This document shows, piece by piece, positions 1 to 64,000 of a stretch of DNA of 64,000 nucleotides; the first letter of the stretch is position 1; each line of letters begins with the position of its first letter. The stretch spans positions 2,182,578 to 2,246,577 of the forward strand of contig NC_018645.1 in assembly GCF_000307105.1 (NCBI RefSeq), written 5' to 3'. Both the position numbers and the translations under genes were made by a program. Source of the DNA: Desulfobacula toluolica Tol2 (GTDB lineage: Bacteria > Desulfobacterota > Desulfobacteria > Desulfobacterales > Desulfobacteraceae). The notes under the pieces were generated by a model. It was not told where the DNA came from. It made no database searches and saw nothing but the letters and a program-made list of their open reading frames with translations.

Positions 1-670
1 CAATGGATTTGGTCTTGCCAATCAGCTTGGTTTTTTTTTGATAATAGATGTTGATCCATTCCAACAGGACTGCATTGCCGCGGGATTGAAGATCTTCCGG
101 CCAGTAGTCATCGAGGAGGTTGCGGACATGGAAATCGTTGGAGAGCTGGAAGGTGAGTACCGGGTCGTACAGTTCTCGATTTTTCACTTTAAGAATGTAC
201 TGCTGGGCCTTCATCTCTTTAGAATATTTATGGTAATCAGGTATGCGTCCGCCGAGTAAAATTCCTTTGAGGTTGAGATTTTCTGCCAGCTCCCTGCGAG
301 CGTCATACAGGCGACGGCCAAGACGCATTCCCTGGTATTCCGGGTTTACTGAGATATCTATACCATAAAGATAGTCTCCTTCCGGGTCGTGCGATTTAAA
401 GGTTCCGTCTCGAACAATCTGGTTATAGGAGTGTTGATCCCCGAACAGACTAAAATCGATAATCAAAGACAGGGCAATGGCAACTGGTTTTCCCTTATCC
501 TCAATACATATCTGGCCTTCTGGGAATAATTTAATTAATCGATTTACTTGTGCCTCAGTCCAGGGAGAGGCAATGTCTTTATAGACTTTATTAGAAAGAT
601 CATACAATACTGAGTAGTCATCCAATCTGAGATGTCTGGTTTTAAGTTTGTGCTTTATTTCATCAATCAT
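1..670 (-). CDS. GNAT-family acetyltransferase (N-terminal part; gene runs off the left edge)
   Basis: Reading leftward from the ATG at 670, an uninterrupted frame of 223 codons runs off the window edge. The start has a good AAAGGA ribosome site about 9 bases upstream. The N-terminal part has the look of a GNAT domain, with a conserved strand followed by NPEYQGMRLGRRLYDARRE, the acetyl-CoA pyrophosphate-binding region. The arrangement, including the later WINIYYQKK segment, resembles proteins in which a GNAT domain precedes a carbon-nitrogen hydrolase (nitrilase) domain, but the hydrolase part would lie outside the window, so the fusion is inferred. Substrate unknown. Confidence 0.75.
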   Translation of the reverse strand, partial: MIDEIKHKLKTRHLRLDDYSVLYDLSNKVYKDIASPWTEAQVNRLIKLFPEGQICIEDKGKPVAIALSLIIDFSLFGDQHSYNQIVRDGTFKSHDPEGDYLYGIDISVNPEYQGMRLGRRLYDARRELAENLNLKGILLGGRIPDYHKYSKEMKAQQYILKVKNRELYDPVLTFQLSNDFHVRNLLDDYWPEDLQSRGNAVLLEWINIYYQKKTKLIGKTKSI

Positions 671-1141
671 TTTTCAATTGTCCTTTACAATCTAAGAAAC
701 TAATTTTGAGAATACACTTTTACCTTTCTGTAACTTTTGCCTGAATTCAGCATGGCAGGCAATCATGACAATATCTTTATTGTTATGGATAACCTTGTTT
801 TGATTGGTGATAGTGGTGATTTTGCCTCTGTTATGGCCATGGCGAAATATCTGCATTATTCTTAATTATGTGATACAGAAATACGTCTATTGTCAATAAA
901 TACGATTAGTTAAGTTTAGGATGGAATTTACTTTTTGTCAACAAAAGTATCAAATTTAATGATTAGCTAAGGTGAGTTTTATGTGTTCATTAAATATTAG
1001 TGTGAACTGAATTTGATCAAAAAGTATTGATCCTCTGTCTTGTTGATGTTATTTTGTACAGAGCCATTTTTGAAGAGATTTGGTTTATGATATTTGATTG
1101 GGTCGAAATAAGCATTATGAGTATTAAGTTTGAGGTCTAAA
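671..1141. other. Sparse intergenic region
   Basis: This AT-rich stretch lies between the leftward GNAT gene and the small rightward ORF at 1142. It contains only a 37-codon open frame at 752-865 (+), with no clear ribosome site and no recognisable relatives, and a TTTGATCAAA palindrome near 1013 followed by a second TTGATC. It probably holds the divergent promoters, but no convincing -35/-10 pair was found. Confidence 0.5.
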
Positions 1142-1285
1142 ATGGAAAAAAAGGACGAAAAATACGCTCCGCCTCAGATGAGTCCCTATATTTTTACAAT
1201 TTTATTGATCGGGTTTGGTTTGTGGTGCTTTTGGGATGGTTGGCTGACAAACAACCCTGATATGGTTGAACATGAAACTTTATAA
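1142..1285 (+). CDS. Small single-pass membrane peptide (47 residues)
   Basis: The frame encodes a charged N-terminus rich in Lys/Glu, a PPQMSPYIF turn, one hydrophobic segment of about 18 residues with a Trp-rich end (GLWCFWDGW) and an acidic tail. The shape is that of short one-helix membrane proteins with a WCFWDGW-like motif; I do not know its function. Its last codons overlap the start of the next small ORF, which suggests translational coupling. Confidence rests on composition and the overlap, not on a recognised family. Confidence 0.55.
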   Translation: MEKKDEKYAPPQMSPYIFTILLIGFGLWCFWDGWLTNNPDMVEHETL

Positions 1286-1379
1286 TAAGGTGTTAAGTGT
1301 GATTCTGCTTCCATGGGGCGTTTATGATTTTTTTAAAATAAAAAAGAGACAAAAGATTAAGAAACAATCAGAAGATTAA
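1272..1379 (+). CDS. Small basic membrane-associated peptide (35 residues)
   Basis: This frame starts inside the end of the preceding small ORF (ATG at 1272, previous stop at 1283-1285). It encodes a short hydrophobic segment ending in LLPWGVYDFFK, followed by a strongly basic tail rich in Lys, Arg and Gln. The overlap, the hydrophobic-then-basic pattern and the pairing with another one-helix peptide suggest a coupled pair of small membrane proteins. No family was recognised. Confidence 0.4.
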   Translation: MKLYNKVLSVILLPWGVYDFFKIKKRQKIKKQSED

Positions 1380-1546
1380 CACGTTATAACCACTATTAGT
1401 TGCAAAAAAATTAAATCTAATACTCTCTTCTAATGATCTGAAATTATTTAAAATTTGTCATGATAGAATATTTTTCTGTTGATAAATAGAAAAAATGCTG
1501 TTAGGTTTCAACCCTTAAAATTTAGCGTATAAGGAATTCGAAGTTA

Positions 1547-3154
1547 ATGAATTCAAATAATAATATAGATAAAAACCTTTTAAATCAAATTAATAAACGC
1601 AGAACTTTTGCGATCATAAGCCATCCTGATGCAGGCAAAACAACTTTGACTGAAAAGTTACTTTTATTTGGCGGTGCCATACAGCAAGCTGGCGCTGTAA
1701 AATCCAGAAAAGTTGCAAAAGCTGCCACCAGTGATTTTATGTCCATTGAACAGGAAAGAGGGATAAGTGTGTCTTCTTCTGTTATGAAGTTTACCTATCA
1801 AGGATATGAAATTAATCTTCTGGATACTCCAGGGCATAAAGATTTTTCTGAAGATACTTACAGAGTTTTGACTGCTGTTGACTGTGCAGTCATGATAATC
1901 GATAATGCAAAAGGGGTTGAACCACAGACTCAGAAATTGATGGAAGTCTGTCGAATGAGAAACACTCCCATCATTACCTTTATTAACAAACTGGATCGAG
2001 AAGGAATGGAACCGCTTGATATTTTTGAAGATATTGAGGATAAACTACAGATTGAGTGTGTTCCTTTGACCTGGCCTATTGGTATGGGCAAGCGGTTTAA
2101 AGGGGTTTATAACCTTGAAAAAAAAGAGCTGGGTATCTTTTCTTCCGGGTACACACCAAAGAATAATGATGGTGTTATCATTGATGATTTATCGGATTGT
2201 CGGCTTGATGAACTCATTTCCGAGAGTCAGGCTGAGCAGCTCAGAGAAAGTGTGGAATTAATTTGCGGAGCATCAGATCCTTTTGATATGGATTTGTATC
2301 TAAATGGTACTCAGACCCCTGTTTTTTTTGGTTCGGCCATTAATAACTTCGGGGTAAAAGAGATGCTGGATACTTTTGTGAAAATTGCACCTCAACCAGG
2401 AGTTAGATCTACGGCTACACGGGATGTGGAACCCCATGAAAATGCATTTTCCGGATTTACCTTTAAGATTCAGGCTAATATGGACCCGGAACACAGGGAT
2501 CGAATCGCTTTTTTCAGGATCTGTTCCGGAAAATTTACCAAAGGAATGAAAGTAAAACACCATAGAATTGGCAAAGAAATTAAAATTTCCAATGCCACAA
2601 TTTTCATGGCCCAGGAACGAAATAATATTGAGGAAGCTTATCCCGGAGATATTATTGGAATACATAATCATGGCACCATCAAAATTGGTGATACATTTAC
2701 AACCAAGGAACCCTTAAAGTTTTTAGGCATTCCCAATTTTGCTCCCGAGCATTTCAGACGGGTGATTTTAAAAGATCCAATGAAGGCAAAGGCACTTCAA
2801 AAAGGATTGACTCAGCTTTCCGAAGAGGGAACCATACAGGTTTTTAGACCGTTGCTTGGAAATATGCATATTATTGGTGCTGTTGGGGTGCTTCAGTTTG
2901 ATGTGACCATGGCGCGGCTTAAAGCGGAATATAATGTAAATGCCGGTTATGAAACAATTGATTTGTCCGTTGCAAGATGGGTAACCTGTGAAGATGAAAC
3001 AATATTAAAAGATTTTAAAAGAAAAAATGAATCCAGTCTTACAATGGATTCAGAAGATTGGCTGACCTTTTTGACAACTAGTGAGTATCAGTTGGGATTT
3101 GTCATGGAAGAGTGGCCTCAGATTCAATTTCATAAAACCCGTGAACATAATTAA
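1547..3154 (+). CDS. prfC: Peptide chain release factor 3
   Basis: This 535-residue translational GTPase recycles RF1/RF2 from the ribosome after termination. The G domain is visible as [14 protein letters not shown] (Walker A, about residue 26), [14 protein letters not shown] (G3) and NKLDREG (G4, about 146). The RF3-type switch region [10 protein letters not shown]...[16 protein letters not shown] follows the G1 motif. Domains II and III follow, with the [21 protein letters not shown] segment typical of RF3. The length matches the family (about 530). It stands 27 bases before serC and may share its transcript. Identification is secure. Confidence 0.97.
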
Positions 3155-3181
3155 CGAACTTATTAAAACAAAAGGAAAACG

Positions 3182-4270
3182 ATGACAGACAAACGAATTT
3201 TTAATTTCAATGCCGGACCTGCTGCTTTGCCTTTACCTGTTCTGGAAGAAATAAGGTCTTCTTTTTTGAATTTTAATCAATCTGGTATGTCTATCACGGA
3301 AATCAGTCACAGGTCTTCTTATTTTGATGATGTTATCAATGATGCCGTTGATAGGACAAAAAGGCTTTTAAAACTTGATAACCGGTTTCATGTCCTTTTT
3401 TTACAAGGCGGAGCTTCTTTTCAATTTGCCATGATTCCTATGAATTTTTTATCTGAAAATGATACGGCAGATTATATCAATACCGGTACCTGGTCAACAA
3501 AAGCCATAAAAGAAGCTCAGATTCAAAAAAAGAAGTATTGTGTTGTGGCATCTTCGGAAGACAAGGATTTTTCATATATTCCAAACAATATCAAGTTTTC
3601 AGGCAATGCCAAGTATGTTCACATGACGTCAAACAATACCATTAAGGGAACACAGTTTCAGCAATTTCCGGATACAAACACAGTTCCCATTATCTGTGAT
3701 ATGTCTTCAGATATTTGTTCGCGTCCCCTTGATATGGATAAATTCGGATTGATCTATGCCGGGGCTCAAAAAAATCTTGGACCGTCAGGAACCTGCATGG
3801 TTATTATCAGAAAAGATATGCTGGATGCGGCCAATACTGATTTGCCAACCATGTTGAAATATTCTACCTATGCATATAAAAATTCCATGTATAACACACC
3901 TCCTTGTTTTGGAATATATACCATTAATCTTGTGTTGAAATGGATTGAGCAAGAAATGGGCGGACTTGAAAAAATGGAACAATATAATATTAAAAAGGCC
4001 GGTCTTTTGTATGATTTTATTGATACAAGTTCCATTTATAAAACAACTGTGGAAAAATCTTCGCGGTCTTTAATGAATGTAACCTTCCGGTTGCCAAGCA
4101 ATGAATTGGAAAAAAAATTTATAGCCCAAGCCACTGAAAAAGGCTTTGGAGGACTCAAAGGGCACAAATCGGTTGGCGGTTGCAGAGCATCCATTTACAA
4201 TGCAGCAACCATGGAGAGTATTACAGCGTTAATTGAATTTATGGAATCCTTTGAAAAGGAGAATACATAA
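3182..4270 (+). CDS. serC: Phosphoserine aminotransferase
   Basis: SerC converts 3-phosphohydroxypyruvate and glutamate to phosphoserine and 2-oxoglutarate in serine synthesis. The 362-residue protein begins with the family hallmark FNFNAGPAALP. It contains FLQGGASFQFAMIPMNF, and the pyridoxal-phosphate lysine lies in YAGAQKNLGPSG (about residue 198). GLKGHKSVGGCRASIYNA near the C-terminus is the phosphate-binding end of the family. The ATG has an AAAGGAAAAC ribosome site. Its stop overlaps the serA ATG (TAATG), so the two are translationally coupled. Confidence 0.97.
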   Translation: MTDKRIFNFNAGPAALPLPVLEEIRSSFLNFNQSGMSITEISHRSSYFDDVINDAVDRTKRLLKLDNRFHVLFLQGGASFQFAMIPMNFLSENDTADYINTGTWSTKAIKEAQIQKKKYCVVASSEDKDFSYIPNNIKFSGNAKYVHMTSNNTIKGTQFQQFPDTNTVPIICDMSSDICSRPLDMDKFGLIYAGAQKNLGPSGTCMVIIRKDMLDAANTDLPTMLKYSTYAYKNSMYNTPPCFGIYTINLVLKWIEQEMGGLEKMEQYNIKKAGLLYDFIDTSSIYKTTVEKSSRSLMNVTFRLPSNELEKKFIAQATEKGFGGLKGHKSVGGCRASIYNAATMESITALIEFMESFEKENT

Positions 4271-5850
4271 TGAAAGTTCTTGTCAGCGATAATATAGGGG
4301 AGGCAGGCGTTGAAATATTTCAACTGCAAGAAGGCATTGATGTTGATGTAAAGACAGATTTGACAAAGGATGAGTTAAAACAAATCATTGGCGAATATGA
4401 TGCGTTGGCAATCCGAAGTGAAACAAAAGTGACCAAAGAAATCCTTGATGCGGCAACCCGTCTTAAAGTGATTGCAAGAGCCGGGATTGGTCTTGATAAT
4501 GTGGATATTGACGAAGCCACTAAAAAGGGTGTGGCAGTGATGAACACCCCGGGTGGAAATACAGTGACTTCAGCAGAGCATGCCATTGCCATGATGATGG
4601 CAATGAGCCGGAATATTCCAAGGGGCACTCAGTCTATGAAAGCTGGAAAATGGGAAAAACATTTGCTTCAGGGAACGGAAATCTGCAACAAGATTTTTGG
4701 TGTGATAGGTTTTGGCAATATCGGCTCCAGAGTGGCAAGCCTTGCAAAAGGCTTGAGAATGAAAGTTATTGTCTTTGATCCCAATATTTCTTCGGAACAT
4801 ATTAAAAAGGCCGGGTTTGAATATGTTTCTTTGGAGCAATTGTATGAACGCTCTGATTATATCTCCATCCATGTTCCGAAAATTGATACCACCATTGATT
4901 TGCTGGATTTTGAGGCCTTTAACAAGATGAAAAAAGGCGTCATGATCATCAATTGTGCCAGCGGTGGAATTGTTAATGAGTCTGCCCTTTATGATGCTGT
5001 CTTGTCAGGTACGGTTGCCGGTGCTGCTTTGGATGTTTTTTCCACGGAACCTCCAGGGGATCATCCATTATTAAAGCTTGACCAGGTCATTGCAACTCCC
5101 CATATAGGAGCATTTACCAAAGAAGCCCAGACAAATGTGGCAGTGGCTGCAGCAAATCAGATTATTGCTTATTTGTTGCATGGTACTGTTATGAATGCAG
5201 TCAATGTTCCATCGGTTTCCGGTGAATTGTTAAAAGAGCTTAAACCCTTTTTGTATCTTGCAGGAAAAATGGGTAAGATGATGGCACAGATTACAAAAGG
5301 CGGCATAAGGCAACTGGACATTGAATATATCGGAAAATTTCCTGATCTGGACCTTAAACCCGTTACCATATCCGCCATCAATGCATTGCTTGCCCATTTT
5401 GTTCAAGATGAGGTTAATTCGGTTAACGCAATTACCTTTGCCAATGAAATGGGAATTAAAATTTCAGAATCTACGTCCAAGGAAGCCGGTAATTTTTTAA
5501 ATCTTATCAGGGTAACCGCAGTCACAGACGAAGAAACCAATCTTCTTGAGGGCACTATTTTCGGCAAGGATGATGCCAGGATTGTCAGAATTAATAAATT
5601 TCGCTTAGAGGTTATTCCAGAAGGGCATCTTGGATTAATTCATAATCTTGACAAGCCTGGCTCCATAGGTTCAATGGGCATCACCCTTGGAAAACATAAT
5701 ATCAATATTTGCCGTATGATGGTGGGCAGAGAAGAGGATGGGGACAGGAATATTATATTTTTGGAAACAGATACACCGGTTCCGCCTGAGGTTATAAAGG
5801 AAATCGAAGACCTGGAACTTGTTATCAGTATGAAAACCTTTGAATTGTAG
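4270..5850 (+). CDS. serA: D-3-phosphoglycerate dehydrogenase
   Basis: SerA catalyses the first step of serine synthesis, oxidising 3-phosphoglycerate with NAD. At 526 residues it is the long form, with catalytic, intervening (ASB) and C-terminal ACT regulatory domains. RAGIGLDNVDIDEAT, the Rossmann GFGNIGSRVA motif (about 150), the catalytic Glu in FSTEPPGDHPL and His in TPHIGAFTKEAQ are all present. The C-terminal 80 residues (NLDKPGSIGSMGITLGKHNI) form an ACT domain, so serine feedback is likely. The start overlaps the serC stop, and the next gene follows after 5 bases. Confidence 0.97.
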   Translation: MKVLVSDNIGEAGVEIFQLQEGIDVDVKTDLTKDELKQIIGEYDALAIRSETKVTKEILDAATRLKVIARAGIGLDNVDIDEATKKGVAVMNTPGGNTVTSAEHAIAMMMAMSRNIPRGTQSMKAGKWEKHLLQGTEICNKIFGVIGFGNIGSRVASLAKGLRMKVIVFDPNISSEHIKKAGFEYVSLEQLYERSDYISIHVPKIDTTIDLLDFEAFNKMKKGVMIINCASGGIVNESALYDAVLSGTVAGAALDVFSTEPPGDHPLLKLDQVIATPHIGAFTKEAQTNVAVAAANQIIAYLLHGTVMNAVNVPSVSGELLKELKPFLYLAGKMGKMMAQITKGGIRQLDIEYIGKFPDLDLKPVTISAINALLAHFVQDEVNSVNAITFANEMGIKISESTSKEAGNFLNLIRVTAVTDEETNLLEGTIFGKDDARIVRINKFRLEVIPEGHLGLIHNLDKPGSIGSMGITLGKHNINICRMMVGREEDGDRNIIFLETDTPVPPEVIKEIEDLELVISMKTFEL

Positions 5851-5855
5851 CAATT

Positions 5856-8800
5856 ATGGATTTAACAAGGAAAATACCCTATAATTACACTTCAGCCGAC
5901 GATGATCAGATAATTAAACATCTTTTCGGATTTGATCTGCTCCAAGTCATTAAAAAACTGGAGTTTCAAAAAGATACCGGCAGATCCTCCAGGCTTTTGC
6001 ACAGATTTATGGGTGATTTGTTTATTATCCAGAGGAATCCGTTTCTTTTTCAGGAACTTGTTGAGGACCCATTGCTCAAAAAACGCTTGTTTCATGAGTT
6101 TAAAAATGACCTTGACTTGATTGGAAATCGTGTTCAGCAAGAAGATGTTCTTGTGGTTCTGGAACAGTGCAGACTTGAACTGAAAAGACTTGCAAAAAAA
6201 ATCAAAACCATCCGTTCTTATCAGAATAAAATTTTAAAGCAGTTGTCGCCTATTATAGGTAAAGGCAATATTTATTTTGATCCGTTTAATATTCTTGCCC
6301 ATGCAACCGATGCGACTGACTGGCGTCTTTATATGCCGCTTGCAGTTCTGCGTCCTGATAAAGAATCCCAGGTGCCAAGCCTTGTAAAAAAAATTGAAAG
6401 CCTGGGACTTCATATTATACCAAGGGGAGGCGGCACCGGTTTGACCGGAGGAGCAACTCCGTTGACCCAAACCTGTGTTATGCTCAATACTGAAAAATTG
6501 AATAAAATTTCAGATATTGAGTATGAAAAAGATAAAAACAATATCCCGTATGCTGCTATTACTCTTGAGGCAGGTGTCATTACACAGGATGCTATGGCAG
6601 CGGCAAAAAAACACGGACTTATCTTTGCTACAGACCCGACCAGTTCATGGGCATGCACCATTGGCGGGAATCTTGCGGAAAATGCAGGTGGGAAAACTGC
6701 TGTATTGTATGGCACTGCAATTGATAATGTCCTCTCCTATAAAATTACCATGCCGGATGCGGTATCCTATACGGTCAAACGAAAAGATCATCCCTTGAGA
6801 AAAACACTTCCCGAAGATATTGTTGTGTTTGATATTTATCATGAAGACGGTCAGTTGAGCCATACGGTTACCATAAACGGAAATCAAATGCGTAAAAAAG
6901 GTCTTGGCAAAGATGTTACCAATAAGACCTTGAACGGGCTTTTTGGACTTCAAAAAGAGGGTTGTGACGGGATCATAACTTCTGCCAGATTTATTTTATA
7001 TCCTGAATTTAAATTTAAAAAGACATTCTGCATTGAGTTTTTCGGCAATGATATGAGCCAGGCAGGGCTTGTTATTGCTGATATATGTAAGGCATTTGCA
7101 AATCATGATCCGGCTTTGATGGCACTGGAACATTTTGATGAAGAGTATGTTAAAGCCATTAATTATAAAACCAAAACATCCGTGGGAACAAGGCTTATTG
7201 CGGTTCTTCTCGTAGATATGGTTTCCAATGATCAACTTCGGCTGCAAACTGGGGTTGATACCCTTGAAAAAATTCTTGAGCCATATGACAAAACCGGTTT
7301 GAGTATTGCCGAAAATGACAGGCAATCCAAAAGGTTCTGGCAGGACAGGAAACGTTTAGGAGCAATCGCCGCCCATACCAATGCATTTAAATTAAATGAA
7401 GATATTGTTTTGCCCATTGATTCATTGGCTGAGTTTGCAAAATTTGTGGATCAGTATAATATTGAAGAAAAAAAATTCAACCAGACCCAGATCATTCAAA
7501 ATATTGTTCATTATCTGGATACGGCAATTCCTTTATCAGATCCTGAATTATTGCAAAAAAGGGTAGGGCAGGCAAAGGATCTTGCCTATAAAACAAGAAA
7601 AAAACTGGATATTGCTTCCAGAGACGCTCTTGAAGCCTATATCCATTCTAAAAATTTTTACCGGGAAGTCATTGGCAATCTGCGAGGTTATACGCTTGTA
7701 ATTGATAATGTGAACAGGATCTATGAAGAAACCAAGTCACGGCTGATTGTCATTGCTACCCATATGCATGCGGGTGATGGAAATGTTCATGTTAATATTC
7801 CTGTTTTACCCAATGACCGCCAAATGATGGAAAGAGCCAATCAAACAGCTGACAAAATAATGGAAAAAACCATTAGCTTGAAAGGAGTTGTTTCAGGTGA
7901 ACATGGAATTGGCATTACAAAATTTAAACATCTTGACCAGGAAACAATAGACGAGTTTACCGATTATAGAAAGAAAATTGATCCTAACGGATTAATGAAC
8001 CCTAACAAGCTTTTTGAACCGGATATTATTGAAAAGGTGTTTACCCCTTCTTTGAATCTGCTGGAACTTGAAGCCAGGATTTTAAAACACGGGTCTTTGT
8101 CAGAACTTGCCATTAATATTGCCAATTGCGTACGGTGTGGAAGATGCAAACCCAAGTGTCCGGTATTTGTTCCGGCCAAAAATATGTTTTTTCATCCGAG
8201 AAATAAGAATCTATCCATTGGTGCATTGATAGAGGCATTGCTGTATATAACCCAGAGAACACAATCCACTGGTTTTAAAGTTTTAAAAAATATTGAACAG
8301 ATTGCCGATCATTGTACCATTTGCCACAAGTGTTTTACTGAATGTCCCGTTAATATTGATTCTGGAAATATTGCCATCAAAGAGCGTGAAATCCTTGATA
8401 ATATTGGATTCAAGCATACACCCATATCAACTAATATAACTTTGAAATATCTTTCAACTAAAAATAAAATTTTAAATCCTGTTTTGAGAACCGCCCTTCT
8501 GGGTATTGGTGCAAGGGTTCAAAGGACAGCAGCAACTGTTTTATCGCCGTTGAAGAATGTTAAGGGGTTGAAGCAGACAAGAAATTTTCAGTTGCTTCGG
8601 ACACCTGTGGCAAAACCGGAAGGTAAAGCCTTAAGCAGGCTGTTACCCAATACCAATAAAAACCAGGCCATTATTCTTGAACCAGAAGGTGAAGCTCACA
8701 CAACTGTTTTTTATTTTCCCGGATGCGGAAGTGAACGGATATTTTCAAAAATATCAATGGCTTCTATTTTTTTATTGCTGGAAAATCATAACAGGGTTAT

Positions 8801-9449
8801 TTTACCTCCTTCATACATGTGTTGCGGCTATCCTTTTTTGGTCAATGCCAAACGGGATGACTATGAAAGGATTACCCTTGAAAATATTATTATTTTAAGC
8901 CAGATAAGAGATATGTTCAGGGAGTTTACCTTTGATGCCTGTATTATCAGCTGCGGAACATGTATGGAATCGCTCAAGGAAATTGATGTTTCCAGTATAT
9001 TTGACTGTTCCATTCAAGATATTTCAGAATATATACTCAAAAGTGATGATACATTTGAATTACATAAAAATTATTTATATCATGCACCCTGTCACGATTC
9101 TTTAAACGACACTGCACTGGATTTGTTGAAATCTTGCTGCACGGACAATGTTATTCAAAAAATTCCATATTGCTGCTCTGAAGCCGGGACCCTTGCGCTT
9201 TCAAGGCCGGATATCAGCAATGGCATGCTGGATCGAAAAAAAGATGCCATTAAAAAAGGAATGAAGGAAAATTCATTTCATACGATACTCACCAATTGCC
9301 CTTCCTGTCTGCAGGGACTTGGCAGGCATAATGATTTGAAATTAAAACCAATCCATCTGGCAGTGGAACTTGCGTCTCTTAAAGGCGGAAAAAACTGGAA
9401 AAAAAAGTTAAAACGCCTTTTGCGTAGAAATGAGGTGGTAACATTTTGA
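5856..9449 (+). CDS. DUF3683-type FAD/Fe-S dehydrogenase, probable D-2-hydroxyacid (2-hydroxyglutarate) dehydrogenase
   Basis: This 1197-residue protein combines an N-terminal DUF3683-like segment (RKIPYNYTSADDDQI...GDLFIIQRNPFLF), a PCMH-type FAD domain (PRGGGTGLTGGATPL at about 188), the FAD-oxidase C-terminal domain (HMHAGDGNVHVNIPV and SGEHGIG), two [4Fe-4S] motifs (CVRCGRCKPKCP about 757, CTICHKCFTECP about 820) and a CCG-type C-terminal region with PGCGSE, MCCGYPF, APCHDS and NCPSCLQG. The plan is that of YdiJ/D-2-hydroxyglutarate dehydrogenases, extended at the N-terminus. SerA-type enzymes can reduce 2-oxoglutarate to 2-hydroxyglutarate, and the 5-base spacing after serA supports a role in recycling it. 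Electron acceptor and substrate are inferred. Confidence 0.85.
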   Translation: MDLTRKIPYNYTSADDDQIIKHLFGFDLLQVIKKLEFQKDTGRSSRLLHRFMGDLFIIQRNPFLFQELVEDPLLKKRLFHEFKNDLDLIGNRVQQEDVLVVLEQCRLELKRLAKKIKTIRSYQNKILKQLSPIIGKGNIYFDPFNILAHATDATDWRLYMPLAVLRPDKESQVPSLVKKIESLGLHIIPRGGGTGLTGGATPLTQTCVMLNTEKLNKISDIEYEKDKNNIPYAAITLEAGVITQDAMAAAKKHGLIFATDPTSSWACTIGGNLAENAGGKTAVLYGTAIDNVLSYKITMPDAVSYTVKRKDHPLRKTLPEDIVVFDIYHEDGQLSHTVTINGNQMRKKGLGKDVTNKTLNGLFGLQKEGCDGIITSARFILYPEFKFKKTFCIEFFGNDMSQAGLVIADICKAFANHDPALMALEHFDEEYVKAINYKTKTSVGTRLIAVLLVDMVSNDQLRLQTGVDTLEKILEPYDKTGLSIAENDRQSKRFWQDRKRLGAIAAHTNAFKLNEDIVLPIDSLAEFAKFVDQYNIEEKKFNQTQIIQNIVHYLDTAIPLSDPELLQKRVGQAKDLAYKTRKKLDIASRDALEAYIHSKNFYREVIGNLRGYTLVIDNVNRIYEETKSRLIVIATHMHAGDGNVHVNIPVLPNDRQMMERANQTADKIMEKTISLKGVVSGEHGIGITKFKHLDQETIDEFTDYRKKIDPNGLMNPNKLFEPDIIEKVFTPSLNLLELEARILKHGSLSELAINIANCVRCGRCKPKCPVFVPAKNMFFHPRNKNLSIGALIEALLYITQRTQSTGFKVLKNIEQIADHCTICHKCFTECPVNIDSGNIAIKEREILDNIGFKHTPISTNITLKYLSTKNKILNPVLRTALLGIGARVQRTAATVLSPLKNVKGLKQTRNFQLLRTPVAKPEGKALSRLLPNTNKNQAIILEPEGEAHTTVFYFPGCGSERIFSKISMASIFLLLENHNRVILPPSYMCCGYPFLVNAKRDDYERITLENIIILSQIRDMFREFTFDACIISCGTCMESLKEIDVSSIFDCSIQDISEYILKSDDTFELHKNYLYHAPCHDSLNDTALDLLKSCCTDNVIQKIPYCCSEAGTLALSRPDISNGMLDRKKDAIKKGMKENSFHTILTNCPSCLQGLGRHNDLKLKPIHLAVELASLKGGKNWKKKLKRLLRRNEVVTF

Positions 9450-9450
9450 T

Positions 9451-10161
9451 ATGAATCTTGTTCTGTTGGGAAATGAGGATTTTATTGACAAGAATTATGT
9501 CGTTATTCAAGGAAGACGTTTTAAGCATCTCATATCGGTAAACAAGGTTGCAAAAAATGATCGGCTGGCGTGCGGACTTTTAAATGATAAAATAGGTACT
9601 GGCCTGATAACAAAAATCTCCCGTGATTTTCTTGAGATGAAAATTCATCTTGATACTGACCCCCCAAAACCATTGCCGTTAACCCTTTTGTTAGCCCTTC
9701 CAAGGCCAAAAATGCTCAAACGGATCATCGAAAGCGTTACCAGTATGGGGGTCAAACAAATTTATCTGATCAATTCGTGGAGAGTGGAAAAAAGTTTCTG
9801 GCAAAGTCCATGGCTGAATGAAGATCATCTTAGAAAGCAGATGGTTCTGGGTCTGGAACAAAGCCGGGATACGGTATTGCCTCAAATTCATCAAAAACGA
9901 TTTTTTACCCGGTTTGTAAATGAGGAACTGCCTTTGATTTCAAAAAACACCTTGTGTATGACGGCTCACCCTAAAACACCAACTCTCTGTCCGTCCGGTG
10001 TGAACAAGGCGATAACCCTTGCTGTTGGACCGGAAGGGGGATTTATCGATATTGAAGTGCAAACTCTGGAAAAACAAGGTTTTTTTTCCTGTCATATCGG
10101 ACAAAGAATTTTAAAGGTTGAAACAGCGGTTACATATTTGATTTCTCGGCTGTATTCTTAA
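9451..10161 (+). CDS. rsmE: 16S rRNA (uracil-1498-N3)-methyltransferase
   Basis: RsmE methylates N3 of U1498 in 16S rRNA using S-adenosylmethionine. The 236-residue length is normal for this SPOUT family. An N-terminal PUA-like part is followed by LLALPRPKMLKRIIESVTSMG and the knotted cofactor site AITLAVGPEGGF (about 190) with GQRILKVETAV near the end, all family hallmarks. The ATG follows the previous stop by one base, with GAGGTGG upstream as ribosome site, so it is the last large gene of the serC operon. Confidence 0.95.
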   Translation: MNLVLLGNEDFIDKNYVVIQGRRFKHLISVNKVAKNDRLACGLLNDKIGTGLITKISRDFLEMKIHLDTDPPKPLPLTLLLALPRPKMLKRIIESVTSMGVKQIYLINSWRVEKSFWQSPWLNEDHLRKQMVLGLEQSRDTVLPQIHQKRFFTRFVNEELPLISKNTLCMTAHPKTPTLCPSGVNKAITLAVGPEGGFIDIEVQTLEKQGFFSCHIGQRILKVETAVTYLISRLYS

Positions 10162-10193
10162 AAAACAAGAACTCTATTTCAAGGAACTTTTAT

Positions 10194-10361
10194 ATGAAAG
10201 ATAAAAAGAAAATTGATAAGGAACGGCAGATGTCCTATGACAGCTTGCCGCCGAGTATTAAAGAAAGCTTGACTGAAGAAGAAAAAGAAATTTTTCTTTA
10301 TGCTGAAGTGTGGCCTGATTCTTTGTTTGAAAAACTCGATGAATTTATTGTTAAAGATTAA
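10194..10361 (+). CDS. Small acidic hypothetical protein (55 residues)
   Basis: A short frame begins 32 bases after rsmE with AAGGAAC at good spacing. It encodes a charged, soluble protein with a basic N-terminus and an acidic middle (SLTEEEKEIFLYAEVW) predicted to form helices. No Cys pairs, signal or membrane segment are present. No family was recognised. A sigma70-like promoter for the next gene begins immediately after its stop codon, so this is probably the 3' end of the serC transcript. Confidence 0.6.
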   Translation: MKDKKKIDKERQMSYDSLPPSIKESLTEEEKEIFLYAEVWPDSLFEKLDEFIVKD

Positions 10362-10363
10362 AA

Positions 10364-10392
10364 TTGACAGTTTTGTGCGTACCCTCTAAATT
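10364..10392 (+). promoter_or_regulatory. Sigma70-like promoter for the cyclic-nucleotide-binding gene
   Basis: TTGACA at 10364-10369 is separated by 17 bases from TAAATT at 10387-10392. The start codon at 10428 lies about 30 bases beyond the expected start of transcription. Predicted only from consensus match. Confidence 0.5.
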
Positions 10393-10427
10393 TGTCAGCA
10401 GTTGAATTCATTATTAAAGGGGTATGA

Positions 10428-10919
10428 ATGGGTAACCCATTTGAAAAAAAAATTGATTATGAAAAATATGTAAGATATGCCCAGATACTTGAAAAAACAA
10501 AATGGGCCAATGAATTTTCCTGGGATCACATCCGTACAATTTGCCTTTATATCCATCCGGTAAGTGCAAAAAAAGGTGCGGTTATTTTCAAGGAAGGACA
10601 AAAAGAAGAAAGCCTTGGCATTATTGTTAAAGGATCAATTGATATCTTTAAGAAAAACAATGATCAAATTAAAAAGATAGCCAGACTTAAAAATTCACAA
10701 ACATTTGGAGAAATGGCTCTGCTGGATGGTGAGCCTCGATCTGCAACAGGCATAGCAGTAGAAGATTCTATTATTTTTTTTATTTCAAAAGAAAATTTAT
10801 TGGATATTGCCGAAGACCATCCCAAGTTAGGGTTTCAGATTTTATGGAAAATTTCAAAATTAATCAGTCAGCACCTGAGAAAAACCACAGGAAAATTAGT
10901 CGATTATATGGAAAAATAG
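10428..10919 (+). CDS. Cyclic nucleotide-binding domain protein without DNA-binding domain
   Basis: This 163-residue protein is essentially one CRP-type beta-barrel. The phosphate-binding cassette FGEMALLDGEPRSATG (about 97-112) has the conserved Glu and Arg that contact cyclic nucleotide, so binding capacity looks intact. After the C helix there is no helix-turn-helix and the protein ends, so it is not a transcription factor itself; an effector that docks on a partner is more likely. A class I adenylate cyclase gene lies about 1.2 kb downstream, making cAMP the probable ligand. The GGGG ribosome site lies about 8 bases before the ATG. It converges on the HDOD gene with only 4 bases between. 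Confidence 0.85.
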   Translation: MGNPFEKKIDYEKYVRYAQILEKTKWANEFSWDHIRTICLYIHPVSAKKGAVIFKEGQKEESLGIIVKGSIDIFKKNNDQIKKIARLKNSQTFGEMALLDGEPRSATGIAVEDSIIFFISKENLLDIAEDHPKLGFQILWKISKLISQHLRKTTGKLVDYMEK

Positions 10920-10923
10920 GATA

Positions 10924-11931
10924 CTAATCTTTTTTCGTATTCGTTTTTAGAATGGAAGAATGCTGCATGATTTTATGCTGTGACATTTTTAACAATTCAA
11001 CGGATTTTGAAGCCGGAATTTGAAGGCGGCTTTCATAACTTGCTGAAATTTTGATTATTTTTTCTCTGATATGGCTATCTCCCATGGAAAAATTAATATT
11101 GCACAATTCATTTGAGAATGCACAGATAGTGCGTTTAAATTCCTCTATGGTCATATCTTTTTTTAAAACATTGATATCTTCAACCGGTTTCATGGAATGG
11201 ATGATAGACTCGGGCAAATTCCATTTTGATACCATAAATCTTCCCAGCATGCCGTAGGATATGCCAATGATGGATTTGGAAGCCTGATCCCTTGTCAGGT
11301 GCTTTTCGTCTACAAGCAGTTCTATTTTGATAAAAATTTCTGGTGAAAATAAGGCAACCAGATATTCTCCAAAATCATACAGCATGGCACTGATTTGAAT
11401 GGCTTCTGCATCTTTGAGATCTTCATCAAGTGCTATTTGCCGGGCAATGATACTTCGTTGCAAGGCTCTGAGTGTTTTTATTTTTAAAACTTTAATGTTT
11501 GAAAGATCCTGCATATGGTCATAAATTTTAAGGCTGGCCGCTGCAAGTTTTATCTCTTGTGTTCCTAATATGATCATAGCTTCTGAAATTGATGTAATCC
11601 CCTTGTGTGAAAATTGACCATAAAATGAAGAATTTACAAGCTTTAATAATTTGATTGTAAGTGCCACATCCTTTAAAATAATATTGGCAATATCATTGGC
11701 GGAAGAGTACTTCATTTTTAATATTTGATTCACATTTTTAATTTGAGCGGAAAATGATAAGAACGAGGTATTATCAAGCATTTTTTTTAAAATGTATTTA
11801 ATAAAGGCTTTATAATTTATTTTGCCGTTGCTCGAGTTTAAGTTGCTTTGAAAAACAGACTGGTTATTTTCTTTGGATAAATCAATTACATCCAATTCAA
11901 TACCGGCATGAGGTGTTGCACAAGCTGTCAT
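10924..11931 (-). CDS. HDOD-domain signalling protein
   Basis: This 335-residue protein is built around an HDOD domain (about residues 55-255), a degenerate relative of HD phosphohydrolases. Typical segments are SSANDIANIILKDVALTIKLLKLVNSSFY and KGITSISEAMIILGTQEIKLA. The metal-binding HD pair is absent at the usual place, as in the family. HDOD proteins act as docking parts in signal pathways. It is transcribed divergently from the adenylate cyclase and has a GGAGAATAA ribosome site. No output domain is fused, so its exact role cannot be given. Confidence 0.85.
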   Translation of the reverse strand: MTACATPHAGIELDVIDLSKENNQSVFQSNLNSSNGKINYKAFIKYILKKMLDNTSFLSFSAQIKNVNQILKMKYSSANDIANIILKDVALTIKLLKLVNSSFYGQFSHKGITSISEAMIILGTQEIKLAAASLKIYDHMQDLSNIKVLKIKTLRALQRSIIARQIALDEDLKDAEAIQISAMLYDFGEYLVALFSPEIFIKIELLVDEKHLTRDQASKSIIGISYGMLGRFMVSKWNLPESIIHSMKPVEDINVLKKDMTIEEFKRTICAFSNELCNINFSMGDSHIREKIIKISASYESRLQIPASKSVELLKMSQHKIMQHSSILKTNTKKD

Positions 11932-12137
11932 TTATTCTCCAAATTAATAAAACAAAAAAAATTAAAAAACCTTTGTATTTAGCAATATAATGTGTGAATA
12001 ATAGACTTTTTTTATGCCATTTTCAATTGGTTTGTATTTATGCATAAAAGGTCTTTGATATCGGTAAAACGAATAACATATTAACCGCTCTTAAAATTCA
12101 AATTGAGAAAAACCGCTTTGCTTTTTCCAATTATAAC

Positions 12138-14048
12138 ATGGTCAGAATGCGGGAGGCTGTTCGTAATTTAAGCACAAAAAAGTTAGAGATTTTTATAAAA
12201 ATACCGTTTTTGCTGCACATTAATTCTCCAGGATACCCGGGATTTATCGAGACAAGGGTTCCAGCTCACGGTATCTGGAATTTTGAGCAATCCGGGTTCT
12301 ATAATGAGATCATAAAAGCAAAAATTTTTCCAAAATCAATCATTGAAAATAATCAGATTGATAGCCCGGCAATTCTTGGATTTTATCATATCGGAAGCAT
12401 CGGCACCTTTACACAGTCAATTGGCTCGGATTTTGATTATTGGATCATCATAGATAAAAAAAAGTTTTCTAAAGAACGCTATGACGCCCTTGAAAAAAAA
12501 CTTGATGCCATATTGAGATACTGCAGGGAATCATATGATCAAAAAGTAAGCTTTTTTATAATGGATCAAAGGGAAATTAAAAACAATTGTTATGCTCCGT
12601 TTAAGGGTGAAGAAACGCTTACCGTACCCAAGATATTTTTAAAGGAAGAGTTTTACAGAACATTTTTGATGATTGCCGGCAAAATTCCTGTCTGGTCTGT
12701 TTTGCCCGGAAAAAAGGATTTGGAAAAAACGGGTATATGGAATTCGGATGGCTTAACCGCACAGATTTTATCCATGTATGATGATTTGATTGATCTTGGA
12801 CAGATAACTTCCATTCCCATTGAAGATGTCTTAAAAGGATTTTTGTGGCATATTTGTAAGTCCAAAGCTGATCCGATTAAAGCCGTTATCAAAGCCACAA
12901 TGATTTTTTGTTATGGGTTCAGCCAAAAGTTACCCCAAACTTTATTGTGTGAAAAAATAAAACAGGGATATTCAACAGCCGGGATTGACGATTATGGAGT
13001 TGATCCTTACAAGGCTCTCTTTGATCAAATCCTTGAATTTCATGACATTGAAGATCCCAAAGGACTTTCTTTGATAAAAAATGCTGTTTTCTTCAGGTTG
13101 TGCGAGTATCCTGATGTAAAACTTCCTGATAAAAATACTCCCAAAAGGTATTTGCTGGATAAATATATCCTCAGATGGAAGTTGAATAAAAATCAGGTAA
13201 AAAAGCTGTTATCGTATTCAAACTGGTCAGAGTCGGAAAAACTGGTTCTGGAAAAAACATATATTAACAGGCTTGCCCAGATGTATAATTATGCTATTCG
13301 GAGAATAGGCAAGATAAATAATCGTTTTGACAGCAGAACTGAAAAAAGAAACTGGATTATTTTAAGAAATAAAACAAAAGAGAGACTGCGAAAAAGTGCT
13401 GATAAAATTTGTGAATGTTCAACCTATTTAAAGCGAAGACATATTTTGTGCCTGGATATCATAAAAAAAACAAATTTATGGGAAGTTAATTTTCAAACTC
13501 AAACCGGTCAAAGAATGGATAAGATTTATAAGCATTCCAATTTCTTAGGAGTTCTTGGGTGGATTTTAGAAAATCAGCTTTACCGGCGACAAACAGCATC
13601 CATAAGCCTTCATACAAATTTTTTGCTGTTTGAATCATCTGATACTGCCATTACTGCAGATACGCTATATATGGCATTTCAGCCCTTAAAGCCCTTGTCG
13701 GATTCTTGCTATGATCATGATGCATCATGGTCAAAAATGATGATTCTTTTATTCTATGATACTCCCGGTATCATTAAGGCTGAGTTTCTGATTTCCAATA
13801 ATTGGGGTGAGTTATTTCTTGACAGTATCGAGTTTGCACTAACAAACAACAGGCAGGTGCAATGCAGCCAAATGGCAAATCTCATGTTAAAGTACTCAGA
13901 TGAAAATTTAAGATTGTTTATTTTTCAATTTTCCGATACCCATGATCCTGATATTGTTTGTCAGCTTAAAAAAGCATATTATGAACTGGCTTGCCCGGAC
14001 AGTGCTGCCATGAGCATAAAGAAAAAACCATATTTAGACAGATTGTAG
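12138..14048 (+). CDS. cyaA: Class I adenylate cyclase (start uncertain, probably upstream)
   Basis: The protein matches the catalytic region of enterobacterial-type class I adenylate cyclases, which make cAMP from ATP. GSIGTFTQSIGSDFDYW (about residues 86-102) carries the paired catalytic Asp residues, and VSFFIMDQ, LKEEFYRTFLMIAGK and GFLWHICKSKADPIKAVIK follow in family order. It is 636 residues from the first ATG, shorter than the 850 of E. coli, with a short C-terminal part. Family-like sequence (KIQIEKNRFAFSNYN) continues in frame upstream of this ATG back to a stop at 12045-12047, with no ATG, GTG or TTG there, so translation may start at a rare codon, for example the ATC at 12060 behind AAAAGG. 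It probably supplies cAMP to the binding protein at 10428. Confidence 0.88.
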   Translation: MVRMREAVRNLSTKKLEIFIKIPFLLHINSPGYPGFIETRVPAHGIWNFEQSGFYNEIIKAKIFPKSIIENNQIDSPAILGFYHIGSIGTFTQSIGSDFDYWIIIDKKKFSKERYDALEKKLDAILRYCRESYDQKVSFFIMDQREIKNNCYAPFKGEETLTVPKIFLKEEFYRTFLMIAGKIPVWSVLPGKKDLEKTGIWNSDGLTAQILSMYDDLIDLGQITSIPIEDVLKGFLWHICKSKADPIKAVIKATMIFCYGFSQKLPQTLLCEKIKQGYSTAGIDDYGVDPYKALFDQILEFHDIEDPKGLSLIKNAVFFRLCEYPDVKLPDKNTPKRYLLDKYILRWKLNKNQVKKLLSYSNWSESEKLVLEKTYINRLAQMYNYAIRRIGKINNRFDSRTEKRNWIILRNKTKERLRKSADKICECSTYLKRRHILCLDIIKKTNLWEVNFQTQTGQRMDKIYKHSNFLGVLGWILENQLYRRQTASISLHTNFLLFESSDTAITADTLYMAFQPLKPLSDSCYDHDASWSKMMILLFYDTPGIIKAEFLISNNWGELFLDSIEFALTNNRQVQCSQMANLMLKYSDENLRLFIFQFSDTHDPDIVCQLKKAYYELACPDSAAMSIKKKPYLDRL

Positions 14049-14079
14049 GGGGCTTTTAGACAATATTACAGGGGACTGG

Positions 14080-15096
14080 ATGGAAGAAAATAAGCAGATT
14101 TTATTAGTTGATGATGACAGGCACAAATTGCAGCAACTGGACACAATGATAAAAACAGTTGGGTTTAATCATGTACTATTGGCTGATGACGGGGATACTG
14201 CATGGGGTATTTTGAAAGACAGAAAAATTGATTGTGTAATTGCAGCTTATGAAATGAAAGAAATTTCCGGTCTTGCATTGCTTAAGATTATCAGACGGGA
14301 TGACAGCCTTTTTGATACTCCGTTTTTTCTGGCAGACAATGCATTTACAAAAATTAAAGTTATAAAAGCAGGGCAGACAGGTGTAACAGGTCTTTTTGTG
14401 ACACCTTATGATGAAAAAGTGATACTCCGTAAAATACCGTCTGCCCTTAAAAAGCTTAAAGCACCTGTGGTCCGAAAAACTGAAAATACAGTCAATCAAG
14501 GCATCCGATTAATAGAAAAAAAAGAATATGGTAAGGCGATAGAAGTTTTTACCTCAGTTATCAAAAAAAAAGAAATTGCTCCTGAAATCTATTTTAATAT
14601 CGGGTATTGTAAAACATTACAGGGTAAGCATACGGAAGCAATTGAAGCTTTTTCCATGGCAACACGCCTGGACAAACTTTTTGCCAAGGCTTATGAAGAG
14701 ATGGGCCGGGTTTACAAGCTCATGGGGGATTTTGCAAAGGCAGAGGAGTGTATGCATCAGGCAGCTGAAATATATATGGATTCGGATAAAATAGGTGCTG
14801 CAGAAGAGGTACTCAATGAAGTTCTTGAATCCGGGACAAATTCACTTAATATATTCAATACTCTTGGTGTGTTATACAGAAAAAAAGGTGAACCACAAAC
14901 TGCACTGACCCAATACAAAAAAGCCTTGAAAGTTCATCCGGATGAACCCTATATTTATTATAATATTGGTAGACTCTACCTGGATATTAAAGACATTTCA
15001 GCAGCAAAAAAAAATTTTCAGCAAGCCCTTGAAAAAGATCCTGAATTTCAGGAAGCAAAACAGGTTATAAAGGCCATTGACCTTGGGATGGTTTAA
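14080..15096 (+). CDS. TPR protein with degenerate receiver domain
   Basis: The 338-residue protein has an N-terminal receiver-like domain (1-125) and about five tetratricopeptide repeats (140-335). The acidic pocket LLVDDD is kept, but the phosphoacceptor Asp is replaced (CVIAAYEM where VISDxxM is expected) and the conserved Lys before the proline is Thr (FVTPYD). It is therefore unlikely to be phosphorylated in the usual way and may act as a fixed docking module. The TPR part suggests scaffolding of protein partners. It lies 31 bases after the adenylate cyclase and probably shares its transcript. Confidence 0.85.
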   Translation: MEENKQILLVDDDRHKLQQLDTMIKTVGFNHVLLADDGDTAWGILKDRKIDCVIAAYEMKEISGLALLKIIRRDDSLFDTPFFLADNAFTKIKVIKAGQTGVTGLFVTPYDEKVILRKIPSALKKLKAPVVRKTENTVNQGIRLIEKKEYGKAIEVFTSVIKKKEIAPEIYFNIGYCKTLQGKHTEAIEAFSMATRLDKLFAKAYEEMGRVYKLMGDFAKAEECMHQAAEIYMDSDKIGAAEEVLNEVLESGTNSLNIFNTLGVLYRKKGEPQTALTQYKKALKVHPDEPYIYYNIGRLYLDIKDISAAKKNFQQALEKDPEFQEAKQVIKAIDLGMV

Positions 15097-15104
15097 TGTG
15101 AAGC

Positions 15105-16928
15105 TCAATCAGCGCCAGCTTTTTTTTCTTCAAGATATTCCCATCTGTCATACAGCTCTTGAACCTGTTCTTGTGTCTGTTTGAGCAAAGAACAATAGTG
15201 CTTCATTTTTTCCGGGTTACTGATAATTTCCGGATTTTGAATTTTAGCTGTCAGGCCTTCAACCTCATCTTCAGCCTCAAGAATTTTTTCTTCAATATGG
15301 TCTAACTCATATTTGTCTTTATATGAAAACGCAATGTTTGCGGGTTTTTTCTTTGTTTGTCTGTTTTTTTCCTGTTTTTCAACTTTTTCAGGTTTTTGAA
15401 CCAGGGTTAGGCTTTTCCGGTAATTCATAATTTGTTGAAAATCTTTAAAAAAACGGGCTTGTGCAGCCGTATCAAGATATAAAATTTTGTGGCAGACTTT
15501 GTCCATAAGGTAACGGTCATGGGAAACGAGGATAACCGCTCCTGGAAATTGCCGTATGCTATCCTCAAGGACTTCCAGGGACAATATATCAAGATCATTG
15601 GTGGGTTCGTCCAGAAGAAGTATATCACAAGGGGTCAGCATGATATTGGCAATTATGATCCTTGCCTTTTCACCGCCGGAAAGACTTTTGACCGGCATAT
15701 CAAGCTGGTCCGGCATAAACAGGAACCGCTTTGCCCAGGTTACCACATGGATGGACCGGCCTTTATAATTAACACTGTCTGAGCCGCCTGGGTTGAGGGC
15801 TTGTTTCAAGGTGTGCTGGGGATTCAGACTTGAACGGGTTTGATCAAATACGGATATTTTCAGGTCTTGTGCCCATTCGACCTTGCCATCATCAGGCAGG
15901 ATTTTTTTTTCAAGGATGGATAAGAACGTAGACTTTCCGCTGCCGTTTTCTCCAACAACTCCAAGGCAAAATCCGGGACCGATTTCAAAGGTAAGATCAG
16001 AAAATAAATTTTTCCCATCCATGTTTTTTTTCAGATTATAGGCCCGTAACAGTTTTTTAGTCTGTCTGCCTGTTGCGTGAAAGTCAATCTCCACCTTGGC
16101 TGTATTTTTATTCCTGTCTTTTAAGGCAAACAATTCCATTCTCAGTTTTTGGGCCTGTTCAATTCGATATTTTGCTTTGGTGCTTCTGGCTTTGGGGCCT
16201 TGTCTGAGCCATTCATCCTCTCGTCTCATTTTGCCAGCTAAAGAGATCTGTTTTTTTTGTTGGGCATCTAAAAATTTATTTCTCTCTTTTTCAAATTTTT
16301 GATACTGGCCCTGGATTTTAAAATACCCGGAAGCATAATATCTGCCGATTTCCATCACATTTAAACATACATTTTCAAGAAAGGTTCGATCATGACTGAC
16401 AACGATAAATGAAAAATCAGCTGTTTTTAAAATGTCTTCCAGCCATAAAATACCGTTAATATCAAGATGATTGGTTGGTTCGTCCAATAAAAGAATATCA
16501 GGTTTACAGCAAAGGGCCCTGGTAATTGCTAATTTTTTTTTCCATCCGCCCGACAATTGTTTTGACGTCATGGTCGGATCGACAAATTTGCCTTTTCCCA
16601 ATAATTTTTGAACAATTTTATGGCGCTGTTTATCATCAAAAGTGCTGTCTTTAATACTGTCGTATAAGAGTTGTTCCACTGTCTGATCCGGATTAAGCTG
16701 ATCTTCTTGTGGCAGATAGATAAATCTTAAGCCTGTTTTTGTTATCAACTCACCAGTGTCGGGTTGGGTTTGACCGGCAATGAGTTTTAACAGCGTTGAT
16801 TTACCCGATCCGTTCATTCCGATAAGCCCAAGCTGTTCATTTGATTTAAAATCAATGGACAGGCTCTGAAAAAGGGTGTCATCTCCATAGGTTTTTGAAA
16901 TGTTTTTAAGGCTGAAAATTAGACTCAT
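15105..16928 (-). CDS. uup: ABC-F family ATPase, Uup-like
   Basis: Two ABC ATPase domains lie in one soluble polypeptide of 607 residues with no membrane segment, which defines ABC-F proteins that act on the ribosome or on DNA. Domain 1 has GMNGSGKST, LSGGWKKK and LLLDEPTNHLD; domain 2 has GENGSGKST, LSGGEKAR and LLLDEPTNDLD. The C-terminal part (about 530-600) is a charged coiled coil as in Uup. The Lys/Glu-rich linker before it is also typical. Which of the ABC-F subfamilies it serves is inferred from this coiled coil. It converges on the TPR gene with 8 bases between. Confidence 0.9.
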   Translation of the reverse strand: MSLIFSLKNISKTYGDDTLFQSLSIDFKSNEQLGLIGMNGSGKSTLLKLIAGQTQPDTGELITKTGLRFIYLPQEDQLNPDQTVEQLLYDSIKDSTFDDKQRHKIVQKLLGKGKFVDPTMTSKQLSGGWKKKLAITRALCCKPDILLLDEPTNHLDINGILWLEDILKTADFSFIVVSHDRTFLENVCLNVMEIGRYYASGYFKIQGQYQKFEKERNKFLDAQQKKQISLAGKMRREDEWLRQGPKARSTKAKYRIEQAQKLRMELFALKDRNKNTAKVEIDFHATGRQTKKLLRAYNLKKNMDGKNLFSDLTFEIGPGFCLGVVGENGSGKSTFLSILEKKILPDDGKVEWAQDLKISVFDQTRSSLNPQHTLKQALNPGGSDSVNYKGRSIHVVTWAKRFLFMPDQLDMPVKSLSGGEKARIIIANIMLTPCDILLLDEPTNDLDILSLEVLEDSIRQFPGAVILVSHDRYLMDKVCHKILYLDTAAQARFFKDFQQIMNYRKSLTLVQKPEKVEKQEKNRQTKKKPANIAFSYKDKYELDHIEEKILEAEDEVEGLTAKIQNPEIISNPEKMKHYCSLLKQTQEQVQELYDRWEYLEEKKAGAD

Positions 16929-16934
16929 AAGTTA

Positions 16935-17189
16935 TTAATTGGTATTGTTTTTAATATGACGGTAGACCCGGATCATTTTAATTAAAAAACTGATCATCAG
17001 GGTTAAACTAATCAAAATAATAAAACTTGCTGCAAAAAAAGTCATAATAAAATTAAAAGGATTATTCAAAGAATAGGCACTGATTAACAGATCCAATCCA
17101 AAGATCAGAAAAAAAATAGAAACCAGCGTCATTATAACCTGAAAAAACCACCACCTGTATTTCATAAAGAAATATTTTCCTTTTGTCAT
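16935..17189 (-). CDS. Small two-helix membrane protein (84 residues)
   Basis: The frame encodes an N-terminal basic stretch and two hydrophobic segments (about 14-34 and 45-69) followed by a basic tail (KMIRVYRHIKNN), so both ends are probably cytoplasmic. It ends 6 bases before the ABC-F start, so the two are likely cotranscribed. No family was recognised; with its composition it is a credible membrane protein. Confidence 0.65.
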   Translation of the reverse strand: MTKGKYFFMKYRWWFFQVIMTLVSIFFLIFGLDLLISAYSLNNPFNFIMTFFAASFIILISLTLMISFLIKMIRVYRHIKNNTN

Positions 17190-17575
17190 GTTTTATAATT
17201 GCAACATCAGGGGGCTGATTCTACAGTGTTGATGCTGAAAAATCAAATCTATTTGCTTTTTAAAAATCCACAGCCTGACTTATTTGTTTTGGGGAAAAGG
17301 TAACCTGGGCAAGATTGGGGTTTAAAATAAAGTCAAGGGGAAAGATTCTCGTAAGATCCTTTTTATAAAACAATGGTTTATTATTAATTGCTGCTGTCGG
17401 CGAGGCATTACCCTGGGTGTCCTGGCTTAAGTTCCTGCCATTTTCATCCACAGTTTTATTATTTTATCTTTTATGTGTCTGTTTGAGTCGTCCTGTTTAC
17501 GGTGATATCAGTAGCCTGCCCGGGCAGTTAAATTTTTATTTCGTTTTTTCGAAAGGATGGGTTACAAAAAAGCGG

Positions 17576-17605
17576 TTGACCCTTTAATTCCAGGTTTGAT
17601 ATATT
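17576..17605 (+). promoter_or_regulatory. Sigma70-like promoter for hemL-mpl
   Basis: TTGACC at 17576-17581 and TATATT at 17600-17605 are separated by 18 bases. The hemL start codon lies about 45 bases downstream of the expected transcription start. Predicted from consensus match only. Confidence 0.5.
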
Positions 17606-17656
17606 CATTTGTTTATGATGATGAAATTTAAGTTTTTTTAAATGAAGGGGAAAAAT

Positions 17657-18940
17657 ATGTCTACAGCAAAATCAGAAAACCTTTTTAAACAAGCTCTGGA
17701 TTTAATACCGGGAGGGGTAAACTCCCCGGTAAGAGCTTGTGGATCTGTCGGTGGCCGGCCAGTGTTCATAGAAAAAGGAAACCAGAGCAGGGTTTATGAT
17801 GCTGATGCAAATGAATATATTGATTATGTGCTTTCCTGGGGTCCTTTGATTTTAGGACACCGACCGCCTTGTGTTATCAAAGCCTTGAAAAAGGTAATTG
17901 AAACCGGGACCAGTTTTGGTGCGCCAACTGAACTTGAAACAGATCTTGCCCGTCTTGTGGTAGAACTTGTGCCTTCTGTGGAAAAAATAAGAATGGTTAA
18001 TTCAGGCACGGAAGCAACCATGAGTGCGGTTCGTCTTGCCCGCGGATATACCGGCAGGGACGTAATTATAAAATTTGACGGCTGTTATCATGGTCATGCC
18101 GACACCCTTCTTGTAGCAGCAGGGTCCGGGATTGCAACACTGAATATCCCGGGAAGCCCCGGTATACCCAAGTCAGTTATTTCAAATACATTGTCTTTGA
18201 AATTCAATGACATTGATGGGTTTGTAAAAATAATGGAAGAAAAGGGAGACAAAGTTGCCTGCGTCATTGTTGAACCTGTTGCCGGTAATATGGGTATGGT
18301 GCCTCCTGTAAAAGGTTTTCTTGAAACCTTGCGGGAAGTTACATCAAAATTTGGGTCACTTCTTATCTTTGATGAGGTGATGACAGGATTCAGGGTTGCA
18401 AGAGGATCTGCCCAGGGTCTGTTTGGCATAACACCGGATCTGTCCTGCTTTGGAAAAATTATTGGCGGTGGCTTGCCTGTCGGGGCCTATGGCGGCCGCA
18501 AAGAGATAATGGATCATATCGCACCCGTGGGAACCGTGTACCAGGCAGGAACTCTTTCCGGCAATCCTCTGGCAATGGCAGCAGGAATTGCCACTTTGAC
18601 GGAGCTTAAGAAAAAAGGTGTTTACAAAGCCCTGGATGATAAAACAGAAAAATTGATGACCGGTTTACAGTCTGCTGCGGACGATAACAACATCAGCTTG
18701 AAAACAGGCCATATCGGTTCCATGGCAGGATTCTTTTTTACAGGAGAAGATGTTCATAATTTTGATGATGCTAAAAAATGTGATTTGGAACAATTTGCAA
18801 AATTTTATCGGATCATGCTTGAAAAAGGGGTATACCTTGCACCATCACAATTTGAAGCCTGCTTTTTGTCCCTGGCCCATTCTGATGATGATATTGATAA
18901 GACCATTGCAGCTGCACAGCAGGCAATGGCAGCTTTGTAA
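17657..18940 (+). CDS. hemL: Glutamate-1-semialdehyde 2,1-aminomutase
   Basis: HemL converts glutamate-1-semialdehyde to 5-aminolevulinate, the C5-route precursor of haem, needed here in quantity for the multihaem cytochromes. The 427-residue length is standard. [49 protein letters not shown] and the pyridoxal-phosphate Lys in [15 protein letters not shown] are all present. The ATG at 17657 is preferred to the in-frame ATG at 17642, because the AAGGGG ribosome site lies between them and serves the later start. mpl follows after 6 bases. Confidence 0.97.
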
Positions 18941-18946
18941 CCTGAC

Positions 18947-20332
18947 ATGGTAAAAAAAATACATTTGATTGCCGCCTGCGGCACCGGAATGGGAACCCTT
19001 GCCTGCATTTTAAAGGATATGGGATATTCAATATCAGGTTCCGACCAGAATGTTTATCCGCCCATGAGTGATTTTTTAGCAGACAAGGGGGTCAAGCTTT
19101 TTGAAGGATATGATGAGGCAAATCTGGATCATTCGCCTGATCTTGTGGTTATCGGCAATGCAATAACACGGCAAAATCTTGAAGCCCAGGCAGTATTAAA
19201 AAAAAAAATTCCCTATATATCAATGCCCCAGGCCGTGAATAAGTTTATTGCAAAGGATAAGAAAATCATTCTGGTGACGGGAACCCACGGGAAAACAACC
19301 ACCTCGTCCATCATGGCTCATATTCTGTTTGAGGCGGGAATGGACCCGTCTTTTATGATCGGAGGTATTTTAAAGGATTTTAATTCAAGTTTCAGGATAG
19401 GAAATGGTGAGTATATGGTGATTGAGGGGGATGAATATGACACGGCTTTTTTTGATAAAGGGCCCAAGTTTATGCATTATGATCCCGACATAACCATCAT
19501 GACAGGAATTGAATTTGATCATGCAGATATTTTTACAGGCATTGATCATATCAAGAAAGTTTTTTCAAAGTTTGTAAAAAAAAACGAAAAAACCAGTCAT
19601 ATCATCGCATTTGATAACAATGACAATTTAAATCAGATTCTTGCCGCTTCAAAAGCATCTGTTGAGACCTACGGAAATAAGGGTCAATGGTCTTTTTCAA
19701 ATCATATGCAAAAAACATCAAAAACTTTTTTTGATGTTCAAGGGCCTGATAAAGCCATTTGTGTTGAAACAGACCTGGTTGGCCGGCATAACCTGTTTAA
19801 TTGTCTTGCCTGCATTGCTGCAGCCCATAGGATCGGCATTAATGATCAAATCGTATGCCGTGCTTTGAAAACTTTTTCCGGCATCAAAAGACGACAGGAG
19901 GTTAGGGGCATAAAACACGGTATTACGGTAATGGATGATTTTGCCCATCACCCCACAGCAGTCAGAGAAACCATTAAGGCGGTAAAACCATTCTATAAAG
20001 ACGGCAGGGTGATTGCAGTGTTTGAACCCAGAACAAACACAAGCATGCGAAATGTTTTTCAAGATATCTATCCTGATTCATTTTTGGATGCAGATATGGT
20101 GTGTGTTTGTGAGCCGGGAGTTAAAAAAAATATACCTGAAAAAGAAAAATTTTCCACCCGAAAACTTGTGGCAGACATAGAGACAAAGGGGATATCGGCA
20201 TATCATTTTGAAAACAGTGATGCAGTTATAAATTTCTTGAAGCCTGAATTAAGAAGTAACGATCTTGTTTTAATCATGTCAAATGGCGGATTTGATAATA
20301 TTCACAACAAATTACTTGAGTCTATTGAATGA
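18947..20332 (+). CDS. mpl: UDP-N-acetylmuramate:L-alanyl-gamma-D-glutamyl-meso-diaminopimelate ligase
   Basis: Mpl rejoins recycled tripeptide to UDP-MurNAc in peptidoglycan recycling in the cytoplasm. The 461-residue Mur-ligase fold shows an N-terminal Rossmann part (HLIAACGTGMGTLACIL), the ATP loop VTGTHGKTTTSS (about 112), the EFDHADIF segment and DDFAHHPTAVRETI with FEPRTNTSMRN, the Mpl hallmark. The presence of Mpl implies meso-diaminopimelate peptidoglycan. The stop overlaps the next ATG (ATGA). Confidence 0.95.
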   Translation: MVKKIHLIAACGTGMGTLACILKDMGYSISGSDQNVYPPMSDFLADKGVKLFEGYDEANLDHSPDLVVIGNAITRQNLEAQAVLKKKIPYISMPQAVNKFIAKDKKIILVTGTHGKTTTSSIMAHILFEAGMDPSFMIGGILKDFNSSFRIGNGEYMVIEGDEYDTAFFDKGPKFMHYDPDITIMTGIEFDHADIFTGIDHIKKVFSKFVKKNEKTSHIIAFDNNDNLNQILAASKASVETYGNKGQWSFSNHMQKTSKTFFDVQGPDKAICVETDLVGRHNLFNCLACIAAAHRIGINDQIVCRALKTFSGIKRRQEVRGIKHGITVMDDFAHHPTAVRETIKAVKPFYKDGRVIAVFEPRTNTSMRNVFQDIYPDSFLDADMVCVCEPGVKKNIPEKEKFSTRKLVADIETKGISAYHFENSDAVINFLKPELRSNDLVLIMSNGGFDNIHNKLLESIE

Positions 20333-20529
20333 AAAAAAAGATCATATTTCGTATTATTGGAATTGGTATCTTTCATATGGTGTTATATTTATATATTGTT
20401 CCTTTTTTGATTTATCCAAAATTTGGCGATAGTGGGTTTAATTTTGCAGTCTTAGTTGCCATTATTATTTCTATAGCTGTTTTGGGAACAATGTTTTTTG
20501 AAAGAAGAATAAAAGGAGATAAAAAATGA
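20329..20529 (+). CDS. Small two-helix membrane protein (66 residues)
   Basis: The start overlaps the mpl stop by ATGA, and the end overlaps the hemerythrin start (ATGA), so it sits in a tightly coupled row. It encodes two hydrophobic segments (about 7-28 and 38-56) with a basic tail (FFERRIKGDKK). No family was recognised. The tight overlaps on both sides are the main support that it is translated. Confidence 0.7.
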   Translation: MKKKIIFRIIGIGIFHMVLYLYIVPFLIYPKFGDSGFNFAVLVAIIISIAVLGTMFFERRIKGDKK

Positions 20530-20963
20530 TTGATATTGAAAAAATAGAGTGGGACCCCAAATATAGCGTTGATATTGAAGAAATAGATGTGCATCAGAAA
20601 AAGATGTTTGAATTGTTCAACCAGTTGATTGACATGAAAAAAACAAAAACAGACAACAAAGACTGTATCAATATGATTTCCGATATAAACGAATACAGTA
20701 AATTTTATTTCAGTTCAGAAGAAAGATACTTGAAAAAAAAAGGATATCCTGACTTCGGAGCCCATGCAAAGGCACATCGCCAATTTACCAAGGCATCCAT
20801 CACTTTGCGGCGAGAGATTTCCGACGATATTGGAAATTTAACAGGTGAGGTCATAAAAGAATTAAGAGACTGGTTGATAGATCATATCCTTACTTTGGAT
20901 TCTTTGTATATTCCGTTTTTAAGAATTGATAAGTATATAGAAGACTCAAAACGTAAAAATTAA
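20526..20963 (+). CDS. Hemerythrin-family protein lacking ligands of one iron site
   Basis: The 145-residue four-helix bundle follows the bacteriohemerythrin pattern. By motif comparison, the bridging Glu65, His80, His84, His120 and the bridging Asp125 are kept. The first helix reads DVHQKKMF where DEQHKKLF is usual, so the ligand place holds Gln24, and the next His (HFxxEE) is Tyr61. Both changed positions are the terminal ligands of one iron (Fe2 by marine-worm numbering). The protein may bind one iron or serve as a sensor rather than an oxygen carrier. AAAGGAG ribosome site present; coupled to the upstream membrane gene. Confidence 0.85.
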   Translation: MIDIEKIEWDPKYSVDIEEIDVHQKKMFELFNQLIDMKKTKTDNKDCINMISDINEYSKFYFSSEERYLKKKGYPDFGAHAKAHRQFTKASITLRREISDDIGNLTGEVIKELRDWLIDHILTLDSLYIPFLRIDKYIEDSKRKN

Positions 20964-21139
20964 AAGCTTTTTTAATTTGGGAATACGGAACATTATCAAT
21001 TAATCATGTATGTGAAAATATTTTGCGGACAAAGGATAATTTTGATATACAAAAAAGAGTTTTAACCTGATTGTCATGGCTATAGCCGTGATTATAAAAT
21101 GATGATAACGACTGTTTTTTTTAGTTAATCAAAAAAACT

Positions 21140-22555
21140 TTGACGGCCCTTTATCGTATCGAAAAAAAACAAACAAGAAAGAAAGAAAAAATTTTGAAAA
21201 AAAATCAAACAATTCCCGAATTAATCTGGCGGTTTTTTTGTTCTGTAAAACTGACCGTTTATCTGCTTGTGCTTCTTGCCAGCACATCTATTATCGGAAC
21301 GGTTATCCTTCAGAATGGAACAGGCCAGCAATATGTAAAACTTTATGGCGAAGCGTTTTATAAACTGATTAAGGTTTTAAATATTGATGATATGTATAAT
21401 GCATGGTGGTTTCTTGCCCTGATCTTTATGCTGTGTATCAATATAGTTGTGTGTTCAATTGAAAGGCTTTCCTTTACATGGAAAATTATTTTTCCCAAAA
21501 AAATTACATTTAATCCTGAACGATTCAGGAAACTGAAAAATTGTGAAGCTTTTACGGTTGATAAAGATGCTTCATCCTTGTCCGAAGCTTATGAAAGCGT
21601 TTTATTCAAAACAATTGGAAAAGTCATTAAAGAGAAAAACGACACCGGGATAATGATGTATGCGGAAAAAGGAAGGTGGACAAGAATTGGTGTGTATGTA
21701 GTTCATTCCAGTATTCTTTTGTTGCTCATCGGGGCATTAATCGGGTCTGTTTTTGGATTCAAGGCCAACCTGCAATTGGATGAGGGAGAAACCTCTGACA
21801 CGGTTTTTGTCGTTAAAAAAAGAGTGCCGGTAAAACTTGATTTTTCCATCCGGTGTAATGACTTTGATGTTAAATTTTATGATACAGGCGCACCTGAAGA
21901 GTTTAAATCAAATTTGACGATAATTGAGAACGGCAAAGAAAGCTTTACCAAAGATATCCTTGTCAATCATCCTCTCAGATACAAAGGCATCAATATTTTT
22001 CAATCCTCTTACGGCACGGCTAAACCGGACAGGGTCCAGCTTGATATGATCCAACATTCTGACAACCATGTTACAAGCAAAATCGTAAAAATCGGAGATG
22101 AAATTCAATTGCCCCAGGACCAGGGATTATTCAAGCTTGAAGGGTTTTTGCCCCATTTTGATTTCAGAGGTCATAATCTTGGAGAAGCATTTATAGGAAG
22201 AATCACACAAAATGACGGCAAAAGTTTTCAAATTGGTATTCCCGTCAAATTCCCGACTTTTGATAAGATGAGAAAAGGGACCTTTGCCTTTGTCATCAAA
22301 GAATTTGAAAAAAAATACTATACAGGTCTTCAGATTACCAAAGATCCTGGAATATGGTATGTTTATTCAGGCTTTATCCTGATGATTATCGGATGCTGGA
22401 TTACTTTTTTTATGTCGCATCAGTCCTGTTATATTGAAATTAAATCCTCCCAAGGCAATGGTTCAAAGGTTTTTGTTTCAGGCAGCACCAATCGAAACCG
22501 CCAGGGAATGAAACTTAAAATTCAAAAAATTGTAACAAAATTAAAGGATAAGTAA
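21140..22555 (+). CDS. resB: Cytochrome c biogenesis protein ResB
   Basis: ResB (Ccs1) pairs with CcsA in System II cytochrome c maturation, keeping the apocytochrome reduced and presenting it for haem attachment outside the membrane. The 471-residue protein has membrane segments near 37-57, 87-107, 187-207 and 413-433 and a large periplasmic part, as usual. FFCSVKLTVYLLVLLASTSI and RWTRIGVYVVHSSILLLLIG are typical family segments. The given start is TTG; no strong ribosome site fixes it. ccsA follows after 5 bases, and the Qrc operon, rich in c haems, is next. Confidence 0.92.
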   Translation: MTALYRIEKKQTRKKEKILKKNQTIPELIWRFFCSVKLTVYLLVLLASTSIIGTVILQNGTGQQYVKLYGEAFYKLIKVLNIDDMYNAWWFLALIFMLCINIVVCSIERLSFTWKIIFPKKITFNPERFRKLKNCEAFTVDKDASSLSEAYESVLFKTIGKVIKEKNDTGIMMYAEKGRWTRIGVYVVHSSILLLLIGALIGSVFGFKANLQLDEGETSDTVFVVKKRVPVKLDFSIRCNDFDVKFYDTGAPEEFKSNLTIIENGKESFTKDILVNHPLRYKGINIFQSSYGTAKPDRVQLDMIQHSDNHVTSKIVKIGDEIQLPQDQGLFKLEGFLPHFDFRGHNLGEAFIGRITQNDGKSFQIGIPVKFPTFDKMRKGTFAFVIKEFEKKYYTGLQITKDPGIWYVYSGFILMIIGCWITFFMSHQSCYIEIKSSQGNGSKVFVSGSTNRNRQGMKLKIQKIVTKLKDK

Positions 22556-22560
22556 TTCTT

Positions 22561-23394
22561 ATGAATAGTTCTCTTGCATTATCGTCTGCAACATTTATTT
22601 ATGCGCTGGCCTCGGTTTTTTATATCGGGTCTTTTACCTTTAAAAAGCAAGTCCTTTCAAAACTTGGTTTTATTGTTCTGGTAATAGGGTTTTTGGCGAA
22701 TACCGCCGGCATCATTCTACGGTGGATCGAGTCTTATCAGATGGGATACGGTCATGCACCTTTTGCCAATATGTATGAATCCCTGGTGTTTTTTTCCTGG
22801 ACGGTTGCCATCCTTTATATTTTTGTTGAACTAAAATACAAAGAACGTATTATCGGCGTATTTGCATCTCCCCTGGTATTTCTTGCCATTGCCTATGCAT
22901 CCCTTTCTCCTGATATCAGCAGTAAAATTTCCCCCTTAATCCCGGCACTGAAAAGCAATTGGCTCATCGCCCATGTCATTACCTGTTTTTTAGGTTATTC
23001 AGGTTTTGCCGTAGCTTTCGGTTTCAGTATCATGTATTTTGTCAAACCCAAAAACCCTGATGCCAAATCCATATTTGCAAAGCTTCCTTCGTGGGAACTC
23101 ATTGATGAATTGACGTATCAGATGGTGGTTTTCGGATTTCTTTTCCTTACCATCGGCATTATTACCGGTGCGGTCTGGGCCAATTCAGCATGGGGTAAGT
23201 ACTGGGGCTGGGACCCCAAAGAAACCTGGTCTCTTATCACCTGGTTTGTTTATGCTATTTTTATGCATTTAAGAATGATGAAAGGCTGGTATGGCAGAAA
23301 GCTTGCCTGGGTTTCCATTATCGGTTTCATAGCTGTTTTGTTTACTTATTTCGGAGTAAATTATTTGCTTAGCGGGCTTCATAGTTACGCTTAA
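22561..23394 (+). CDS. ccsA: Cytochrome c biogenesis protein CcsA/CcsB (haem handling)
   Basis: CcsA delivers haem across the cytoplasmic membrane and joins it to CxxCH motifs together with ResB. The 277-residue protein has about eight hydrophobic segments. The tryptophan-rich WWD motif WGKYWGWDPKETWSLITW (about residues 214-231) and flanking His residues that bind haem are present. Its genomic partner resB ends 5 bases upstream. Clients in this window are QrcA and TmcA. Confidence 0.95.
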   Translation: MNSSLALSSATFIYALASVFYIGSFTFKKQVLSKLGFIVLVIGFLANTAGIILRWIESYQMGYGHAPFANMYESLVFFSWTVAILYIFVELKYKERIIGVFASPLVFLAIAYASLSPDISSKISPLIPALKSNWLIAHVITCFLGYSGFAVAFGFSIMYFVKPKNPDAKSIFAKLPSWELIDELTYQMVVFGFLFLTIGIITGAVWANSAWGKYWGWDPKETWSLITWFVYAIFMHLRMMKGWYGRKLAWVSIIGFIAVLFTYFGVNYLLSGLHSYA

Positions 23395-23431
23395 CCATCC
23401 TTGATCATTGCCGGTGTTGTCTTAATTTGTC

Positions 23432-23460
23432 TTGACAAGAAAACAAGATATTAATATAGA
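23432..23460 (+). promoter_or_regulatory. Sigma70-like promoter for the qrc operon
   Basis: TTGACA at 23432-23437 and TATAGA at 23455-23460 are separated by 17 bases, a near-consensus promoter. The qrcA start is about 135 bases downstream, leaving a long leader in which I see no clear structure. Predicted from sequence only. Confidence 0.55.
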
Positions 23461-23602
23461 TTAACGCAAATTATGGACGTGATTGCAAAACAGTTTAAGA
23501 TAACTGTCTGCAAAGGAAATAGTCCGGGTTAAAGCTTTGATAGATTGTGGCCCGGATAAAATGGTTAACGTATCATCAACATTTTAAATTGATGGAGTTT
23601 TC

Positions 23603-24274
23603 ATGAGTGAAATAGAAAACAAAACTGAAAATGGTTCTATGGAGAGTGCGGGGGAATGCACTGCCGGAGATGCAAAAGATGATAAAGGATTAGGACTTGG
23701 CATCATCTTTTTTATTGTTGCATTTGTTGTATGCTTTTTATCCGGTACTCTGTTGTTTCCCAAATTGCTCTATTCAAAAAAAGAGCAACCTTTTAATTTT
23801 GATCACGCGCTTCATGTTGGTGAGGCCGGTGATTGTGATGCTTGTCATTCTTTTAGAGAAGACGGCAGTTTTACCGGTATCCCCAAGCTCGCTGCCTGCC
23901 TGGATTGTCATTCTGAAGAGCCATTGGGTGAGACAGAAGATGAGGCCCTGTTCGTAGAAGAGTATGTGGCAAATGAGAAAGAAATCCCATGGTATATTTA
24001 TTCGCAACAACCGGATTGTGTCTTTTTCTCCCATGCGGCACACACCCAGGCTGCTGGTATGGATTGCGTAGCATGTCATGGCCCGATTGGAGAATCAACA
24101 TCTTCAAGACCCTATGAAGAGAACAGAATTACCGGCTATAGTCGTGATATCTGGGGTAAAAATATCTGGGGAATTAAAAAACATTCCTGGGATCGTATGA
24201 AGATGGATGACTGCGCAGAGTGTCACAAAGAGGAAACAGGCCACCAGGGATATTGTTTCCAGTGCCACAAGTAA
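23603..24274 (+). CDS. qrcA: Qrc complex multihaem cytochrome c subunit
   Basis: QrcA takes electrons from periplasmic type I cytochrome c3 and passes them into the menaquinone-reducing Qrc complex. The 223-residue protein has an acidic cytoplasmic N-terminus, one membrane anchor (about 32-52) and five CxxCH haem motifs (CDACH, CLDCH, CVACH, CAECH, CFQCH). Described QrcA has six haems; a lone Cys in DCVFFSHAAH is the only candidate for a single-cysteine sixth site. Its place directly before qrcBCD and after resB-ccsA makes the call firm. Confidence 0.93.
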   Translation: MSEIENKTENGSMESAGECTAGDAKDDKGLGLGIIFFIVAFVVCFLSGTLLFPKLLYSKKEQPFNFDHALHVGEAGDCDACHSFREDGSFTGIPKLAACLDCHSEEPLGETEDEALFVEEYVANEKEIPWYIYSQQPDCVFFSHAAHTQAAGMDCVACHGPIGESTSSRPYEENRITGYSRDIWGKNIWGIKKHSWDRMKMDDCAECHKEETGHQGYCFQCHK

Positions 24275-24320
24275 AAACACCTGAAACACAAGAATTCAAA
24301 ACTTTATAGAGGAATAATTT

Positions 24321-26456
24321 ATGAAAGTTGACAGAAGAAGCTTCTTGGGATTGGGACTTGGCGCAGTTGCGGGTATTGCAGTTTCCCCTGTGGGGATTAA
24401 ACTTACAGATGATTCTTCCATCTGGACCCAGAACTGGCCATGGACTCCTGTCCCTGTTGACGGAGAAGTAAAATATGAAAGTTCGGTTTGCAGCCTCTGT
24501 CCCGGAAGCTGTGGTATAAATGTCAGGAAAATAGACGACAGGCCCGTTAAAATTGAAGGCCTTGCAGACCATCCTATAAATGCCGGCGGTGCCTGCCTTC
24601 ATGGAATTGCCGGTCTTCAGTATTTGTATGACCCTTCAAGAGTTAAAACTCCATTAAAAAAGAATGGTGATAACTTCGAAGAAATATCCTGGGATGATGC
24701 TATTGCACTTGTCGCTGAAAAACTTTCTGCTATACGGAAAAGCGGATCACCTGAAAAACTTGCCTGCATCACAGATAATGATCAGGGATCGGTTTGCGGC
24801 CTGTTTAAACGCTTGCTCAAAACATTTGGTTCTCCCAATTTTTATACCATGCCAAGCCTTGAATCTTATCTTGAAATGACGGCAGCAACAGTACATGGTA
24901 AAGGGAATACAATTGGATTCGATCTTGAAAATTCAAGTTTTGTTTTAAGCTTTGGCGCAGGGATCATCGAAGGTTGGGGGTCTCCTGTTAATTGCTTTAA
25001 GGCAAATGCATCCAGAAAAGAAAGGCATGCAAAACTTTATCAAATTGAGCCTCGGTTATCCAATACTGCTGCAAATGCTGATAAATGGATACCCATAAAA
25101 CCTGGAACCGAAGCGGATCTGGCCCTTGGAATGTGCGCGGTTATTTTGAAAAACAACTTGTTTGACAGTGCAGCTGCAGCTAATTTTAAAGGTGGATTGA
25201 ACAAATTGGATGCATTGCTCCAAAAGGATTATACTCCTGCAAAAACGTCTGAAATTACCGGGGTAAAAGTCTCTGATATTGAAAAAATCGCCACTTTGTT
25301 TGCCAAATCAAAGATGCCGGTTGCAGTTTTTGGCAAAGGCCGTGGCAATGGTTCCCAAAGTCTGAAAGAACTTGTTGCTGTTCATACCTTGAACTGTCTG
25401 GTGGGCAATATCAATAAAAAGGGTGGTGTTTTTGTCCAGCCCCAAAATGAGTATCTTAAGTTTCCGAATAAATTAATGGATGGCGTTGCAGATACCGGAG
25501 TTGCAAAAAATAGAGCAGGACAAGAAATCAACCAGCTTTTTGAAACAATAACCAAATCTTCAAAACCTGCTGTTGAAGCTCTTTTTGTCTACAATGCAAA
25601 TCCGTGTTACGAGTTGCATGATTCCAAGCGTATCAAGCAGGCCTTTGAAAAAATTCCTTTTGTTGTGAGCTTTTCTTCGTTCCTTGATGAAACAGCAAAA
25701 CAAGCGGATATTATTCTGCCAAGCCATACGTTCATTGAACGACTTGAAGACGTTCCTTCAGGTGGCGGGCTTTCAAAGAAGGTTGTAGGGCTGACCAAGC
25801 CTGTGAGCAAACCGGTATTTAACACGAAAAATCCCGGAGATACTCTCATCTTGATTGCAAAAGCCTTGGAAGGCAATATTGCCCGGAGCTTTGACTGGGA
25901 ATCTTATGAACAATGTCTGGAAAGTGTTACTCCTGGCATCTGGGATGCCTTGTCAGAAGACGGTTATGCTGTTTTGTCCGAAGGCGTTCCAACCCGTTTA
26001 GTATCTGTTAATGTCTCTTTTATTGCCGATAACCCTGCAAAGGTTCAGGCCCAGGGAGATTATGAGCTTACATTGATCCCCATTGACAACATAAGACTGA
26101 TCAGTTCAGGAACTTCTGCATCTCCTTTTGCCGTTAAGACGGTTTCAGATAAGGTTTTAAAAGGCATGGACAGTTTTGTAGAGATTAATCCTTTAACTGC
26201 CAGGGGCTTTGGTCTTAAAGATAATGGTTATGCTACATTGACAACACCCATGGGCTCAGCCCGTGTGATGGTAAATTTTAACGAAGGAATGATGCCGGGT
26301 GTGATCGGAATGGTCAAAGGCCTTGGTCATACCTTTGATAATAAGTATGTGTCAAACAAAGGTATCAATGTAAATGACTTAATCGGCCCGGTAATTGAAT
26401 CTGGTTCAGGACTGGATGCTGCCTTTGGAATTAAAGCAAAAATTTCCAAGGCCTAA
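24321..26456 (+). CDS. qrcB: Qrc complex molybdopterin-oxidoreductase-like subunit
   Basis: QrcB is a periplasmic member of the molybdopterin oxidoreductase family which, in the characterised Qrc complex, carries no molybdenum. The 711-residue protein starts with a twin-arginine signal (DRRSFLGLGLGAVAG), then CSLCPGSCG plus a later Cys (GGACLHG), an N-terminal Fe-S cluster site of the family. The molybdopterin-fold segments and the C-terminal dinucleotide-binding domain (about 590-700) follow. The AGGAATAAT ribosome site precedes the ATG. It is followed by qrcC in the same order as in Desulfovibrio. Confidence 0.94.
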   Translation: MKVDRRSFLGLGLGAVAGIAVSPVGIKLTDDSSIWTQNWPWTPVPVDGEVKYESSVCSLCPGSCGINVRKIDDRPVKIEGLADHPINAGGACLHGIAGLQYLYDPSRVKTPLKKNGDNFEEISWDDAIALVAEKLSAIRKSGSPEKLACITDNDQGSVCGLFKRLLKTFGSPNFYTMPSLESYLEMTAATVHGKGNTIGFDLENSSFVLSFGAGIIEGWGSPVNCFKANASRKERHAKLYQIEPRLSNTAANADKWIPIKPGTEADLALGMCAVILKNNLFDSAAAANFKGGLNKLDALLQKDYTPAKTSEITGVKVSDIEKIATLFAKSKMPVAVFGKGRGNGSQSLKELVAVHTLNCLVGNINKKGGVFVQPQNEYLKFPNKLMDGVADTGVAKNRAGQEINQLFETITKSSKPAVEALFVYNANPCYELHDSKRIKQAFEKIPFVVSFSSFLDETAKQADIILPSHTFIERLEDVPSGGGLSKKVVGLTKPVSKPVFNTKNPGDTLILIAKALEGNIARSFDWESYEQCLESVTPGIWDALSEDGYAVLSEGVPTRLVSVNVSFIADNPAKVQAQGDYELTLIPIDNIRLISSGTSASPFAVKTVSDKVLKGMDSFVEINPLTARGFGLKDNGYATLTTPMGSARVMVNFNEGMMPGVIGMVKGLGHTFDNKYVSNKGINVNDLIGPVIESGSGLDAAFGIKAKISKA

Positions 26457-26486
26457 ATTAAGGATAAATTGCTAAAGAGGTTCTTA

Positions 26487-27347
26487 ATGAAACAAGAAAA
26501 TAACAAAGCACATAAGTTCGGAATGGTTATTGATCTGGACAAATGCACCGGATGCGGGTCGTGCATGGTTTCGTGCATGTCTGAGAACAATGTTCCGTTT
26601 AAGGAGGATGAGTCCAATAAAAAGGATAGCATCACCTGGATGCGTGTTTATAAATTAACAAATGGTAAATCCTTTCCTGATACTGAAATTGCATATGTAC
26701 CAAGGCCTTGTCAGCACTGCGGAGGAAAAGGTGATCATGGTCACTCTCCTTGTGTTTCCGTTTGCCCTGCCACTGCAACCGACTATGGCTATGATACGGG
26801 AATTGTCAGCCAGATTTATACACGCTGTTTTGGATGTCGATATTGCATGGGAGCATGCCCCTATCATGCAAGGTATTTTAACTGGTGGGACCCCAAATGG
26901 CCCGAAGGCATGGAAAAATACCTGAGTCCCAATGTATCTCCGAGGATGAGAGGGGTCGTGGAAAAATGCAGCTTCTGTTATCACAGATACCAGGCTGCAA
27001 GGGATACTGCATACGTTGAAGGCCGTGATGATATTGAGGAACACGAATATCAGACTGCCTGCACCACAGCTTGTCCGGCAGGTGCAATTGTATTCGGGGA
27101 TCTTAATAATCCCGATCATCAGGTCCATAAGATTGTCAAACCTGATCCCCACCCTGATCCAAGAAACAAACATGTGGTCGGAAAATCAAGAAATCCTAAA
27201 GTATTCAGGCTTCTTGAACGACTTGGAACCAATCCAAAAGTTTATTATCTTTCCGAACGCGAATGGGTTAGAAAAGCAGGTGATAATTACCTGGATGGCG
27301 AGTGGGATAAATTTAAGAATCATCATGGGTCTTCATCCCATGATTAA
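26487..27347 (+). CDS. qrcC: Qrc complex four-cluster ferredoxin subunit
   Basis: QrcC wires QrcB/QrcA to the membrane subunit QrcD through Fe-S clusters. The 286-residue protein shows four Cys groups: CTGCGSCMVSC, CQHCGG with CVSVCP, CFGCRYCMGACP, and CSFC with CTTACP. No signal peptide is visible; it probably travels with QrcB through the Tat system. The ATG at 26487 is preferred to a TTG 18 bases upstream, because the AAAGAGG ribosome site lies between them. Confidence 0.94.
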   Translation: MKQENNKAHKFGMVIDLDKCTGCGSCMVSCMSENNVPFKEDESNKKDSITWMRVYKLTNGKSFPDTEIAYVPRPCQHCGGKGDHGHSPCVSVCPATATDYGYDTGIVSQIYTRCFGCRYCMGACPYHARYFNWWDPKWPEGMEKYLSPNVSPRMRGVVEKCSFCYHRYQAARDTAYVEGRDDIEEHEYQTACTTACPAGAIVFGDLNNPDHQVHKIVKPDPHPDPRNKHVVGKSRNPKVFRLLERLGTNPKVYYLSEREWVRKAGDNYLDGEWDKFKNHHGSSSHD

Positions 27348-27380
27348 GATATCCGAAATCTTATTTAGGAGTGAATAAAT

Positions 27381-28634
27381 ATGGATTCTGCATTAATACC
27401 TGAAGGTGCAAAACGGTGTTCATTTCCAAAATTCACCATTGGAATTGCAATCGTTGGTGCCGTACTTCTTTGGGGCGTTTATGCCATGTTCCTTTGCTGG
27501 TTTAAAGGCCTGAACCAGACCAATATGAATGATTATTACGGATTTGCCCTTTGGATCTGGGCTGATCTTGCCGTCATTGCAGTTGGGGGGGGCGCATTTT
27601 TTACAGGGCTGTTGCGATATATTTTTAAAATTGATGAGCTGAAAAATATCATAAATTTTGCCGTTATCATCGGTTTTATCTGTTATAGTTCGGCATTGCT
27701 GATTCTTGCCATTGATATTGGACAGCCGCTTCGGGGCTGGTTTATTTTCTGGCATGCCAATGTTCATTCAATGTTGACAGAGGTGGCATTTTGCCTGTCT
27801 TGTTATTTTGCGGTATTGACTATTGAGTTTATCCCCAATATTCTTGAAAACCGTCAGGCTAACAAAGTGCCGTTTTTTCATCACCTTGCACATAATATGC
27901 ATGGTGTGATGGCTATTTTTGCCGCAACCGGTGCTTTTCTTTCTTTTTTTCATCAAGGATCTCTTGGCGGGGTTGCAGGCGTAATGTATGGCCGTCCTTT
28001 TGCCGTCAGGGAAGGTCTGTTGATCTGGCCCTGGACTTTCTTTTTGTTTACATGGTCTGCGGCTGCATTCGGTCCTTGCTTTACCCTTCTGGTGACAAAA
28101 ATAACTGAAGTTATTACCGGAAAAAAACTGGTTAAAGATAATGTTGTAAATCTTCTGGCCAAAATATCCGGTTGGATGATAACCACCTATATCGTTGCCA
28201 AAATTATTGATACCATTTACTGGGCAAGCGTAACAGTCCCAAGTCTTGGATTTAAGCTAAGTCATTTTTATACTGACAACAGTTTTTATGGATACTGGAT
28301 ACTGCTGACTGAAATTGTATTATGCGGCATTGTTCCGGGTTTGATTCTTATCAAAAAATCAACGCGTGAAAATCCGGCTTTGAGACTTATTGCAATTACT
28401 CTTGGTGTTATCGGGGTTTGTCTGAACAGATGGGTCATGGTTCTTCAAATCATGGCGGTTCCGGTAATGAGTTTTGATACCTGGGCACTTTATATTCCAA
28501 GCTGGCAGGAAGTTGCAACTACTGTTCTGCCCGTGGCCTATGGAATCATCCTGATTGCCATTACATATCGTTACCTTCCTGTTTTCCCCCAGGAGCAGGA
28601 ACTTAATTCAAATCCAGTGGCAGAGACGGAATAA
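27381..28634 (+). CDS. qrcD: Qrc complex NrfD-type membrane subunit
   Basis: QrcD is the NrfD/PsrC-like integral membrane protein that holds the menaquinone site. The 417-residue protein has about ten hydrophobic helices and a short cytoplasmic tail. Typical segments include FALWIWADLAVIAVGGGAFF near residue 60 and FFHQGSLGGVAGVMYGRP, found in this family. It is coupled with QrcC and the others in Desulfovibrio-type Qrc. A small membrane ORF follows 26 bases later. Confidence 0.94.
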   Translation: MDSALIPEGAKRCSFPKFTIGIAIVGAVLLWGVYAMFLCWFKGLNQTNMNDYYGFALWIWADLAVIAVGGGAFFTGLLRYIFKIDELKNIINFAVIIGFICYSSALLILAIDIGQPLRGWFIFWHANVHSMLTEVAFCLSCYFAVLTIEFIPNILENRQANKVPFFHHLAHNMHGVMAIFAATGAFLSFFHQGSLGGVAGVMYGRPFAVREGLLIWPWTFFLFTWSAAAFGPCFTLLVTKITEVITGKKLVKDNVVNLLAKISGWMITTYIVAKIIDTIYWASVTVPSLGFKLSHFYTDNSFYGYWILLTEIVLCGIVPGLILIKKSTRENPALRLIAITLGVIGVCLNRWVMVLQIMAVPVMSFDTWALYIPSWQEVATTVLPVAYGIILIAITYRYLPVFPQEQELNSNPVAETE

Positions 28635-28660
28635 CCTTTTTTGCATAAAGGAGAAAGATT

Positions 28661-28819
28661 ATGTTTCCATTTTGTTTTGAATGGGCATGGGATATCGGGC
28701 ACGGAATCTTCTTTGGTGGATTCTGGTATGCCATTGGTATTCTGGGTGCCGGCATGACATTCTGTGTTTTAAAAGCAGTTTATGACACCCTGAATGATAG
28801 TGGAGATTCCCATCATTAG
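28661..28819 (+). CDS. Small one-helix membrane peptide at the end of the qrc operon (52 residues)
   Basis: A perfect AAAGGAG ribosome site lies 9 bases before the ATG. The peptide has a Trp/Phe-rich N-terminus, a Gly-rich hydrophobic helix (IFFGGFWYAIGILGAG) and a charged tail that ends in two His. It is placed between qrcD and the operon terminator, which suggests a small accessory subunit of Qrc. I do not know a named family for it. Its strong translation signal makes it very likely expressed. Confidence 0.75.
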   Translation: MFPFCFEWAWDIGHGIFFGGFWYAIGILGAGMTFCVLKAVYDTLNDSGDSHH

Positions 28820-28857
28820 GCAGAGTTAATCAATTTCATATAGTTTTAAATTTGAAT

Positions 28858-28911
28858 AAAGCGCATTCACGGGTTTCTATAAACGATCCTGGAATGCGCT
28901 TTAATTTTTTT
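28858..28911 (+). terminator. Rho-independent terminator of the qrc operon
   Basis: AAAGCGCATTC at 28858-28868 pairs perfectly with GAATGCGCTTT at 28892-28902, with a 23-base loop, and is followed by AATTTTTTT. It lies 38 bases after the small ORF stop. Confidence 0.8.
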
Positions 28912-29001
28912 ATCAATCACTCAACTTCCGGGAATATTTCTTTTTGGATAAATTGAATTTTGATTTCATTATTTGAAGCAATTTATTCAGCATTGTTTGT
29001 T

Positions 29002-29170
29002 ATTGATTAGGCTTAATCAAGAAAAATATCTGAGTGCCTCATAACATTATAACATTAGATGGGTATGTGTAAGAAACTTGTTAAACGCGGAGTCTTCCGG
29101 AAATTGGCAGCTAAAAAAAGGACGGTGGACTTTATTCTGGAAAACGGCCTTAACATCAAGCCTAATCAAT
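29002..29170. repeat. 13-bp inverted repeat pair
   Basis: ATTGATTAGGCTT at 29002-29014 is the exact reverse complement of AAGCCTAATCAAT at 29158-29170. The left arm itself continues into TAATCAA to make a smaller hairpin (TTGATTA-GGCT-TAATCAA). No flanking target duplication is obvious. Confidence 0.5.
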
Positions 29171-29205
29171 CATTTTCTATTAATGAATTAGGCTGGTGGA
29201 AATAA
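29059..29205 (+). CDS. Small basic hypothetical protein (48 residues), doubtful
   Basis: The frame (ATG at 29059 or 29065) encodes a strongly basic N-terminal half (KKLVKRGVFRKLAAKKR), then DFILENGLNI and ends in ELGWWK. The amphipathic, Lys-rich beginning would suit nucleic-acid or membrane binding. There is no convincing ribosome site (ACATTAG). It lies between inverted repeat arms. No relatives were recognised; it could be a relic. Confidence 0.3.
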   Translation: MGMCKKLVKRGVFRKLAAKKRTVDFILENGLNIKPNQSFSINELGWWK

Positions 29206-29305
29206 GGTCAAATGACAAAATGAAGAAGGCATTGGTTTGGTATTTATCAATTGATAAAAGTGATATGGGACTGTGTATGGACACATAAGAAAGGTTCTTT
29301 GGTCT

Positions 29306-29337
29306 GGAGGGGAGGTCACTGTTGGGACTTCCCCTCC
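29306..29337. terminator. GC-rich hairpin, possible terminator of the leftward operon
   Basis: GGAGGGGAGGTC at 29306-29317 pairs with GACTTCCCCTCC at 29326-29337 with one G-U wobble. It stands 38 bases past the stop of the HdrD-like gene. Neither strand has an immediate T-run, so a factor-independent role is uncertain. Confidence 0.4.
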
Positions 29338-29375
29338 GATCCAATATTCATTTTTTAGCTTGATGGTTTTGGAGG

Positions 29376-30698
29376 TTAAAGAGCCGTTTCCGGGTGAAAT
29401 ACGTTAACATCTTTCAAGTCATCTCCCAGATATTCCCGCTCATTTGGCCCTAATATTCCTAATGACAGGCAAATCAAAGTCCATAGATGAACTACAGGGT
29501 AATTCCCACCATAATGCTCGCTCAGTTCATGGATCTGGGCATGACAATTATGACAGCCTGCAATGCAATAATCGGCCCCTGTGGCCTTGATTTGATTGTC
29601 TTTTAATCTTCCGTATTCGAGTCGCTCCTCTTTAAACCCTGATTGGAGAAAACCGCCGCCGCCGCCGCAACAATAATTATTAGATTTGTTTGGCTGCATA
29701 TCTACAAAATTTTCTTCTCCAACAACCGATTTTACAACAAAACGCAAATCATCGGCAATGGGATCACCATAGCTTTTTCTGACAATTTGACATGGATCCT
29801 GTACGGTAAATTTTATTTTAAGATCTTTATTCCAATCGGAATTGACCTTTAGTTTTCCTTCACGGATCCATTTTGCATAATATTCATATATGTTTTTAAT
29901 TTCAAAGTTATGCTCAAGGTTGTATTTTTTCACTCCGGCCCGGACTGAAAATGTTACGTGACCTCATTCGGTATTGAGAAAGGTCTTACACCCAAGCTTG
30001 TTGGCCTGATCCACTGTTGTTCCGGTTACCTTTTTCCATGCATCGTCATCCGCCAGGAACATGCAATAGTTTTCACCTGCCCATCCTCGACTGCCATAGG
30101 TCCAGTCAACGCCAGCCAAGTGAAGAATTTTCCATTGGGGTATCATTTCGTCAGGTTCTGTCACAGGTTCCCTGGAATTCTGGTTCAGAAAAAATTCAGC
30201 ACCTTCTTTATCAATAGGGGCCTGCATATCTGCGAATTCAGGCTGAGCCTCCCTGTATTCTTCCAATACATCACCGACGACAAATTCAAAATCCTCCGGA
30301 GAGGCTCCCATGGCACTTGTACTTTCATTTCTCAGGGCCATGTCACAGGACCCAAGGATACCTGTAGGTCTTTCTTCTCTGGGGCGAAGTGCTCTGGCAT
30401 TAAAGACCAATTGGGGGATATCGATCTGCATGGGACATACATAAATGCAACGCTGGCACATGGTACACATCCAGGGCCAGTCAGATTTGGCGATTTCATC
30501 ATCCATACCTAACGCAGCCATTCGAAGAAATTTTCTGGGATCCATATTATCAAGTCCTGTGGCAGGACACCCTGAGGCGCAAGCGCCGCAAGTTAAACAA
30601 GCACTTAAATTGCCGCCTTCAGGCAGCAATTCTTTGACTTTGTTCAAAAAAATATTTTTTCGGTTTTTATTTCCAAGCCTAATGACAGCTTCTGCCAT
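29376..30698 (-). CDS. HdrD-like CCG-domain Fe-S oxidoreductase, putative selenoprotein (in-frame TGA read as selenocysteine)
   Basis: Two ORFs in the same frame, separated only by a TGA at 29964-29966 (codon 245) and 10 sense codons, together make a 440-residue protein. The N-terminal part has two [4Fe-4S] motifs (CLTCGACASGCP, CTMCQRCIYVCP). The C-terminal part has the CCG features QDPCQIVRKS, NYCCGGGGGF and CHNCHAQ. The TGA falls in TE-U-GHVTFSVRAG exactly where the paralogue TmcB in this window has GECGHAFRS, so Sec replaces a conserved cluster Cys. A SECIS-like hairpin follows. The start has AAAGGAA. It probably handles thiol/disulfide or quinone electrons; substrate unknown. Confidence 0.85.
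29927..29966 (-). promoter_or_regulatory. Bacterial SECIS-like element after in-frame TGA
   Basis: Twelve bases after the TGA (29964-29966), the mRNA can fold as TTTTCA-G-TCCG-GGC-CGGA-G-TGAAAA (29951 to 29927): 6 pairs, one G/G mismatch, 4 pairs and a 3-base loop beginning with G. The loop begins 24 bases after the TGA, within the 16-37 base window usual for bacterial SECIS elements. Confidence 0.7.
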
Positions 30699-30717
30699 TG
30701 ATCATTCCTTTCAATTT

Positions 30718-31062
30718 TTAATGGTAATCGTGGGTACCTACAACAACACCAATTCCGGTTTTCTTTTCTATGATGTCTGCCAGGTCCTTTGCACCGGTAT
30801 AGGGACATCCCGGAACGGCATTGGCCAGGCAGGAACTCAAATATATTTTATCAGGTTTGATTTCAGACAATTTCATTGCCATGCCAATACTGGGAACAAC
30901 GGTTCGTCCGGGGCATTCACATTTGACAAAACCAATAACCTGGGATGGATTTTCGAATGTGCCATCGCCCTGTGCGGCTGCCTTCAAGCAACGCCATTCG
31001 CCCGGGCAGCCATATCCCTGGTCCATATATGAACCGCATCCGACAACCACTACTTTTTCCAT
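30718..31062 (-). CDS. CGGC-domain protein
   Basis: This 114-residue protein starts with KVVVVGCGSYMDQGYGCPG and has the Cys-rich plan of the CGGC domain, with CECPGR in the middle and LSSCLANAVPGCPY near the end. The domain is thought to bind metal or take part in electron transfer, but its function is not established. The strong AAGGAGAGG ribosome site precedes the ATG. It is the first gene of the minus-strand pair and lies 19 bases upstream of the HdrD-like selenoprotein, which suggests a shared job. Confidence 0.85.
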   Translation of the reverse strand: MEKVVVVGCGSYMDQGYGCPGEWRCLKAAAQGDGTFENPSQVIGFVKCECPGRTVVPSIGMAMKLSEIKPDKIYLSSCLANAVPGCPYTGAKDLADIIEKKTGIGVVVGTHDYH

Positions 31063-31377
31063 TTTTCAACCTCTCCTTGATTTAGAGTCATCTTAAAACT
31101 TAAATCCCAGTTTTGTATAGATAGCATAATGCATGCCAAAAAACATACTTGTCAATATTTTCTGAAAAATCTATAAATTTAGCTGGTTATGATTTGGAAA
31201 AGTGCCTATTTGTTTTGAGTGGTTGCGATTATGCGACCATTTATCCATTAATAGTATTAAATCTGCGACGTATTGTTAAGTTCTACACTAAATTTACTTG
31301 ATTAAGGCTTGAATTCTCAAAAAGCCAAAGGCAAACGTTTGAAGTCTTGCTTGAAAACATTAACCTCTCTGTCCTCT
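31063..31377. other. Intergenic region holding the leftward promoter
   Basis: The right part is the 3' flank of the hybrid kinase gene; on the minus strand a small GCC-TTT-GGC hairpin followed by TTTTT near 31320-31335 could be a weak terminator. A CAAACGTTTG palindrome lies at 31332-31341. The left part holds the promoter for the CGGC gene. No RNA gene was recognised. Confidence 0.45.
31126..31155 (-). promoter_or_regulatory. Sigma70-like promoter for the CGGC/HdrD-like pair
   Basis: On the minus strand TTGACA (31155-31150) and CATTAT (31131-31126) are separated by 18 bases. It lies about 65 bases before the start codon at 31062. Predicted only. Confidence 0.45.
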
Positions 31378-33699
31378 CTATGAGGCCGGCACAGATTCAT
31401 CCAGCACGTCACGAATTTTCTGGGCAAAATCCCTCATTACAATCGGTTTCATCAACAAACCTTTAATGCCCAAAGACGCTGCTTTTTCTTCAGAAATTCT
31501 TTCACTGAATCCTGTGCAAAGCAATATGGAGATATCAGGGCGTATTCTTGCCATCTCAGCAGATAATTTATCTCCCGGCATGTTTGGCATTGCCATGTCT
31601 GTAATCACCAAGTCAAATTTATCGGGATTTGTGTGAAAAACTTCAAGAGCTTCAATGCTGTCGGTACATGAAGTAATTTGGTATCCTAAACGCTCCAGCA
31701 TCCTTTTCTCCATTAAAATGATTGCATTTTCATCATCCACAAGCAAAAGTCTTTCTGTGCCTCCCTGAATTAACTTTTTTGTTAGAGAATCCTGTTCTTC
31801 AGAAGAACTCCTCGCTACAGGAAAATAGACATTGAATTCACTGCCTTTGCCAGGCTCACTATGTACCCGGATAGTTCCACCCATTCTATTCACAATGCCA
31901 TGCACCACTGAAAGTCCCATGCCTGTGCCTTTTTCTTTTGTGGTAAAAAACGGGTCAAAGATTTTTTCAGTTATATTTTTATCCATACCTATACCGGTAT
32001 CAGCCACTGTCAAACAAGCATAGGTTCCTGGCAGCATATCAGGGATTATTGCGTTATTCCTGCTCAATTTAACTTCTTTGAGACTAACTTTCAATTCACC
32101 GCCAATATCTTGCATAGCATGATAAGCATTGGTTGTAAGATTCATCATAATCTGATGAATTTGTGTGGGATCAGCTTTGACTAAGCCACAATCGGTTTCA
32201 ATATTTTGTTTTATTTCAATTGTTGTAGGAATTGTGGATCTGATAAGTTTTAATACTTCTTTAATAATAGGCTGAGTCTTTGTCAGTATTAATTCAATGC
32301 TTTCTTGACGTGAAAAAGTAAGAATTTGTTTAACAAGGTCCCTTGCCCTAAGGGCTCCAATATAAATTTCATTCAGATCATCCCTCCATAAGCTGCCTTC
32401 AGGGACATCTTCCAAAAGCATTTCCGTATGGCCTACAATGGGAAAAAGTATGTTGTTGAAATCATGGGCTATACCACCTGCAAGGGTGCCAATGGATTCC
32501 ATTCGTTGTGCTTGTTGCAGTTGGGCTTCAAGCATTTTACGCTCTTTTGTCTGTTTGTCTTTTTGTAACTTTGCATTGAGAAGGGGTGCAAGATGCCCGG
32601 CGATTGACTCCATTAGCTGGACATCGCTATTGTCATAGTCTGTTTTCTTATTTCCGACCATTATATTGCCTATAACATTTCCTCTGTGGATAATGGGAAC
32701 ATTCAGGATTCTTGTTATTTGAATATGACCTTCCGGCACCCGGAAGGGTTCGTTGGAATACAAGGTTTCCTTCCCGCTAACTGCATTGCCACTGATGCCG
32801 GCCCATGACGCGTGGGGCCATATGATATTTTTATTCGACATCTCGCACTCTTTTTTAACCTCACTTGTAACAGAAGAGCATGTGTATGAACCAGATTCAT
32901 CAGTGTATCCGTAGATACCATATTCGCTTTTTAAGGCTTTTAAAACAACCTGCAGAACATTTTCAAATAATTTGTCGTCAGACGCAGTGATAAAGACTTG
33001 AGATATCTGATTTTTGATCGCCAGCTTATTCTCAGATTGCCGCAACGCTTCTTCAACATGCTTTCTTTCCTCAATTTCTTTTTGCAGTTGAACATTAGAT
33101 TTTGAAAGTTCAGCCGTCCGTTCCAGCACACGCCGTTCCAGTTCATCCTTGATTTGCTCAAGTTCCTGGTTAGCCTTTTTAAGATCGTGGCTTTTTTGAA
33201 TGGCAACTTCATATGTAGAAAGCAGCAGGTCTATCATCTGCACTCGTTCGGAAGATATAAAATATTTTTTATCTCTGAAAAATATTTCAATGCCCATCTG
33301 CGAGAAGGCACTGTCTCTCATTTCCTTGTTTATGAGGATGTACTTGATTCGCGACAGCAAAAATTGTTCATCAAAAGGTTTGACAATAAAGTTTGTGGCT
33401 CCGCAAACCAGTCCGTTAATAACGTTTTCCGGTTCGGAAAGGCTTGTCAAAAGAATTATCGGGATATCCTTTAACTTATCGTTTTTCTTGATCTCGTCAC
33501 AGAGTTCATAGCCGTTCATCTTGGGCATAACAATGTCGGATATGATGATTGTGGGGATAATATCTTTTAACATGACAAGCGCCTGTTCGCCATCTTTAGC
33601 CATTGAGACCTTGTAGCCGTTCTGCTCCAGAAAATATTGAATTTTCAGAGCCTGAGTGGGGCTGTCTTCCACAATTAATAAATGGACATCATCCTTCAT
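31378..33699 (-). CDS. Hybrid histidine kinase: REC-GAF-HisKA-HATPase-REC
   Basis: This 773-residue cytoplasmic protein has an N-terminal receiver (1-120, phospho-Asp in ISDIVMPKMNG), a coiled coil (about 165-225), a GAF domain (about 230-395), a HisKA with the His in GGIAHDFNNIL (about 427), a HATPase with DTGIGMD and GTGMGLSVVHGI, and a C-terminal receiver (about 655-773, Asp in VITDMAMPNMPG). It is the last gene of the chemosensory operon, 59 bases after cheB, where Wsp systems carry a diguanylate cyclase. The N-terminal receiver could accept phosphate from the CheA protein. Its own output is unclear. Confidence 0.9.
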   Translation of the reverse strand: MKDDVHLLIVEDSPTQALKIQYFLEQNGYKVSMAKDGEQALVMLKDIIPTIIISDIVMPKMNGYELCDEIKKNDKLKDIPIILLTSLSEPENVINGLVCGATNFIVKPFDEQFLLSRIKYILINKEMRDSAFSQMGIEIFFRDKKYFISSERVQMIDLLLSTYEVAIQKSHDLKKANQELEQIKDELERRVLERTAELSKSNVQLQKEIEERKHVEEALRQSENKLAIKNQISQVFITASDDKLFENVLQVVLKALKSEYGIYGYTDESGSYTCSSVTSEVKKECEMSNKNIIWPHASWAGISGNAVSGKETLYSNEPFRVPEGHIQITRILNVPIIHRGNVIGNIMVGNKKTDYDNSDVQLMESIAGHLAPLLNAKLQKDKQTKERKMLEAQLQQAQRMESIGTLAGGIAHDFNNILFPIVGHTEMLLEDVPEGSLWRDDLNEIYIGALRARDLVKQILTFSRQESIELILTKTQPIIKEVLKLIRSTIPTTIEIKQNIETDCGLVKADPTQIHQIMMNLTTNAYHAMQDIGGELKVSLKEVKLSRNNAIIPDMLPGTYACLTVADTGIGMDKNITEKIFDPFFTTKEKGTGMGLSVVHGIVNRMGGTIRVHSEPGKGSEFNVYFPVARSSSEEQDSLTKKLIQGGTERLLLVDDENAIILMEKRMLERLGYQITSCTDSIEALEVFHTNPDKFDLVITDMAMPNMPGDKLSAEMARIRPDISILLCTGFSERISEEKAASLGIKGLLMKPIVMRDFAQKIRDVLDESVPAS

Positions 33700-33758
33700 G
33701 CTTCATTCCTTTGATTGTTTTATTCAATGATCATTTTATTAATATTTAATATCAATTG

Positions 33759-34829
33759 TTATTGAACAATTGATATCAGTTTATCAGAAATACTTTCCGG
33801 GGAAAGTTCATACATGACCGCATCAAGTTTTATCGCCTCTCCGGCCATACCGTGAACCAATGAACTTTTTTTGTCCTGTGCAATTGTAACAGCTCCTTTG
33901 TCTCTCATGAGTTTCAATTCATCAGCCCCGTCTTTACCCATGCCCGTAAGCAAGACACCGGATGCTTCGGCACCATACACTTTTGCCATGCTCCTGAAGA
34001 GAAACGATATGGCGGGTCTGGAGCTGTTTTCCGGCTCAGCCTTGCTCAAGATGATTTGGTTTGAGTTGTTGACTCCCATGTGATAATCGTCCGGTGCAAA
34101 ATAGACATGACCCGGGAGCAATATCTCCCCGTGAGCTGCCAGTTGAATTGTACATTCAGTGGTTTGGCCGAGCCACTTTATTAAGCCGTCTATAAAGCCG
34201 CTTGAAATATGCTGAACAATCAATATGGGAACGGGAAAATTTTTGGGTATTTTTAAAAGAATTTCCTGTAAAACAAGAGGTCCACCCGCAGATGCGCCTA
34301 TTGCTATAACACTGATTCTGCCGGATTTTGCTATCTGTTTGGCCACGGGTTTGACCACGGGTCTTGCCACAGGAGGTCTCGTCTCAGGCATTCTTGCCGG
34401 TTCCCGTATTGATTTGCTGCGTTTGATCACCTTTACTTCCGACATTAATTTTATATTTTGAAGCAGATCTTCAGAATCACGTTTATAGTCGGGATGATCC
34501 ATCCCCCATGGTTTGTTTAAAAGGGTTACAGCACCGGCTTCCATGGCTCGGAATACTACGGCAGTATCTTTAATATCATGGATTGAACTCATAATAATGA
34601 TGGGCACGGGATTGTTTTCCATAATGATGCGGGTTGCCTCAAATCCGTTCATTTTGGGCATGTTGATGTCCATCAGAATCACGTCAGGCTGCTTTTTTTT
34701 TGATAATTCAATTGCTTGTTTACCGTTTTGCGCAATTCCCACAATCATAATTTCATCGTCCGAATCAAGAAGATATTTTAGATATTCCATGGTTGTATGT
34801 GAATCATCGACTATCAGGACTTTAATCAT
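33759..34829 (-). CDS. cheB: Chemotaxis methylesterase CheB
   Basis: CheB removes methyl groups from (or deamidates) the chemoreceptor when phosphorylated by CheA. The 356-residue protein has a receiver (Asp in VILMDINMPKMNG) and a C-terminal esterase domain with the Ser in AIGASAGGP, the His in VQHISSGF and the Asp in TGMGKDGADEL. The frame is open 33 codons further upstream into cheA, but the ATG at 34829 has AGGAAATT at good spacing and gives the standard receiver start MIKVLIVDDS. Its basic linker (ARPVVKPVAKQ) is longer than usual. Confidence 0.95.
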   Translation of the reverse strand: MIKVLIVDDSHTTMEYLKYLLDSDDEIMIVGIAQNGKQAIELSKKKQPDVILMDINMPKMNGFEATRIIMENNPVPIIIMSSIHDIKDTAVVFRAMEAGAVTLLNKPWGMDHPDYKRDSEDLLQNIKLMSEVKVIKRSKSIREPARMPETRPPVARPVVKPVAKQIAKSGRISVIAIGASAGGPLVLQEILLKIPKNFPVPILIVQHISSGFIDGLIKWLGQTTECTIQLAAHGEILLPGHVYFAPDDYHMGVNNSNQIILSKAEPENSSRPAISFLFRSMAKVYGAEASGVLLTGMGKDGADELKLMRDKGAVTIAQDKKSSLVHGMAGEAIKLDAVMYELSPESISDKLISIVQ

Positions 34830-34845
34830 AATAATTTCCTGCCTG

Positions 34846-37206
34846 CTAAATATATTTTTTGACCACTTCCAATAGATTGCTTTGGTCAAAGCTGCTCTTG
34901 ACAATGTATGCATTTGCGCCAACGTCAATTCCGCGCTCTCGGTCTTCGCGGGAGTGGAGTGCGGTTACAAGTATCACCGGCAGATCACCAAGTTTTTTGT
35001 CCTCACGGATTTTTCCGGTAAGCACAAACCCGTTCATTCTGGGCATATCAACATCTGATACCAATAAATTGTATTCGCCTTCTTTGAGTTCTGTTAACGC
35101 CTCTAAGCCGTCAACCACGGTTTTTACCTGATATCCGGCTGACTCCAGAATGGTTTTCAAAAGCATGCGCGATGTAATGGAGTCCTCAGCAACCAAAACG
35201 GATATCTTTTCTGATTCTTGTTCTTCCATGCGAACTGGGACTTCTGCGGACATGGGGCTTATGTGTACTGCTGATTTCATCAAGTCCATGACGTTCAAAA
35301 TAGGTACCACTTTTCTGTTTCCAAGTACCGTTGCACCATATATGTTTCTGACACGGGAGAGCTGTTTGCCGAGGCTTTTAAACAGGATTTCTTCTTCATC
35401 CAATACCTTGTCAAGGCTGAAGGCAATCCTTTTTTCCCCGGTTCCAAGGACCAGAGCAGGGTATGTTTCCGATGCGGATACTCTTTCTTTGTGATGGATT
35501 TCCAGTACGTCATCAAGCCGCACCAGCGGCACGGTCTTGCCGTTTAGAAGAATGGTTTCCTTGTTTTCAACGGTTTTAATGTCATCAGGCCTGACTCTAA
35601 CCACCCGGTCAACATTCACCGTTGGTATGATAAACTGCTGTTCCCCAGCCGACACAAGTATGCCCCTGAAGGTGGCAAGTGTTATGGGAAGAAGTGCCCG
35701 GAACTTAGTTCCTTTGCCAGGGGTGCTTTCAACAGAAACTTCGCCGCCAAGTCTTTCGATTTTTTCGCGTACTATGGCCATACCCAGTCCCCTTCCGGAT
35801 ATGTCGGTTATGATCAAGCTTGTTGTTACATCTGATTGAAAAATAAGATCAAGAGCCTCTTTTTCGGAAAGCTCACTTGCTTCCTGTCTGGATATGACTT
35901 TTTTCTTGATGGCTGCTTCTTTTACTTTTTTTATGTCAATTCCCTCTCCATCATCGGATATAATAATTTCAATCTTGTCACTGTTTGTCTGGCTGATTAT
36001 GACATTAACCGTTCCGGTTTCCGGTTTTTTGTTTTTCTTTCTTATTTCTGATTTTTCAATTCCATGGTCCACGCAGTTGCGAAGTAAATGTATCAGCGGG
36101 TCTTTCATTTCTTCCAGAATCTTTCTGTTTATTTCAACATCTCCGCCCTCCATTGATACCTTGACTTTCTTGTTTTGATCGCGTGCAAGATCACGCACTA
36201 TTTTGGGGATCATTTCCAGAAAAAAAGAAAAGGGAAGCATCAGCACGTCCTTCATGTCTTCAAGCAGCCTGTCCACAAGTTCGCCGACCAGCCTCTTATC
36301 CTGATGCGCTGATTTAAAAAGAGCAAGGAGCCTGTCTTCAAATAATCTTGACTGGTTTTGATTTGATTCAATCAACTCTATCAACTTGGATAAGGATACC
36401 AGGGCGGTCTTTTTTTTTCTGCCAGGTTCTGTTTCTTTGTTAATCATTTGTGACAAAGCATGTGTGGCCGTTGTTATCTGTGCCCAGTCCTTTTTCCACA
36501 ACTCCAGCATTTCAATAAGATCCTGAAGCTCGTTTTTGTGTCTGTTTGCCAAAAGTTTGGCTTGGAGTATCTCTTCTGCTTGCAGCATGAGCGAATCCAG
36601 TTTGTTTATGGAGACCCTTATGGTTTGTGTTTGAGGATCAGCCTCTTTGAAAGCTTCCTGTCCTTTCTTCTGAGGGGCGGCAGGTTCTGGCTGTGGTGCA
36701 ATTTCTTTTTGTGTTTTTTTTATTGCCATGGCCGGAAGAAGCTTATCAACTGGCTTGGGTTCTTTTTCAACAGGTTTGGTTTCGTTCACGCTTTTGCCTG
36801 AACTCAGCTCTTTGATTTGTTTTATGATTTTGGAAATCTGATTTCCATGAACATTTGTATGTTCACTTTCGGGAGTAGCGGCTAAGTCCGCTAATGTGTC
36901 AGTTGCATCATAAAGCACATTTGTCATTTCAAACGAAATTTTAATCTCATTTCGTTTTAATGCTGAAAATATGTCCTCAAGTGCCCCTGAAATTTTTTCT
37001 ATCACAGGCAGGTCTGCAGAGCGTGCTGCACCCTTCAGGCTGTGGGTTTGCCGGAATATGGATTCAATCACTTCATCATACTTGTCACCTGCAGGTTTTT
37101 TCTCCAGTTCGACCAGATCGGAGTTGATTATTTTCAGGCGGTCTTCAGCCTCAGCCTTAAAGGCGGCCCGGAGTCTTTTCAGCAGATCTTTGTTTGTTAA
37201 GCCCAT
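34846..37206 (-). CDS. cheA: Chemosensory histidine kinase CheA with C-terminal receiver
   Basis: The 786-residue protein has an N-terminal HPt domain (His55 in QTHSLKGAARSA), a low-complexity Pro/Lys/Glu linker, a dimerisation part, a HATPase domain (HLLRNCVDHG, ISDDGEGID, GRGLGMAIV), a CheW-like P5 domain and a C-terminal receiver (about 665-786, Asp in LLVSDVDMPRMNG). The fused receiver is the WspE/FrzE plan and may act as a phosphate sink or regulate the kinase. It lies in the cytoplasm bound to receptor arrays. It is placed between the MCP and cheB. Confidence 0.95.
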   Translation of the reverse strand: MGLTNKDLLKRLRAAFKAEAEDRLKIINSDLVELEKKPAGDKYDEVIESIFRQTHSLKGAARSADLPVIEKISGALEDIFSALKRNEIKISFEMTNVLYDATDTLADLAATPESEHTNVHGNQISKIIKQIKELSSGKSVNETKPVEKEPKPVDKLLPAMAIKKTQKEIAPQPEPAAPQKKGQEAFKEADPQTQTIRVSINKLDSLMLQAEEILQAKLLANRHKNELQDLIEMLELWKKDWAQITTATHALSQMINKETEPGRKKKTALVSLSKLIELIESNQNQSRLFEDRLLALFKSAHQDKRLVGELVDRLLEDMKDVLMLPFSFFLEMIPKIVRDLARDQNKKVKVSMEGGDVEINRKILEEMKDPLIHLLRNCVDHGIEKSEIRKKNKKPETGTVNVIISQTNSDKIEIIISDDGEGIDIKKVKEAAIKKKVISRQEASELSEKEALDLIFQSDVTTSLIITDISGRGLGMAIVREKIERLGGEVSVESTPGKGTKFRALLPITLATFRGILVSAGEQQFIIPTVNVDRVVRVRPDDIKTVENKETILLNGKTVPLVRLDDVLEIHHKERVSASETYPALVLGTGEKRIAFSLDKVLDEEEILFKSLGKQLSRVRNIYGATVLGNRKVVPILNVMDLMKSAVHISPMSAEVPVRMEEQESEKISVLVAEDSITSRMLLKTILESAGYQVKTVVDGLEALTELKEGEYNLLVSDVDMPRMNGFVLTGKIREDKKLGDLPVILVTALHSREDRERGIDVGANAYIVKSSFDQSNLLEVVKKYI

Positions 37207-37220
37207 GAGACTCCCTTTTC

Positions 37221-39287
37221 TTATGCTTCAAACTTATACCATTCCATTTTCTGCTTGAGTTTTTGGCCCAGCTCGTCCAGGTTCCGGGCCGCGATTTCCA
37301 GTTGCTTGGTGCCGGATGCGTTTTGGGCGCTGGCTTCTTTGATGTTCATCATTGCCATTCCCACCTGGTCCATTCCAACCAACTGCTGCTGGCTTGACGC
37401 CGCAATCTGGATCGCTGTATGGGCAGCTGTGGTAATGCTGCCTGTCAAGGTTGAGATTGCATCCCCTGATTTCCTGGCTTGTTTTATTCCTTCTTCAACA
37501 GTCTTGCTTCCCTCTTCAGTCACCAGGACTGCTTTGCCGGTGGCTTTTTGTACCTCGTTGAGTATTGTCCTCACCCTTTTGGTGGCCTGTTTGGATTGTT
37601 TTGCAAGGCTCTTGATTTCCTGGGCTACCACGGAAAAACCCTTGCCCATCTCACCTGCTTTAACTGCCTCAATAGAGGAGTTAACCGCGAGCAGGTTTGT
37701 CTGCTCTGCAATGTCATCCACCGTGGCAATGATTTCTCCGATGGCCTGGTTCTGTTCGCTCAGCGTTACAATTGATTCGGCAATAGATCCTATATGGGTT
37801 TTTATCCGGCTCATTCCATCAATGGTTTCATCTGTGGCCTGCTTGCCTGTAATTGATATTTGCTGGGCCTGTTGAGCATTTTCGGAAACAGTTTTTGATT
37901 TTTTATTGGCAAGGTCCGCAGTCTGTTTTATTTCCTCCATTGTGGTGGTGGTCTCATTTGCTGACGTAGCAGTCTCCGAGACACTGGTGGCAAGCTCGGT
38001 AACTGTGGCGGCGATTTCAGAAGTTGAAGAGGAAATAACATTAATCGCCTCTTTTAATGAAACAGACTGTTCCTGAAGTCTTTTGGTCATGGCTGCCAGG
38101 GCATTTCCCAGCACGTCCTTTGTTGATCTGGGTTTTACTTTAATATTTAAATCTCCTTTGGATATTTTTTCAGCCAATTGTGTCTTCTCCTGCAAGCTTT
38201 CTTTCAGGTTTCTGAAAATATCTGCCAGTTGGCCGATTTCATCGTTTTGCACAATTTCTACTTCATAAGTAAAATCACCGTCAGATATTTTTCTTGCAAT
38301 TTCTGTGATCCTGGAAATAGGAATAGTAATGGCCCTGATGATGATAAACGAGAGGATTATTCCCAAAACAATAGCGGCAATTATGCCGCTGAGCATCCTG
38401 TTTTTTGCCGAAGCCATCTCGTTGAGCATCTTGTTTTTCTGGTCTGCCTCCACTTCCTTACAAATGTAATTAAATGAATTTGCTACATGCATCATTTTTT
38501 CTAAATTTACCTTGAATCCATCACTTAGTTCCTTGTAATTGAAAAAAGCCTTTTGGTACTCTTTAGCTTTAATAATAATTTGTTCAGCCATTTTTTGAGT
38601 TTCTTCTTTATCTAAACGGCGTTTAAGATCTGTTGCATGGTCGATGATATTTTTTATATTTTTGATTAATTGTTGAGAAGACTTTTCATCATTGCGCAAG
38701 ATAAAGTTTTTTTCATTCCGCCTGCATTCATGAATCCAGTTGATAATCAGGTTTGCATCGTCAGACTTTGTCAATATGTCGTTTTGCTCAGCCTTGCTTG
38801 CATTTTTTTCGCGTAACCGGGAGTATTCTTTTTTCTGGTACTGTTTTAAATCATCAGCTATTTTTTCCAGGTCACGGGCTGCTTGAACCATGTCGGCATC
38901 CAGTGTTTTCTGTTGTGCTTCAATATCCAAATATTTATGAAAAGCATCGTCATAATTATCTGTAATGGCTAATACTTCGGACATATGAGTTTTATTTACA
39001 TCCTGTTTGAATTTTTCCCTGGTCTTTTTGGCCTGCTTTTTCATTCCATCCAGGTTGGCAAGTACCTCATCGGCATACTGCCGATCATGTGTCAGAGCAT
39101 AATTCTTACCTGATCTGTTTATCCCGAGCGCGTATTTGACCAGACGGTTAACGCTTTCAACCTTGTCAACCCGGTCCTCCATTGCGAGCAAGCCTTTGTG
39201 GCCGAAATACATCACCGCCATCGCCAGAAGCAAAATAACGATAAAACCAAATCCTATTTTTATGCCGATCCTCATATTTTTGAACAT
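37221..39287 (-). CDS. Methyl-accepting chemoreceptor with HBM-type sensor
   Basis: This 688-residue receptor has an N-terminal membrane helix (about 9-28), a helical periplasmic sensor with two modules ([12 protein letters not shown] near 58 and [13 protein letters not shown] near 190) typical of helical bimodular (HBM) sensors, a second membrane helix (about 300-320), HAMP ([13 protein letters not shown]) and a signalling hairpin with [16 protein letters not shown]. The usual tip reads [16 protein letters not shown]. Methylation helices flank it. HBM sensors often see organic acids, but the ligand is unknown. It is the only receptor in this operon. Confidence 0.93.
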
Positions 39288-39304
39288 TTGCCTCTCTCCT
39301 TTAC

Positions 39305-39928
39305 TTATGTATCAACTTCTTCGTGAACGATTATTTTTGAGTCAGATAGAATCATTGCCGCCTCAAGCACAACGATTCTATCCTCTAAAATACCTTTGAG
39401 ATATTCTTCACGAACTCCGGTTAAAGTGGGCAGCGATGGCTGGATTTCACTTGTCATGATGGACCTTACATCTGTAATGCTGTCCACTACTATACCGAAT
39501 TCGTTCAGCTCTGAACTGATGATGATGACTTTATTGAAGTCGGCAATTCCCTTATCCGGCAAGTCAAAGAATTTTTTGAGATCAATAATTGAGATAATCC
39601 TTCCGCGAACGTTGATAATACCCAGAACAAAGTTTGGTGTGCATGGTATGGCTGTGAATTCCTTTAATGGATAGACTTCACTGATGTACTTGGATTCAAT
39701 GGCATAATTTTCATAGGCCAGGACAAACTCCACTATTTCAATTTGAGCCTTTTTCCCCTCGATTTTCCCGGTTTCCCTGGAAAGCAGTTGAGCCCTTTTT
39801 TTAAGGATTTTAATTTTTTTGTCCGGGTCTGCTGGGAAACCTTTTCCAATAGCAGTATTTGATTCGTCCAAATGCCGATGAATCCGGTCCCAGTCTATTT
39901 TTTTTGACATTAAATCATTATTGCTCAT
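39305..39928 (-). CDS. cheW: CheW-type coupling protein (207 residues)
   Basis: CheW couples receptor and CheA. The C-terminal 150 residues form a CheW domain: [47 protein letters not shown] and [13 protein letters not shown]. The N-terminal 50 residues form a charged helix that is not part of the standard domain. This is the second CheW of the operon, like WspD. The start overlaps the end of the CheR gene. Confidence 0.93.
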
Positions 39929-41504
39929 TTGCGGCCTCCTGGCCGGATGTTAATTTTATGATTTCCATGAGACGACCGGCGGTTATTCCGTCCGACTCCG
40001 GCACAATATCGTCTGTTTGCATCCCGCTCAAAATGGAGATGGCATTATCAAAATTTTTTTTTGATTCTTTCAGCTTGCCCAGCCGGCAGTTGATATTTCC
40101 GAGAGAAAAATAGGCAAGCACAAAGTTATAGTCGAGATAAAGCACGTTCTTTAGTGCTGATGCCGCCTCTTCCATTCGGCCCATCTCGGCCATGATGGTT
40201 GATAATAAATAATGGAAGGACGGGTTGAGCTTGTCTGTGACAATCGCCTTTTCACACCATTGTGCCGCTTTGGCCAGGTCTCCTTTGTTGGCGTATGTTC
40301 GAGCCAGCAAGGTCATGGCATCGGCGTTGAATTGGTCGTTTGATAATAGTTCACGGAGTAATTCAGCGGCCTTGGTATATTCACCTCTCTCAAATAATTG
40401 CAGAGCCTGTTTGCTGGAACTTTTGTCCGGTTCTGTTGATTTGGGAGATTCCGGGGATATTTTCAGCGGTTGGGGCATGATTTCATCGGTTATATCGGTC
40501 TTTTCCAAAAAAAGAAGTTCTTGCTGAAAATAATTTTGATAATCAAGCTGGTTTTTCGGCTGGTTTTCCGGGATTGGGAATACCGGATTTTCTTTGAAAT
40601 CTTGTTTAAAAGAAGTTTGACTGCTGCCTTTTTGGTAGAAAATAGCCCCATCGCAGTACACGGTATTAAATTTTGAATGAAATTGGTTGGGCATTTCTCC
40701 CGGACTTACCACAAACCATCCTCCCTTTGAGTTAGATCGGTATATGCGGCTGATAACCTTTTTGACATATTCAGGTGGAAAATACATAAGTACGTTTCGG
40801 CAAAAGATTAAATCCATGGCGTTGGTATTATTTGTTATCGAGGGGTAACAATTATCCATAAGATTAAGGTATGAAAATTTGACCATCTTTTTGATCAGCG
40901 GATCAAGCCTGTAATGTCCGTTTTTTGTTTTTGTGAAGTATGTGTCCTTGAACCGCTCAGAAGTTCCCCGGAATGACCATTTGGTATAAATTCCGCCTAA
41001 AGCCTTTTTTAAAAATTGAGGATTAATATCAGTCGCACAAATGGTGATATTCCAATCGCTTAAATCCGGGATCATTTTTGAAAGCAATATGGCCAGAGAA
41101 TATGGCTCCTCACCTGTGGAGCAGGCCGCGCTCCACAGCCGCAGACACTTGCCGGTCTTTTGGCGTGCTTGCATCAATTTTGGAAGGATGTGTGTTTCAA
41201 GAGCATTGAAAACGTTTTTGTCCCGGAAAAAATAGGTTTCCCCAATGGTGAGATGGATTGCCAGGGACTCAATTCGGCTTTTTGTGAGCGACGAGGATAA
41301 AAGCCATTGGATAAACGATTCCGGGTCTTTGTGATCAAACTCTTGGCAGGCTGATACAATGCCCCGGCTAAGATCCGGCCAACGTTCTTTTGGAAAATAA
41401 AGTCCCATATTAGCGGATAGAAATTTGCTGATCAAGCTCAGTGATGATTCTGAAATTGCTGTTTCATTTTCACTATATAAAGGTTTATTGATATAGTGCA
41501 TCAT
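39918..41504 (-). CDS. cheR: CheR-type methyltransferase with TPR domain
   Basis: CheR methylates glutamates of the receptor using S-adenosylmethionine. The methyltransferase part (about 10-275) has YFFRD, LWSAACSTGEEPYSLA, ATDINPQFLKKA and DLIFCRNVLMYF. A linker and two to three TPR repeats (about 355-460) follow, the WspC/FrzF plan that may link it to other parts. The ORF can be extended to 41549, but that overlaps the preceding CheW by 65 bases; ATGs at 41504/41501 overlap by less. No clear ribosome site chooses the start. Confidence 0.9.
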   Translation of the reverse strand: MMHYINKPLYSENETAISESSLSLISKFLSANMGLYFPKERWPDLSRGIVSACQEFDHKDPESFIQWLLSSSLTKSRIESLAIHLTIGETYFFRDKNVFNALETHILPKLMQARQKTGKCLRLWSAACSTGEEPYSLAILLSKMIPDLSDWNITICATDINPQFLKKALGGIYTKWSFRGTSERFKDTYFTKTKNGHYRLDPLIKKMVKFSYLNLMDNCYPSITNNTNAMDLIFCRNVLMYFPPEYVKKVISRIYRSNSKGGWFVVSPGEMPNQFHSKFNTVYCDGAIFYQKGSSQTSFKQDFKENPVFPIPENQPKNQLDYQNYFQQELLFLEKTDITDEIMPQPLKISPESPKSTEPDKSSSKQALQLFERGEYTKAAELLRELLSNDQFNADAMTLLARTYANKGDLAKAAQWCEKAIVTDKLNPSFHYLLSTIMAEMGRMEEAASALKNVLYLDYNFVLAYFSLGNINCRLGKLKESKKNFDNAISILSGMQTDDIVPESDGITAGRLMEIIKLTSGQEAANEQ

Positions 41505-41940
41505 CCAATGCTTTTTCTTCATCAAGAGATAGAAATTGATTGAGATCATGAATGAAGATCATGCCGTTTTCGAATTTGACTATACCTTCTATATATCCCA
41601 TGCCGGGAATAATTTTTTCAGTTTTAGTGACCTCCTGCTCTGAACACTCAATAACGCCGTTTACGCTGTCTGTTAAAAGAATGACCGTCCGTCTTATTGT
41701 GTGGGCAATAATCAAATGATCGGTCAAGTCAATTTCTTTATCAGGAATTCCAAAGCGTTTTCTTATATTAAAAACCGGAAGAACCCGGCCCTGAACATTC
41801 ACCACTCCGAGAACAATATCCGGTGCATTGGGCAATCGAGTTATCTCAACAGAGCTTATAACCCTGTCAACAGCATCAAGATGCAACGCATATCTCTGAC
41901 CGGAGAGTGAAAATCCCAATAGTCGAACAAGACTGCTCAT
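41485..41940 (-). CDS. cheW: CheW-type coupling protein (151 residues)
   Basis: The protein is a single CheW domain: LLGFSLSGQRYALHLDAVDRV, PNAPDIVLGVVNVQGRVLPV and VILLTDSVNGVIEC. It is the first gene of the chemosensory operon and lies divergently from proA, with 292 bases between. In Wsp-type operons two CheW-like proteins couple the receptor to the CheA-REC kinase. TATAAT with a poor -35 lies about 110 bases upstream. Confidence 0.93.
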   Translation of the reverse strand: MSSLVRLLGFSLSGQRYALHLDAVDRVISSVEITRLPNAPDIVLGVVNVQGRVLPVFNIRKRFGIPDKEIDLTDHLIIAHTIRRTVILLTDSVNGVIECSEQEVTKTEKIIPGMGYIEGIVKFENGMIFIHDLNQFLSLDEEKALDDALYQ

Positions 41941-42232
41941 AATGTTTGTCCTTGCAGCAGAGCTTGTCTTTGTCTGCCTGATTATTAAACCATGAAATTA
42001 CTAGAATATTTTTAATATTCCAGTTAATTTAAAAATAAATCCTTTTACTATATATTATAGGACAATACAATCCGAATTTAAGAAATAAAATCCCGCTTTT
42101 TTAGTTGTTTTTTAGTACTTTTGTGTTTTTTACCCCTTTTGGAAGTGGTTTTTACCCTTGACAGAAAAACAAATTTAATGGATGAATAGGGCGTAAAATC
42201 AAAGAACAGGAAGTTTAAGTTAAGGAAAAAAA

Positions 42233-43525
42233 ATGGATATTCAAGCAATAGCCACGCAATGTAAAGATGCTGCTATTTTGATGTCGGCACTTTCAACAGA
42301 TATCAAAGATAAGGCACTGAAAAATATTATTAAGGCCTTGGAAACTAATATGGATCTTATTATTGATGCCAATAAAAACGATCTGGAACAGGCCCGAAAA
42401 GATAATCTGGACGCTCCTTTATTAAAACGGTTGAAATTTGATCAACCAAAAATATCCGAAGCCTGTGACGGGATTGCCAGTCTGATAAAACTGGAAGACC
42501 CGGTGGGAAAGACATTGTCCGCAACTGAGCTTGACAAAGGTTTGACCCTTTTTAAGGTTAGCCGGCCCATTGGCGTGATAGGGGTTATTTTTGAATCCCG
42601 CCCGGATGCCCTGGTACAGATTGCCGCGCTTTGTTTGAAAAGCGGGAATGCTGTTTTGCTCAAAGGGGGCAGTGAGGCTTCGGCTACCAATCAAATCCTG
42701 GCGTCCGTCATTTCCAAAGCCGGTGTGGATACCGGGTTGCCTGAAGGATGGCTGGGGTTGCTGGAAACCCGAAGCGATGTGGATCAGATGCTGAAGCTTG
42801 AAAAATATGTTGATCTGATTATCCCAAGAGGCAGTAATGAATTTGTGCGTTATATAATGGATAATACCGTCATTCCGGTTCTGGGACATGCAGACGGGAT
42901 TTGTCACCTTTATATTGATCGGCTTGCCGATCCCAAAATGGCGGTTGACCTGTCCGTGGACAGCAAATGCCAGTATGTGGCGGTGTGTAATGCAACAGAA
43001 ACCATCCTGGTTCATGAAGCTTTGGCCAAAGATATTCTTCCTGTGTTAAAAAAAGAACTGGAAGCAAAGGGTGTTAAAATTTACGGGTGTGAGAAGACAG
43101 GTGATATCATTGATGTTGAAGCCGCCACCGAGAAAGACTGGCAGACCGAATACCTTGATTTGATTGTCTCCATTAAGGTTGTGCCGTCTTTGAAAGAGGC
43201 TGTGGCGCATATTAACCGGTATGGATCGGGCCACACAGATGTGATCGTGACTTCGGATAAGAAAAGGGCCCTGTATTTTATGGATCATACAGATACGGCA
43301 GATGCGTTCTGGAACTGCAGCAGCAGGTTCAGTGACGGGTTTCGGTTCGGCCTGGGTGCTGAAGTGGGAATCAGCACCAATAAAATTCATGCGCGGGGAC
43401 CGGTGGGGCTTGAAGGGCTTATGATTTACCAGTGGCGAATGATAGGTGACGGGCATATGGTAAAAGATTATACCGGCGAGGCTGCAAAACCGTTCACCCA
43501 TAAATCCTTGAATAAAGATTTTTAG
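42233..43525 (+). CDS. proA: Gamma-glutamyl phosphate reductase
   Basis: ProA reduces glutamyl-5-phosphate to glutamate semialdehyde with NADPH in proline synthesis. The 430-residue protein shows GVIGVIFESRPDALVQIA, LKGGSEA, the catalytic Cys in AVCNATETILVHE, and FGLGAEVGISTNKIHARGPVGLEGL at the end (family-typical). AAGGAAAAAA precedes the ATG. A TTGACA lies at 42158-42163, but no good -10 goes with it. proB follows after 12 bases, the reverse of the common proB-proA order. Confidence 0.96.
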   Translation: MDIQAIATQCKDAAILMSALSTDIKDKALKNIIKALETNMDLIIDANKNDLEQARKDNLDAPLLKRLKFDQPKISEACDGIASLIKLEDPVGKTLSATELDKGLTLFKVSRPIGVIGVIFESRPDALVQIAALCLKSGNAVLLKGGSEASATNQILASVISKAGVDTGLPEGWLGLLETRSDVDQMLKLEKYVDLIIPRGSNEFVRYIMDNTVIPVLGHADGICHLYIDRLADPKMAVDLSVDSKCQYVAVCNATETILVHEALAKDILPVLKKELEAKGVKIYGCEKTGDIIDVEAATEKDWQTEYLDLIVSIKVVPSLKEAVAHINRYGSGHTDVIVTSDKKRALYFMDHTDTADAFWNCSSRFSDGFRFGLGAEVGISTNKIHARGPVGLEGLMIYQWRMIGDGHMVKDYTGEAAKPFTHKSLNKDF

Positions 43526-43537
43526 TTAGAGAGAAAC

Positions 43538-44668
43538 ATGCCAAAACAACGTTTGATTACTGCCAGACGGGTAGTTGTAAAATTGGGCAGTAATGTTATT
43601 ACAGCTAAAAACAGTTTGAATCTGGAGGTGATTGAATCCATCTCCAGGCAGATCAGCAGCCTTATGGACAGGGGGATTGAGGTGATCCTGGTTTCATCAG
43701 GTGCCATGGCGGCCGGACTTAGAAAAATGCAAATGATGCGCCGTCCGGATGAGATCCCCAAACGTCAGGCCATTGCAGCCATAGGCCAGAGCGGACTGAT
43801 GAATGCCTATGAAAAAAGTTTTTCTGAATGTGATAAAAAAGTGGCTCAGATTCTGTTGACCGCGGAAGACCTGAACAACCGGAAACGTTATCTGAATGCA
43901 AGAAATACATTGCATACACTCATGGAGTGGAAGGTTGTGCCTGTTATCAATGAGAATGACACCATCATGGTTGAAGAGATAAAACTTGGGGATAATGACA
44001 ATCTTGCCGCCATGATCACCTTGTTAATGGATGCGGATTTTTTGTTTATTTTAACCGATATTGATGGATTGTACGATAAAGATCCAAGGCAATTTTCCGA
44101 TGCAAAGCTGATCCCAAAAGTTACCACATTTGAAAAAGAGATTGAAGAATATGCAAGTCATATTCCCGGAACATTGGGCACCGGGGGAATGCTCAGTAAA
44201 ATACAGGCCGCCCGGAAAGTCACTTCCTCGGGAATTCCCATGATAGTGGCCAGGGGCAATTCCCAAAACGTACTATTGCGTTTGTTTGACGGGGAGGAAC
44301 ATGGCACATATTTTGTTCCCAGAAAAGAAAAAATGGCCAGCAGGAAATGCTGGATTGCCTATGCCCTTGTCCCCAAAGGCAGTCTTGTTATTGATCAAGG
44401 TGCGGTAAGTGCGGTACGAAAAAATGGAAAAAGCCTATTGCCCATAGGGGTTTTATCTGTGGAAGGGGAGTTTGAGCAGGGGGCCGCGGTTTTTTTTAAA
44501 ACTTCTGACAATGAAATCATTGGTACGGGACTGGTCAACTACCGGTCGTTTGATATCAATTTGATAAAAGGATTAAAATCTTCCCAGATAGAAGCCTGTC
44601 TTGGCGGCAAACATTATGATGAAATTATTCATCGGGACAATCTGGTACTCAAGAAAGATTGCGGATGA
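43538..44668 (+). CDS. proB: Glutamate 5-kinase with PUA domain
   Basis: ProB phosphorylates glutamate to start proline synthesis. The kinase domain shows RRVVVKLGSNVIT, ILVSSGAMAAG, NENDTIMVEE, ILTDIDGLYDKDP and GTGGMLSKIQAA. The last 95 residues (about 280-376) form a PUA domain (GSLVIDQGAVSAVRKNGKSL), as in E. coli. AGAGAG lies before the ATG. A hairpin follows the stop. Proline feedback is expected from the family. Confidence 0.96.
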   Translation: MPKQRLITARRVVVKLGSNVITAKNSLNLEVIESISRQISSLMDRGIEVILVSSGAMAAGLRKMQMMRRPDEIPKRQAIAAIGQSGLMNAYEKSFSECDKKVAQILLTAEDLNNRKRYLNARNTLHTLMEWKVVPVINENDTIMVEEIKLGDNDNLAAMITLLMDADFLFILTDIDGLYDKDPRQFSDAKLIPKVTTFEKEIEEYASHIPGTLGTGGMLSKIQAARKVTSSGIPMIVARGNSQNVLLRLFDGEEHGTYFVPRKEKMASRKCWIAYALVPKGSLVIDQGAVSAVRKNGKSLLPIGVLSVEGEFEQGAAVFFKTSDNEIIGTGLVNYRSFDINLIKGLKSSQIEACLGGKHYDEIIHRDNLVLKKDCG

Positions 44669-44801
44669 TTGGCATATATGAAATTTTCTAAACTTAGAAA
44701 GATTTCTAATTTTTTTTAGAAATCTTTATACTAATTGTTTTATACACAAACAGGTGTTACATCAAGGTGTTTGTAATCTGCTGATATTATAAATAAAATT
44801 A
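44669..44801 (+). repeat. Nested TTTCTAA/TTAGAAA palindromes after proB, possible terminator
   Basis: The heptamer TTTCTAA and its complement alternate four times within 44685-44722. The strongest fold pairs AAAGATTTCTAA (44698-44709) with TTAGAAATCTTT (44716-44727) around six T. Another fold is TTTCTAA-AC-TTAGAAA. No strong T-run follows, so terminator function is likely but not certain. The rest of the gap is AT-rich. Confidence 0.5.
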
Positions 44802-44870
44802 TTGTTTTGTAGACTGGCATGGTTTCTGCTTTCCATGATTCCAATAATTAATAATTTAATTTTGGATCAA

Positions 44871-45248
44871 ATGGCAAAACAAGATAAAAAATCACCTCAA
44901 ATAATGTTTATTGATAATGATGAACATGTTCGGGATTCCTTAAAAGTTTTTTTTGATAGCACCCAGATGGATTTTTTGATATTTAAAACAGCAGCACAAG
45001 GGTTGAATTCTCTCAAATATCAGAAGATTGACATAGTTATTTCAGATTATTTTTTACCTGATATGAATGGCGTTGACTTTTTAAATCAGGTGGCTATGGA
45101 TAATCCTGATATTATAAGAATTTTAATGACAACGATTGTTAATGATGATTTAAAACTTGACGTACTTAAGGCGGGAATAGATTTTTTTATTGAAAAGCCG
45201 CTGACCGTAGCATCTTTGGATACAATTATTAACGAATTAAAAAGCTAA
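44871..45248 (+). CDS. Stand-alone receiver protein upstream of tmc
   Basis: The 125-residue protein is a single receiver domain. The acidic pair in MFIDNDEH, the phospho-Asp in VISDYFLPDMNG, the Thr in ILMTT and the Lys in FIEKPL are all kept, so it should be phosphorylatable. There is no output domain. The ORF opens further upstream at 44802, but those residues are hydrophobic and unlike a receiver; the ATG at 44871 begins a usual Lys-rich lead-in. It lies 31 bases before tmcD and may share its transcript. Confidence 0.8.
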   Translation: MAKQDKKSPQIMFIDNDEHVRDSLKVFFDSTQMDFLIFKTAAQGLNSLKYQKIDIVISDYFLPDMNGVDFLNQVAMDNPDIIRILMTTIVNDDLKLDVLKAGIDFFIEKPLTVASLDTIINELKS

Positions 45249-45279
45249 TGTTGGTTTAACAAAAAGTTCGGAGATCAAA

Positions 45280-46536
45280 ATGGAAGAAAGCAAATCTTTT
45301 GACTGGACAACAAATTTAAAGGAAGTGCCTGTCCGGGAATGGAAAGACCGGTTTGCCTGGGTGGAAGAACCCTATGTCAGTCCTGATGGGGAGACCATTG
45401 CCGGCATTGTGAATGTCGAGGAAGGCGTGTTCTCAGTGTGTGAAAATGGTGAACTATGGACTGGCGAATATGAAAAGGCCTGGTGTTTAAGGCCCTTGCC
45501 GGATGGCAGGTTTGCTGCGTTAGTCAGCAATGATGAGGAATGGACATTGAGTATCAGCGGTAACGACTGGGAGAGCCGGTTTGATTTTATCTGGGATTTT
45601 CAGGCAACTCCCGATGGTTCGAGCGTAAGTATCGCAGTCCAGAAGGATTCGGAATATGCAATGGCGGTCAATGATGAATCCTGGGACCGGATGTATGATA
45701 ACATCAATGAAATGGTCTTAAGTGATACCGGCAGTACTGCTGCTGTCGTGCAGGTTTCCCCAATGTCTGCTGCGGATATCGAAACATTTAAACAAGGTGT
45801 TTTTTCCTGTGCCGTTAATGGAAAGGCCATTGAGAAAAAATTTTTAAATATATGGGATATAAGCTTTGATTCAACCGGTAAAAACGTTGCATATGGCGCG
45901 CGCTTAAACCGGAGTGACTATACTGTTGCCGTCAACGATACAGTTTGGGATAAAAAGTTTCAATCCGTATGGAAGCCTGTGTTTTTACCCGATGAATCTT
46001 CAGTCATAGCACCGGTTAAGACCGGTGGTAAATGGATTCTTTACAAAGACTGTCAACCTTTTTGGAAAAACAGCTATGAACAGCTCTGGAAACTTTTGGT
46101 TTCTCCAAAAACCGGTAATGTTGCCGCCATTGTATCCAAAGAGTTCGGTAAATGGACGGTTGCACAAAATGATACTGTCTGGAATATGTCTGCAGATCAG
46201 ATGATTTCAGATCTTGTTTATTCAAAAGACGGATCAACCCTGGTGGCGGTACTCAAAGACAAAGGGGCCTGGACTTTAGCGGTGAATCAAAAAAAATGGG
46301 ATCTTGCGGCAGACAAGGTGTTTGATCCGTGTATAAGTTCTGATGGCAGTATTGTATCTGTCGTAATTGAAAAACAGGGACAATATTTTCTGGTGGTAAA
46401 TAATCATGTGATCCCAAATGGTTATGATTTTATGACCACCCCTGTGATCAGTCCTGATAATACAAAAATTATGCAACGGGCAGTGACAGACGGTGTATAT
46501 CAACGACAGATCCTGTCACTTAACAAGATTTTATAA
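45280..46536 (+). CDS. tmcD: Tmc complex Trp-rich repeat protein
   Basis: TmcD is the cytoplasmic tryptophan-rich subunit of the transmembrane Tmc complex. The 418-residue protein consists of repeated blade-like units with W and DG/SPDG turns (VSPDGETIAG, PDGRFAALVSNDEEWTLSI, SKDGSTLVAVLKDKGAWTLA), suggesting a beta-propeller. About 20 Trp residues are spread through it. There are no Cys motifs for cofactors. The order tmcD-C-B-A is the reverse of that in Desulfovibrio, but the set is complete. AAGTTCGGAG-like ribosome site precedes the ATG. Confidence 0.88.
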   Translation: MEESKSFDWTTNLKEVPVREWKDRFAWVEEPYVSPDGETIAGIVNVEEGVFSVCENGELWTGEYEKAWCLRPLPDGRFAALVSNDEEWTLSISGNDWESRFDFIWDFQATPDGSSVSIAVQKDSEYAMAVNDESWDRMYDNINEMVLSDTGSTAAVVQVSPMSAADIETFKQGVFSCAVNGKAIEKKFLNIWDISFDSTGKNVAYGARLNRSDYTVAVNDTVWDKKFQSVWKPVFLPDESSVIAPVKTGGKWILYKDCQPFWKNSYEQLWKLLVSPKTGNVAAIVSKEFGKWTVAQNDTVWNMSADQMISDLVYSKDGSTLVAVLKDKGAWTLAVNQKKWDLAADKVFDPCISSDGSIVSVVIEKQGQYFLVVNNHVIPNGYDFMTTPVISPDNTKIMQRAVTDGVYQRQILSLNKIL

Positions 46537-46563
46537 AAGGATATTTAACCAAAGGAGACACAT

Positions 46564-47223
46564 ATGAATGCCTTTATAGACTTTATTATGGGGCCAATGG
46601 TCTGGGTATCTTTTTTGATTTTCATACTCGGACTGATATTTAAAATCGTTTCTATTATCAAAGATGTGAATGCCAGAGAGCCTTATATCTATTCATACCT
46701 GACCTTGAAACACAGTTTAAGATCAATTTTTGCCTGGCTGATTCCGTTTTTCCCCCAAAGTACAAAACAAAGCCCGGTATTTTATTCAATATCTTATATT
46801 TTCCATCTGCTTCTTTTTATTGTTCCCATTTTTTTGATGTCCCACATTGTTTTGATTGATGAAGCGTTCCAGGTTTCCTGGATAGCTTTGGATGACGGCC
46901 TGGCCGATATATTAACTGTTGTTGTGATCCTTGCGTTGGTTTTCTTTGCCGTTCGAAGACAGAAGGTTCCTGAAGTAAGGTATTTAACATCCTTTAAAGA
47001 TTATATATTGTTGTTAATTGTTGCTTTGCCTTTTATTACAGGTTTTCTGGCATATCACCAGTTCTTTTTATACAAACTAATGGTCATCATGCATGTGCTT
47101 TCAGGAGAGTTGATGCTCATTCTCATTCCGTTTTCAAGATTTTCCCACATGGTTGTTGCCCCGTTGACAAGGGCTTATATGGGGTCTGAATTTGGAAATG
47201 TCAGACATGCAAAAGACTGGTAA
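46564..47223 (+). CDS. tmcC: Tmc complex membrane subunit (cytochrome b-like)
   Basis: TmcC is the integral membrane subunit related to nitrate reductase gamma/HdrE, which binds haem b and may contact quinone. The 219-residue protein has about five hydrophobic segments; His residues in FHLLLF, MSHIV, AYHQFF, IMHVLSG and FSHMVV give candidate haem ligands. The ribosome site CCAAAGGAGACA lies directly before the ATG, nearly identical to the one before the tmcB leader. It probably ties TmcB on the inside to TmcA outside. Confidence 0.9.
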   Translation: MNAFIDFIMGPMVWVSFLIFILGLIFKIVSIIKDVNAREPYIYSYLTLKHSLRSIFAWLIPFFPQSTKQSPVFYSISYIFHLLLFIVPIFLMSHIVLIDEAFQVSWIALDDGLADILTVVVILALVFFAVRRQKVPEVRYLTSFKDYILLLIVALPFITGFLAYHQFFLYKLMVIMHVLSGELMLILIPFSRFSHMVVAPLTRAYMGSEFGNVRHAKDW

Positions 47224-47242
47224 TAAGCCAAAGGAGACAAAT

Positions 47243-47290
47243 ATGCTAAAGCCAATGACAAGCAAAGGAAATGATAACCAAAGGAAATGA
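47243..47290 (+). CDS. 15-codon leader frame before tmcB (displaced original start?)
   Basis: A very strong ribosome site (CCAAAGGAGACA, the same as before tmcC) precedes ATG 47243. The frame encodes MLKPMTSKGNDNQRK and stops at 47288-47290, inside the tmcB start region. Removing one copy of the 16-bp repeat here joins it in frame to tmcB. It is either the remnant of the former tmcB start or a coupling leader. Confidence 0.5.
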   Translation: MLKPMTSKGNDNQRK

Positions 47291-47294
47291 CAAA
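47263..47294 (+). repeat. 16-bp tandem duplication at the tmcB start
   Basis: CAAAGGAAATGATAAC (47263-47278) and CAAAGGAAATGACAAA (47279-47294) match at 14 of 16 places. The second copy gives an AAAGGA ribosome site 9 bases before ATG 47295. Confidence 0.75.
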
Positions 47295-48632
47295 ATGGAT
47301 GAGTCCAATATGGTGAATGAAAAAAATACGGATGAAGCAGTTGAGGCGGGACTGGCAAGGCTGACACCGGAAAAAATAAAAAGCACCATTAACCAGGTGC
47401 TTCAGGATGAGACAGGTCCTAAATTTAAAGCTTATGTTGAGACTTGCATGCATTGCGGTCTGTGTGCGGAAGCATGTGTCTATTTTCTTTCAAATGATCG
47501 TGATCCGACATACTCACCTGCAGGTAAGGTAAAACAGACCATTTGGGAAATGCTTAAAAAAAAAGGGGAGGTCTCAACGGATTTTCTCAGAAGGGCGGTT
47601 CATATTGCCCATACGGAATGCAATGTCTGTAAACGTTGTGCCATGTATTGTCCCTTTGGTATTGATATTGCCTATCTGATGCTGCTGGTCCGAAGAATTT
47701 GCCATAAACTTGAAATAACACCGTTATATATTCAAGATACGGTGAACAGCCATTCCGCCACCATGAACCAGATGTGGGTCAAGGAGGATGAATGGATTGA
47801 TACCCTTCAATGGCAGGAAGAGGATGCAAGAGAAGAGTTTGAAAACCTGAGAATCCCTTTGGATAAAGTGGGTTCTGATATCATGTATTCTGTTATCGCA
47901 CCTGAACCAAAATTCCAGGCAGGATTAATTTATCAGACCGCCACCATAATGCATGCCGCAGGCATTGACTGGACCATGCCTTCAAGTCCGGGTTGGGATA
48001 ATAGTAATATGGCCATGTATACAGGCGACAATGAAATTTCAGGCCGCATTGCCAGGGCATTTTATGAGACAGCCGCACGGTTGAAGGTAAAACGCATTGT
48101 CATGGGAGAGTGCGGACATGCATTCCGGTCAATTTATGATATGGGAAACCGTTGGATCGGCTGGTCTATGCCGCCCTTTGAGGTTGTTCATGCACTGGAA
48201 TTTTATCATGAATTGCTGACATCGGGCCGGATCATGATTGGTGAAAAATTTAAAAAGACCGTTACACTCCATGATCCCTGCAATGTTTCCAGGGGAAGGG
48301 GATTGCACGATATGGCAAGACAAGTGACAAACATGTTGTGTGAGTCTTTTATAGAGATGACTCCGAACCGGGAACATAATTATTGCTGCGGCGCAGGTGG
48401 AGGTGTGATCAATTGCGGCCCTCCCTACAAAGGGGAACGTATGGTGAACAACAGGGTAAAGGCTGAACAATTAAAGGCAACCGGTGCCGAGGTTTTAATC
48501 GCTCCCTGCCACAATTGCCACAGCGGACTTGAAGATATTGTTGAGCATTATGATCTGAACATGGAAGTCAAATTCCTGGGAGATATTATTTTTGAAACCA
48601 TGGAAAAGAAAATTTTTAAACCGGGAGATTAA
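47295..48632 (+). CDS. tmcB: Tmc complex HdrD-like Fe-S subunit
   Basis: TmcB is the cytoplasmic-side Fe-S protein of Tmc, related to HdrD of heterodisulfide reductase. The 445-residue protein has two [4Fe-4S] motifs (CMHCGLCAEAC, CNVCKRCAMYCP) and two CCG-type sets (GECGHAFRS; HDPCNVSRG, NYCCGAGGGV and CHNCHSG), which hold the special cluster. ATG 47295 is chosen for its AAAGGA spacing; an in-frame ATG at 47271 is possible but its ribosome site is too close. It is the Cys paralogue of the Sec protein at 29376-30698. Confidence 0.92.
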   Translation: MDESNMVNEKNTDEAVEAGLARLTPEKIKSTINQVLQDETGPKFKAYVETCMHCGLCAEACVYFLSNDRDPTYSPAGKVKQTIWEMLKKKGEVSTDFLRRAVHIAHTECNVCKRCAMYCPFGIDIAYLMLLVRRICHKLEITPLYIQDTVNSHSATMNQMWVKEDEWIDTLQWQEEDAREEFENLRIPLDKVGSDIMYSVIAPEPKFQAGLIYQTATIMHAAGIDWTMPSSPGWDNSNMAMYTGDNEISGRIARAFYETAARLKVKRIVMGECGHAFRSIYDMGNRWIGWSMPPFEVVHALEFYHELLTSGRIMIGEKFKKTVTLHDPCNVSRGRGLHDMARQVTNMLCESFIEMTPNREHNYCCGAGGGVINCGPPYKGERMVNNRVKAEQLKATGAEVLIAPCHNCHSGLEDIVEHYDLNMEVKFLGDIIFETMEKKIFKPGD

Positions 48633-48633
48633 G

Positions 48634-49035
48634 ATGAAACAGATAGTTGTTTTTATGGGTTTTATATTGTTTTTATTTGCGGCAGTTGTTTCGTTTTCCA
48701 ATGCTGAACCGGACTCAGTTGAAAAATCCCAATTGGAACGATTGGACAATTCAGTATTTAAAAATCCCCATAGGCCAGGTGCTGTATTTGAGCATGATGA
48801 TCATAATGATATGGCACAAATAGATGATTGTGCTGTTTGTCATCATGTGTATGACGGTAAAAAATTACTTGAGGATGAATCCAGCGAAGACAGTCAGTGT
48901 TCAGAATGTCATTCTCTGAAATCAGATGATGAAAATTCCGTTCCTTTGTTGCGTGCTTATCATAAACGGTGCAAGGACTGCCATTTTGAAGTAAATAAAG
49001 GTCCGGTACTTTGCGGTGAATGCCATATCAAATAG
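48634..49035 (+). CDS. tmcA: Tmc complex tetrahaem cytochrome c3 type II
   Basis: TmcA is the acidic periplasmic cytochrome c3 that receives electrons from hydrogenase-linked type I c3. The 133-residue precursor has a signal peptide (MKQIVVFMGFILFLFAAVV...NAEP) and four CxxCH motifs (CAVCH, CSECH, CKDCH, CGECH), with extra His in FEHDDHND for axial ligation. The ATG at 48634 starts 2 bases after the tmcB stop and has GGGAGAT upstream; the longer open frame inside tmcB is rejected. The mature chain is Asp/Glu-rich, as in known TmcA. Confidence 0.93.
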   Translation: MKQIVVFMGFILFLFAAVVSFSNAEPDSVEKSQLERLDNSVFKNPHRPGAVFEHDDHNDMAQIDDCAVCHHVYDGKKLLEDESSEDSQCSECHSLKSDDENSVPLLRAYHKRCKDCHFEVNKGPVLCGECHIK

Positions 49036-49049
49036 TCAGGAGGAACAGT

Positions 49050-49400
49050 ATGAGTAAAAAAATTATGATCGTGGATGATGATCCGGCCATAACAAAATAT
49101 CTGGAAACACTTTTTACTGACAATGGCTATGACACCTGTGTTGCAGTTGATGGTAAAAAAGCCCTGGATCTGTATAAAGCGCAAAGCCCTGATTTGATTA
49201 CGCTTGATCTTGAAATGCCCGAAGAATGGGGGCCCAGATTTTTTAGAAAAGTCAGTAAATCAAAGGGGTTTAATACCCCTGTCATTGTTATCAGCGGACT
49301 GTCAAGCACAAAATATTCGATTCCAAAGGCTGCCGCTTTTTTCGGCAAACCTTTTGATGCTCAGAAGCTGCTGGAGAAAGTGGCGGATCTGTTGACCTGA
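49050..49400 (+). CDS. Stand-alone receiver protein downstream of tmc
   Basis: The 116-residue protein is a single receiver domain with MIVDDDPAI, the phospho-Asp in LITLDLEMPEEWG and a Lys in FFGKPF; Ser takes the place of the usual Thr (VISGL). The CheY-like phospho-site is intact. AGGAGG precedes the ATG at 49050, 14 bases after tmcA, so it belongs to the tmc transcript. A comparable regulator is found near tmc in Desulfovibrio (from memory). Its partner kinase is not in the neighbourhood. Confidence 0.88.
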   Translation: MSKKIMIVDDDPAITKYLETLFTDNGYDTCVAVDGKKALDLYKAQSPDLITLDLEMPEEWGPRFFRKVSKSKGFNTPVIVISGLSSTKYSIPKAAAFFGKPFDAQKLLEKVADLLT

Positions 49401-49458
49401 GAGGCATATTTTAAGAGGTGTTTGTAAAAATGCAGTTTTTTGGTTTTTTGAGGTCGTT

Positions 49459-50406
49459 ATGTTTAAAAAGATAGTTTTTGCAACTGATGGGTCTCCTGTC
49501 TGTGAAGCAGCAGCAAAAATTGCTTTTGAACTTTCAGAAAAATATAATTCTGAGCTTATCTTGATATACGTTTATGAGGATGACTCAAAAGAAAGTTGCC
49601 TTTTTGTTCCGGATTCATTGACAATAAAAAGACTGCGGTTCAGACCTGATTATATTGCAGCAGTTCTGGAGGGAATGAAAAATACATATGGAGCTGTGGT
49701 TAAAAAAAACAAAGACTCCAAATATGAGTACCATGACAATAAAAAACCTGACCCTGATAATATTGAATATAAGGTGCTTGAAGGGGAACCTGCACAAGCA
49801 ATCCTTGATTTTGCCTTAAAAATCGAAGCGGATTGCATTATCATGGGTGCGCATGGCAGGGTAGATGATCCTGACGGGAAAGGATTCATAAAAACTGCCG
49901 GGAAAACTTTGAAAAAGGTAATAAAAGAGGCGTGCTGTCCTGTATTGAGTATTGCAAGGCCTTGTGAAACTTGTTTCTGGTACTTTAGCCGGATTGTTTT
50001 TGGAACCAATTTTTCAGAGGCTTCCATGGCGGCCTTTGAGTTTGCATATCAACTGGCGGATTATATCGGTTGCAAACTGCATATTTTTCATGCGCTTAAT
50101 CTTGATTCATCCGGAACACAAAATGTTCTTGGCCAAAAACAGATTGAAGATCAAATACAGGAAGCAAAAAACAGAATAGATCAAGAATATGTTTCTCAAA
50201 TGCATAATTTTGATAATTATGATATTGCTGTCTGGGAAGGCAGTCCTTATATCGAATTGTTGAAATTTTCAAGGGAAGCTCGCAGCGACCTTATCGTGAT
50301 GGGCCATAACAACATGTATAGTGATCCTGATGAGGTATCCTTCGGCCCTACAATTGAACAGGTGGTTCTCCGATCCGCCTGTCCCGTGATAAGCGTGAAC
50401 CGTTGA
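49459..50406 (+). CDS. Tandem universal stress protein (two Usp domains)
   Basis: The 315-residue protein has two Usp folds (about 1-155 and 173-315). The first starts KKIVFATDGSP and has IMGAHGR...KTLKKVI; the second starts RIVFGTNFSEAS and has VMGHNNMYSDPDEVSFGPTIEQVV, where the GxxG-9-G(S/T) ATP site is altered. Such proteins bind ATP or act as stress-response adapters. There is no membrane segment. The gene follows the receiver gene by 58 bases and could be the last in the tmc cluster. Confidence 0.9.
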   Translation: MFKKIVFATDGSPVCEAAAKIAFELSEKYNSELILIYVYEDDSKESCLFVPDSLTIKRLRFRPDYIAAVLEGMKNTYGAVVKKNKDSKYEYHDNKKPDPDNIEYKVLEGEPAQAILDFALKIEADCIIMGAHGRVDDPDGKGFIKTAGKTLKKVIKEACCPVLSIARPCETCFWYFSRIVFGTNFSEASMAAFEFAYQLADYIGCKLHIFHALNLDSSGTQNVLGQKQIEDQIQEAKNRIDQEYVSQMHNFDNYDIAVWEGSPYIELLKFSREARSDLIVMGHNNMYSDPDEVSFGPTIEQVVLRSACPVISVNR

Positions 50407-50433
50407 TGATTTTTCAAATATAAAGGTTTTTTT

Positions 50434-51132
50434 ATGTTTATTAAGCAGTTTAAGTATTCAACCGATAACCTTGGATACCTGGCATATTCAAGAAAAGAAG
50501 GGATTGCCATTGATGCAGGTAGTGTAGATGATATTCTGAGTTTTGCCGAAAAGAACAATATACATATCAAATATGTCACAAATACCCATTCTCATTATGA
50601 CCATACTCCGGGCAACCAGGCGTTGCTTGAAAAAACAAATGCTCAATTTATTGATTGCAGACAGATCAAATCAGATCAGGTTATAGCGCTTGACATGGAA
50701 AAAATAGAGGCGTATTACACCCCCGGTCACACTGATGACTCAATAACATTTGCAGCAGATGATTTTCTGGTCACTGGTGATACATTGTTTAACGGGACTA
50801 TTGGGAATTGTTTTTCAGGCGACCTTGAAGCGTTTTTTCAATCCCTGAAACGTTTGATTGCCTTGCCGGGAAATACCAAAATTTATGCTGGTCATGATTA
50901 TGTGATTGAAGCCATTAAAATGGCAAAAATAATTGAAAAAGATAACCCGCATTTTGAAGCATACATTCAAAAATATAATTCCGGGTTAATCGTATCAACT
51001 CTGGATGATGAATTAAGTGTGAATCCTTACATACGGTTTAACGCCCAAAGAATGATACACAATTTAAACAAACGCAACATGCCTGCCAATACCGAGTTTG
51101 ACAGATTTAAATCAATAATGGAAATTTATTGA
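50434..51132 (+). CDS. Metallo-beta-lactamase-fold hydrolase, glyoxalase II-like
   Basis: The 232-residue protein shows the two-metal site THSHYDHTPG (HxHxDH, about 52-57), TPGHTDDSI, GDTLFNGTIG and the last His in YAGHDYV, in the order of hydroxyacylglutathione hydrolases. Unlike glutathione-specific enzymes, the C-terminal substrate-binding part is different, so another thioester is possible. It lies 27 bases after the Usp gene with AAAGG upstream. Confidence 0.88.
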   Translation: MFIKQFKYSTDNLGYLAYSRKEGIAIDAGSVDDILSFAEKNNIHIKYVTNTHSHYDHTPGNQALLEKTNAQFIDCRQIKSDQVIALDMEKIEAYYTPGHTDDSITFAADDFLVTGDTLFNGTIGNCFSGDLEAFFQSLKRLIALPGNTKIYAGHDYVIEAIKMAKIIEKDNPHFEAYIQKYNSGLIVSTLDDELSVNPYIRFNAQRMIHNLNKRNMPANTEFDRFKSIMEIY

Positions 51133-51265
51133 TTTAGTTTTTCTTCTGGCTTTTTGCCCTTGTAATTCATTATTTAGGATTTACCTTAAGCGCAATTATT
51201 TTTTTATGCTCCAACAGTTTTGTGGAAAATATCAGATATTTTATTGATTACCGGAGACAGCATTA

Positions 51266-52102
51266 ATGCTTGATAAAAATAAAAAATTTATTGATGACTC
51301 CCGGAAGGAGAACTGTTTTGCCTTGGGCAGACAACTGACAATTGAGTATTATGAATGTTCAACAAAAGCTCTTTTAGATAAAACCCTGGTAGAAAAAGCT
51401 CTGTTAGATGCAGCTCAAAAAAGCGGTGCAACCGTTATTAATTCAATATTCCATAAATTCGAACCCCAGGGGATCAGCGGGGTCGTCGTGATAGCAGAGT
51501 CTCATTTTACAGTGCATGCGTGGCCGGAACATGATTATGCTGCGGTTGATATATTCACATGCGGAGATAATATTGATCTGGAAATAGCCATCAATTCCAT
51601 GAAAGATTCTTTTGAGTCTGAAAATGTTGTTATTTCTTCTGATCAAAACAGGGGAATTATTTCCAAAGCGTTTGAACAAAAAAAAGTGGGACAGATTGTT
51701 AAAAAATCAGAAATATATCCGATTTCCTGGAAAAAGGAATATGAGAGTAAAAATCCATGGGGTGTTTTAACGTCTGTGGATATTTATGACAGTGATCCGA
51801 ATATTATCAGTGATGCAAAAAGCATTAAACAATTTGTATATCAATTGTGTGATCTGATTGATATGAAGCGGTTTGGGGAATGCCAGGTTGTTCATTTCGG
51901 AGACGATGAAAAAGTTGAAGGGTTCAGCATGACGCAACTTATTGAAACGTCATTGATTTCAGGTCATTTTGCCAATCCATCAAACAGAATTTACCTGGAT
52001 GTATTCAGTTGTAAATTTTATGAACCCCGGGAAGTTGCTAACTTTGCAATGTCTTTTTTCAAAGGTGATCATTATAAGATCCAGATTGCTTTAAGACAAT
52101 AA
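51266..52102 (+). CDS. speD: S-adenosylmethionine decarboxylase proenzyme with a second SpeD-like domain
   Basis: SpeD makes decarboxylated S-adenosylmethionine, the aminopropyl donor for spermidine. The N-terminal part (about 1-130) has the self-cleavage Ser in AESHFTVHAWPEHDYAAVD, which yields the pyruvoyl group, and the catalytic Cys in DIFTCGD. The second half (about 150-278) repeats the fold, with SLISGHFANPSNRIYLDVFSC aligned to the cleavage region, but ETSLISGHF replaces the ESHFTVH motif, so it looks inactive. CGGAGAC ribosome site; speE follows. Confidence 0.92.
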   Translation: MLDKNKKFIDDSRKENCFALGRQLTIEYYECSTKALLDKTLVEKALLDAAQKSGATVINSIFHKFEPQGISGVVVIAESHFTVHAWPEHDYAAVDIFTCGDNIDLEIAINSMKDSFESENVVISSDQNRGIISKAFEQKKVGQIVKKSEIYPISWKKEYESKNPWGVLTSVDIYDSDPNIISDAKSIKQFVYQLCDLIDMKRFGECQVVHFGDDEKVEGFSMTQLIETSLISGHFANPSNRIYLDVFSCKFYEPREVANFAMSFFKGDHYKIQIALRQ

Positions 52103-52178
52103 TCCAATCAAATTCCAATTGTCTGCCAGTAGGTCTTTTTTCCAACAGCCGTCAATTGAGGTATGCGCGATAATAAAA

Positions 52179-53045
52179 ATGAAAAATTATAGTAAAATAA
52201 AAAACGGCTGGTTTTCGGAAATATGTCCCATGTGGCCCGGCATAGCTTTGTCTCTTGAGATCGAAGAGGTTTTGTACAGCAACAAGAGCAAATTTCAGCA
52301 GATTGACCTGTACCAAACCCGGAACCATGGTAAAATGCTTGTCCTGGATGGTATTATCCAGTTGACGCAGTCAGATGAATTTGCTTACCAGGAGATGCTG
52401 GCCCATGTGCCTTTGTTTGCCCACCCCAATCCTGAAAATGTTCTGGTCATTGGGGGCGGAGATGGGGGCGTTTTAAGGGAAATTGCCCGCCATGCCTGTG
52501 TGAAAATCATTGATTTTTGTGAAATTGATGAAGAGGTCATCAAGGTATCAAAAGAATTTTTGCCTGATATGGCCTGCGGGTTTGATGATCCAAGGGTCAG
52601 GGTTCATATTGGGGATGGAAACTCCTATCTCCGGGAACAAAAAAATAAATACGATGTGATTATTGTGGATTCTTCCGATCCCATTGGTCCGGGGGAGGCC
52701 TTGTTTGAAAGGCCATTTTACGAAAATTTAAAAGCCGCACTTCGTCAAAACGGAATCATTGCCACTCAGGGTGAATCTTTTTTTATGCACAAGGAGTGCG
52801 TTGCCAATCTTGTGAAGATTACAAAAGAGCTGTTTGAGGTTCAGGCATATTCCTATATACTTGTTCCAACATATCCGGGTGGTAATATAGGCGTCTGCCT
52901 GGGATCTTTAGGCCCTCAATTAAAAACTCCTTGCCGCACTATGTCTGATGCAATTCAAAAACAATTAAACTATTATACACCAAAAATCCATGAGGCTTCT
53001 TTTGTTCTGCCTTATTTTGCCCAAAAGATGTTTGAAACCTTATAA
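52179..53045 (+). CDS. speE: Spermidine synthase
   Basis: SpeE moves the aminopropyl group to putrescine. The 288-residue protein shows YQEMLAHVPLFAHPNPENVL, VIGGGDGGVLREIARH, CEIDEEVI, the catalytic Asp in IIVDSSDPIGPGE, and TYPGGNIG at the end. The ORF opens back to a TTG at 52119, but the ATG at 52179 gives the usual N-terminus; neither has a strong ribosome site. It follows speD directly, so the two probably share a transcript. Confidence 0.95.
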   Translation: MKNYSKIKNGWFSEICPMWPGIALSLEIEEVLYSNKSKFQQIDLYQTRNHGKMLVLDGIIQLTQSDEFAYQEMLAHVPLFAHPNPENVLVIGGGDGGVLREIARHACVKIIDFCEIDEEVIKVSKEFLPDMACGFDDPRVRVHIGDGNSYLREQKNKYDVIIVDSSDPIGPGEALFERPFYENLKAALRQNGIIATQGESFFMHKECVANLVKITKELFEVQAYSYILVPTYPGGNIGVCLGSLGPQLKTPCRTMSDAIQKQLNYYTPKIHEASFVLPYFAQKMFETL

Positions 53046-53120
53046 TAATGAAAGAGGATAGATTTGAAATTTTTAAGATTTGAAATTTGTCTCTTCCAAT
53101 TAATAAAAAATATTTGAAAA

Positions 53121-53549
53121 ATGCCAAATGGTTCCAAAACAGAATTTATCATAAAGACCATTAAATCCGCTTCAATGGATGATTTAATGGGTCTTTACAA
53201 GGATGCTGGGTGGTGGGATTCTTCTTTTGAAGAACATCCTGAATCCTTGCAGTCTATTGTAAAAGATTCAGCCCTTTTTGTGGGTGCTTTTGCGGGACAA
53301 AGACTTGTCGGAATGGGACGTGCCCTTTCTGATCTTGCAAGTGATGCTTATATTCAGGATGTCGCAGTTTTAAAGACATTCAGGGGCAAAGGGATTGGTG
53401 AAAAAATTGTTCAAACACTGGTAAAACGATTAAAGGAGAAAGGGGTTGACTGGATAGGACTTGTTGCCGAGCCGGGAACCTCTTCGTTTTACACAAAACT
53501 GGGATTTGAAACACTCAAAGATCATGTTCCGTTAAAATATAAGGATTGA
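53121..53549 (+). CDS. GNAT acetyltransferase
   Basis: The 142-residue protein is one GNAT domain with the acetyl-CoA site VLKTFRGKGIGEKIVQTLVKRLK (Q/RxxGxG/A) and the C-terminal SSFYTKLGFE motif. It resembles the small amine/amino acid N-acetyltransferases, and a polyamine link is possible because of speDE upstream, but the substrate cannot be told. It is separated from speE by 75 bases and from the next gene by 4 bases. Confidence 0.87.
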   Translation: MPNGSKTEFIIKTIKSASMDDLMGLYKDAGWWDSSFEEHPESLQSIVKDSALFVGAFAGQRLVGMGRALSDLASDAYIQDVAVLKTFRGKGIGEKIVQTLVKRLKEKGVDWIGLVAEPGTSSFYTKLGFETLKDHVPLKYKD

Positions 53550-53553
53550 TAAA

Positions 53554-54489
53554 ATGTGCAGGGCAGAAGCGGTTTTACAGGCTCCCCCAAAAAAAACAAG
53601 ACTTCCTGAGTTAAACCGATTTGATTTAAAAGACCGGGGGATGATTCAAACCTATATTGATACTTTCAAGCCCTTGTCCTGCGAGTATAATTTTTCAAAC
53701 CTTTTTGCCTGGCAGGATGCTTACCAGCTTACCTGGACCTTGTACCAGGAACGGCTTTTGATTTATGATAATGTTTCTCAATGTGGATTTATCCCTTTGG
53801 GAGAAGACTTTTGTCCTGAAGAACTTGTTGTCTTGTCGTTAAATTTAAAAGATATGGGTCTGACACCTGATTTTTATCTTGTCACACCGGATTATTTGAG
53901 AAGATTTCCATGGATTGAAAATTATTATGAGGTCAGAGAAGAGCGCGATTATTCAGAATACATCTATGATGTTAACAGCCTGTGTGAACTTACCGGGAAA
54001 AAACTGCACAAAAAAAGAAATTTGATATCACAGTTCAAGCGAGCCTATCCTGATTTTGAGGTTCATCCATTAAAAGGAGAGTATAAATCTAAAGCTCTGG
54101 AGCTGACAAAAGAATTGATGAGCCGCAGCAAACTGAACTCAAAAACCCTTGACCATGAGTTTTGTGCATTAAAAACATCATTTGATTATTTTGAAGATCT
54201 TGGTTTGGAAGGGCTTGCCATAACAATTGGAAGCCGGATGGTCGCATTTTCTGTTTTCAGCCGATTGAGCCGGTCCACCTATGACATTCAGTTTGAAAAA
54301 TCTGATATTGAATTTAAGGGGGTGTCCCAGGTTATCAATCATGAAACAGCACTCTATCTTAAAGATAAGTGTTTCTACCTTAACCGGGAGCAGGATCTTG
54401 GCATCAAGGGGCTTCGCCAGGCAAAACTGTCCTATCAGCCTTTAAAGCTGATCACCCTGTACAGCCTTGTTTTCTCCCCACTGAATTAA
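53554..54489 (+). CDS. DUF2156-domain protein (LPG synthase C-terminal-like)
   Basis: The 311-residue soluble protein matches DUF2156, the GNAT-like domain related to the C-terminal part of lysyl-phosphatidylglycerol synthases. KLHKKRNLISQFKRAYPDFEV in the middle and LEGLAITIGSRMVAFSVFSRL with NREQDLGIKGLRQAKLSYQP near the end are typical. No membrane part is present, so it is not a whole lipid flippase-synthase. Its substrate is unknown. The coupling with the GNAT gene (4 bases) suggests related work. Confidence 0.85.
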   Translation: MCRAEAVLQAPPKKTRLPELNRFDLKDRGMIQTYIDTFKPLSCEYNFSNLFAWQDAYQLTWTLYQERLLIYDNVSQCGFIPLGEDFCPEELVVLSLNLKDMGLTPDFYLVTPDYLRRFPWIENYYEVREERDYSEYIYDVNSLCELTGKKLHKKRNLISQFKRAYPDFEVHPLKGEYKSKALELTKELMSRSKLNSKTLDHEFCALKTSFDYFEDLGLEGLAITIGSRMVAFSVFSRLSRSTYDIQFEKSDIEFKGVSQVINHETALYLKDKCFYLNREQDLGIKGLRQAKLSYQPLKLITLYSLVFSPLN

Positions 54490-54606
54490 TCAAAACCTTG
54501 CTTTTAAAAAGCTCTTGTTTTATTGTTACCGAGTTGGAGTCCCAAGGAAAATTGCCAGTTCTGCACATGGCAGTTATTTTAATTTTTTCAGGCGGTGGAC
54601 TATTTT

Positions 54607-57351
54607 ATGATTGATGCAAATTTTAAATATAGAAACAGGCTGTTGTTTGCTTTTTTGATTGTTTTTGTTCCGTTGATTTTAATCAGCAGCACCATTGCAT
54701 ATTACCAGGTCAAAAAAATTCTGCAAACAAATATTGAAAAAGAACTACAGGACACAACCCTTTCTTTATTAAACCTGATACAAACTTCTGCCGCACTTTC
54801 TATAAAAAACAGGCTTCATGCCATTGCCGATAAAAATTTAGATATTGCCCGTTATTATTATGGTAAATATCAATCTGGATTGTTGAGCAGGTCTGAAGCA
54901 ATTACAATCATTGAAGAAATATTTTTAAGTCAGTCTGTTGGCATGAAAGGTTATATCTATTGTATTAACAGTCAAGGGATTATTACTGTTCATCCAAATG
55001 AAAAAATAAGAAATAAGAATTTTTCCGAACTTGATTTTATCAGGCAGCAGATACAAATTAAAAAAGGATATTTTGAATATGATATAAAAAAAGATGGGGA
55101 ATCAAACAAGCAATCCAAAGCCCTTTATATGGTTTATTTTGAACCGCTTGACTGGATTATCTCAGCGTCTTCCTATCGTGAAGAGTTCAGCTCTTTTCTA
55201 AATATCGATGATTTCAGAAACAGTATTCTTTCTTTTAAATCAGGAGAAACAGGATATGCCTTTGTTCTGAGTGAAGATGGAGACATTCTGGTGCATCCCA
55301 CCATGCAGGGGATAAACCTGTTAAGGCAATCAGCGTATTCCAATGAGTTTTTTAAACAGATTATTAAAGAAAAAAACGGGAAAATCAGATATTTCTGGAA
55401 AAATCCCAATGAATTAAAACCTCGGGAAAAAATAACTATTTTCAAATATTTGCCGGAATATAAATGGATTGTTGCATCTTCAAGCTATGTGGATGAAGTT
55501 TTTTCCCCGTTGAATACATTCAGGAATTTTTTAGTGGTTTTCATGATATTAATCCTCTTATCATCTGTCTGGATAACGTATTTAATAAGTACCTCTGTGA
55601 CAAAACCGCTGGTATCATTAATGGATACACTGGATCAAGGTGCCCGGGGTGATTTTTCCGTTCGCATGGATGATGATGTCCCTTATGAGTTTGGCAGACT
55701 GGCTCGTCAGTTTAATTCTTTTATGGGCCAGTTGGAACAGAACCAGGAAAAGATTAAAACTGAAATTCAAAAAAACACAGAAGCCCGTGCCGTTATCGAA
55801 GAATATGATCTTAGGCTACGCAGCCTGTTTAATCAATCTTTTCAGTTCACGGGTCTGTTATCCCCTTTGGGAATGCTTGAAGAGGTCAATCAGAGTTCAC
55901 TTGATTTTGTCGGATATACTGCAGGTGATGTTATGGGGAAACCTTTCTGGCAGACACCCTGGTGGCGTCATGACCCCAAGGTTCAGCAACAAGTGAAAGA
56001 CGCTGTTGAAAGGGCTGCCCAAGGGGATTTTATTCGATTTGAAATCACAAATACTTCAAAAGATGATCAGATCATAAATATGGATGTCACCATAAAGCCT
56101 GTTTTAAATTCATTGGGTGATGTGGCGTTCCTGATTGTAGAGGGCAGGGATATCACAGCATATAAACTTGCAGCCCAGGAAGCAAAAACCTTGGCTGTGC
56201 GATTGGAAAAAGCCCAGAAAATGGAGGCAATCGGAACCCTTGCCGGTGGAATTGCCCATGATTTTAATAATATCCTGTCAGGAATTTTAGGGTATTCGGA
56301 ATTGGCACAATTGAATCTGGACAGCCCGGAAAAGGCAAAAAAATATATTGAATTGATTGTCAAAGGTGCCCAGAGAGCTGCCAGCCTTACCCGGCAGATA
56401 CTGACATTCAGCCGCCAGAGTCAGACAGAACCTGAAAAGTATCCGTTGAATTTATATCTTGTGGTAAAAGAAGCCCTTAAATTATTGCGTTCATCAATCC
56501 CTACGTCCATTAAAATCAGTGAAAATATTGTTTCAAAAGCAAAAGTCCTGGCTGATTCGGTCCAAATGCATCAGTTGATTATGAATCTTTGCACCAATGC
56601 CTACCATGCCATGGGAGAAAACAAGGGTGTTTTGACGGTCCAACTTCAAGAAGTTAAGATTTCAAAAGACAAAGATGTTTTTGATCATATTATCACCAAA
56701 GGAAGATATCTTGAGCTTGAGATCGCTGACACCGGTCTTGGGATGGATGAAAAAATTTTGTTAAAAGCGTTTGATCCGTATTTTACCACCAAAGAGGTGG
56801 GAAAGGGGACGGGTTTTGGTCTGTCCATGGTTCATGCCATTGTTGAATCACATGGCGGTTATATAAAAGTAGAAAGCGCGGAAGGGAAGGGAACAAGTTT
56901 TTATATCTACCTGCCTTTGATTGATCAGGAAACGGATTTTGATTTCTGTGGAAAAGAAGAAAAAATATTAAAACGCGGGGTTGAAAAAATCATGATTGTG
57001 GATGATGAAGAAAATATCCGCTTGATTGGTCAGGCATTTTTAACCAGTTGCGGTTACTCTGTTGACACCTTTGAAAATGGTATAAAAGCTTTTGAAGCAT
57101 TTGAAAAAGATCATGATCAATTCGATTTGATTGTTACGGATATGACCATGCCAGGTATGACGGGTGATGAGCTTGCCAAAAGAGTACTCAAGCTTCGCAA
57201 GGATATGCCGGTTATTTTGTGTACAGGATACAGTGAGACTGTTTCAGAGGAAAAAGCACTTGAAATGGGCATTCGAAAATATGTTCAAAAACCGGTATCC
57301 AATAAAGATCTGGCAGTATTAATCCGGGAAATACTGGACCTTAAGGTATAA
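54607..57351 (+). CDS. Membrane hybrid histidine kinase: dCache-HAMP-PAS-HisKA-HATPase-REC
   Basis: The 914-residue protein has a first membrane helix (about 15-35), a periplasmic double Cache sensor (GYIYCINSQGIITVHPNEK and GYAFVLSEDGDILVHP), a second helix (about 300-320), HAMP, a PAS domain (about 415-525), HisKA (GTLAGGIAHDFNNILSG), HATPase (DTGLGMDEKI, GFGLSMVHAI) and a receiver (about 790-914, Asp in VTDMTMPGMTG). Its ligand is probably a small periplasmic molecule. A GTG at 54595 in the same frame is an alternative start; AGGCGGTGG suits the ATG 54607. The target of its phosphate is not seen. Confidence 0.9.
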   Translation: MIDANFKYRNRLLFAFLIVFVPLILISSTIAYYQVKKILQTNIEKELQDTTLSLLNLIQTSAALSIKNRLHAIADKNLDIARYYYGKYQSGLLSRSEAITIIEEIFLSQSVGMKGYIYCINSQGIITVHPNEKIRNKNFSELDFIRQQIQIKKGYFEYDIKKDGESNKQSKALYMVYFEPLDWIISASSYREEFSSFLNIDDFRNSILSFKSGETGYAFVLSEDGDILVHPTMQGINLLRQSAYSNEFFKQIIKEKNGKIRYFWKNPNELKPREKITIFKYLPEYKWIVASSSYVDEVFSPLNTFRNFLVVFMILILLSSVWITYLISTSVTKPLVSLMDTLDQGARGDFSVRMDDDVPYEFGRLARQFNSFMGQLEQNQEKIKTEIQKNTEARAVIEEYDLRLRSLFNQSFQFTGLLSPLGMLEEVNQSSLDFVGYTAGDVMGKPFWQTPWWRHDPKVQQQVKDAVERAAQGDFIRFEITNTSKDDQIINMDVTIKPVLNSLGDVAFLIVEGRDITAYKLAAQEAKTLAVRLEKAQKMEAIGTLAGGIAHDFNNILSGILGYSELAQLNLDSPEKAKKYIELIVKGAQRAASLTRQILTFSRQSQTEPEKYPLNLYLVVKEALKLLRSSIPTSIKISENIVSKAKVLADSVQMHQLIMNLCTNAYHAMGENKGVLTVQLQEVKISKDKDVFDHIITKGRYLELEIADTGLGMDEKILLKAFDPYFTTKEVGKGTGFGLSMVHAIVESHGGYIKVESAEGKGTSFYIYLPLIDQETDFDFCGKEEKILKRGVEKIMIVDDEENIRLIGQAFLTSCGYSVDTFENGIKAFEAFEKDHDQFDLIVTDMTMPGMTGDELAKRVLKLRKDMPVILCTGYSETVSEEKALEMGIRKYVQKPVSNKDLAVLIREILDLKV

Positions 57352-57380
57352 TAGAATCTGAAGATATCGGATGCAAAAGT

Positions 57381-57845
57381 TTAATTGTTTTTACTTCTGG
57401 AGATTAAAATTTTTAAAATATCTTCTTTTCCGATAATGCCTACAAGTTTGTTTTTATCTACCACCGGGAGGGTATGAAAATGTTTTTCAACCATCAGGCT
57501 TGCAATTTCAGAAACAGGGGTATCAGGATGGACTGAAATGGGATTTTTTACCATGGCCTGCTCTACTTTTGTGGCTGCAATCTTCTTGAGTTCCGAATTC
57601 AGTTTTTTAGAGGATGACAATGGGATAATCCCGTCAAGGAGGACAAAAATTGGGGGGAACGGAATGTCTTTTTGTGCAAAAATCAAATCACTCTGGCATA
57701 AAATTCCTTTAAGGATTCCATTTGAATCAACTACGGGAACACCGTTGATATGATTGCTTAAAAGAATTTCAACCGCTTTGGTGATATCTGTGTCAGGGGA
57801 AATGGATATAACGTCTTTTTTCATAATATCTTTTGCTGTTATCAT
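57381..57845 (-). CDS. CBS-domain pair protein
   Basis: This 154-residue protein consists of two CBS domains (ITAKDIMKKDVISISPDTDI and VEQAMVKNPISVHPDTPVSE), the Bateman module that senses adenine nucleotides. The linker is longer than usual and Lys/Pro-rich. There is no enzyme domain, so it probably regulates a partner protein. It converges on the hybrid kinase (29-base gap) and lies 46 bases after the Usp gene on the same strand. AAAGGAGATG ribosome site. Confidence 0.9.
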   Translation of the reverse strand: MITAKDIMKKDVISISPDTDITKAVEILLSNHINGVPVVDSNGILKGILCQSDLIFAQKDIPFPPIFVLLDGIIPLSSSKKLNSELKKIAATKVEQAMVKNPISVHPDTPVSEIASLMVEKHFHTLPVVDKNKLVGIIGKEDILKILISRSKNN

Positions 57846-57891
57846 GGGACATCTCCTTTTGCATCCATTTTTTTTCAGACGACATGATTTT

Positions 57892-58842
57892 TCATACGAC
57901 GTGGCGGACTGCCAGAACCGGACACTGAGATCGGCTGATGACTCGATCAGTTGTAGATCCCACTAAAAAACGCTCTAAAAGGCTGTGGCCCCGGACCCCA
58001 AGTATGATCATATCCATTTCTTTTTTTTCGGCATAGTCGATCAGTTCCTTGTATGGCTCTCCTTCAAGTATGACGGTAACAGGTGTACACCAGTTCCGGC
58101 TGTCTTCCGGAACCATATTGATGAGCTGCTTTTCAAGGCGGTTGAACATTATTTGTTTTTTCTCTTTTTCTTCTTCTATTGTTTTTTTGGATATATTCAG
58201 ATGTTCGGCACGAATCCAGCTGATATCCTCACCCACTTGGTGTTCCATTGGTCTGATTATATGGGCCAGATAAAGTTGTGTCTGAAATTCCTGTGCAAGA
58301 CTCAGGGCATAGTCAAAAGCAAGTTTGGAATCAGGTGAAAAATCGCATCCCACAAGAATTCGTTTCAGTTTTATACCATCTTTAACCGGTGAAACCATAT
58401 GATCTTCAGGTGTATGCAGCACCAGAAAAGGGCATTCCAGGATTTTTACCAGCCTGTTGGTGACAGAACCGATTAAAAATCGTTTTACGCCTGAACCTCC
58501 ATGGGTCGCGGCAATTACCATGTCCATGTTTTTTTCGCGGCTAATCTGTTCGATTTCATCCGGCGGGTGGCCGGCAGCAACGATTATTTCACATTCAGTT
58601 TCAATTTCTTCTGCCAGTTTCTCAAGTCTTTCCTCGGCATTGCGGATTCGCTCACTTTCAATGCCTGCGTAGTCAAGATATGGAGGCATATGGCTTGAAA
58701 CCATAAGCGTTCCCGGAACAATATGGCACAGACAAAGTTTTGAATTAAATTCCACGGCCAGTGATTTGCCATAAGATACGATAAGATTTGTAAAGTCTGA
58801 AAAATCAATGGCACACAGTATTTTTTTTGGTTCTATTCTCAT
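57892..58842 (-). CDS. Tandem universal stress protein
   Basis: The 316-residue protein has two Usp folds. The first starts KKILCAIDFSDFTN and has VIAATHGGSGVKRFLIGSV (the ATP motif GxxG-9-GS is partly kept); the second starts KRILVGCDFSPDS and has ILGVRGHSLLERFLVGSTTD (a full GxxG-9-GS motif). ATG 58842 has AAGGAGTC at good spacing; the longer open frame upstream is rejected. It precedes the CBS gene. The likely role is stress adaptation via ATP binding. Confidence 0.92.
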   Translation of the reverse strand: MRIEPKKILCAIDFSDFTNLIVSYGKSLAVEFNSKLCLCHIVPGTLMVSSHMPPYLDYAGIESERIRNAEERLEKLAEEIETECEIIVAAGHPPDEIEQISREKNMDMVIAATHGGSGVKRFLIGSVTNRLVKILECPFLVLHTPEDHMVSPVKDGIKLKRILVGCDFSPDSKLAFDYALSLAQEFQTQLYLAHIIRPMEHQVGEDISWIRAEHLNISKKTIEEEKEKKQIMFNRLEKQLINMVPEDSRNWCTPVTVILEGEPYKELIDYAEKKEMDMIILGVRGHSLLERFLVGSTTDRVISRSQCPVLAVRHVV

Positions 58843-59033
58843 GATTTGACTCCTTTTTTTTGTAATTGATAACAAACCAAAGACATCTGAAGGTCTTTTT
58901 TTCAACACAGAAGCAAAAAAACCGTTAAAAGGAAGATGGATGCCAGTGAGAAATCAGCCTCGTTTTATTGTAATCTTCTTCTGCATAGGGCGTCAAGAAA
59001 AAATTTAGCATAAAAAGCAAGGGGCTATTTGTT

Positions 59034-59061
59034 TTAACGGAGCTTTAATCTATGATATAAT
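59034..59061 (+). promoter_or_regulatory. Sigma70-like promoter for the OYE-Usp gene
   Basis: TATAAT at 59056-59061 is preceded at 16 bases by TTAACG (59034-59039). The start codon at 59122 is about 55 bases downstream of the expected start of transcription. Predicted only. Confidence 0.4.
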
Positions 59062-59121
59062 GTGCTTTGAATATTGATATAAATTCCATGGCCGTTTTTA
59101 TATGAAACACAAACATCATTC

Positions 59122-61158
59122 ATGGATCAGATTAGAAAACAAGACATGACCGCCTATCCTTTTCTTTTCAGCCCTTTGCAGGTTGGGGGGCATCAAATGA
59201 AAAACAGGCTGATTGCCCTGCCTGTTCATACCGGGTTTGCATATCCGGATGGTACTGTAAGTTCCTGGCTGATTGATTTTTATACCAGGTTGGCAGACTC
59301 TGGTGTGGCAATGGTGGTTGTCGCGAATACGGCTGTTTCCGCAGATGGCGTTGTTTCAAAGTTTAACCTTCGAATTGATAAAGATAAGTTCATCCCCGGT
59401 TTGTCAAAACTGGCAAAGGCGATACAAAACAAAGGTGCCATTGCCTGTCTTCAGCTTAACCATGCCGGACGGTTTGCGAAAACCAGCCGTCCGCTGCTGC
59501 CTTCTGCCGTAACCAGTGAGAATTTATCTTTTAATGTGGAATCATTAAAGGATTTTATGGAATTTTTTCCTTTTGAAAAACGGTTTAGTCTTACCCGATA
59601 TCTTTTGGGGCAGTTTAATAAATGGAGACAGGCCATGACTTGTGACGATAGGGCAAGGGTCATTGAAGATTTTGGCTTATCTGCTGCCAGGGCATGTGAA
59701 GCCGGTTTTGACATGGTTGAACTTCACGGCGCAAACGGCTATCTTTTGTGTCAGTATCTGTCTTGCTTTACCAATAAAATTGACTCTGGTTTTGGGGGTA
59801 ATTTTCATGAACGGACAACATTTCCCCTTGCTGTAATACAAAGCGTAAAAAAAAATGTTCCAAAGAATTTTCCCGTGGGATACCGTCTTATTATCAGGGA
59901 ATGGGTTCCTCAGGGCATTGACCTTCCAGAAGCTCTGGCGTTTGCACAGGTTCTTGAAAAAAACAAAATTGCATATCTTTCAGCCTCTGCAGGGACATAC
60001 AATTCCATATTTTCCCCGGCTGTATTAAAAAACATGGCCAAAACAGCCTATCTGAAAAAAGATATGGCCAAACTCACGGCCGTAGTAGGTATTCCGACTA
60101 TCACATCCGGCAGGATCACCACACCTTTGATGGCGGATAAACTTGTCAAGGAAGGCATTGCAGATCTGATCGGTCTGGGAAGGCCTCTGAGGGTTGATCC
60201 ATTATGGGTGGCCAAGGCTGTGGATAAAAATCGTAAAATAATACAGTGTGTGAATTGTAACTGGTGCCTGAAACAGGTGGTATTGGAACAGGGATTTGCC
60301 TGCAGCCGCTGGTCCGAAGAACTCCGTGACAGGACAAGGCTTGAGCATCAGTTGATGACACGCAATTATAAACCTCTGTGGGTGATTTGTGATATTGATG
60401 ATATTTACACCTTTAGAAAATCTTTGCCGCTTCTTATCCGGGCCAAAAAGAAAAATTTTTTCCCCACGGTTTTGATGCTCAGGCAAGCCCTACAGGGAAG
60501 GGCTGTTGATCAAGCGCAAAATAAATTTATAGAATGGGTGAAAGATGTTTTTGATCTGAACGGCTATGGTGACGGGACAGTTAATTTTGTTGTGAAAGAA
60601 CATAAGGGAAATTTGGAAAAACTTGTGTATGATGAAATTTGTATGGGCGATTACGGACAGGTTTTTATCAGTTCAAATTCAAAGGAAGACTGGCGGGACC
60701 GGTTGTTGTATAAACAACAGGGAAAGGTGCTGGCACGCCTTTGCGCCAACATCCGTCAGCACAAAGTTATTGTGCCGGTTGATTTGTCTCCTGCAACATT
60801 GCTGGTAATGATTTTTCTGCGTAAAACCTTGATTCGGGAAAAAAACTTTAACATAAGTTTTGTCAATGTCCTGACCGGAAAGTCAAGTCCGGTTGAACGT
60901 CAGTGGGAAAAAATGAAAAAAATTACAAAGTTAAAAAAAAACATTCCATTGGAATTTATCCGGCCTGCAAATAATATGGGAAACAATATGACAACCAATG
61001 TAATTTCAGCCCTGGTTGAGACGATTATTACCCGTAAATACGGGACGGTAATTATGGGAAAACGCGGTCTTTCAGGAATAAAACGTTGGCTGCTCGGCAG
61101 TGTTTCTTCGGGCGTTCTGCATCGGCTTACGGATCAGACCCTGTTTTTAATTGATTGA
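59122..61158 (+). CDS. Old-yellow-enzyme-type flavin oxidoreductase fused to two Usp-like domains
   Basis: The N-terminal 390 residues form an FMN TIM barrel of the OYE/2,4-dienoyl-CoA reductase class: FSPLQVGGHQMKNRLIALPV, LQLNHAGR, ELHGANGYLLCQYLS, and CVNCNWCLKQVV plus a later Cys (ACSRW) for a [4Fe-4S] cluster (about 375). The usual C-terminal NAD(P)/FAD domain is missing. Instead, residues about 417-530 resemble a degenerate Usp fold and 547-678 a Usp domain with the complete ATP motif GKRGLSGIKRWLLGS (about 644). The C-terminus abuts the stop of the convergent gene. The substrate is unknown. Confidence 0.88.
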   Translation: MDQIRKQDMTAYPFLFSPLQVGGHQMKNRLIALPVHTGFAYPDGTVSSWLIDFYTRLADSGVAMVVVANTAVSADGVVSKFNLRIDKDKFIPGLSKLAKAIQNKGAIACLQLNHAGRFAKTSRPLLPSAVTSENLSFNVESLKDFMEFFPFEKRFSLTRYLLGQFNKWRQAMTCDDRARVIEDFGLSAARACEAGFDMVELHGANGYLLCQYLSCFTNKIDSGFGGNFHERTTFPLAVIQSVKKNVPKNFPVGYRLIIREWVPQGIDLPEALAFAQVLEKNKIAYLSASAGTYNSIFSPAVLKNMAKTAYLKKDMAKLTAVVGIPTITSGRITTPLMADKLVKEGIADLIGLGRPLRVDPLWVAKAVDKNRKIIQCVNCNWCLKQVVLEQGFACSRWSEELRDRTRLEHQLMTRNYKPLWVICDIDDIYTFRKSLPLLIRAKKKNFFPTVLMLRQALQGRAVDQAQNKFIEWVKDVFDLNGYGDGTVNFVVKEHKGNLEKLVYDEICMGDYGQVFISSNSKEDWRDRLLYKQQGKVLARLCANIRQHKVIVPVDLSPATLLVMIFLRKTLIREKNFNISFVNVLTGKSSPVERQWEKMKKITKLKKNIPLEFIRPANNMGNNMTTNVISALVETIITRKYGTVIMGKRGLSGIKRWLLGSVSSGVLHRLTDQTLFLID

Positions 61159-63168
61159 TTAATACGTATTTTGCTCCGCCCGGGCTTTGATACAGCAAAT
61201 GGCATGGTTCCATACCACATCATGGGCATAGTCAGGGAACGTGTGTTTGAAAAGTTTCCAGAAGATTCGGCTGATCATCCTATTGCCTTTTTTAAAGTTA
61301 AATGCCGTGTAAATTGTCAGGCGGTTGTTTCCATCATTTGTGGGGGTGATATCAAACAGCAGTCTGCCATGGCTTGTAAACAACTCCTGGGGGTCATACA
61401 ACAGAGATTTGTTTGGAATGCAGCGAACAAGGCAAACATCCATGGAAACAGGCAGGGCATTTAATTTGTAACGAACAATAGATCCCACTTTGTTTGGAAC
61501 TCCTGATATTCTTTTTACATCCACAAATCTGAGCTTGAGAAATTTGGCATCGGCATCTCCGAATTTGCCCAGCTCTTCAAATATGGCCCTGGATGAGGCC
61601 CTGATCTTGATGGTATACATCCTTTCCATTTGCGGGGCAGTATCAAGGGTGATTCCCAGGGGCGCTGAAATTGATTGTTTGATATAATTGCGTTTTTCTT
61701 TGAGGATGACCGTTGGATAACGGCCATAGGTTTCCCAGTTCAGGCCGAAGAACATTTCCGTGAGAATATTTCGCAGAGTCTTGATTCCTCCTGTGAGAAT
61801 TGAATAAAAAACAGGCATGCTCATGATTTCCCGGAATATTTTTGTATAGTCGGCACTCCCGCTTCCAATTTTCCACAGGACATTTCCCATAGGCCATTGG
61901 GTCATTTGCTTGAATTTCATTTCGGTGGCAAAGGTCTGGTAGAGTATCCGGCTGAGAATATCTGATTTTAAGATGGCTTGTATCAGGGTGAAAAGGACTT
62001 TTCCATACTGGTTGTCCTTTTTAAGCCATTGAATCACCTTTTTGTTCCCATGTTCCAGGCTTTTTTTGTCAATGCCTTTATGAATAATGGTTTGGGCAAG
62101 GCACTGTGCGCTGATAAACGCGGAATAGAGCCCGTCCCTGTAGAGTCTTGCCCCCATGGCATCCCCCACCATTGATATCCTGTCTTCAAACGGGGACAGG
62201 GACGGGGAAATCACCATTTTGGGGCAGCAAGAGCAGACAATGGGTGTATTGTCCGGTGTGATATGAGGTAAAATACCCCGTACATGGGGCAAAGATAGAA
62301 ATTGTCTTATAATTCTGTCTGTATCTTCAGGTAAAGATGCCGAATCAATGCTTTTTCCGGTAAGTGCCACAGAGAGGTACTCATGCTTTGGAACAAGGAC
62401 AATATGGTCAAGATGCAGATTCTTTGAGCCGGACACAATCAGATAAAGCTCTTTGTTCATATGTTTTTTCAGGTAGGCTCGGCCCGGTTTGAGTTCAAAT
62501 ACCAGTGTGGGTCTCACCCCGGGTGGCACAAATGAGGGGTTAAGAGTTTTGTATGACCTGATAAATCGGCTTTGCCTGCGATTTTTTTCTGCGGGAGCAT
62601 TCATTCCCGTGGCAATACAGACAAAGTCCGATTCAATTGAGATCTTTTTTCCTGAAAGTGAATTAACCGTCAGTATAGGTTTACGGGTGCAAGAGTATTG
62701 GATGGTTTCAACAGACCCTGTGATAACAGATGCTCCCTGTTCCAGTGCTTTTTTTAAAAGAAAATTATCAAATCCCTTGTCCCAGGGGGGCCTGTCAGGG
62801 GGCAGGATACCCCGGAAAACCGAACATACCTTTTGGAATGACGGTACTTTGAGCGGAAAATTTTTCCAGAGTCCGTGAATCCATATGTGGGAGAATTCTG
62901 TATTCACAACTTCTTGTGGAGGTTTGAGGCTGTTTTTGGCCAGTGCATTGTACAGCCGGGGTGAAATAACACCTGCACAGAAATTACAGCCTTTGAGTGT
63001 CCATTCATTGCTGAATGGTTCCTGAATCACCCGACTGTCAATCAGGGTTATGGATAAGGTTTTTCGTGTTTCTTTGGCTTCCCGGAGAAGTTTAATGGCA
63101 AATAAAGATCCGGCCGGTCCGCAACCGACCACAAGAACTCGACTTTTGTCTTTTAATATGGTAGGCAT
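61159..63168 (-). CDS. Geranylgeranyl-reductase-like flavoprotein with C-terminal SRPBCC-like domain
   Basis: The 669-residue protein has an N-terminal FAD dinucleotide motif (VLVVGCGPAGSLFAIKLL), GCNFCAGVISPRL as in geranylgeranyl reductases, and the GDAMGARLYRDGLYSAF motif of that family (about 335). Residues about 515-669 (MYTIKIRASSRAIFEELG...) form a separate START/SRPBCC-like domain, which could bind a hydrophobic isoprenoid substrate. Enzymes of this class saturate isoprenoid chains such as in quinones or lipids. Substrate and electron donor are inferred. Zero bases separate its stop from the OYE gene stop. Confidence 0.85.
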   Translation of the reverse strand: MPTILKDKSRVLVVGCGPAGSLFAIKLLREAKETRKTLSITLIDSRVIQEPFSNEWTLKGCNFCAGVISPRLYNALAKNSLKPPQEVVNTEFSHIWIHGLWKNFPLKVPSFQKVCSVFRGILPPDRPPWDKGFDNFLLKKALEQGASVITGSVETIQYSCTRKPILTVNSLSGKKISIESDFVCIATGMNAPAEKNRRQSRFIRSYKTLNPSFVPPGVRPTLVFELKPGRAYLKKHMNKELYLIVSGSKNLHLDHIVLVPKHEYLSVALTGKSIDSASLPEDTDRIIRQFLSLPHVRGILPHITPDNTPIVCSCCPKMVISPSLSPFEDRISMVGDAMGARLYRDGLYSAFISAQCLAQTIIHKGIDKKSLEHGNKKVIQWLKKDNQYGKVLFTLIQAILKSDILSRILYQTFATEMKFKQMTQWPMGNVLWKIGSGSADYTKIFREIMSMPVFYSILTGGIKTLRNILTEMFFGLNWETYGRYPTVILKEKRNYIKQSISAPLGITLDTAPQMERMYTIKIRASSRAIFEELGKFGDADAKFLKLRFVDVKRISGVPNKVGSIVRYKLNALPVSMDVCLVRCIPNKSLLYDPQELFTSHGRLLFDITPTNDGNNRLTIYTAFNFKKGNRMISRIFWKLFKHTFPDYAHDVVWNHAICCIKARAEQNTY

Positions 63169-63663
63169 TCCAGTTTTGCCATTAGTTACAATAAGTACAC
63201 TTCCTGAGTTTCTGGTGGTTTGCCGAATCTTTCGAGATCATTTGACTGGAGAACTCAAGGCCTTGTTTTGTTTTTTTTCGGTTGTTGGCTTTTAATTCTG
63301 CATCCATTAGGTATGCTCATATGCTTAAATTATTTGTTCATAATAACAAAAGCAAAAAGGGTTTACAACTGAAAGCTGGCATTGTCATGGAAACGTCCTG
63401 GTTCAGCCAATCGTCATAAACCAAATTCTTGGAAATACATGATATCATCAAAGCGCCCTCAACCGGAGGTTGATGAAACTTTGCAAAGAGCCATTGAGCA
63501 ACCCGTATTTAAATGCCCTAATCCAAATGTATAGGGAACTTAAAAATAGACCGATTCTCGATAATTGTTTTTATTAGAAGCGCTATTAAATAACAAGGGA
63601 GTGCAAATTAAGCTTTGCACTCCCTTGTTTGATGTTTTTAATTACACAACAGTTTCCTGCGGA
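63169..63663. other. Intergenic region between the GGR-like gene and the Cache-domain gene
   Basis: The region holds no recognised gene. A 31-codon frame at 63439-63534 (+) has Pro/Glu-rich sequence but no clear ribosome site. TCAACC-GGA-GGTTGA makes a small hairpin at 63459-63473. A strong terminator hairpin lies at 63592-63629. No tRNA or repeat family was seen. Confidence 0.5.
63592..63629 (-). terminator. Strong terminator hairpin after the Cache-domain gene
   Basis: AACAAGGGAGTGCAAA (63592-63607) pairs perfectly over 16 bases with TTTGCACTCCCTTGTT (63614-63629) around a 6-base loop. On the minus strand the stem is followed by an AT-rich TATTTAATAG, and it stands 34 bases past the Cache gene stop, so it most likely ends that transcript. 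Confidence 0.75.
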
Positions 63664-64000
63664 TTAGTACATCATGCCACTTACATAGACACCTGCTCCT
63701 ACGAAAAGATCCTGATTGGGAACTCTGTAGATATAACTGATCTTTTTTGAGGGAGAAGTTTTACCGGGTTTGGGCCACATGTACTCGACCCACCCGTGTC
63801 CGACTTTTTGGGCAAGATTGACAAAATGAACAAACAATGCCTTGTCCATAGGGTCCGTCATCAGCAGGACATGTTCTTGTTGCGTCAGTTCCGGTTGTAT
63901 TGGGTGCGCCAGCACCTTGCCGTCCAAATTCATCAAAAATACATAGGAATCTTTCCAGACAAAAGGGCCTGTGGAATCATTGAATATTTTTATTGCCGCT
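63664..64000 (-). CDS. Cache-domain protein (C-terminal part; gene runs off the right edge)
   Basis: About 110 codons are visible, from the window edge to TAA at 63664. DSYVFLMNLDGKVLAHPIQP, GHGWVEYMWPKPG and SYIYRVPNQDLFVGAGVYV are typical of single Cache (sCache_2) sensor domains, which bind small molecules outside the cell. The protein ends directly after the Cache domain, so it is either a free-standing periplasmic Cache protein or has other domains before it outside the window. No methyl-accepting or kinase domain follows. Confidence 0.85.
   Translation of the reverse strand, partial: AAIKIFNDSTGPFVWKDSYVFLMNLDGKVLAHPIQPELTQQEHVLLMTDPMDKALFVHFVNLAQKVGHGWVEYMWPKPGKTSPSKKISYIYRVPNQDLFVGAGVYVSGMMY

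Follow-up and report, generated by a model that had tools for sequence, protein, structure and literature searches.

An HdrD-like iron-sulfur protein of Desulfobacula toluolica Tol2 encoded as a selenoprotein

A 2006 survey listed an Fe-S oxidoreductase (GlpC) family with five selenocysteine (Sec) members and described an operon in Deltaproteobacteria that also contains hdrA and frhD (PMC1794560). The frhD gene of GlpC-family operons is reported as a selenoprotein gene, like hdrA (PMC1794560, PMC9312934, PMC13188914). A 2026 review lists the GlpC family with the motif UGH and the identifier PTHR43551 (PMC13188914), and HdrD4 of Desulfobacterium autotrophicum HRM2 is stated to contain Sec (PMC2702500). 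An earlier note on the DNA analysed here remarked that selenoproteins of this broad type were already known, which the 2006 listing of the GlpC family (PMC1794560) bears out. Within the accessible text of the open-licence literature searched, we found no statement that places the Sec of the UGH family relative to the Fe-S clusters.

Two noncubane clusters are present in HdrB, for which PMC13083937 names Cys81 and Cys234. The same paper describes mycobacterial EtfD (9ojn), a membrane protein in which Cys581 binds a linear [3Fe-4S] cluster, D1, and five Cys together with His583 fill a noncubane cluster; this His-ligated cluster was called non-catalytic by the authors (PMC13083937). In the MetFV-HdrABC-MvhD complex of Moorella, a second acceptor other than ferredoxin was predicted and, in the accessible text, left unnamed (PMC8515935).

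We analysed a stretch of 64,000 nucleotides from Desulfobacula toluolica Tol2 (hereafter the window), which contains an HdrD-like reading frame with one internal TGA:

29376..30698, minus strand: Sec-encoded HdrD-like gene (Sec-hdrD), 440 residues and TAA, defined from the single-TGA frame and full-length relatives
29964..29966, minus strand: UGA codon 245, assigned to selenocysteine by Cys/Sec comparison with homologues

In the minus-strand translation, 244 codons are open upstream of the codon 245 TGA and 195 downstream, and the same frame on the plus strand (29376-30698) is full of stops. The earlier note's description of one frame broken by TGA alone thus held, on a strand which that note did not give. 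Gene finding with table 11 breaks the frame into ORFs of 244 and 185 aa. The window has 15 frames that extend across a TGA (minimum arm lengths, 60 and 50 codons). Ranked by the shorter arm, the HdrD-like frame leads by a wide margin, with 195 codons against 114 for the next, and it is the only one whose homology was examined on both sides of the TGA. The sequence evidence indicates that the gene at 29376-30698 is a selenoprotein gene, with UGA predicted to be read through as Sec. Its UGH motif in an Fe-S/CCG protein, the motif listed in PMC13188914, places the predicted product in a known selenoprotein family, "Fe-S oxidoreductase-like (GlpC), UGH motif". By the published descriptions, the two share Sec in the UGH motif of a deltaproteobacterial Fe-S protein; however, the described operons have hdrA, whereas the window copy has a CGGC-domain gene instead. 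HdrD4 of D. autotrophicum HRM2 is also alike by its description, being a soluble Sec-containing HdrC-HdrB fusion from a marine sulfate reducer (PMC2702500).

The Sec-decoding machinery to be expected under this reading, which the earlier note had left to be looked for, was found in the host genome (one contig, 5,197,905 bases). SelA was present, SelB and SelD scored above their cut-offs, selD itself carries a TGA, and a tRNA-Sec with anticodon UCA was detected at 76.5 bits (gathering score, 47). The genome contains four close copies of the gene, the window copy included, and codon 245 is TGA in three and TGC in one; the paralogues have TGA (68% identical to the window copy), TGC (64%) and TGA (59%). 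Such a Sec/Cys swap within one genome is difficult to account for except by Sec decoding. The 68% paralogue (L031:5141-6457) adjoins genes read as parB, parA and ispH, and a match to that parB occurred in 11 of 30 class-search loci, an odd yet conserved neighbourhood. Elsewhere in the genome, two HdrD-like genes that lie far apart (L017 and L018; G000:C1:456695-457750 and 5161068-5162123) are identical in score and in aligned sequence, and are therefore probably a recent duplication.

Relatives were then compared at the Sec site. The named-genome scan confirmed at least 355 relatives, and the best 80, which were kept, all had Sec at the motif (80/80). These 80 and 30 loci from a class search formed a set of 110 loci, with some genes occurring in both collections; the main match had Sec in 109 and Cys in one, the host genome's own Cys paralogue. 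The named locus L066 contained an additional Cys paralogue. The class search gave matches at E ≤ 1e-100 in 224 of 291 genomes (67 without a match), and the phylum search, at E ≤ 1e-90, gave 143 places in 101 of 395 genomes (294 without a match). An in-frame TGA was found at 120 of the 143 places, two of them with further stops; 22 were stop-free and one had TAG and TAA. Twenty phylum stretches held 21 homologous genes, 12 with TGA at the site of codon 245 and the other nine with Cys. At least eight Sec/Cys changes were required on a 95-row tree (Sec in 80, Cys in 15), for which the Sec rows from the 80 named loci had been thinned to every other row and a small number of loci that were duplicate, partial or split had been removed. 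The exchange that the earlier note proposed as a check was thus seen exactly at codon 245, in the host's own paralogues as well as in wider homologues. As Cys versions occur in Sec-using genomes, including the host, the fold does not strictly require Sec.

Several loci in these collections showed unusual arrangements. In one genome, two Sec-HdrD-like genes, one of the close and one of the distant type, are separated by about 3 kb (L157: 10350-11642 and 6279-7541, minus strand), which suggests a gene cluster with two Sec modules. Tandem Sec gene pairs were found in two Desulfamplus genomes (L083: 7001-8317 and 8779-10095; L088: 1102-2418 and 2837-4153), each pair combining a gene whose motif is of the window type (UGHVTF) with one whose motif is of the paralogue type (UGHELF). 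On a MAG chromosome, a family member (L091:7001-8377) occupies two frames, with the break just ahead of the Sec motif; this may be a sequencing error.

The SECIS-like hairpin with a G-starting three-base loop, proposed in the earlier note, is present, and comparison across relatives argued for it much more strongly than single-sequence folding:

29929..29949, minus strand: bSECIS-like apical hairpin, loop GGC at 29938-29940 and seven core pairs at 29931-29947, defined from folding and relatives

The window hairpin has a stem of nine pairs with one G-G mismatch, forms six of the seven core pairs, and carries its GGC loop (three bases, the first being G) 24-26 bases behind the UGA. Single-sequence folding was only mildly above chance (z = -2.62, -1.35, -1.99 and -2.55 in four windows), so the case for the hairpin rests on the comparison across relatives; an Rfam search of the window gave no family at gathering score. 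For this comparison we used 131 distinct downstream sequences (116 Sec, 15 Cys), after 22 of 153 aligned segments had been dropped as identical 54-base stretches, as lacking the site, or as scoring below 150 bits. The mean number of core pairs formed was 6.76 of 7 in the Sec sequences versus 3.4 in the Cys sequences. All seven pairs formed in 100 Sec sequences, six in 11, and five or fewer in five; among the Cys sequences, six pairs formed in two and seven in none. G was the first loop base in 116/116 Sec but only 7/15 Cys sequences.

When the pairing partner was slid, the Sec mean dropped to 0.65-3.01 core pairs. Synonymous shuffling gave null means of 3.94 with uniform codons and 5.39 with the family's own codons (maximum, 5.63, versus the observed 6.76), the own-codon null standing nearer the observed value than the uniform one. 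For the window copy alone, six pairs were reached in 0.7% of uniform synonymous shuffles; its G-G mismatch was found in seven of 105 close Sec sequences, itself included. In those 105 sequences the loop-closing pair was G-C in 60 and U-A in 37; among the sequences listed, this change accompanies an Arg/Leu codon change together with a silent Ala third position. Covariation at this pair was assessed with 70 of 80 Sec rows, leaving out eight rows whose locus had either no hairpin entry or several distinct ones, and two in which base 25 was neither G nor T. Five independent pairs on supported branches of the tree were available; the partner base changed the same way in 4.8 of the five on average, and never the opposite way. 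With a median p of 0.0625 (range 0.0625-0.25), this result is supportive and not proof.

We next assigned the domains of the protein and the place of Sec245 within them:

30384..30611, minus strand: HdrC-like domain with eight conserved Cys, residues 30-105 (Pfam, PDB sequence relatives, alignment)
29829..30200, minus strand: first CCG domain, degenerate, with Sec245, residues 167-290, border approximate (alignments)
29454..29828, minus strand: second CCG domain, five-Cys noncubane site intact, residues 291-415, border approximate (Pfam, alignments)
29958..29960, minus strand: His247 codon, aligned with EtfD His583, a noncubane cluster ligand (alignments; PMC13083937)
30063..30065, minus strand: Cys212 codon, with conservation restricted to the close family (alignments)

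Pfam placed 4Fe-4S dicluster domains around residues 30-93 and one CCG domain at 298-389, and the PDB sequence relatives covered residues 30-105 (HdrC) and about 287-415 (HdrB). An HdrC-like domain at 30-105, a CCG domain at 298-389 and full-length relatives agree with the earlier note's view that an HdrD/TmcB-like protein extends on both sides of the TGA. The eight Cys of the HdrC-like domain presumably hold two cubane [4Fe-4S] clusters. The Cys of the noncubane site (C303, C343, C344, C382 and C385) are ordinary Cys and are invariant in alignments of 44 and 28 rows.

Sec245 lies outside this five-Cys site, in the first CCG domain, and EtfD Cys581 is the residue aligned with it. Most of the other ligand positions of this domain are lost; position 245 is kept, as perhaps is C212 in close relatives. 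Two five-Cys CCG sites, as in HdrB and HdrD, were looked for, and the second was complete whereas the first was not. HdrB of HdrABC (5odc, 7bkb, 8rvu) has two noncubane clusters, but the Sec protein has a single intact five-Cys site, the second; compared with EtfD, the D1 ligand places are lost except for the Sec/Cys position and possibly Cys212. We take HdrB Cys78 (in the numbering Cys9, Cys41, Cys42 and Cys78) to be the Fe-S ligand aligned with Sec245. The earlier note had Sec replacing a ligand Cys of the noncubane cluster; with all five Cys intact this is not supported as written, and what stands is that Sec245 occupies a ligand place, that of the lost first-domain cluster.

Alignment by hhalign against three two-CCG HdrD-type proteins gave a competing register, in which U245 falls on the latter Cys of a CxxC. 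We kept the EtfD Cys581 register because the His and the next aromatic residue match, a TmcB-only search agrees, and the pseudo-symmetry of the model agrees; the choice between the two registers is a matter of judgement. Since profile A3 includes two-CCG HdrD-type proteins, two of the alignments supporting the EtfD register are not mutually independent. A profile without the two-CCG proteins also matched 9ojn (E = 7.5e-11).

The window also encodes TmcB (ORF 47271-48632; 825.9 bits, cut-off 735), and its GE-C-GHAF aligns with TE-U-GHVTF of the Sec protein, in agreement with the earlier note's placement of the TGA at the conserved Cys of the TmcB GECGH motif. TmcB and HmcF of the same genome share the domain order, the CGH motif and the five-Cys CCG site with the Sec protein, but have Cys at the Sec site and are only 28% (TmcB) and 29% (HmcF) identical to it. 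Membership in TmcB, HmcF or DsrK was rejected at 169.9, 168 and 124.5 bits against NCBIfam cut-offs of 735, 750 and 400, DsrK being compared through the NCBIfam profile only.

The gene neighbourhood was then examined on both sides:

30718..31062, minus strand: CGGC-domain protein gene, just upstream, 19 bases from Sec-hdrD (Pfam)
29298..29344, minus strand: strong hairpin just behind Sec-hdrD (-24.8 kcal/mol, z = -3.49)

This hairpin possibly ends a two-gene transcript of the CGGC gene and Sec-hdrD; a long T run is absent from it, and the terminator scan did not call it. The gap behind Sec-hdrD also contains, on the opposite strand, a 48-codon frame (29059-29205, plus strand), which is a candidate only. 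The pairing with a CGGC gene pointed out in the earlier note recurs in 13 of the 110 loci, comprising nine of the best 80 of at least 355 named relatives and four of the 30 class-search loci; as many contigs end nearby, its absence elsewhere is weakly tested. The nine named relatives paired in this way are 86-93% identical to the window protein, and the CGGC proteins have seven Cys that are invariant in 14 aligned sequences. Our guess is that the CGGC protein is a thiol partner of the Sec-HdrD-like protein.

Matches to hdrA, mvhD and metV (at least 30% identity) were found on the gene's strand in 26 of the best 80 of at least 355 relatives, a lower bound given the many short contigs. In these 26 loci, the gene lies between mvhD and metV in 12, upstream of both in 12 and downstream of both in two; most of the 12 upstream loci have about 1 kb of unexamined DNA between the gene and hdrA. 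Beside the window copy, hdrA, mvhD and metV are absent, and it therefore lacks the neighbourhood of a MetFV-HdrA-MvhD subunit. Such a neighbourhood was found at a paralogue in the same genome (L032), where the order is metF - Sec-hdrD - hdrL-like - mvhD - metV. The mvhD of this metF-hdrL operon (L032:12214-12639) has an in-frame TGA of its own (12262-12264) in a CCQYU motif, and is probably the operon's second selenoprotein gene. From these gene sets, we infer that the Sec-HdrD-like family would substitute for HdrBC in HdrA-MvhD-MetFV (methylene-THF reductase).

Taken jointly, the data probably describe a soluble HdrD-like electron-transfer protein with Sec245, two cubane clusters and one noncubane cluster, in which Sec acts as a free selenolate beside the noncubane cluster. 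The predicted protein would be a fused HdrC-HdrB-like one with Sec at 245, as read from the UGA, the SECIS-type hairpin and the decoding machinery. Electrons would pass through the two N-terminal cubane clusters and then the one noncubane [4Fe-4S] cluster of the second CCG domain. Sec245 would fill a ligand site of the cluster lost from the first domain, with one residue between it and His247, and its lone selenolate would face the surviving noncubane cluster and make or break a disulfide (or persulfide) of a thiol partner. This position, at the lost-cluster ligand site and near His247, makes a free selenolate the most likely role. The non-catalytic character reported for the His-ligated EtfD cluster speaks against disulfide chemistry at the noncubane cluster. 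The window copy has neither hdrA nor metF beside it and a CGGC gene adjoins only 13 of 110 loci, both of which weigh against this explanation. More tentatively, lone Sec245 might replace a whole Fe-S cluster, giving a two-centre Se/[4Fe-4S] catalyst for disulfides or persulfides that serves sulfate reducers as the acceptor-side module of HdrA-MvhD-MetFV complexes. In HdrB the disulfide sits between a pair of noncubane clusters, whereas the Sec family, so read, would use one cluster and Sec245.

Direct ligation of noncubane cluster iron by Sec245, which would be a natural Sec-ligated Fe-S cluster and comes near the view of the earlier note, appears unlikely: Sec245 does align with the Fe-S ligand C581 of EtfD, two residues from a cluster-ligand His, but C581 serves D1, and the noncubane cluster is already filled by five Cys and His583, all conserved here. 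Also unlikely is a selenenyl-sulfide redox pair of Sec245 and Cys212 acting as a two-electron relay beside the cluster. The 44-row alignment of the close family shows Cys212 conserved to at least 90%, and its ENYC resembles the second-domain NNYCC; however, residue 212 is G or A in the distant Sec tier, which retains Sec, so Cys212 is not generally required. A true stop at the TGA, whether in a pseudogene, between two genes or as a regulatory truncation, would fit the split that conventional gene finding makes (244 and 185 aa). It is ruled out because 109 of the 110 loci have this TGA in their main match, SECIS pairing is retained when set against synonymous shuffles, and the downstream half is conserved as protein with invariant cluster Cys; the complete set of sel genes also speaks against it.

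The gene itself is an ordinary member of a widespread, functionally unexplained selenoprotein family. What is gained is a specific proposed location for Sec in the structure, at the ligand site of a lost cluster and adjacent to the noncubane one, which makes the role of Sec testable. The Cys-Gly-His motif shared with TmcB and HmcF suggests that lessons from this family carry over to the membrane complexes of sulfate respiration, and the recurrent gene link with MetFV-HdrA-MvhD directs attention to methylene-THF reductase, as a step in the oxidation of acetyl-CoA by these bacteria.
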